Below the pieces are notes generated by a model. It searched no databases. It was given only the letters and a program-made list of their open reading frames with translations, and had not been told where the DNA came from. DNA of 23,741 nucleotides from a virus. Shown here in pieces: positions 1 to 23,741 of this stretch. Within the stretch, counting starts at the first letter, position 1. Each line of letters begins with the position of its first letter. The position numbers and the translations under genes are program-made. The DNA is taken from IMG/VR virus record IMGVR_UViG_3300046507_000624, positions 1 to 23,741 of that record; one strand, written 5' to 3'.

Positions 1-597
1 ACTGAGATACCATCCTCTAAATCAGTTAGAGATTTTGTTGACGGTGTAATTGAAACCACGAATACTTTACTTGCCACAAAATCCGACATTAGTGATGGGA
101 ATAAATTGGGCTTCGTTCAGATGTATACCGGCACACTTTCAGGTAGATTTGATGCCACAGGCAAAGGGGTAGGTGAGTACGCTCAGTGGGCACTATGTAA
201 CGGTCAGAACGGTACTTCCGACTTAAGAAACCTGTTCATTGTAGGCGCAGGCTCACAATATTCATTAGGTCAAACGGGTGGTGCAGCAACAGTTTTACTG
301 ACTGCCTCACAATCAGGTCTACCGACTCACAACCACGTTGTTAACGACCCTGGACACACGCACCCATATTATGACAATGGTGAAACCACAGGCTCAGGTA
401 CTCCGAAATTTTGGGGAGCAGGCACAAATTTTGCCATTTCAGATAAAAGCAAAACCACATCCATAGGTTACACAGGGCTTACGCTTTCACCGAGCGTGGC
501 ACAGAATGCGGCAGCATCCCACGAAAACAGGCCACCATTCCACGCCCTTTACTACATTCAGTATGTAGGCTTCACAGGTGGGCTTTTGCCAGGATAA
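1..597 (+). CDS. Tail fibre / tail-collar domain protein, C-terminal part (5' truncated by window)
   Basis: The reading frame is open from base 1 to the TAA at 595-597, so the gene starts before the window and 198 codons are visible. The visible part has the hallmarks of the phage tail-collar domain of short and long tail fibres. These are a W-A-L-C-N-G-Q segment, then D-L-R-N-L-F-I-V-G-A-G, a Gly/Ala-rich stretch, a G-L-P-T-H-N-H / G-H-T-H histidine cluster that in relatives binds metal in the trimeric fibre, and a final R-P-P-F-H-A-L-Y-Y-I-Q-Y. A TTG at 106 could open a shorter ORF, but uninterrupted upstream coding with similar composition makes it an internal codon. The protein is a structural virion component, probably involved in adsorption. 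It is the only structural gene in the window and marks the end of a late region. Confidence 0.85.
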   Translation, partial: TEIPSSKSVRDFVDGVIETTNTLLATKSDISDGNKLGFVQMYTGTLSGRFDATGKGVGEYAQWALCNGQNGTSDLRNLFIVGAGSQYSLGQTGGAATVLLTASQSGLPTHNHVVNDPGHTHPYYDNGETTGSGTPKFWGAGTNFAISDKSKTTSIGYTGLTLSPSVAQNAAASHENRPPFHALYYIQYVGFTGGLLPG

Positions 598-615
598 TAT
601 TTAAAAGATTAGGAT

Positions 616-750
616 ATGAATAAGAGGATTTTAGAGGGCGGTAAAATTAATGCCGTCCGACCAATCATAGAAAGAGAGCCGCAACCAAAAAAGGAGGTTA
701 AAAATGGCAAAAGGAAAACCAAAACCAAAAAGGAAAGTCGGCAGGCCTGA
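616..750 (+). CDS. Possible 44-aa basic small protein
   Basis: A short ORF starts with ATG just after the tail gene, behind an AGGAT that could be a weak ribosome binding site. It ends at a TGA inside the next gene, overlapping it by 47 nt in another frame. The first 27 residues read like ordinary protein (M-N-K-R-I-L-E-G-G-K at the start). The rest is Lys/Arg/Thr-rich because it shares sequence with the basic start of the downstream gene. No family is recognised. It may only be the spacer that carries the strong ribosome binding site of the gene at 704, so this call is weak. Confidence 0.25.
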   Translation: MNKRILEGGKINAVRPIIEREPQPKKEVKNGKRKTKTKKESRQA

Positions 751-1138
751 GGGGACTTATGCAAAGCGCCGGTTCAAGGACACAAACTTGGGCCGGTTTA
801 TTCTCCTACACGAACCTATTCTCTATAAAGTTATATGCCCCAACAATGATTACGGGTACGCTCCGGAAATTTTCCTAATTAAGAAAGTGATAGGGTGCAG
901 CGATAATCCGAGTTTTAAGACTAAGCGGTACGAGAAATACCTGAAAGAGTACGAGGTTCATAAGTTGCATGTAAAGCGGCCACGGCCAATTACAACGGCT
1001 GATAAGGAGCGCCATCGTGAATTACGGCTCATCAGGGCCATGAACTACGTAAAGAAGCATGAAAAGGAAATAGCCGCAAGGGATGAGATGGTAAGACAAA
1101 TCATTCAGAACGCAATAAATAAGGCAGAGGGCCGGTAA
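704..1138 (+). CDS. Basic AT-hook-like hypothetical protein (144 aa)
   Basis: The start at 704 follows a very strong Shine-Dalgarno (AAGGAGG, 7 nt before ATG). The first 24 residues are highly basic and contain K-R-K-V-G-R-P-E-G-T, which resembles an AT-hook (basic residues around G-R-P) that inserts into the minor groove of AT-rich DNA. The rest is a mixed segment with Y-G-Y-A-P-E and a Lys/Arg/Glu-rich helical C-terminus (about residues 98-144). No catalytic motif is visible. It could be a DNA- or RNA-binding accessory protein, but the function is not known. Its stop codon directly abuts the stop of the reverse-strand gene at 1139, so the two genes converge without any intergenic base. Confidence 0.75.
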   Translation: MAKGKPKPKRKVGRPEGTYAKRRFKDTNLGRFILLHEPILYKVICPNNDYGYAPEIFLIKKVIGCSDNPSFKTKRYEKYLKEYEVHKLHVKRPRPITTADKERHRELRLIRAMNYVKKHEKEIAARDEMVRQIIQNAINKAEGR

Positions 1139-2356
1139 TTATTTTACTTTAATAACCGGCTCTGAGCCAAATTCTTCTCGGAATCCTTTGCGAATCAGTC
1201 TGGATGCCAGGTCTACATCCTGAGGCTCCACCAGTATCCCATCGTGAATACCGAAAGCCTTGCGACTATAGCTCATCAATCTTCCGTAGGCCATATCGAC
1301 CATAACCTTGCTTTCTATCTTGATGCAGGCGTGATATAAATTGGCCTGGTTCTCCTCGTTGGTTTCGTTAATAAAGTCTGCCACGTTCGGAAATTTTTCG
1401 ATAAACTTATTATAGATTGGTAGTACGGTTCGGTGGCCATTCTTTGCATTGAGCATGGTCAGGAACTCTGTTTTTAAATCCGTAGACTCGTACCCGATAT
1501 AGGATGCCATTTTAGCATAGAAATCCGGCTCCTGGGACATCTTTATAAATAGGTCTGTGTCTTTGGATGAAAACCAATCCCGTTGAAGCAGGATGCCTAA
1601 AATGAACGCCATACACGCTGATACATCCACTTCACGTAAAACAATCCTAACTCCGTCCAGGGATATGAACGGGCGCATGATTTTGGGTAGCGAGGTAAAG
1701 TTGGTGTATAACCGGCCATCCTCATCTCTGTGAACATAGAAATCTTTGAAGTCTATCTCCTTTGCCCGTAAGTAGTGGCACATATATTGCATCGGGGTTA
1801 GTTCACCGGCCATCCATTTGTCTTTGATAAATTGGTATACGGCATAGTCTATACTGTATTTTTCGATATTCAGGAATGAATCCTGCTCCAAATTTTCCTT
1901 GTATTCACCAAAGGTATCTTTCAGTCGCATTGATATTAATTTCCTGGAGGTTACCCGATACTCGGAAAGCTCGCCATCAAATAAGCCTTTGGTAAACCCA
2001 TAGCTTTTGGAGCGCCCATGTATACGACTGTGATGGTGGTCAATGACGATTATTCCAGTTTCAGTGAGAACTTTCTTCACATATTTCGTTCCATCGACAC
2101 CAAGGTATCGGTGTAAAATTTCCCCGCTCAGTCCGGTTTTCTTTTCAAAGGAATGTTCTCTGCGACCTTTTACATTCACCAGATTGCCTACGAACCACAT
2201 ACACTTATCAAGGTTCATTTTAAGTGCATGATTCTTGTGGCCATCGGCCACCAAATAGTTCTTTACTTTTTCCTGAATAATTACAGGCACCATAATATCC
2301 AGGCGGTCTACTTTCTTTGTCTTGCCTTTAAATGACTCGGTTTTCAACTTCTCCAT
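1139..2356 (-). CDS. Reverse-strand protein with family A polymerase / T7 RNA polymerase-like palm motifs (405 aa)
   Basis: This is the only clear gene on the reverse strand. It has its own Shine-Dalgarno (AAGGAG before ATG at 2356) and its own promoter. Residues 212-250 read G-R-L-Y-T-N-F-T-S-L-P, then E-V-D-V-S-A-C (D244). That order resembles the 'GRL..NLQ' strand followed by motif A (D-Y-S-Q-I-E) of family A DNA polymerases. Residues 295-304, K-T-E-F-L-T-M-L-N-A, line up with motif B of T7-type polymerases (K followed 8-9 residues later by Y-G). H371-D372-G with I-L-V resembles motif C (H-D-E or H-D-S). The N-terminal 200 residues match nothing I recognise, and the protein is much shorter than a full polymerase. 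The polymerase relation is an inference from spaced motifs. The activity could be DNA or RNA synthesis or could be lost. Confidence 0.7.
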   Translation of the reverse strand: MEKLKTESFKGKTKKVDRLDIMVPVIIQEKVKNYLVADGHKNHALKMNLDKCMWFVGNLVNVKGRREHSFEKKTGLSGEILHRYLGVDGTKYVKKVLTETGIIVIDHHHSRIHGRSKSYGFTKGLFDGELSEYRVTSRKLISMRLKDTFGEYKENLEQDSFLNIEKYSIDYAVYQFIKDKWMAGELTPMQYMCHYLRAKEIDFKDFYVHRDEDGRLYTNFTSLPKIMRPFISLDGVRIVLREVDVSACMAFILGILLQRDWFSSKDTDLFIKMSQEPDFYAKMASYIGYESTDLKTEFLTMLNAKNGHRTVLPIYNKFIEKFPNVADFINETNEENQANLYHACIKIESKVMVDMAYGRLMSYSRKAFGIHDGILVEPQDVDLASRLIRKGFREEFGSEPVIKVK

Positions 2357-2376
2357 AAAATCTCCTTATAATGACA

Positions 2377-2407
2377 CAAAGATAAGATTTTAAAAATTAT
2401 TTTGCAA
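2377..2407 (-). promoter_or_regulatory. Bacteroidota-type promoter for the reverse-strand gene
   Basis: Read on the minus strand, TTG (2405-2407) is followed after exactly 20 nt by TATCTTTG (2384-2377), which fits the Bacteroidota consensus TTG...TAnnTTTG. The predicted start of transcription, about 7 nt beyond the -7 box, leaves a short leader containing the AAGGAG of the gene starting at 2356. It is back to back with the forward promoter at 2414. Confidence 0.7.
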
Positions 2408-2413
2408 CGGGTA

Positions 2414-2444
2414 TTGCAGATTAAAGTTTCGTTGTATACCTTTG
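2414..2444 (+). promoter_or_regulatory. Bacteroidota-type promoter for the early operon (2474 onward)
   Basis: TTG at 2414-2416 is followed after 20 nt by TACCTTTG at 2437-2444, a full match to TAnnTTTG. The -7 box overlaps a GTATAC hexamer (2434-2439) that recurs in other promoters of this window. It is the first promoter seen ahead of the tightly packed gene row 2474-8809. Confidence 0.75.
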
Positions 2445-2473
2445 CATCATCGAAAATTTAAAAGACAAACGAT

Positions 2474-2713
2474 ATGCAAGAAATTAAAATTGGCGATAAA
2501 GTTCGCTTTACCGAATTAGCTATCCAAGAGGGTGTGCCTGGAAACCGAATTGGTATTACTGGAACGGTGGTTCCGGATGGAACTTTTTCCCTTGAAGGGA
2601 AAGATGTTCGTAATTTTGGGGTAGTGTTTCCTGATGAGGCTGACCAAGTTGATGGATGGAGGGCACACAATACTCCGGAACGGACAGCAGTAGTGTTAGT
2701 TGAATCAGTTTAA
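2474..2713 (+). CDS. Small SH3-like barrel protein 1 (79 aa)
   Basis: This is the first gene behind the forward promoter. Residues 6-32 follow the pattern I-G-D-K-V-x-F, a linker, then G-I-T-G-T-V-V, as in small SH3/KOW-like beta-barrels. The C-terminal part (A-D-Q-V-D, then V-V-L-V) would close the barrel. No enzyme motif is present. The next two genes encode proteins with the same layout (V-G-x-x-V near the N-terminus, G-x-x-G turn, A-x-D-Q-[IL] near the C-terminus), so this looks like a local gene family. Such small barrel proteins in phages often bind nucleic acid or host proteins, but which applies here is unknown. Confidence 0.7.
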   Translation: MQEIKIGDKVRFTELAIQEGVPGNRIGITGTVVPDGTFSLEGKDVRNFGVVFPDEADQVDGWRAHNTPERTAVVLVESV

Positions 2714-2724
2714 TTGGATACGAC

Positions 2725-2982
2725 ATGAAGAAGAAAAAGTTTTTAAAAGTAGGAACCGAAGTTACATTAATTAGAAAAGGTCCAAGTATACCATTAGGGT
2801 ACGAAGGCAAAAACGCCGTCATTGATTTCGTGGATGACGAAGATTGTTACCTGCCATACTCCATTGATTTCAGAGATTATAAAAGACATTGGTGGGTAGC
2901 AGAGGACCAAATCCAGGTTGTTGAAATAGGACTCTGGACTAAGATTAAAACTTGGTGGAAAGGAGTGCGACATGGGGTTTAA
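2725..2982 (+). CDS. Small SH3-like barrel protein 2 (85 aa)
   Basis: A Lys-rich start (M-K-K-K-K) is followed by V-G-T-E-V-T-L-I, a turn at G-Y-E-G, and Y-S-I-D-F then W-W-V-A-E-D-Q-I-Q-V-V-E. The last motif parallels R-A-D-Q-L-E-L-S in the next gene, which supports paralogy. The C-terminal extension is Trp/Lys-rich (W-T-K-I-K-T-W-W-K). The gene lies 11 nt after its neighbour and overlaps the following start by 11 nt, a sign of translational coupling. No family with known function is recognised. Confidence 0.7.
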   Translation: MKKKKFLKVGTEVTLIRKGPSIPLGYEGKNAVIDFVDDEDCYLPYSIDFRDYKRHWWVAEDQIQVVEIGLWTKIKTWWKGVRHGV

Positions 2983-3172
2983 GGTTGGCGATTCAGTGGT
3001 AATTCTGGATGAAAAATTAGAGGAGGTTTGTATTCCTCAGGAAATGGCAGGGCAAAAAGGCATTGTGTCTATGGCAGAAACTTGCAAAAACCCTCTATAT
3101 GAGGTAGCTGTGCCTGGGTATAATTTTGATTACTGCTATCGAGCAGACCAATTAGAATTAAGCGATGGATAG
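2972..3172 (+). CDS. Small SH3-like barrel protein 3 (66 aa)
   Basis: This is the shortest of the three barrel-like proteins. It shows F-K-V-G-D-S-V-V-I-L-D, a turn at A-G-Q-K-G-I-V, Y-E-V-A-V-P, and C-Y-R-A-D-Q-L-E-L at the end. The start lies inside the preceding gene (11-nt overlap) behind AAAGGAG. Its end overlaps the RNase H start by 8 nt. The shared pattern with the two upstream genes suggests tandem duplication followed by strong divergence. The function is unknown. Confidence 0.7.
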   Translation: MGFKVGDSVVILDEKLEEVCIPQEMAGQKGIVSMAETCKNPLYEVAVPGYNFDYCYRADQLELSDG

Positions 3173-3665
3173 TGAGAAAATAGTTATCTATTGCGATGGA
3201 AGCTGCTTAAATCCGCGTGGCGATAGAACTTACGGAATCAAAGGTGGATACGGCGTTTTCATCAGTTGGAGAGGTAAGGTTAAGCGAATTGCCGGTGGCC
3301 GGTTCGACTACACTTCCAATAATCGGATGGAGCTTATGGCCATGATTACCTCGCTAAAGGAAATTAAAAAGAAACGTGGCTACAAAATTGAAATCATCTC
3401 AGATAGTAAATATGTCATCGACTCTATAATTGAGGGGTGGGTATTTTCCTGGGAGGAGATGAACTTCATTGGTAAAAAGAATGAGGATTTGTGGCGAGAA
3501 TTTTTGGCCGAGTATAGGAAATTTCGGAAAAAAGACCTTACCTTTACGTGGACAAGAGGACACGTTGGCACCATCGGTAATGAGGAGGCTGACAGGTTGG
3601 CAGGTATTGGTGCAAATAAAGAGAAAATAACCATAGATTACGGGAGCGGATTATATGACAAGTAA
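3165..3665 (+). CDS. rnhA: Ribonuclease HI
   Basis: The 166-aa protein has all active-site residues of type 1 RNase H: D11 in Y-C-D-G-S-C, E56 in N-N-R-M-E-L, D80 in S-D-S-K-Y-V, and D143 in N-E-E-A-D, with H133 in R-G-H-V-G. It cuts the RNA strand of RNA-DNA hybrids with two metal ions. In a phage with its own primase and DnaE-type polymerase the likely job is removal of lagging-strand primers. Length is close to the usual ~155 aa. It overlaps both neighbours (8 nt upstream, 11 nt downstream), so it is co-translated in the early operon. Confidence 0.95.
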   Translation: MDSEKIVIYCDGSCLNPRGDRTYGIKGGYGVFISWRGKVKRIAGGRFDYTSNNRMELMAMITSLKEIKKKRGYKIEIISDSKYVIDSIIEGWVFSWEEMNFIGKKNEDLWREFLAEYRKFRKKDLTFTWTRGHVGTIGNEEADRLAGIGANKEKITIDYGSGLYDK

Positions 3666-3918
3666 TTACAATGTTATTCTGCTCCCTATAACCGCTGATG
3701 GGAAGTATAGGGTTGGCGATATTTTTGAGCTGAAAGGATTTGCCATTTGTAATTTGAGGCTCGCCAGATTTCATGGTTTGGAAATAAAGAATATTGACTA
3801 CTGCTTTGGAGTAAGGTTGCATTTCGATTGGCAGGAATGGGAGGGGAATGCCCCAATAGTCATTACCTCTGGCAGGGAAACTAAGAAAGGTGTCATAAAA
3901 AGAAAGTATTATGTGTAA
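3655..3918 (+). CDS. Hypothetical protein (87 aa)
   Basis: The start lies in the last codons of RNase H (11-nt overlap) and the end overlaps the next gene by 8 nt. The sequence alternates hydrophobic strands (Y-N-V-I-L-L-P-I; G-V-R-L-H-F) with basic residues and ends in R-K-Y-Y-V, so a small beta-rich protein is likely. There is no signal peptide, membrane segment or catalytic motif. No family is recognised. The position inside the replication operon suggests an early accessory role. Confidence 0.6.
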   Translation: MTSNYNVILLPITADGKYRVGDIFELKGFAICNLRLARFHGLEIKNIDYCFGVRLHFDWQEWEGNAPIVITSGRETKKGVIKRKYYV

Positions 3919-4186
3919 GACAATATTTATGGTGCCGGTTCCGGATGAATATTTCACATTATTTATACATGAAATTTCTCCAGACCTCACATCAGCAGTA
4001 TACAGTAAAATCGACCAAGGGGTTACGGTAGCTCATAAGAAAAAAGTTCCGGCCATGGTCCAAGATGATGATAATTTATTTATTTTCGGTGAGCACGGCA
4101 TCAGTATTATGTTGGCCTCTAAAGCATACGTAGACCTGCACGGTATTCCGGAAGAAATCAAAAAGAAATTACAGGAGGGAAAATAA
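3911..4186 (+). CDS. Hypothetical protein (91 aa)
   Basis: The protein starts M-C-K-T-I-F and has an acidic patch Q-D-D-D-N in the middle, followed by L-F-I-F-G-E-H-G-I and a C-terminal amphipathic helix ending in K-K-K-L-Q-E-G-K. The overlap with the gene before is 8 nt and the gap to the gene after is one base. The gene two steps downstream (4393) also begins M-C-K-T, but the similarity stops there. The function is not recognised. Confidence 0.6.
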   Translation: MCKTIFMVPVPDEYFTLFIHEISPDLTSAVYSKIDQGVTVAHKKKVPAMVQDDDNLFIFGEHGISIMLASKAYVDLHGIPEEIKKKLQEGK

Positions 4187-4187
4187 T

Positions 4188-4388
4188 ATGGCAGATTACA
4201 CAGTAATTAAGCGCGACAGAGAAGTTGTGCAAATCATGGCCGGTAAACCATCGGACCAGATTAAAAAGTGGGTAGAGGAACTGAACGAGAATCCGCTCAG
4301 CCGCGATACTGAATGGTCTTGGGAGGAACAGTATTCCAATAAGCCTGTGTGGGAATTAAATAAATTTTTATTCGGAGATAACGATTAA
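4188..4388 (+). CDS. Hypothetical protein (66 aa)
   Basis: A good ribosome binding site (GGAGGG, 8 nt before ATG) supports this start. The small protein has a basic N-terminal strand (T-V-I-K-R-D-R-E-V-V) followed by a Trp/Glu-rich segment with W-S-W-E-E and V-W-E-L-N. No domain is recognised. It sits between two unknown genes in the early operon. Confidence 0.55.
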   Translation: MADYTVIKRDREVVQIMAGKPSDQIKKWVEELNENPLSRDTEWSWEEQYSNKPVWELNKFLFGDND

Positions 4389-4392
4389 GGGT

Positions 4393-5100
4393 ATGTGTAA
4401 AACAAAATGTGCTACGGCACCACATTGTAAATGGGGCAGCTTTTGGAGCAGCTCTCACCCATGTAAAGGAGGTTGTCAGAATCCGGTTGAGGTTGTAGGC
4501 GAGCAAGCTATCGGAGCAGCAGTTAATGAGCCTGTAATTAATTTTATTACATCGAGTGAACCAGGTTTCATTCCGGCCATTCCAGAAATTAAGCTGCCAG
4601 AATTTTTTGAAAGCACCAAAGATGCAGCTGTTAAAGTTATGCAGCAGCATCAGGATTACGGCTCAGCATTTGGTAAAACTGTTATCATTGATGAGCAGGA
4701 TTCTGTATACAGAAGCAAACTGAATTTCGAGGAGTGGTATAATAAATTCGAGGAAGAAATTGACATCGAGCTTGCTGAAACCGGCGCTGACCGTGAGATG
4801 GATTTTGACCGCGAAAAAGAATACGAAAAGCGCTATGACAAATATCTGCTCGGCCCATCAGTTCACGACAAAGCCTGGGCTGCGTGGCAGGCCGACCAAA
4901 TGGATAATATGGTGGACGTAAATGCAGCGGCTTATGTAAAGGGTTATAAAGTAGGGTACGAGGCAACCAGAAAGAAATACGACAGCGCAGAGGTTTACCT
5001 CCTGTTGAAGAAATTACTGGCTGACCACCCTTTGCACCGTGGTATACAGATTACGCCGATGATGGTTCTGAAATGGTTCGAGAAAAATAAGAAGAAATAA
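4393..5100 (+). CDS. Hypothetical protein with Cys/His-rich N-terminus (235 aa)
   Basis: The first 28 residues hold five cysteines (C2, C6, C12, C24, C28) and two histidines (H11, H22). That could be a zinc site or disulfides, although a cytosolic zinc knuckle is more likely because no signal peptide is present. A Pro/Ile-rich linker (about residues 55-72) leads to a long acidic helical region with many Glu/Asp/Lys/Tyr residues (about 105-155). A C-terminal helical part contains A-A-Y-V-K-G-Y and ends in K-N-K-K-K. The stop TAA shares one base with the ATG of the helicase gene, so the two are translationally coupled, and it may be a helicase partner. No known family is recognised. Confidence 0.65.
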   Translation: MCKTKCATAPHCKWGSFWSSSHPCKGGCQNPVEVVGEQAIGAAVNEPVINFITSSEPGFIPAIPEIKLPEFFESTKDAAVKVMQQHQDYGSAFGKTVIIDEQDSVYRSKLNFEEWYNKFEEEIDIELAETGADREMDFDREKEYEKRYDKYLLGPSVHDKAWAAWQADQMDNMVDVNAAAYVKGYKVGYEATRKKYDSAEVYLLLKKLLADHPLHRGIQITPMMVLKWFEKNKKK

Positions 5101-8100
5101 TGCTGAAAACATTTAGTGGCGAACAGCGCCTTGTATTAAGGGAAACGCTGACCACAAATAATAACATAGCCATCAATGCTACGGCAGGTGGCGGAAAATG
5201 TCATCCAAAGGATACTGAAATTCTACTTTTTAACGGCTCCGTTAAAAAAGTGCAGGACATCATTCCAGGAGATGAGTTAATGGGACCCGATTCAAAGCCG
5301 AGAACTGTTGCTGTAACGAGTGTAGGTTATGGAAAACTATTCAATATAGTTCCAATGAAAGGTGATACCTGGGGTTGCAATGAGGACCATATCCTTACGC
5401 TTCATAAAAACAACAGGCATAAGGATAACGAACTTGTAGACATTAGTGTAAAGGATTTACTCGATGAGAATTGGGCACTTCATCCTAATAAAAACTATAA
5501 GCAATTCAAATTACAGCGCACCGGAGTTGATTTTAATGAACAGCAACTTAATGTATTGCCGTACCTGGCCGGTCTTTGGGTTGGTGATGGAACCAAAATA
5601 AATGGTACGCCAAATATCTCCAATATTGATGAAGAGATAATAGACTATTTAAAGAGCCTGAATATTGATGGAATCAGCACCACAGTCTATCAGGAGAAAA
5701 CTTGCAAAAAGATAAGTCTTACAGCAGGGAAAGGTAGGTCCAATTTCATTAGAAATGAATTTAGGCGCTTTGTGGACGATAATAAAAATGTAATTATCCC
5801 ACAAGAATATCTTATTAATTCCAGAGAAAATAGATTACAGTTACTTGCAGGATTAGTGGACTCAGATGGGCACCTGCATCATGGGTTTTTTGAGATATGC
5901 ACCAAGTGGGAATCTTTGAAGAATCAGATTTTATTCCTTGCCAGAAGCCTTGGTTTTGCCGCTTATTCGAGTGTCAAGAAATTAAAATTCAACGGCAAGG
6001 ATTTACAATATCATAGAATAAGTATTTCGGGTGATATTTCAGAAGTTCCGGTAAAGCTGACAAGGAAAATGGCTGCGCCAAGAAAACAAATTAAATCTGT
6101 TCAAAGGACAGGGTTTCGGATTGAAGAGAATGGTGTCGGTGAGTATTATGGGTTTACATTAGATGGGGACGGCAGGTATTTGTTAGCAGACTTTACCATA
6201 ACACACAATACCTTCATCCTGATTGAGATTGCCCGATTACTTCCGCAATCATCCAGTGCAAATTTCCTGGCTTTTAATAAATCTATCGTGGAAGAATTGG
6301 CTGACAAGTTGCCATCCGGATTCGACTGCATGACACTTCATTCACTCGGAATCAAAGCACTGTACCGACATTTCGGTTCCGGCGTAACGGTATCGGAGGC
6401 TAAGTACAAACGGATGCTTGCTAAGGTCATGGAGAAATTTAAGGACGATATAGCCAAGAAAGAATATAATGGAATCCTGTACGGCCTATGCGAAAAATGG
6501 GAAAAGCGTTGCGTTACTCTGAGCCTGGAAGTTCCTGTTGTTGCAGAAGATGCGCCGGTAGAGGATAAGATTTGGGCAGCATTTGTGGCTCAGGCCGATA
6601 AGGTTAATAAAGCGAAACCTAAGCGTGGTATTAAGTTCGAGGTAAGTTTCACAGACATGATTTTTTTACCTGTATACCTGAATCTAAAAATGCCTCAATG
6701 GGATACAGTCTTATTAGATGAGTCCCAAGACCTTAATAATTGTCAGCACGAATTAGTGAATATGATTATTGGTAAAAGCGGTAGACTAATAAGTGTAGGT
6801 GATAGTGAGCAATGTCAGCCGGAGGGTACTTTAGTAACGATGGCAGACCGCACTCAAAAAAGAATTGAGGATATAGTGGTTGGTGATACAGTTGCCACAT
6901 TCTCTTGCGCCAACGGCTCCAAGTATTTATTCAATGGAGCCGTTACCCAGGTGGCAAGTCGATTTGTGGACGAACCAATTATTGAATTAAGGTCTGGCGG
7001 AAAGTTGACTCAGTACACAGGAAATCATAAATGTGTAGTTAGAATAAAGGATGAACCTAACTTATATGTATTATATCTCATGCAGAGAGGAAATAGTTTC
7101 AGAATTGGAAAAACCTCCTGGTATGATAACCGTTTTCTTGGCAAAAGGATGGGGCAAGAGGGGTGTGATGGACTTTGGGTTCTAAAGGTTTCTAAAAATA
7201 AAGAGGAGATTGATATTGATGAAACTGTTTATAGTTATCAGTATGGTATACCTCAATTAATATGGAATGGTGGAGGCAACTATACTGAATATCAATCTGA
7301 TATGCTTGCGAAAAAATGGGCTGCTTTGGAGGAACGGATTTCTTTAAGAGAAAGAGCCGTTCGGATACTAACTCATTTCAACAGAGATATACGATACCCT
7401 TTATGGAAAAAAGAAAAGGTGTTCAAGAGAGGTAATTTCGTTACAGAAGCCTGCAATCTTATTCCTGAATATATGTACGTGAATCATTTCAATGATGAAT
7501 GTAATTCAAAAGATGGTCGGCAGAAACAAGGTGAGTGGATGACTATTGATAAGATTGAGCTATTGCCTTATGAGGGGAAAGTTTATTCACTCAATATCGA
7601 CAAACATCACACTTACGTAGCAGATGGGGTTTTGACCCACAATTGCATCTATGGTTTCGCCGGAAGTAATCCGGAATCCTTTAAGAAATTCGCTCAGCGC
7701 CCGAATACGGTTGAATACCCACTATCGGTTACTTACCGTTGTGCTAAGCAGATTGTAGCCCATGCACGTCAGTACAGCAATAAAATAGAGGCCCATCCTG
7801 ATGCACCGGAGGGATTGGTTCGAGAGGGCACATTGGATGAGGTTGTTCCAGGAGATTTTATTCTCTGCCGAAATAATGCGCCACTTATTGCCGCATACTT
7901 TAATCTACTCCAGGATGACCAGAAAGCCTACATAGTGGGCAAGGATACACGGGACGAGTACATTAAGATGACCAAACCGTTCGCCAGTTCTCACATCCAG
8001 GCGCTGCTTGACCATTGGGATAATATGGTGGATGAGTTATATAATAAGTTGCAATCGCTTGGTATACGTAGACCTGAGAAAGTTGACTCATACATGCTGT

Positions 8101-8411
8101 TACAAGAAAAAGTACATGGCCTGGGGATTATCGCCAGTAAGTGCAGCTCAGTAAAGCAAATGATTGCCAAAATAGGCACCATATTTGAGCCGTCAAAGGA
8201 CTCGATTATTTTATCGACCATCCATAAGGCGAAAGGGTTAGAGGCTCACAGAGTCTACCTATTGCGGTGGGAATTGATGTTCAGCAAGTGCGAAACGCCG
8301 GAGGACATGGAGCAGGAACGCAACTTGGCTTTCGTGGCCATTACAAGAGCAAAAGAAGAATTAGTATTTATAATTGAACCTAAAGAAGAGGAGGAAGAAG
8401 ATGAAGATTAA
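5100..8411 (+). CDS. SF1 (UvrD/Rep/Dda-like) DNA helicase precursor with two inteins
   Basis: The 1103-aa precursor would splice to a helicase of 489 aa. Extein motifs in order: motif I A-T-A-G-G-G-K|T (split by intein 1 after K33), Ib T-L-H-S-L-G (412-417), II V-L-L-D-E-S-Q-D (537-544), III V-G-D-S-E-Q|C-I-Y-G-F-A-G (split by intein 2 after Q571), IV L-S-V-T-Y-R-C, V S-T-I-H-K-A-K-G-L-E (1039-1048), and VI E-R-N-L-A-F-V-A-I-T-R-A-K (1073-1085). These are the signatures of ATP-driven 3'-5' or Dda-type superfamily 1A helicases, which act in replication start, fork restart or recombination. The C-terminus is a run of acidic residues. Both inteins interrupt ATP-binding motifs, so the helicase should be inactive until splicing. 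It overlaps both neighbours (1 nt and 11 nt). Confidence 0.92.
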   Translation: MLKTFSGEQRLVLRETLTTNNNIAINATAGGGKCHPKDTEILLFNGSVKKVQDIIPGDELMGPDSKPRTVAVTSVGYGKLFNIVPMKGDTWGCNEDHILTLHKNNRHKDNELVDISVKDLLDENWALHPNKNYKQFKLQRTGVDFNEQQLNVLPYLAGLWVGDGTKINGTPNISNIDEEIIDYLKSLNIDGISTTVYQEKTCKKISLTAGKGRSNFIRNEFRRFVDDNKNVIIPQEYLINSRENRLQLLAGLVDSDGHLHHGFFEICTKWESLKNQILFLARSLGFAAYSSVKKLKFNGKDLQYHRISISGDISEVPVKLTRKMAAPRKQIKSVQRTGFRIEENGVGEYYGFTLDGDGRYLLADFTITHNTFILIEIARLLPQSSSANFLAFNKSIVEELADKLPSGFDCMTLHSLGIKALYRHFGSGVTVSEAKYKRMLAKVMEKFKDDIAKKEYNGILYGLCEKWEKRCVTLSLEVPVVAEDAPVEDKIWAAFVAQADKVNKAKPKRGIKFEVSFTDMIFLPVYLNLKMPQWDTVLLDESQDLNNCQHELVNMIIGKSGRLISVGDSEQCQPEGTLVTMADRTQKRIEDIVVGDTVATFSCANGSKYLFNGAVTQVASRFVDEPIIELRSGGKLTQYTGNHKCVVRIKDEPNLYVLYLMQRGNSFRIGKTSWYDNRFLGKRMGQEGCDGLWVLKVSKNKEEIDIDETVYSYQYGIPQLIWNGGGNYTEYQSDMLAKKWAALEERISLRERAVRILTHFNRDIRYPLWKKEKVFKRGNFVTEACNLIPEYMYVNHFNDECNSKDGRQKQGEWMTIDKIELLPYEGKVYSLNIDKHHTYVADGVLTHNCIYGFAGSNPESFKKFAQRPNTVEYPLSVTYRCAKQIVAHARQYSNKIEAHPDAPEGLVREGTLDEVVPGDFILCRNNAPLIAAYFNLLQDDQKAYIVGKDTRDEYIKMTKPFASSHIQALLDHWDNMVDELYNKLQSLGIRRPEKVDSYMLLQEKVHGLGIIASKCSSVKQMIAKIGTIFEPSKDSIILSTIHKAKGLEAHRVYLLRWELMFSKCETPEDMEQERNLAFVAITRAKEELVFIIEPKEEEEEDED
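5199..6209 (+). mobile_element. Intein 1 with LAGLIDADG homing endonuclease (337 aa), in helicase motif I
   Basis: The element runs from C34 to N370 of the precursor. The N-terminal block has C34 followed by T-E-I-L-L-F-N-G-S-V. Block B carries N-E-D-H, and the C-terminal block ends in T-I-T-H-N before Thr+1 of the extein, so Cys at the first position, His-Asn at the end and a Thr nucleophile are all in place for splicing. Two LAGLIDADG motifs lie in the centre: L-A-G-L-W-V-G-D-G (156-164) and L-A-G-L-V-D-S-D-G (249-257), each with its acidic residue, so the homing endonuclease may be active. Removing the element restores A-T-A-G-G-G-K-T, an intact Walker A. Confidence 0.93.
6813..7643 (+). 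mobile_element. Intein 2 (277 aa), in helicase motif III, no LAGLIDADG
   Basis: The element runs from C572 to N848. It begins C-Q-P-E-G-T-L-V and continues D-I-V-V-G-D. Block B is T-G-N-H-K-C-V-V, and the end is V-Y-S-L-N-I-D, H-H-T-Y-V-A-D-G-V-L-T-H-N before Cys+1. All residues needed for splicing are present. Excision joins S-E-Q to C-I-Y-G-F-A-G, rebuilding helicase motif III. Between the splicing blocks (about residues 655-800) there is an insert without a LAGLIDADG motif. It contains V-L-Y-L-M-Q-R-G, F-R-I-G-K-T, a G-L-W-V-L segment and S-Y-Q-Y-G-I-P. It might be a degenerate GIY-YIG-like fold or another accessory domain, but this is not secure. Confidence 0.9.
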
Positions 8412-8649
8412 AAGCCAAATTTTATCATTGTTGAGCATGGCCATGGGCTACATTATGGGCGATATTACGAAACCAAAGAAGCCGGTCCGGGCTGATGGAT
8501 TGTACGGGGCACCGCCAACCAGCCCGAAAAAAGTGGTCCCAAGAGGACATCAGAAATTCCTCATCCAGGGTGAAGAAGTGTGGGCACTGAACTACAAAAA
8601 CGCGGTAAAGAAGTATAGTAAATTATTTACCGAAGATGCCGGAAACTAA
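8401..8649 (+). CDS. Hypothetical protein with hydrophobic N-terminus (82 aa)
   Basis: An in-frame ATG at 8374 exists, but the ATG at 8401 is preceded by GAGGAGG at a good distance and gives the same 11-nt overlap seen at other junctions here, so 8401 is chosen. Residues 7-21 (I-L-S-L-L-S-M-A-M-G-Y-I-M-G-D) are hydrophobic and could anchor the protein in the membrane. A Pro/Lys linker follows, then a small domain with F-L-I-Q-G-E-E-V-W-A-L-N-Y and N-A-V-K-K-Y. No known function is recognised. Confidence 0.65.
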   Translation: MKIKSQILSLLSMAMGYIMGDITKPKKPVRADGLYGAPPTSPKKVVPRGHQKFLIQGEEVWALNYKNAVKKYSKLFTEDAGN

Positions 8650-8809
8650 ACTCTGCCGGAATATGGAGTGCGGAAAACGAATGCAGTGCTACCGTGCTGC
8701 TACAAATCCAAGCAAGACCATTCAGGTATACGGTTTATTCCGCCCAGGCGGCACTAACGAATGTAAGGACTACCTGCCGGAAAATAATTCGGGAAAAAGT
8801 AAAAAATAA
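8636..8809 (+). CDS. Small cysteine-containing protein (57 aa), possible zinc-binding
   Basis: This short ORF begins inside the end of the previous gene (14-nt overlap) and stops at TAA 8807-8809, just before a promoter. It reads M-P-E-T-K-L-C-R-N-M-E-C-G-K-R and has cysteines at positions 7, 12, 18 and 43, a layout that could hold one zinc ion. The C-terminus is polar (N-N-S-G-K-S-K-K). Codon use looks like its neighbours, and the overlap pattern matches other real junctions, so it is probably a true gene that is easy to miss because of its size. The function is unknown. Confidence 0.6.
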   Translation: MPETKLCRNMECGKRMQCYRAATNPSKTIQVYGLFRPGGTNECKDYLPENNSGKSKK

Positions 8810-8840
8810 TTTGGTATACAGGAAAAGTTTCCTACCTTTG
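8810..8840 (+). promoter_or_regulatory. Bacteroidota-type promoter ahead of the ribonucleotide reductase operon
   Basis: TTTG (8810-8813), a 19-nt spacer and TACCTTTG (8833-8840) form a near-ideal Bacteroides-type promoter. The spacer holds GTATAC (8814-8819) and a small inverted repeat, GGAAA-AG-TTTCC (8821-8832), which could be an operator. The first 15 bases from 8811 (TTGGTATACAGGAAA) are repeated exactly at 12185-12199 upstream of the ninB-like gene. Confidence 0.8.
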
Positions 8841-9054
8841 TATTCTCAAAGTTACTAACAGTTAACGACCACTTTCACAGTGTCCACTTTAAAGAAAAAG
8901 CCTATGTTCAAGCGCTAGAAATTAATCGAGGTAAATCTTTCGGAGTATAGATTCCTCAATCGGAAAACCTGAGTAGCGTAGCCTTTTTACGTTCATGTAT
9001 CCTAAAGGTTACGCTACTATTAAAAAGAAAACAATTATTATAAATATATCGCGT
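8841..9054 (+). promoter_or_regulatory. Long structured 5' leader with two hairpins
   Basis: About 205 nt lie between the predicted transcription start and the ATG at 9055. A first hairpin pairs 8928-8938 with 8949-8957 (GAGG/CCTC and AATCT/AGATT, 2-nt bulge). The second is strong: 8972-8986 pairs with 9004-9018 over 15 bp (AGTAGCGTAGCCTTT with AAAGGTTACGCTACT, one G-U pair), loop of 17 nt. No T-tract follows, so it is not a plain terminator. It matches no riboswitch class I know. The stretch from the hairpin to the ATG is AT-rich and unstructured, as expected for a Bacteroidota start region. Confidence 0.55.
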
Positions 9055-9354
9055 ATGAATAAATTATCGCAATTCAAAGGCTTCCTGATTGGCCTGATTT
9101 TCGCAAATAGCTCAGCTGTATTAAGCAAGCGCACCTCTAAAGCCATCGGTATTTTCGAGGATGCTAAAACCCAACTGAACCAGGTTATCGCATTAACCGA
9201 CAAGCGCGATGCCGAGCTTGAAAAGAAACGTCAAGCCGCTTACAAAAAGTATGCCGCAATCAATAAAGCGGTAATGGATGAGCAGGATAACCTTGCTAAA
9301 CTTACCTCGCAAAACGTAAAAGTTCTTCGCAATATCGAAACTCTCATTGGTTAA
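9055..9354 (+). CDS. Hypothetical protein, hydrophobic N-terminus and coiled coil (99 aa)
   Basis: An upstream in-frame ATG at 8995 lies in the loop of a 15-bp hairpin and adds a low-complexity Lys/Ile segment. The ATG at 9055, behind AT-rich unpaired sequence, is therefore preferred. Residues 8-24 (F-K-G-F-L-I-G-L-I-F-A-N-S-S-A-V-L) are hydrophobic. From about residue 34 to 95 the sequence is a heptad-like helix rich in Ala, Lys, Glu and Leu, so a coiled coil is likely. It is the first gene of the transcript leading to nrdB and nrdA. No family is recognised; a small membrane-associated or structural helper is possible. Confidence 0.6.
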   Translation: MNKLSQFKGFLIGLIFANSSAVLSKRTSKAIGIFEDAKTQLNQVIALTDKRDAELEKKRQAAYKKYAAINKAVMDEQDNLAKLTSQNVKVLRNIETLIG

Positions 9355-9371
9355 TTAAAGGCACGACAGAG

Positions 9372-10349
9372 ATGGATATTAGAGAGAAAAGATTGTCGTA
9401 CAAACCGATGGAATACCCTGAGTTCTATAACTTAGGTTGGTTTCAGCAGCAGCAGGCTCATTGGCTGCATACGGAGATTGCCATGGGTATTGACGTTTCG
9501 GACTGGATGCTCACTTTAACGGAAGTTGAAAAGGGTATCGTTGGAAAAATCCTGCTTGGGTTCGCTCAGACGGAATGCCTGGTTGGTGATTACTGGTCAG
9601 CAAAAGTTCCGAAGTGGTTCCCGAAGCCGGAGATTCAGCACATGGCCATTGCCTTTGCGAGCTTTGAAACGATCCATGCCGCTGCATACAGCTACCTGAA
9701 TGATACTTTGGGCTTAGATAACTATGAGGCTTTCATGGAAGATGAGGCCACCATGGAGAAATTAGGAATGCTGATTAGCGTGGATGAGCAGACGGATGGC
9801 TTTGCCTCCGATGAAGATGTAGCCCGTAGCTTGGCAATTTTCTCAGCCTTTGCCGAGGGAGTTAGCCTTTATTCGAGCTTTGCAATCCTGCTATCATTCC
9901 AGATGCGCGACCTGCTAAAAGGTATAGGTCAGCAAATGAAGTGGTCTGTACGGGACGAAAGCCTGCATAGCCGGATGGGCTGTCAGCTGTTTAACACGCT
10001 ATGTAACGAGCGCCCTGGATTACGGGAAAAAGTTGCCCAAAGTATTTACGATGCAGCGCACTTAACGCTGAAAAATGAATACTACTTTATCGACCAGGTA
10101 TTTGCCATGGGGGATTTAAAGAACCTGACTGCCGTTGACCTGAAAAATTTCATTGCGAATCGTGCCAACAGTAAGCTGATTGAACTCGGATTGAATCCGA
10201 TTTTCGAGCACATTGACGAAGCAGGCTTAGACCGGATGGAGTGGTTCGGCCACCTTACCGGAGGGAATATGAGCACGGATTTCTTTGCACACCGCGTTAC
10301 CGATTACTCAAAAGCAGGGGAGGATCAGGATTGGAATAATGTTTTTTAG
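9372..10349 (+). CDS. nrdB: Class I ribonucleotide reductase, small (beta, radical-generating) subunit
   Basis: The 325-aa protein carries the di-metal ligands of class I beta subunits: E68 (T-E-C-L-V-G-D-Y-W), E99 and H102 (F-E-T-I-H-A-A-A-Y), E162, and E196 and H199 (R-D-E-S-L-H). The radical tyrosine corresponds to Y106, seven residues after E99 as in E. coli (E115/Y122). The first ligand is Glu where E. coli has Asp. The C-terminal tail (W-N-N-V-F) fits the docking peptide for the large subunit. With NrdA it makes deoxyribonucleotides from ribonucleotides, feeding phage DNA synthesis. The gene lies 20 nt before nrdA in the same transcript. The order beta then alpha is the reverse of most bacterial operons. 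Confidence 0.95.
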   Translation: MDIREKRLSYKPMEYPEFYNLGWFQQQQAHWLHTEIAMGIDVSDWMLTLTEVEKGIVGKILLGFAQTECLVGDYWSAKVPKWFPKPEIQHMAIAFASFETIHAAAYSYLNDTLGLDNYEAFMEDEATMEKLGMLISVDEQTDGFASDEDVARSLAIFSAFAEGVSLYSSFAILLSFQMRDLLKGIGQQMKWSVRDESLHSRMGCQLFNTLCNERPGLREKVAQSIYDAAHLTLKNEYYFIDQVFAMGDLKNLTAVDLKNFIANRANSKLIELGLNPIFEHIDEAGLDRMEWFGHLTGGNMSTDFFAHRVTDYSKAGEDQDWNNVF

Positions 10350-10369
10350 TAACAAGAGAGGAGAATTAT

Positions 10370-12124
10370 ATGAGTGAAGTTGACGATTTTGCACAGGAGT
10401 TAGGATGGGTTAAAGGAACCGACTACCCTGATTGGGCACACACAATGCCTTATTTAAAGACCATCAGTAAAGGTTACGTACTTGCCGGTGAAACACCAAG
10501 AGATGCGTACCATAGAGTAACAACGGCAGTGGCAGGCCGATTAGGGAAACCTGAACTTGCCCAAAAATTCTTTGACTTTGTTTGGAAAGGTTGGCTGAAT
10601 TTAGCTTCGCCAGTCCTTGCTAACACCGGAACAACGAGAGGTCTGCCTATCAGCTGTTTCGTGATTGATCCTGAGGATAGCGTTCACTCCATCGGTATGA
10701 AGAACCATGAGCTGATGATGCTCGCCAAACACGGCGGCGGCGTTGGTATCGGTATAAACCGAGTACGGAAACGTGGCTCCATTATCAAGAATAATGGTGT
10801 AACAGAGGGGGTGGTTCCTTTCTCTAAAATCTACGACTCCACTATCCTGGCCACCAACCAGGGCGGTACTCGGAAAGGCGCTGCATCTACCAACATCAAT
10901 ATCATGCACGGAGATTTCCTTGAATGGCTCGAAACACGGGAGCCAAAAGGCGATGTTAACCGTCAGCTAATGAACCTGCACCAATGCGCTGTTATTGATG
11001 ACAAGTTCATGCGAGCGGTAGAATCCGGTGATCCGGTAGCCCGAAACCTGTATCAGAAACTTATTCAGAAACGCCTTGCCATCGGTGAGCCTTACATCAT
11101 GTATCGCGGTAACGTAAACAAGGTTCTGCCGGATGCCTATTTCAACCACAATCTTAAGGTCCGGAATACGAATATCTGCACGGAGGTCTTGACCTTTACA
11201 GACGAAAACCACACCACAGTTTGCTGCCTAAGCTCGGTTAACCTGGCCAAGTACGATGAGTGGAAAGATACCGACCTGATTTATTGGGCAACATGGTTCC
11301 TAGACGGCGTATTGGAAGAGTTCATTCAGAGAGCCAAAGGTATGACCGGCTTCGAGAATGCTGTTCGTTTCGCTGAGAAGTCCCGTTCAATCGGCTTAGG
11401 CGTTCTAGGATGGCATACGTTCCTGCAAAAGAAAATGTTACCGTTTATCAGTATTCAATCTACTGCCTGGACGAAAATGATTTTCAGTAAATACAAGCAG
11501 GAAACTGAGCGAGCAAGCCGCGACCTAGCCAAGGAATATGGCGAGCCGGAATGGTGTCGTGGGACAGGGTTCCGCAATACTCACATGAGAGCAATTGCGC
11601 CTACCCTATCGAACGCTTTGCTTTCCGGAGATATTCTGCTGTCGATGGGCACCAACTCATCAGGCGGAGTTTCCCCTAGCGTGGAGCCATGGACTGCAAA
11701 CGTATTCACTCAGCAAACTGCTAAGGGCACGTTCATCCGGAAGAATCCGGTACTCGAAGAACTTCTGCATCATCGTGGCGCAAATACCCGTGCCATTTGG
11801 AATCAAATCCTGCATGATGGCGGCTCTGTTCAGAATCTTGAATGCCTGACAGCGGAAGAGAAAGAAGTATTTCTGACGGCCAAGGAAATCAATCAGATGG
11901 ACTTGATTAAGCAGGCTGCTGTACGTGGCAAGTACGTGGATCATGGCGTAAGCCTTAACCTATTCTTCCCGAAAGGAGTTTCCCCGAAATTCGTGGTAGA
12001 CGTTCACATGGAGGCGTGGCGCTTAGGAATCAAAACCCTGTACTACGTCCGGACTGAAAGTGTACTGCGTGGCGATATTGCTACAAGAGCAACCGCTGCC
12101 GACTGTACGAGTTGCGATGGATAA
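10370..12124 (+). CDS. nrdA: Class I ribonucleotide reductase, large (alpha, catalytic) subunit
   Basis: Key catalytic residues are visible: C96 (P-I-S-C-F) and C285 (redox pair), N268-I-C270-T-E272 (active-site Asn, thiyl-radical Cys and Glu), Y558-Y559 (radical transfer), and the C-terminal shuttle cysteines C579 and C582 (D-C-T-S-C-D-G). The P-T-L-S-N and E-P-W-T-A-N phosphate and core segments are also present. At 584 aa it is much shorter than E. coli NrdA (about 760 aa). The first ~90 residues lead straight into the catalytic core, so the N-terminal ATP-cone that senses dATP is absent, which would free the phage enzyme from dATP shut-off. The start is supported by GAGGAG before ATG. A 9-bp hairpin follows the gene. 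Confidence 0.95.
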   Translation: MSEVDDFAQELGWVKGTDYPDWAHTMPYLKTISKGYVLAGETPRDAYHRVTTAVAGRLGKPELAQKFFDFVWKGWLNLASPVLANTGTTRGLPISCFVIDPEDSVHSIGMKNHELMMLAKHGGGVGIGINRVRKRGSIIKNNGVTEGVVPFSKIYDSTILATNQGGTRKGAASTNINIMHGDFLEWLETREPKGDVNRQLMNLHQCAVIDDKFMRAVESGDPVARNLYQKLIQKRLAIGEPYIMYRGNVNKVLPDAYFNHNLKVRNTNICTEVLTFTDENHTTVCCLSSVNLAKYDEWKDTDLIYWATWFLDGVLEEFIQRAKGMTGFENAVRFAEKSRSIGLGVLGWHTFLQKKMLPFISIQSTAWTKMIFSKYKQETERASRDLAKEYGEPEWCRGTGFRNTHMRAIAPTLSNALLSGDILLSMGTNSSGGVSPSVEPWTANVFTQQTAKGTFIRKNPVLEELLHHRGANTRAIWNQILHDGGSVQNLECLTAEEKEVFLTAKEINQMDLIKQAAVRGKYVDHGVSLNLFFPKGVSPKFVVDVHMEAWRLGIKTLYYVRTESVLRGDIATRATAADCTSCDG

Positions 12125-12281
12125 ATACGATTCGCAATGGTTAAATAAAATAGAGTACGGTAAAGTGCCGTACTCTTCACAAAATTGGTATACAGGAAAT
12201 GTATACCAGGGAGGAGGCAAAGATGGCGATAAAAGTAAAAGCAGAAATAAAAGTGGTTCCGGAAAAGCCGGAGTTACTTGA
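12117..12281 (+). CDS. Doubtful 54-aa ORF between nrdA and the ninB-like gene
   Basis: An ATG overlapping the nrdA stop by 8 nt opens a frame beginning M-D-K-Y-D-S-Q-W-L-N-K and running 59 nt into the ninB-like gene. The overlap type matches other junctions and the first 30 residues look protein-like. However, the same bases form two clean hairpins and the C-terminal half (K-S-K-S-R-N-K-S-G-S-G) is low complexity imposed by the other frame. It is listed as a possibility only. Confidence 0.2.
   Translation: MDKYDSQWLNKIEYGKVPYSSQNWYTGNVYQGGGKDGDKSKSRNKSGSGKAGVT
12152..12208 (+). promoter_or_regulatory. Two consecutive inverted repeats between nrdA and ninB-like gene
   Basis: The first repeat pairs 12152-12160 (AGAGTACGG) with 12168-12176 (CCGTACTCT), a perfect 9-bp stem with a 7-nt loop. 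The second pairs 12186-12193 (TGGTATAC) with 12201-12208 (GTATACCA), a perfect 8-bp stem with a 7-nt spacer, ending just before the GGGAGGAGG ribosome binding site of the next gene. No T-tract follows either, so they may be RNA processing or attenuation elements. The second may also be a DNA operator built from GTATAC half-sites. Confidence 0.6.
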
Positions 12282-12675
12282 CAAGGTTTTTGAGCAGATT
12301 GAAGATTTGCCGGAGGGCAAGTATACAGTTTATGTGCTCGACAATAAGCCGAACCGGAGCTTGCAGCAGAACCGATATTATTTCGGGGTAGTTCTACGGG
12401 CGCTGAAAGAGCATACCGGCATCTCAGTAGATGACCTGCATGACTTGCTCAAATTCAGATTCAATCCAAAGCTGATTCAGTTTTCCGGTATAGAGGAAAC
12501 TAAAATCGGCGGCAGTACAAAAGATTTGACTACGGAAGCATTCATGGAATACATTGAAAGGGTTCGTCTGTGGGCGTTGGAGGACTTGGACGGGCTTTAT
12601 ATCCCTCTACCTCAGGAAGTTACTGGTGAAGATTATAGTGAACTGTATGTACAGGCTACTCACATAAAACTGTAA
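12223..12675 (+). CDS. ninB: NinB-like (lambda Orf family) recombination protein
   Basis: The start at 12223 is chosen over the ATG at 12199 because GGGAGGAGG lies directly upstream, and the longer form would begin inside the GTATAC repeat. The 150-aa protein has the typical NinB layout: N-terminal strand region, then R45-S-L-Q-Q-N50-R-Y-Y-F at the start of a helix, G-I-S-V-D-D-L-H-D-L-L-K-F-R-F, an S-T-K-D-L-T-T-E-A-F-M-E-Y-I-E helix, and a C-terminal P-L-P-Q-E. Lambda NinB (Orf) binds single-stranded DNA and SSB and helps load recombinases in place of host RecFOR. Here it lies directly before the ssDNA-binding-like protein, which fits such a partnership. Confidence 0.8.
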   Translation: MAIKVKAEIKVVPEKPELLDKVFEQIEDLPEGKYTVYVLDNKPNRSLQQNRYYFGVVLRALKEHTGISVDDLHDLLKFRFNPKLIQFSGIEETKIGGSTKDLTTEAFMEYIERVRLWALEDLDGLYIPLPQEVTGEDYSELYVQATHIKL

Positions 12676-12719
12676 ATCGTATACGCTACGAAAAGAATAA
12701 AATAAAGTTTAGAAAATAG

Positions 12720-12750
12720 TTGCAAAATTGGTATACATTCACTACTTTTG
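12720..12750 (+). promoter_or_regulatory. Bacteroidota-type promoter for the ssDNA-binding-like gene
   Basis: TTG (12720-12722), a 20-nt spacer and TACTTTTG (12743-12750) match the TTG...TAnnTTTG consensus. GTATAC hexamers lie in the spacer (12731-12736) and 40 nt upstream (12679-12684). The predicted leader is about 35 nt and carries AGGAGG before the ATG at 12793. Confidence 0.75.
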
Positions 12751-12792
12751 CACCATGAATAAGTTACACAATTATAATAGGAGGACAAAGCG

Positions 12793-14157
12793 ATGGCTGA
12801 GAACAAAAAGTTTACATTAAAAGACCTTAAGGGCGCGAAACAATCGACTGTAAAAGAGCAGTCAAAAGAAATCGAAAGCACGGGCGGTAAGAAGCAGGAA
12901 TTTATTGAAATCGTTGAGGGCGTTAACAAGCTCCGAATTTTTCCGGCTCACCCAGGCTCCGATGACGAGGATCGTTATGCACAGAAGCGTGTAGTATCTT
13001 GGGTTCCTTTCAAAAAGGAAAGCGGAGAATTATCTCGCCGCCCAATTCTGAATGCCATTGTTCACGGTGGTCAATCAAAAGACATTATTGAGCAGTACAT
13101 CAAGTTTGCTACGGAAGCAATCCAGGGTAACCGCAAATTGGGTGTTAAGGAAAGAGGTAAGGCATTGGATGCCCTGGCTGACTTCTCAAAGGGCCTTGCG
13201 CCAAAAGGTTCGTACCAGATGTACGCCAAGAACGATGTAAAAGGTACAATTACCCGTGGTATCTTTGAGGCTACTTACGGTATCAAGCGTAAAATGGATG
13301 CCCTGGCCACATCAGAATTGGAAGATGACCCTGAGGCACTGGACCCAATCTCTTGCCCTATTGATGGCCACGTTATCAAACTGACCTACGATAAGAAGAA
13401 AGATAATAACAGCAAGTACGCTGTTGTTCTGGACCTTAAATCAAGCTCTTTAACCGAAGAGGATGTTGAGTGGCTGAATGAACAGAAGCCGTTAACCGAA
13501 CTTCTTTTAAACGTATACCACAAAGGCCACTTTGAAAGAGCTATGGCCGGTCTTGAAATTTACGATGAGCAGAATAAGATTGGCATATTTGGCGATGATG
13601 GAAATGAGGACTTCCATGATTTAGCTGCCGAACTTAAGGCACTGCTCCCTGATGCCCCTGAGCGTGGCGATTCAAGTGCTGATGATGATGATAACGACAA
13701 CGTTAATCTGGAAGATATGGACCGCAACGAATTAAAGCAGTTCATCATGGATAACGGACTTGACATCAAGGTTACCCGCAAAATGACCGAAGAGGATTTA
13801 CTGGATGCCATCGAAGAGGAGTTAGGTTTCTTACCTGAGAATCAGGCTGAATTGGATGAAAAGAAGAAGAAGAAAAAAGCTAAGCCGGAACCGGAAGCTA
13901 AATCGAAAAAATCTTCCCGTAAGCCAGAACCAGAGCCGGAAGAGGAAGAAGAGGAAGAGGAGGAGCCATTCGATGCCGATGAAGAAGAGGAAGAAGAGAA
14001 GCCGAAGCGTGGTGCCAAAAAAGCTCCGGTCAAAGAAGAAAAGTCTGCTAAGCGCTCTGCCCGTAAGCCGGTAGACGAAGAGGAAGAAGAAGAGGAGGAG
14101 GAAGAGGAGGAGGAAAAACCAACTCGTACTCGCCGCTCAGAAAGAAGAAGTAGATAG
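12793..14157 (+). CDS. Predicted phage ssDNA-binding protein with HeH-like motif and long charged tail (454 aa)
   Basis: After a polar start, residues 36-51 (E-F-I-E-I-V-E-G-V-N-K-L-R-I-F-P) match the 'G-x-N-k-x-R-I-x-P' opening strand of many gp32-like phage ssDNA-binding proteins. A beta-rich core (to about 270) includes Y-A-V-V-L-D-L. Residues ~305-343 (N-L-E-D-M-D-R-N-E-L-K-Q-F-I, then T-E-E-D-L-L-D-A-I) look like a HeH/SAP/Rho-N-type helix-extended-helix motif. From 355 to the end come Lys- and Glu-runs alternating with Arg/Ser, ending basic (R-S-E-R-R-S-R) rather than in the usual acidic tip. Its own promoter, strong Shine-Dalgarno and terminator suggest high expression. The assignment relies on motif, tail and context, not on a clear family match. 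Confidence 0.65.
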   Translation: MAENKKFTLKDLKGAKQSTVKEQSKEIESTGGKKQEFIEIVEGVNKLRIFPAHPGSDDEDRYAQKRVVSWVPFKKESGELSRRPILNAIVHGGQSKDIIEQYIKFATEAIQGNRKLGVKERGKALDALADFSKGLAPKGSYQMYAKNDVKGTITRGIFEATYGIKRKMDALATSELEDDPEALDPISCPIDGHVIKLTYDKKKDNNSKYAVVLDLKSSSLTEEDVEWLNEQKPLTELLLNVYHKGHFERAMAGLEIYDEQNKIGIFGDDGNEDFHDLAAELKALLPDAPERGDSSADDDDNDNVNLEDMDRNELKQFIMDNGLDIKVTRKMTEEDLLDAIEEELGFLPENQAELDEKKKKKKAKPEPEAKSKKSSRKPEPEPEEEEEEEEEPFDADEEEEEEKPKRGAKKAPVKEEKSAKRSARKPVDEEEEEEEEEEEEEKPTRTRRSERRSR

Positions 14158-14178
14158 TTTGATTGTTTGATAATTAAA

Positions 14179-14206
14179 GGTGGGGGATAATCCTCCACCC
14201 TTTTTT
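14179..14206 (+). terminator. Rho-independent terminator after the ssDNA-binding-like gene
   Basis: An 8-bp stem (14179-14186 GGTGGGGG with 14192-14199 CCTCCACC, one G-U pair) with loop ATAAT is followed by C and six T. This is the only classical intrinsic terminator seen in the window. It isolates the preceding gene as a unit of its own. Confidence 0.9.
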
Positions 14207-14228
14207 AAATCGTTGGAGTGAAGTTGGT

Positions 14229-14783
14229 ATGAGAGAGATTAAGATAGCGAATAGCGACAAAGTGGCCCTGGTTGATGACGAAGATTTTGAATTGGTTAAT
14301 CAGCATAGTTGGTGTATAGTGGGCGCATTAAGGAATTACCAAGGCTCAAAAATTGGAAATAAAATCATTTATATGCACTTATTTATAATGGGTGATTGCG
14401 ATGGTGTTGTGGACCATATCGACAGAGATACATTCAATAACACAAAGTCCAATTTAAGAGTTGTTACACGTTCTGAAAATTCTCTCAATAGAGTTGCCAA
14501 TAAAGGTGCATCAAGCAAATATAAAGGAGTCTTTGTTCGCAAGCCAGGAATATTCAGGGCTATTGTAAGCAGGAGAGTGAACGGGAAGCATTTAATGTTT
14601 CATAACGGGACTTACCGCTCAGAAGAGTTGGCTGCATTAGCCTATGATAAAAAGGCCTTAGAGGTATTTGCTGACGTGGACAGAAGTATATTAAGACTAA
14701 ACATCGACACATTTCCAGAACTAATTAATTATGAGAAAAAAAATACCGATAGCAGTTCTACTAACGGACTCACACCTACATAA
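14229..14783 (+). CDS. Free-standing HNH homing endonuclease with AP2 DNA-binding domain
   Basis: The 184-aa protein has an HNH core with H50 (Y-M-H), D62-H63 (V-D-H-I-D) and N70-N71 followed by S-N-L-R-V-V-T and S-E-N-S-L-N. An AP2-type DNA-binding domain (about 96-157) follows with S-K-Y-K-G-V, F-R-A-I-V and A-A-L-A-Y-D. This is the common build of phage HNH-AP2 homing endonucleases, which cut an allele lacking the gene and spread by repair. It lies between the terminator and the SbcD-like gene. Its last 17 codons overlap the start of that gene by 53 nt in another frame, so it probably inserted there and captured a stop by read-through. Confidence 0.88.
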   Translation: MREIKIANSDKVALVDDEDFELVNQHSWCIVGALRNYQGSKIGNKIIYMHLFIMGDCDGVVDHIDRDTFNNTKSNLRVVTRSENSLNRVANKGASSKYKGVFVRKPGIFRAIVSRRVNGKHLMFHNGTYRSEELAALAYDKKALEVFADVDRSILRLNIDTFPELINYEKKNTDSSSTNGLTPT

Positions 14784-15780
14784 AGATAATATCTCTCAGG
14801 TAGAGGATATTTGGGAGCAGGCGATAGCACTTTGCCGCAAATTGAAAGTAAATCGTATACTCCATGGAGGAGATATGGTTACAGCAAGGCAGGCTCAACC
14901 ACTGAGTGTTCTTGAATCAATGCTGCGAACAAGAGCAAGATTACTGGAAGAAGGGTTAGAGTTAGATGCAATTGAGGGGAACCATGACCGAAGTAACCTG
15001 GAGGCAGAGTTTGGGTATCCAAGCGTATTTGCCACGGATAATTTTAGGATACATCCGGCGAGCACGACACTTGATTTCGATGACGTTATAATCCACATGC
15101 TCTCATACTTTCCTGAAAATGGAAGTTACTGTGAGCGATTAGAGAATCTTAATAAGAGTGTTAAGAAAAAGAAATTTAACATCCTGGTAACCCATGTTGG
15201 TGTAAATGGTGGCCTTAGCCATGAGTCAGCAAGTTCAAACAAGGAGGTACCTACTTCGATTTTTAGTAAATTTGACACAGTGCTCATTGGGCATTATCAC
15301 AATCAGTGCCAAATTGACGGAACGGAAATCTACTATGTAGGCTCTACCCACCAATCAAATTTCGGTGAAGATTCCAACAAAGGGTTTACAATCCTATACT
15401 CCGATGGCTCCCACGAATTTGTTAAATCAAAGTTCCAGGAGTTTCGGACCATGCAGATTGATGCTGACGAAATCGACACCAAGTTCCTGAAAAAACTTAA
15501 GAAAGACATCGACAGCTCCGGAGATAAAGTTCGGGTAGTTATTGTAGGCGATGACTCCAAGTTGAAAACGGTTGACAAGAAAGCATTTGTCGAGGCCGGT
15601 GTTAGTAAAATTAAACTGAGAAGCGACAACGCTGAGTTTGAGGATAAAGCGGCACCGACAGTAACCGAGTACGTCAGCTTCACGAAAAAAGAAATCGTTC
15701 AGGAATATAAAAAGTTCAGCGTGGCCAACGAATTTGATTCGGAATTAGGTCTTGAATATTTACAGGAAATAAAAGGATAA
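14731..15780 (+). CDS. sbcD: SbcD / Mre11-like nuclease (T4 gp47 type)
   Basis: The 349-aa protein has all metal-binding motifs of calcineurin-like phosphoesterases of the Mre11 family: D13-S-H15 (motif I), G47-D48 (II), G-N84-H85-D86 (III), T-H155-V-G (IV) and G-H188-Y-H190 (V). With the Rad50-like protein encoded 3 nt downstream it forms a nuclease-ATPase complex that processes double-strand breaks and hairpins and, in T4, resects ends for recombination-dependent replication and degrades host DNA. Length is close to T4 gp47 (about 340 aa). The start is inside the homing endonuclease gene. A short N-terminus (M-R-K-K-I-P) and motif I at position 13 agree with it. Confidence 0.92.
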   Translation: MRKKIPIAVLLTDSHLHKDNISQVEDIWEQAIALCRKLKVNRILHGGDMVTARQAQPLSVLESMLRTRARLLEEGLELDAIEGNHDRSNLEAEFGYPSVFATDNFRIHPASTTLDFDDVIIHMLSYFPENGSYCERLENLNKSVKKKKFNILVTHVGVNGGLSHESASSNKEVPTSIFSKFDTVLIGHYHNQCQIDGTEIYYVGSTHQSNFGEDSNKGFTILYSDGSHEFVKSKFQEFRTMQIDADEIDTKFLKKLKKDIDSSGDKVRVVIVGDDSKLKTVDKKAFVEAGVSKIKLRSDNAEFEDKAAPTVTEYVSFTKKEIVQEYKKFSVANEFDSELGLEYLQEIKG

Positions 15781-15783
15781 GGT

Positions 15784-17676
15784 ATGTGGAAAGTTAGGAA
15801 AGCAATAGCAACCAATCTAATGACGTTCGATGACCTGGAGTTCACTGTAACCGATGGCGTTGTAACTGTAATCTACGGCCACAACAAGGACCGTGCCCAG
15901 GATAAGGATAAGAGTAATGGTTCCGGAAAAAGTGCCTACATGGAAGTAATTCCTATTGGAATTACAGGTAGCCCGTTACGTAAGGTTAAGAATGGAGAGA
16001 TGGTTCAGAACGGCAAGAAAAGCTGTACCATTGAACTGCACCTGGAGAACGAGCAGATAAAGGAAACGATGCGTATTGAGCGCATTTTCTATCCAAAGAA
16101 ATCTTCTCAGGTAATGATTTTTCTGAATGATGTTCCGCAAAACGATTTGGTTTCAACACCGGATGCGAATAAGTTTATCGAGGAAAAATTAGGTATCAAT
16201 GGCGATGACTTATTCAATTATTTTCTACTGAGCCGTAGCCGGTTCAAAGGATTCCTGGATAGTTCCGACACTGAAAAGAAAGATACCATCAATCGTTTCA
16301 GTAACGGGTACATGGTGGATGAGGCAATAGAAATCCTGGACTCCGACATTAAGGTGGAGGATGAGCAGGTAAAGATTGCGGAGGCAGCTTACAATCAGAT
16401 GTTTGGTAAAGTTGAGGGCATACGAGAATCAATTCAGGAAGCACTTGCCGCCGAGGACGATTCAGATGATGAGCAGATTGCCGATGCAAAAGAGGTTTTG
16501 TCGGCGCATGAGGCTGAATTAGTATTGGTGGAGAAGCACCTTAAGGCCCAAGAAAAATTACTCGCAAAAGCAGAAGCCGCTTACGAAAAACTTAAGGACG
16601 ATAAAAAAATTACTACACTTAAGGAAAAGAAAGCTGAGCAGAAGAAAAAATCCGATGAATATCAGCAAGAAATTATTAAGTTTCGTGAGGAGCTTTCGGA
16701 TGTTCGGATGGAAATCAAGGAAACGGAAAGCAAAATTAATGGTGCTATTGATTGCCCGAAATGCAAGCACACTTTCAGTATCGTGGATGATAAGTTCGAT
16801 GTTGCCAAGGCTGAGAAATTGTTGGTGGACTTACGTGAAGATGAGCAGGCAGTTATTCAGGATGGTAAAAGTGCCAAGGCTGATTACGAGGCATCTCAGG
16901 AAAAGTTAACTGAAATTCAGAGCAAGATTGATTCCATAATGGAAGCTCGCTCATTAGCCAACAACGAGGTTATTTCATTGAGCAGTTTTGTTAGTAAGTC
17001 AGAGGGTGCAGTTGTTAAATTAAATACCCGTATTGAGGCAACAAAATCTCGAATCAAATCTTTATCTTCGCAGGAGAAAGCAGATACCATTACTCCACTA
17101 CGGGAAAAGCTCGCTGAACTGGAACCGCAATTAACGGCACGTCAGGAGAAGTTGGATGGCGCTAAGCAATTGCGCGACCAATACGTTGAGCAGAAAGACT
17201 ATTTCAGACGTTTTAAGACCCACCTGGCCAACAAATCTATTAAGACGATAGAAAGTCTTACCAATGATTTTCTGGAGCTTATAGGGGCCGATATTGAGAT
17301 TTCAATTGAGGGTGAAACCACCCTATCTTCCGGAAAGAGTCGCGACAAAATCAGTGCCAGTCTGTACCGGAACGGTGAGGAACTTGGCTCATTCCATAAA
17401 AACTCCAACGGGGAAAAAGCTGAGGTGAATCTGGCCTGCATTCTCACTTTGCATAAGCTGATTAACCTGAATGCCGGTGAGGGTAAAGGCTTGGACTTCC
17501 TGGTTATTGATGAGATTATGGATGCAGCTGATGCAGCCGGTCTTATGGGAATGATACGTGGGATGAATAAGATGTCTATGACGGTACTGATGGTGAGCCA
17601 CGGTGCATTGGATGCGAACTATGAAAACGTAGTAACTGTGGTAAAGGAAAAAGGAAAAAGTACAATTAAAAATTAG
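15784..17676 (+). CDS. sbcC: SbcC / Rad50-like ATPase (T4 gp46 type)
   Basis: The 630-aa protein has a Walker A (N45-G-S-G-K-S50), long coiled-coil arms (about 185-480) broken by a zinc hook C324-P-K-C327, an ABC signature S-N-G-E-K-A (541-546), Walker B F-L-V-I-D-E (572-577) and the H-loop V-S-H606. It dimerises around DNA through the hook and drives the Mre11-like nuclease. The Walker A loop is unusual: between G32-H-N and S-N-G-S-G-K-S there is a charged insertion (about residues 35-43, D/K/R-rich). The length is near T4 gp46 (about 560 aa). It directly follows sbcD. Confidence 0.93.
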   Translation: MWKVRKAIATNLMTFDDLEFTVTDGVVTVIYGHNKDRAQDKDKSNGSGKSAYMEVIPIGITGSPLRKVKNGEMVQNGKKSCTIELHLENEQIKETMRIERIFYPKKSSQVMIFLNDVPQNDLVSTPDANKFIEEKLGINGDDLFNYFLLSRSRFKGFLDSSDTEKKDTINRFSNGYMVDEAIEILDSDIKVEDEQVKIAEAAYNQMFGKVEGIRESIQEALAAEDDSDDEQIADAKEVLSAHEAELVLVEKHLKAQEKLLAKAEAAYEKLKDDKKITTLKEKKAEQKKKSDEYQQEIIKFREELSDVRMEIKETESKINGAIDCPKCKHTFSIVDDKFDVAKAEKLLVDLREDEQAVIQDGKSAKADYEASQEKLTEIQSKIDSIMEARSLANNEVISLSSFVSKSEGAVVKLNTRIEATKSRIKSLSSQEKADTITPLREKLAELEPQLTARQEKLDGAKQLRDQYVEQKDYFRRFKTHLANKSIKTIESLTNDFLELIGADIEISIEGETTLSSGKSRDKISASLYRNGEELGSFHKNSNGEKAEVNLACILTLHKLINLNAGEGKGLDFLVIDEIMDAADAAGLMGMIRGMNKMSMTVLMVSHGALDANYENVVTVVKEKGKSTIKN

Positions 17677-17680
17677 TAAG

Positions 17681-17995
17681 ATGGGAAAAGTGAAGAGAGC
17701 AAAATTTAAAGTAAAACGTGTATTGAGTCGAAGAACCGGACATCAAGATTATTATATTGAGATGCAGGAAGTTGGGGGTTTTGTTAGTAAGCCTAAAATG
17801 CCCGTGTTCTATGCAAAGAAAAAGGGTATCATGTATGTGCCTCAAATTGTGTGGTTCAGGTCCCTGATTCAGGCCAAATTTGCAGCAACGTGGCTCAATA
17901 AGAAGATTAATCGCCAGTTACCATCAGGTCCAACAACAATGGATTGGGTTAAGAGAGAAGCGGAAAAATTAAACGATGTTATAGGTGGCCGCTAA
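17681..17995 (+). CDS. Hypothetical basic protein (104 aa)
   Basis: The gene starts 4 nt after sbcC and overlaps the nuclease gene that follows by 11 nt. The N-terminus is strongly basic (G-K-V-K-R-A-K-F-K-V-K-R), followed by D-Y-Y-I-E-M-Q and a W-F-R-S-L-I-Q-A-K-F-A-A-T-W-L helix. Its position and basic charge suggest DNA binding alongside the recombination genes. No family is recognised. Confidence 0.65.
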   Translation: MGKVKRAKFKVKRVLSRRTGHQDYYIEMQEVGGFVSKPKMPVFYAKKKGIMYVPQIVWFRSLIQAKFAATWLNKKINRQLPSGPTTMDWVKREAEKLNDVIGGR

Positions 17996-18623
17996 GAAGC
18001 TAACAGATGGCACTACTTATCGTAGCGATGAGGAGGTGTATTTCTCCTGGTTCCTGGACGAATTAGTTGAGTTAGGCTTCATAGACCGTTACGGTTACGA
18101 ATCCCGTGAGATTATACTTTTCGATGGCCTGTATGAGAAGTATGAGGAGGTTTTGAAAACTAAGGTAAAGCAAAAGCAGTTCAAGATTTCAAGTAAAAGA
18201 GTATACACTCCAGACTTTGAAATTTTCTGGAATCCTAAGGCTGAGGGAATCTTCTATAACGAATTGGGCTGTGGCCTACATCCGGATTATAGAGCTTACT
18301 TTACCGCTCAGAATGGGGTTTCTCTGGTGGAAGTTAAGCCAACCTTTGATGCCAATAATATGACCCGTTTAGTTAAGGGCTACATTGATTGGGTATACGA
18401 TAGGCACGAACTCTTCGTACAACTTGTGATACCGGCACCTAAAGTAAGTAAGACCGGCAAAGTATCTCCTACCGGAACATTGTTTGAGGATTGCGCTATA
18501 CCGAAAAAATACTTGGGCACTGATGGTTCATCTGATGTTAAATATCAGCTCAGGAAAATCAGATTCAAGTATACATTAATAAGTGATTACATTAAAGAGA
18601 GAAGAGATGGGAAGAAACAGTAA
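17985..18623 (+). CDS. PD-(D/E)XK superfamily endonuclease, predicted
   Basis: The 212-aa protein shows the spaced nuclease signature: an N-terminal acidic helix S-D-E-E-V-Y-F-S-W-F (14-23), then V-Y-T-P-D77-F-E-I, and S-L-V-E116-V-K118-P. This is the P-D...E-x-K layout of restriction-type and Holliday-junction resolvase-type nucleases, with D77, E116 and K118 as likely catalytic residues. Some Tn7 TnsA and phage resolvase-like proteins share the Y-T-P-D-F and V-E-V-K-P wording. Coming right after the Mre11/Rad50 pair, a role in recombination intermediate cleavage is plausible. The exact family is not identified. Confidence 0.7.
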   Translation: MAAKKLTDGTTYRSDEEVYFSWFLDELVELGFIDRYGYESREIILFDGLYEKYEEVLKTKVKQKQFKISSKRVYTPDFEIFWNPKAEGIFYNELGCGLHPDYRAYFTAQNGVSLVEVKPTFDANNMTRLVKGYIDWVYDRHELFVQLVIPAPKVSKTGKVSPTGTLFEDCAIPKKYLGTDGSSDVKYQLRKIRFKYTLISDYIKERRDGKKQ

Positions 18624-19212
18624 AGAAAGCGGTATCAGTGTAGAGGAGCGTAATCGCTTATTCGATAAGCACATAACACCAAACGTAAAGTTGGTTTATA
18701 AAACAGTGGCAGAGTACACAATGAATAGCAGTGATGTGGATGACAACTACCAGGACAGTTTAATGAACCTCCTGAACTACATTCATACATACCGGCCAGA
18801 GATGAGTATTCAAACCTGGATTATTACCTGCACGGTAAGATTTGTTGGAAAACTGGAGGCGGCGAAAGGCCTTAAGGCCCCGAATAAAGATGACTTCTGG
18901 AACAGCTATCTTAAGAAGTATGCTCCGAAAGGTAAGATGAAAATGGATTACATCGAAGATTCTGCCGAGGCAATGCGAGTTAAAGATGACTCGGTGCATT
19001 TTGAGAACCAGAAGTTATCTGATGAATCGGAGTTGGCGATAACATCTATTAAACCAATCTACGCAAGAGCATTTTTAATGCGACACATGGTTGGTATGAG
19101 TCTGGACGAAATCGCTGAGATAGAAACATCTGAGAAGAGTATTATTAAGCACCGTATTCACACAGCCAAAAAATTACTTGCCGCAAAACTTAGCCCTGAT
19201 GCAGGAAAATAA
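18607..19212 (+). CDS. Sigma-70-family-like RNA polymerase sigma factor
   Basis: The ATG at 18607 is preferred to an upstream GTG at 18583. The 201-aa protein has an N-terminal sigma-2-like helical region (about 24-86) with D-D-N-Y-Q-D-S-L-M-N-L-L and R-P-E-M-S-I-Q-T-W-I-I-T-C-T-V-R. An acidic linker follows, then a C-terminal sigma-4-like helix-turn-helix (about 150-195) reading Y-A-R-A-F-L-M-R-H-M-V-G-M-S-L-D-E-I-A-E and H-R-I-H-T-A-K-K-L-L. This size and two-region form resemble ECF sigma factors and T4 gp55. It could direct host RNA polymerase to late phage promoters. It overlaps the nuclease gene by 17 nt and the next gene by 14 nt. Confidence 0.8.
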   Translation: MGRNSKESGISVEERNRLFDKHITPNVKLVYKTVAEYTMNSSDVDDNYQDSLMNLLNYIHTYRPEMSIQTWIITCTVRFVGKLEAAKGLKAPNKDDFWNSYLKKYAPKGKMKMDYIEDSAEAMRVKDDSVHFENQKLSDESELAITSIKPIYARAFLMRHMVGMSLDEIAEIETSEKSIIKHRIHTAKKLLAAKLSPDAGK

Positions 19213-19792
19213 TAAAGACCTTTTGTTGGAAATATATTCTTTCCTGCATATAGGAATACTTGATAAGACGATTAAGAGAATTAACCTTGCCCAAAACGGG
19301 CAGGGTAAAACTCTTGAAAAATTCCACGCCAAATTGCTGAAAAAATTCGGTGAGAACATCGGTTCCGACTGGATGGTGGATTATTGCCTGTATCAGGTCC
19401 ATTACTGGCACGACAAGACCGTTCAGAATAAGTTGACCTTAGGTTGGACGATGGGTGATAAAGCGCTTGACAGGTACTTAAAACGGCCACAAGGCAAGTC
19501 TTTCTATGAAGATAAGATGTTGAAGCGAAAGCTCGGCCTTACCAGAGAGGAATTAAAGGACAAGTGGCGTAAAGTTGTAGTGGACCACCCATTAATGAAG
19601 TACAAGCACACGCCTCAGGAGGATGCTATTAAGAAACAATTCTTGAACCAGGATGTCGGATACTATCAGTGCCTGACGATGACCACCATGATTTCGGATA
19701 GTGAAGTTTGCAAGGGGTGCCGCTTTACGGAGGAGTGTAAAAAAAGTTTAAAGAAATTTTCACCGGAGCTTGCAAGAGTCAGAGGGATGTAG
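19199..19792 (+). CDS. Hypothetical protein with C-terminal cysteine cluster (197 aa)
   Basis: The ATG at 19199 (14-nt overlap with the sigma factor gene) is chosen over an upstream TTG at 19178. The protein is helical and basic and contains W-M-V-D-Y-C-L-Y-Q-V-H-Y-W-H (58-71). Its end carries C171-K-G-C174-R-F-T-E-E-C180, and C158 could complete a four-Cys metal site. No family is recognised. Coupling to the sigma factor suggests it might act in transcription control, but that is only contextual. Confidence 0.65.
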   Translation: MQENNKDLLLEIYSFLHIGILDKTIKRINLAQNGQGKTLEKFHAKLLKKFGENIGSDWMVDYCLYQVHYWHDKTVQNKLTLGWTMGDKALDRYLKRPQGKSFYEDKMLKRKLGLTREELKDKWRKVVVDHPLMKYKHTPQEDAIKKQFLNQDVGYYQCLTMTTMISDSEVCKGCRFTEECKKSLKKFSPELARVRGM

Positions 19793-19800
19793 TAGTTTTG
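19770..19800 (+). promoter_or_regulatory. Bacteroidota-type promoter for the DnaB-like gene region
   Basis: TTG (19770-19772), exactly 20 nt, then TAGTTTTG (19793-19800) fit the TTG...TAnnTTTG pattern. The -35-like part lies inside the end of the preceding gene and the -7 box starts right after its stop codon. The bases after TTG (CAA) are shared with the promoters at 2405 (minus) and 12720. Confidence 0.65.
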
Positions 19801-19827
19801 TCAAAATTATAAACACTAACATAGCAC

Positions 19828-20133
19828 ATGGCAATTTCCGTAACAGAAAAAACTTTTAATTTTGCTAACACTTTTATTACAAAAGAACTTGTTGACGTTC
19901 CAGGATGCTCTCATTCGAGAATAATCATTACGGAAGAAAGTCAAATCAAACATTTGCCTTGGGGCCAGGAATACAAAGATGTTTACAGAAAAGAGCTTAA
20001 GCGGAAAAAAGCTAAGTTTGGGATAGCGATAGACAATATCGGGACACCGCATATTATTGAAGTAAAAGAACAGATTGTCGGGGAGCTTATATTAAAGACC
20101 ATGCAGGAGATGGGTTTCCGGATAATGAAATAG
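19828..20133 (+). CDS. Hypothetical protein (101 aa)
   Basis: This is the first gene behind the promoter at 19770. It has no Shine-Dalgarno, but the region before the ATG is A-rich. The sequence includes C-S-H-S-R-I-I-I-T-E-E-S, a Lys/Arg-rich middle (R-K-E-L-K-R-K-K-A-K) and a C-terminal strand-helix part with I-I-E-V-K-E-Q. No motif of a known enzyme is seen. It precedes the replicative helicase by 15 nt. Confidence 0.6.
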   Translation: MAISVTEKTFNFANTFITKELVDVPGCSHSRIIITEESQIKHLPWGQEYKDVYRKELKRKKAKFGIAIDNIGTPHIIEVKEQIVGELILKTMQEMGFRIMK

Positions 20134-20148
20134 AAAAGGAGGGTATGA

Positions 20149-21558
20149 ATGGGTAAAAAAAGCAGTGGGGAACAATTAAATGAGGAATATGTTGACGAGC
20201 TTTTAGCCTGTTGTCTTAAAAATAAGATGGCCTTAGCAACCATTGTGGAGCACATGAAGCCACAGTGGTTGCCCACTGAGGAGCACGGAAAAGTTTTTAA
20301 GGCAATAAAATCTCATTGGACTGTATACCAGAAACCTATAGGCATAGGTCAGCTGATGCAGAAATTCGATGATGATGACGATATTATTGACCTGCTTTCT
20401 GACATTCGGGATATAGATGTCGAGGAACCGGAAGCAGTTCTGGATGAGCTTGAAGAGTTTATAACGGATGCTCTCGTAGTGGAGATGACCGATAAGCTGA
20501 GAGAATCCTGGAATAAGGGGGATAAAAATAAGGCCAAGTCAATTGCAAAGGAGTATAGTGATAAGATTCACAACTTCACAATTAAGTCCAAAGCATTTAC
20601 GCAAATCTTCTCAGGTTTCGAGGATAGGGTTTTAACGGCCAAAGCTAACCGTAACGCGGTTGAATTGGGAGAAACGGACCAACAGCCGATGTGGGGGATT
20701 GACTGCCTTGACGAGGCCCTGGGATACCTTAGAACCGGAAACGTATACTGTTACCTCGCATCATCCGGCGTAGGTAAGTCCACAGTCCTGAGATGGAACG
20801 GGGTATACAATGCAAGATTGGGATTCGATGTACTACACTTGCAGTTGGAGGGGTCTGAAAAAGAAGTTCAAAATAGCTACGATTCTACTTGGACAAAGAT
20901 TCATTCCAGTACCGTAGAGCACGGATTAATTGACCCTGAATCGCTTGAAAAACTTGCGGCCCACGCTCAAAAAATTCGTGGCGAAATTCACGTTAGGGCC
21001 TTTGAAACTTTCGGCTCGGCATCAACGGTAGATGTCCGTCAATCCATTATCGACACTATTAAGAGCACAAACCGGAAACCAAAGGTAGTTATTATCGACT
21101 ACCTGGAAAAACTGGAGCCGTCCGGTAAGCGCCAATGGAAGCCTGATGAGGAGCGGCACCGTAGAGGGGCCATTGCTGATGAGCTTAAGAATATTGCAGT
21201 TGAATTTGACATCGTTATCATAACAGCAACACAGGCTAACTCGGTATCGCCGGAGAAACTGGAGCTTGCTGATTTCGTTCTGACACGACATAACGTAGGT
21301 GAGGCAAAGAATATTATTCAGCCTTTAACCGTACTCGTTACCCTGAACCAGACAACGGAGGAATATGAAAATGAGGAGATAAGATTGTATATAGACAAGT
21401 CCCGATTCACGAAAGGCAAGCAGATATTCAGGATATTCCAGAACCGTAATAGTGGACGTTTCTACGACAGAAAGCGTAGTCTTAATATTTTTGGAACAGC
21501 ATCCAAGAAAAAGAAAACGGATGATGAAGAGGAAGAGGATTTGAATGACAAAGATTAA
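20149..21558 (+). CDS. dnaB: DnaB-like replicative DNA helicase
   Basis: The 469-aa protein has a helical N-terminal domain (about 8-145), then a RecA-type ATPase: G-I-D-C-L-D-E-A-L-G, Walker A A-S-S-G-V-G-K-S-T (204-212), the catalytic glutamate in L-Q-L-E234-G, Walker B K-V-V-I-I-D-Y (312-318) and the sensor T-A-T-Q-A-N. The D-K-S-R-F segment may supply the arginine finger. It unwinds DNA at the fork as a hexamer and works with the DnaG-like primase two genes downstream. The C-terminus is a Lys-run followed by an acidic tail. The start has AGGAGGG ahead of it. Confidence 0.93.
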   Translation: MGKKSSGEQLNEEYVDELLACCLKNKMALATIVEHMKPQWLPTEEHGKVFKAIKSHWTVYQKPIGIGQLMQKFDDDDDIIDLLSDIRDIDVEEPEAVLDELEEFITDALVVEMTDKLRESWNKGDKNKAKSIAKEYSDKIHNFTIKSKAFTQIFSGFEDRVLTAKANRNAVELGETDQQPMWGIDCLDEALGYLRTGNVYCYLASSGVGKSTVLRWNGVYNARLGFDVLHLQLEGSEKEVQNSYDSTWTKIHSSTVEHGLIDPESLEKLAAHAQKIRGEIHVRAFETFGSASTVDVRQSIIDTIKSTNRKPKVVIIDYLEKLEPSGKRQWKPDEERHRRGAIADELKNIAVEFDIVIITATQANSVSPEKLELADFVLTRHNVGEAKNIIQPLTVLVTLNQTTEEYENEEIRLYIDKSRFTKGKQIFRIFQNRNSGRFYDRKRSLNIFGTASKKKKTDDEEEEDLNDKD

Positions 21559-21569
21559 ATCAGTATACA

Positions 21570-21827
21570 ATGGAAGCGAGAATAGTAAAGTTGCCGAGGA
21601 CTGAGTATCATACCTGGGACAGATTCATTATTGAGGTGAAGAAGAAATTCCTTTGGTGGGGATGGTGGAGTAGTATTGATGAATATGAGGAGCCTGATAT
21701 GTATGGATTCGGGGGCACCTGGAGTAAGAAAATATTTAAATCCTACTCAGATGCACTTACATACTTGCATCAATTGCACGATGAACCAAAGGTTATCTGC
21801 CACTTAAAATTTAAGGAGAGGAAATAA
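21570..21827 (+). CDS. Hypothetical Trp-rich protein (85 aa)
   Basis: A small protein between helicase and primase. It contains F-L-W-W-G-W-W-S-S (27-35), Y-E-E-P-D-M-Y-G-F-G-G-T-W and a C-terminal H-L-K-F-K-E-R-K. The ATG at 21570 is directly preceded by a GTATAC hexamer (21563-21568) and has no Shine-Dalgarno. The stop TAA shares its last base with the primase ATG. The function is unknown; a helicase-primase accessory protein is possible from position only. Confidence 0.6.
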   Translation: MEARIVKLPRTEYHTWDRFIIEVKKKFLWWGWWSSIDEYEEPDMYGFGGTWSKKIFKSYSDALTYLHQLHDEPKVICHLKFKERK

Positions 21828-22822
21828 TGTCAGTAGATTCCGGCACCTTACTTGAATTACTGGATAATTCATCAATAGATTCGAGGAATAAGAATATTGT
21901 CAGTGATTGCCCGTTCTGTGGCAGGCACCAAAAGTTCGGTATATCCATTGTTAAAGACGGTCATCCATGGCAATGTCTTGCAGCTGCGTGTGGTGAACGT
22001 GGTAAAATATACAAGCTACTCGGACATCTCGACAGGTTAGACCTGGTTGGGCCGGTCCGAGTAGACTTGACAAAAAAATTAGAAAAGATAATTGAGGAGG
22101 TTGAGCATGAAGAGATTGATATTGAACTTGATAGCATGGAGTTACCTCCAGGCTATAAACGTGTCGCACACGATAAGTACCTGGACTCCAGAGGCTTTAA
22201 CGATGACGATTATTTCTACTTTGAAGTGGGTAGAAGTGATAATTTTAAGTTTAAAGATTATGTAGTCTTTCCGGTAAAAATGAACAAGGTGGTGGTTGGC
22301 TATGTCAGCCGCCATACTTGGTCAAAAAAACGAATCGACAAACACAACGATAAGGTCAAGAAAGCCGGTGAGGGCTACCGGATTCTGAGATACCGTAATG
22401 CTGACATGGATTCAGCCAGGATGCTCTACAACTACGACAGAATTATCGAGGGGGTTACCCATACGGTAATAATTGTGGAGGGGATTTTCGATGTCATAAA
22501 TATAACACGGCAGCTCGATTTATATGACCGGAGCGACATCGTGGTTTGCGCCTGCTTTGGCTCCAAATTATCTAAAGAGCAAATCTACCTCCTCCAGTTG
22601 AAAGGTGTAATAAACTTAACCTTATTTTATGATGAGGATGCAGCGGAAAAAGTTAAATATTTCGCACCAATAGCGAACCGTTACTTTGACGTTCTGGTGG
22701 CCTATAATCCGGACCCTGAGAGTGATGCCGGAGATTTGGGCAGGGAAGAAATTCTGGAGTGCCTGGATATGGCACAGACTCCATTTAGTTTTAAAAGAAA
22801 TATAATTTCCAAAATAATTTAG
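21827..22822 (+). CDS. dnaG: DnaG-like DNA primase
   Basis: The 331-aa protein opens with a zinc ribbon: C28-P-F-C31 and C50/C55 (W-Q-C-L-A-A-A-C). A linker follows, then a TOPRIM core: V-I-I-V-E218-G-I-F-D-V, A-C-F-G-S-K-L-S and L-F-Y-D269-E-D271. These are the hallmarks of bacterial-type primases that make RNA primers on single-stranded DNA. It is about half the length of bacterial DnaG (about 600 aa) and lacks the C-terminal helicase-binding domain. Start choice: AAGGAGAGG before the ATG, with a 1-nt overlap with the gene before. Confidence 0.9.
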   Translation: MSVDSGTLLELLDNSSIDSRNKNIVSDCPFCGRHQKFGISIVKDGHPWQCLAAACGERGKIYKLLGHLDRLDLVGPVRVDLTKKLEKIIEEVEHEEIDIELDSMELPPGYKRVAHDKYLDSRGFNDDDYFYFEVGRSDNFKFKDYVVFPVKMNKVVVGYVSRHTWSKKRIDKHNDKVKKAGEGYRILRYRNADMDSARMLYNYDRIIEGVTHTVIIVEGIFDVINITRQLDLYDRSDIVVCACFGSKLSKEQIYLLQLKGVINLTLFYDEDAAEKVKYFAPIANRYFDVLVAYNPDPESDAGDLGREEILECLDMAQTPFSFKRNIISKII

Positions 22823-22860
22823 TATACGCTTTCTGTATACCAATTGTTTCATTACCTTTG
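22822..22860 (+). promoter_or_regulatory. Promoter -7 box with paired GTATAC elements ahead of the DnaE-type polymerase
   Basis: TACCTTTG (22853-22860) is a perfect -7 box. The upstream box is degenerate (TTTCTG around 22830-22835 instead of TTTG). Two GTATAC hexamers (22822-22827 and 22835-22840) are separated by 7 nt, the same spacing as the pair at 12188/12201. They may be an operator that overlaps the weak upstream box. The leader is very short and AT-rich with no Shine-Dalgarno. Confidence 0.65.
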
Positions 22861-22875
22861 TGAAAATTATTCAAT

Positions 22876-23741
22876 ATGACGGACAAGATTTTTTTTAAGC
22901 AGCTCGACAACTGGTTCTTTGATAACCGGATTGTAGCTGAGAAAATGGATGAGGGGGTGGAGATTGCAGGCCTTGGCCTATGCTACCTACACAACAACGG
23001 AACCAAACCACTCTTTGATGAGGACCTTTACTTTTGTGATTTGGAAGTAGATGAACTGGAGGCTGAGGGGTTTGAATACGTTATCTTTAAATGGGGTATT
23101 AACTTTTATTACTGTTCAACCAAAGATGAGAAAATAAAATTTAATATCCTCCGTAACGTGGGGGAGGTTGATTTGGAATTTGAGAACGAAAAACTGTACT
23201 GTAACCTTGGTATTCATGGCAAACTGGAAACCTTAAATGGCTCCGGAGATTACTCAGAATGGTGCACCAAGGCCAAGAATTATGGCATGATTGCGGTAGG
23301 TATTGCTGAGAGGAATACTCTGGCCGGTACACTACCACTCCAGATGGCGGCAAGTAAAGCCGGTATTGGTTTCGTATTCGGAATCACGGTTACACTCGAA
23401 ATTGCAGGCACCACTCAGGATGTAAAGGTTTACGCTCAGACACAAAAAGGTTGGCAAAATCTTCTGCGTATCACAAAGGTTGTGAACGTGGATAATGTAG
23501 CTAAGAAAACAATCGGTTTAAAAGACCTGATAAAATACTCTAAAGGTACTGCTCTGGTTCTTGGAACTGGATTTAAAATCAGGCCATTACTGGAGCAGAT
23601 TTTCAAGTTCTATTTCAAGAAAGTTTTCTACCAGTTTGATACCACAATCTACGAGCATGACCGGCTCGACACACAGGGCCTGGAATACTTGCGCGATTAC
23701 CTGAATGGATTCGGCGTTACCCACAATGTTCAACCAATACT
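22876..23741 (+). CDS. dnaE: DNA polymerase III alpha (DnaE-type), N-terminal part (3' truncated by window)
   Basis: The frame is open from the ATG at 22876 to the end of the window (288 full codons). Residues ~1-108 are an N-terminal extension without recognised motifs. From 109 onward the order N-L-G-I-H, Y-S-E-W-C-T-K-A-K-N-Y-G-M-I-A-V-G-I-A-E, N-T-L-A-G-T, A-A-S-K-A-G-I-G-F-V-F-G-I and W-Q-N-L-L-R-I-T-K follows the PHP domain of bacterial replicative polymerase alpha subunits. The usual metal-binding H-x-H and T-D-H motifs read G-I-H-G and A-E-R-N here, so the PHP domain is probably inactive. The polymerase core would lie beyond the window. It is placed right after helicase and primase, completing a phage replisome. 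Confidence 0.82.
   Translation, partial: MTDKIFFKQLDNWFFDNRIVAEKMDEGVEIAGLGLCYLHNNGTKPLFDEDLYFCDLEVDELEAEGFEYVIFKWGINFYYCSTKDEKIKFNILRNVGEVDLEFENEKLYCNLGIHGKLETLNGSGDYSEWCTKAKNYGMIAVGIAERNTLAGTLPLQMAASKAGIGFVFGITVTLEIAGTTQDVKVYAQTQKGWQNLLRITKVVNVDNVAKKTIGLKDLIKYSKGTALVLGTGFKIRPLLEQIFKFYFKKVFYQFDTTIYEHDRLDTQGLEYLRDYLNGFGVTHNVQPI

Follow-up and report, generated by a model that had tools for sequence, protein, structure and literature searches.

Why would a phage that encodes a DnaE-type polymerase also carry a second, small polymerase-like protein in a lone gene on the opposite strand? The question is raised by a 23.7-kb viral record (IMGVR_UViG_3300046507_000624), a fragment that we call the window (the whole stretch of 23,741 nucleotides analyzed) and of which ten genes were scanned for domains. 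A preliminary description of the sequence had noted a gene for a 405-amino-acid (aa) protein, placed between structural and replication genes, with its own promoter and with spaced motifs of family A/T7-type polymerases. Fold and homology, as analyzed here, support a second, small family-A-like polymerase. We think it fairly probable that the protein is a compact accessory polymerase of the family-A superfamily, which would probably not be the core replicase and for which short-patch DNA synthesis would be the likeliest activity. The features discussed below are listed in Table 1.

Table 1. Positions of the polymerase-like gene, its predicted domains and motifs, and the associated expression signals
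Feature	Positions in window	Strand	Basis
Compact family-A-like polymerase gene, 405 codons (stop included in interval)	1139-2356	-	ORF, leave-one-out HMM, fold
Ribosome-binding site AAGGAG, 5 nt upstream of ATG	2362-2367	-	Sequence
Promoter TTGCA-N18-TATCTTTG, Bacteroidota type (form TTGCA-N18-TAnnTTTG), for polymerase gene	2377-2407	-	Pattern count
Divergent promoter of same type, serving forward genes from 2474	2414-2444	+	Pattern count
Further TTGCA-N18-TAnnTTTG sites	12720-12750, 19770-19800	+	Pattern count
N-terminal domain, residues 19-121: helices, then beta-hairpin (103-111/114-121)	1994-2302	-	Model secondary structure, family alignment
Thumb-like helices, residues 137-205	1742-1948	-	Model; Bst/Klenow structural alignments begin near 138-158
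DX2GR motif D-E-D-G-R-L-Y, residues 211-217	1706-1726	-	D211, G214, R215 in 40/40
Motif A E-V-D244-V-S-A-C-M-A, residues 242-250	1607-1633	-	D244 in 40/40
Motif B/O-helix, residues 291-306, K295 with K-x7-N-A	1439-1486	-	K295 in 40/40
Motif C G-I-H371-D372-G-I-L, residues 369-375	1232-1252	-	H371, D372 in 40/40

A reverse-strand gene ahead of a replication module

The gene has an intact frame with an ATG start and is, as first described, the only one on the reverse strand, the rest of the window being coded forward. Its stop directly adjoins the stop of the convergent gene at 704 to 1138, and its G+C content is 42.4%, versus 42.6% for the whole window. The promoter proposed for it was also borne out: the pattern TTGCA-N18-TAnnTTTG occurs at four sites in the window versus 0.23 expected, none of 100 shuffles got to four, and all four sites have identical spacing and lie ahead of a gene. 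The TAnnTTTG −7 element is the consensus of the Bacteroidota primary sigma factor (PMC7366714). The pattern is a promoter motif of Bacteroidota or phage-sigma type in which a TTGCA upstream box replaces TTTG.

The placement between structural and replication genes likewise holds. Upstream lies a tail-fibre-like open reading frame (ORF; assigned by eye), and downstream are genes for RNase H (3165) and a UvrD-type helicase (5100), NrdB- and NrdA-like genes (both assigned by eye, NrdA being backed by a match to Bacteroides phage BS-TP1), and genes for a NinB-like protein, SbcD, SbcC, a sigma factor, and a DnaB-type helicase with an adjoining Toprim primase. The record ends within a PHP/DnaE ORF, the N-terminal 288 aa of which fall inside the window; this ORF matches annotated DNA polymerase III alpha subunits of Bacteroides, Chryseobacterium, and Cellulophaga phages, in agreement with the DnaE-type polymerase reported for this phage. 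The UvrD-type helicase gene (5100 to 8411, + strand) is split by two intein-like insertions, one with Hint plus LAGLIDADG/Hom_end domains and the other with a second intein splicing domain. An HNH/AP2 homing-endonuclease-like gene (14229 to 14780, + strand) is inserted immediately before the SbcD gene, which it overlaps.

The window had no relatives at the DNA level in the phage collection, and its nearest annotated relative is BS-TP1; the two are collinear from NrdA through DnaE. Given this synteny and the promoter type, we infer that the host is very probably a member of the Bacteroidota. A search of the whole BS-TP1 record returned no member of the compact polymerase family described below. 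Since BS-TP1 has the collinear module and lacks such a gene, the polymerase gene is an accessory gene ahead of a complete replication module. For the same reason, and given that DnaE, a Toprim primase, and DnaB are encoded by the phage itself, the protein is probably neither the core replicase nor the only primase of the phage.

Relatives in large phages and their invariant residues

Searches with the protein and with family profiles against Pfam, NCBIfam, and PDB sequences gave no polymerase match over threshold. PF00476 (Pfam DNA_pol_A) matched neither anything in the window nor any of 34 family members, so we file the protein as a relative of DNA_pol_A by fold rather than as a member by sequence. 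Relatives were reached from a single seed in a 642-kb phage (E = 1e-4, tblastn against phages), from which alignment-guided scans led first to 29 and later to 78 viral loci, on partly shared contigs; further members occur in huge phages of 595 to 735 kb. Clustering at 65% identity left 33 family representatives. The family is thus spread over many viral contigs, mostly of large or huge phages, and one plasmid, p_unnamed4 of Hymenobacter qilianensis (WP_187734701, locus L049, 5926 to 7497), which also encodes its own replication initiation protein. A family HMM built with the window protein left out recovers it at E = 1.2e-33 over residues 43 to 400, N-terminal domain included.

More direct searches were empty: a plasmid search with the window protein returned nothing, and neither a single-sequence scan of viral contigs nor genome-contig scans returned a relative. 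The exact pattern GR[LMI]YTNFT hit 13 contigs, none of them containing a family member. When closer kin were sought with the window protein plus one relative (L052), the sole return was the contig of L052 itself, and a search via the gene at 4393 to 5100 found a conserved stretch of 49 aa and no family member.

Conservation was assessed in an alignment of 40 members (the window protein and 39 relatives). Ten residues are invariant in all 40: D211, G214, R215, D244, Y280, K295, P323, E348, H371, and D372. Because the residues of the proposed polymerase motifs are the unvaried columns, the motif match is more than chance. D244, K295, and D372, named in the preliminary description as the diagnostic residues, are thus conserved in relatives, and its residue numbers (G214-R215-L-Y-T-N-F-T, E242-V-D244, K295, H371-D372-G) are all correct, as is the spacing from K295 to N-A, with N303 and A304 lying eight and nine residues on.

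The family gene occurs together with a PolB gene in 13 of the 18 relatives' records checked and with DnaE in two, and this usual coexistence with a replicase suggests that the family represents an auxiliary polymerase. In two relatives (L048, 3617 to 6063; L050, 3998 to 6447), it has an ATGA overlap with a truncated, PF00476-positive polymerase gene of ~425 aa. The phages with these two loci also carry DnaE, and two family-A-type palms share one operon there.

Predicted fold and kinship with divPolA2

An AlphaFold2 model made with 36 aligned sequences (pLDDT, 81.8; pTM, 0.77; pLDDT of 83 to 97 across most of the palm and fingers) shows a family-A palm, fingers, and thumb, the outcome on which the polymerase reading had been staked. 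In a Foldseek search of the PDB, each of the 50 matches listed is a family-A DNA polymerase (E from 3.8e-5). VIA-align gave a Z score of 14.7 to T7 DNA polymerase (234 residues, 3.0 Å), 14.4 to Pol theta, ~14 to Bst, and 13.6 to Klenow; the alignments to solved structures span residues 158 to 405 at Z ~14. With these enzymes the protein shares the fold and the order of DX2GR and motifs A, B, and C. Unlike them, it is much shorter (128 residues from motif A to C versus 179 in T7 DNA polymerase), lacks an exonuclease, and has an altered pocket. Going by the aligned fold, D244, D372, and K295 would share one active site. The N-terminal domain, in which Y119 is conserved across the family alignment, appears winged-helix-like by its predicted secondary structure and had no sequence match among solved structures.

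Is the likeness to DNA polymerases or to the single-subunit RNA polymerases? A small RNA polymerase of T7 or mitochondrial type, transcribing phage genes, would account for the DX2GR motif, which has the exact D-x2-G-R-x-Y spacing of T7 RNA polymerase (T7 RNAP; D421-W-R-G-R-V-Y), for the loss of the acidic residue five positions after the motif A aspartate (M249), and for a match to POLRMT (Z ~14) obtained with a first, poorer model; RNA synthesis is also among the roles considered for the related divPolA2 proteins (PMC11348598). However, POLRMT is not among the 50 matches listed for the second, better model, all of which are DNA polymerases. Motifs A and B are 51 residues apart, close to the 47 of T7 DNA polymerase (T7 DNAP) and far from the 94 of T7 RNAP. 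Single sequences of T7 RNAP and T7 DNAP gave no significant hhalign match, the T7 DNAP alignment being in the correct motif B register. Furthermore, only ~137 residues precede the thumb, leaving no large N-terminal domain for promoter binding, and the phage has a sigma factor and host-type promoters. We therefore regard a T7-type transcriptase as very improbable and the least likely of the roles weighed here. The family A part of the original assignment stands on fold and motifs, while its T7-type, RNA-synthesizing part is disfavored.

Among viral models, two proteins match end to end (403 to 409 aa, TM of 0.74 to 0.77): A0A8D9FR19, annotated as "Putative DNA polymerase I" of an uncultured marine phage, and A0A516L5C2. 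Both have the length and full-length fold of the window protein at 16 to 19% identity to it, and the polymerase name is an annotation. Below them come proteins of the divPolA2 type, among them that of Barba31A, with virophage replication proteins low in the list.

The divPolA2 proteins, described in 2024, are second, non-replicative polymerases of ICP1, barbaviruses, and other Vibrio and Aeromonas phages, which possibly act in repair or in making RNA (PMC11348598). Among PHROGs, the window protein matches phrog_4756 best, weakly at E = 0.0043 (8e-5 for L052); since the divPolA2 representative AUR84708 matches phrog_4756 at 1.8e-91, this is the divPolA2 family. An hhalign comparison of our family with six divPolA2 proteins covered all motifs at a probability of 96.5 and E = 9e-10 (1.2e-8 when the window protein was left out, 3.7e-4 when it was used alone), and reversed-profile controls were not significant (E > 0.7). 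Like the window protein, divPolA2 (~430 aa) has no exonuclease and occurs in phages that also have a regular DNA polymerase. In contrast, the N-terminal regions of the two did not align, and motif C of AUR84708 reads F-D where the window protein has H-D. The divPolA2 of Vibrio phage ICP1 (QVV99756.1, L139, 2501 to 3805) is 41% identical to AUR84708 and is annotated as a hypothetical protein.

Profile and model comparisons together suggest that the family is an apparently undescribed, divergent group of compact family-A polymerases akin to divPolA2. A large huge-phage family of small polymerase-like proteins, carried beside a full replicase, absent from Pfam and NCBIfam, and largely unannotated, would add to the minimal family-A enzymes already described (TV-Pol, CCPol, and divPolA2). 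It bears on how a single core gave rise to primases, DNA polymerases, and T7-type RNA polymerases, and on the persistence of second polymerases in large phages. With its invariant residues and its size of 400 aa, activity is directly testable.

Nucleotide pocket and possible roles

The predicted layout comprises the winged-helix-like N-terminal domain, thumb helices, the DX2GR beta-hairpin, and the palm and fingers, with no exonuclease. An enzyme of this kind would extend a primer by a two-metal mechanism of nucleotide addition, as Pol I does. By analogy with Pol I, D244 and D372 would coordinate the metals, the fingers-helix residue K295 would bind the triphosphate, and R215 would touch the template/primer; the N-terminal domain may help in gripping DNA. 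Expressed from its own promoter, the protein could serve in gap filling, repair, lesion bypass, or recombination-linked priming. Among these roles we favor short synthesis in repair or recombination, ahead of primer making.

Primer making deserves consideration because of small family-A polymerases in other mobile elements. TV-Pol, the name under which minimal family-A enzymes from mobile elements were described earlier, was predicted to combine primase and polymerase (Iyer et al. 2008, PMC2579912); going by its description, it shares with the window protein a minimal core of thumb, beta-hairpin arginine, palm, and fingers. Its RxxxK arginine, however, is serine in the window protein. Among these minimal enzymes, biochemical results were found for CCPol-MP of SCCmec, a family-A primase shown to synthesize DNA primers; CCPol without MP cannot prime (PMC7581432). 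CCPol-MP and the PolA-SSB primases (PMC7581432, PMC10061031) pair with an SSB-like partner, whereas the window protein has its own N-terminal domain, which in a primase-polymerase starting chains de novo could replace the single-stranded DNA-binding partner. The overlapping genes at L048 and L050 would also suit such an enzyme, as if one product primes and the other extends. On the other hand, the phage already has a Toprim primase beside DnaB. A D5-like helicase was found neither fused to the protein nor among the ten scanned genes of this fragment record, in which DnaB and UvrD are present, and no OB-fold partner was identified, the neighbor at 704 to 1138 being without a Pfam match. We consider a primase-polymerase unlikely overall, if the strongest of the alternatives to short-patch synthesis.

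The pocket of the window protein differs from that of its relatives. Residues 247 to 249 of motif A are A-C-M in the window protein and N-S-Q in all 39 other members. On the fingers helix, residue 303 is asparagine where 38 of 39 relatives have phenylalanine (K-x7-F-G), and residue 291 is serine where 36 of 39 have arginine or lysine. An RxxxK sequence on this helix is common in family A and not strictly defining; S291 breaks it in the window protein, and the lysine is kept. Three further changes from near-universal family residues are peculiar to this copy (Q345 to I, T369 to G, and S373 to G). In Pol I, an acidic residue five positions after the motif A aspartate acts as the steric gate; this position is glutamine in the family, methionine (M249) in the window protein, and glutamate in AUR84708. 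Since near-universal residues of the predicted pocket differ in the window protein alone, it is possible that substrate choice is altered or activity lost.

The latter outcome would make the protein a palm that is catalytically weak or dead and retained as a DNA-binding or regulatory factor. Changes confined to this copy (NSQ to ACM, F303N, Q345I, S373G, and R291S) are consistent with such decay, as is a lone accessory gene with a separate promoter that BS-TP1 lacks. Against it, the metal, triphosphate, and DX2GR residues are all retained, and the frame is intact at a G+C content like that of the window. We hold this reading to be rather improbable, and less so than an RNA polymerase; short-patch synthesis remains our preferred role. 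Still more doubtful is a third view of the same substitutions, in which the window protein would be the first of a sub-lineage with a remodelled pocket (ACM, N303, and G373) and unusual substrate choice, carried in addition to a full DnaE replisome. If so, the remodelled pocket might admit, for example, ribonucleotides, modified deoxynucleoside triphosphates (dNTPs), or template-poor synthesis.
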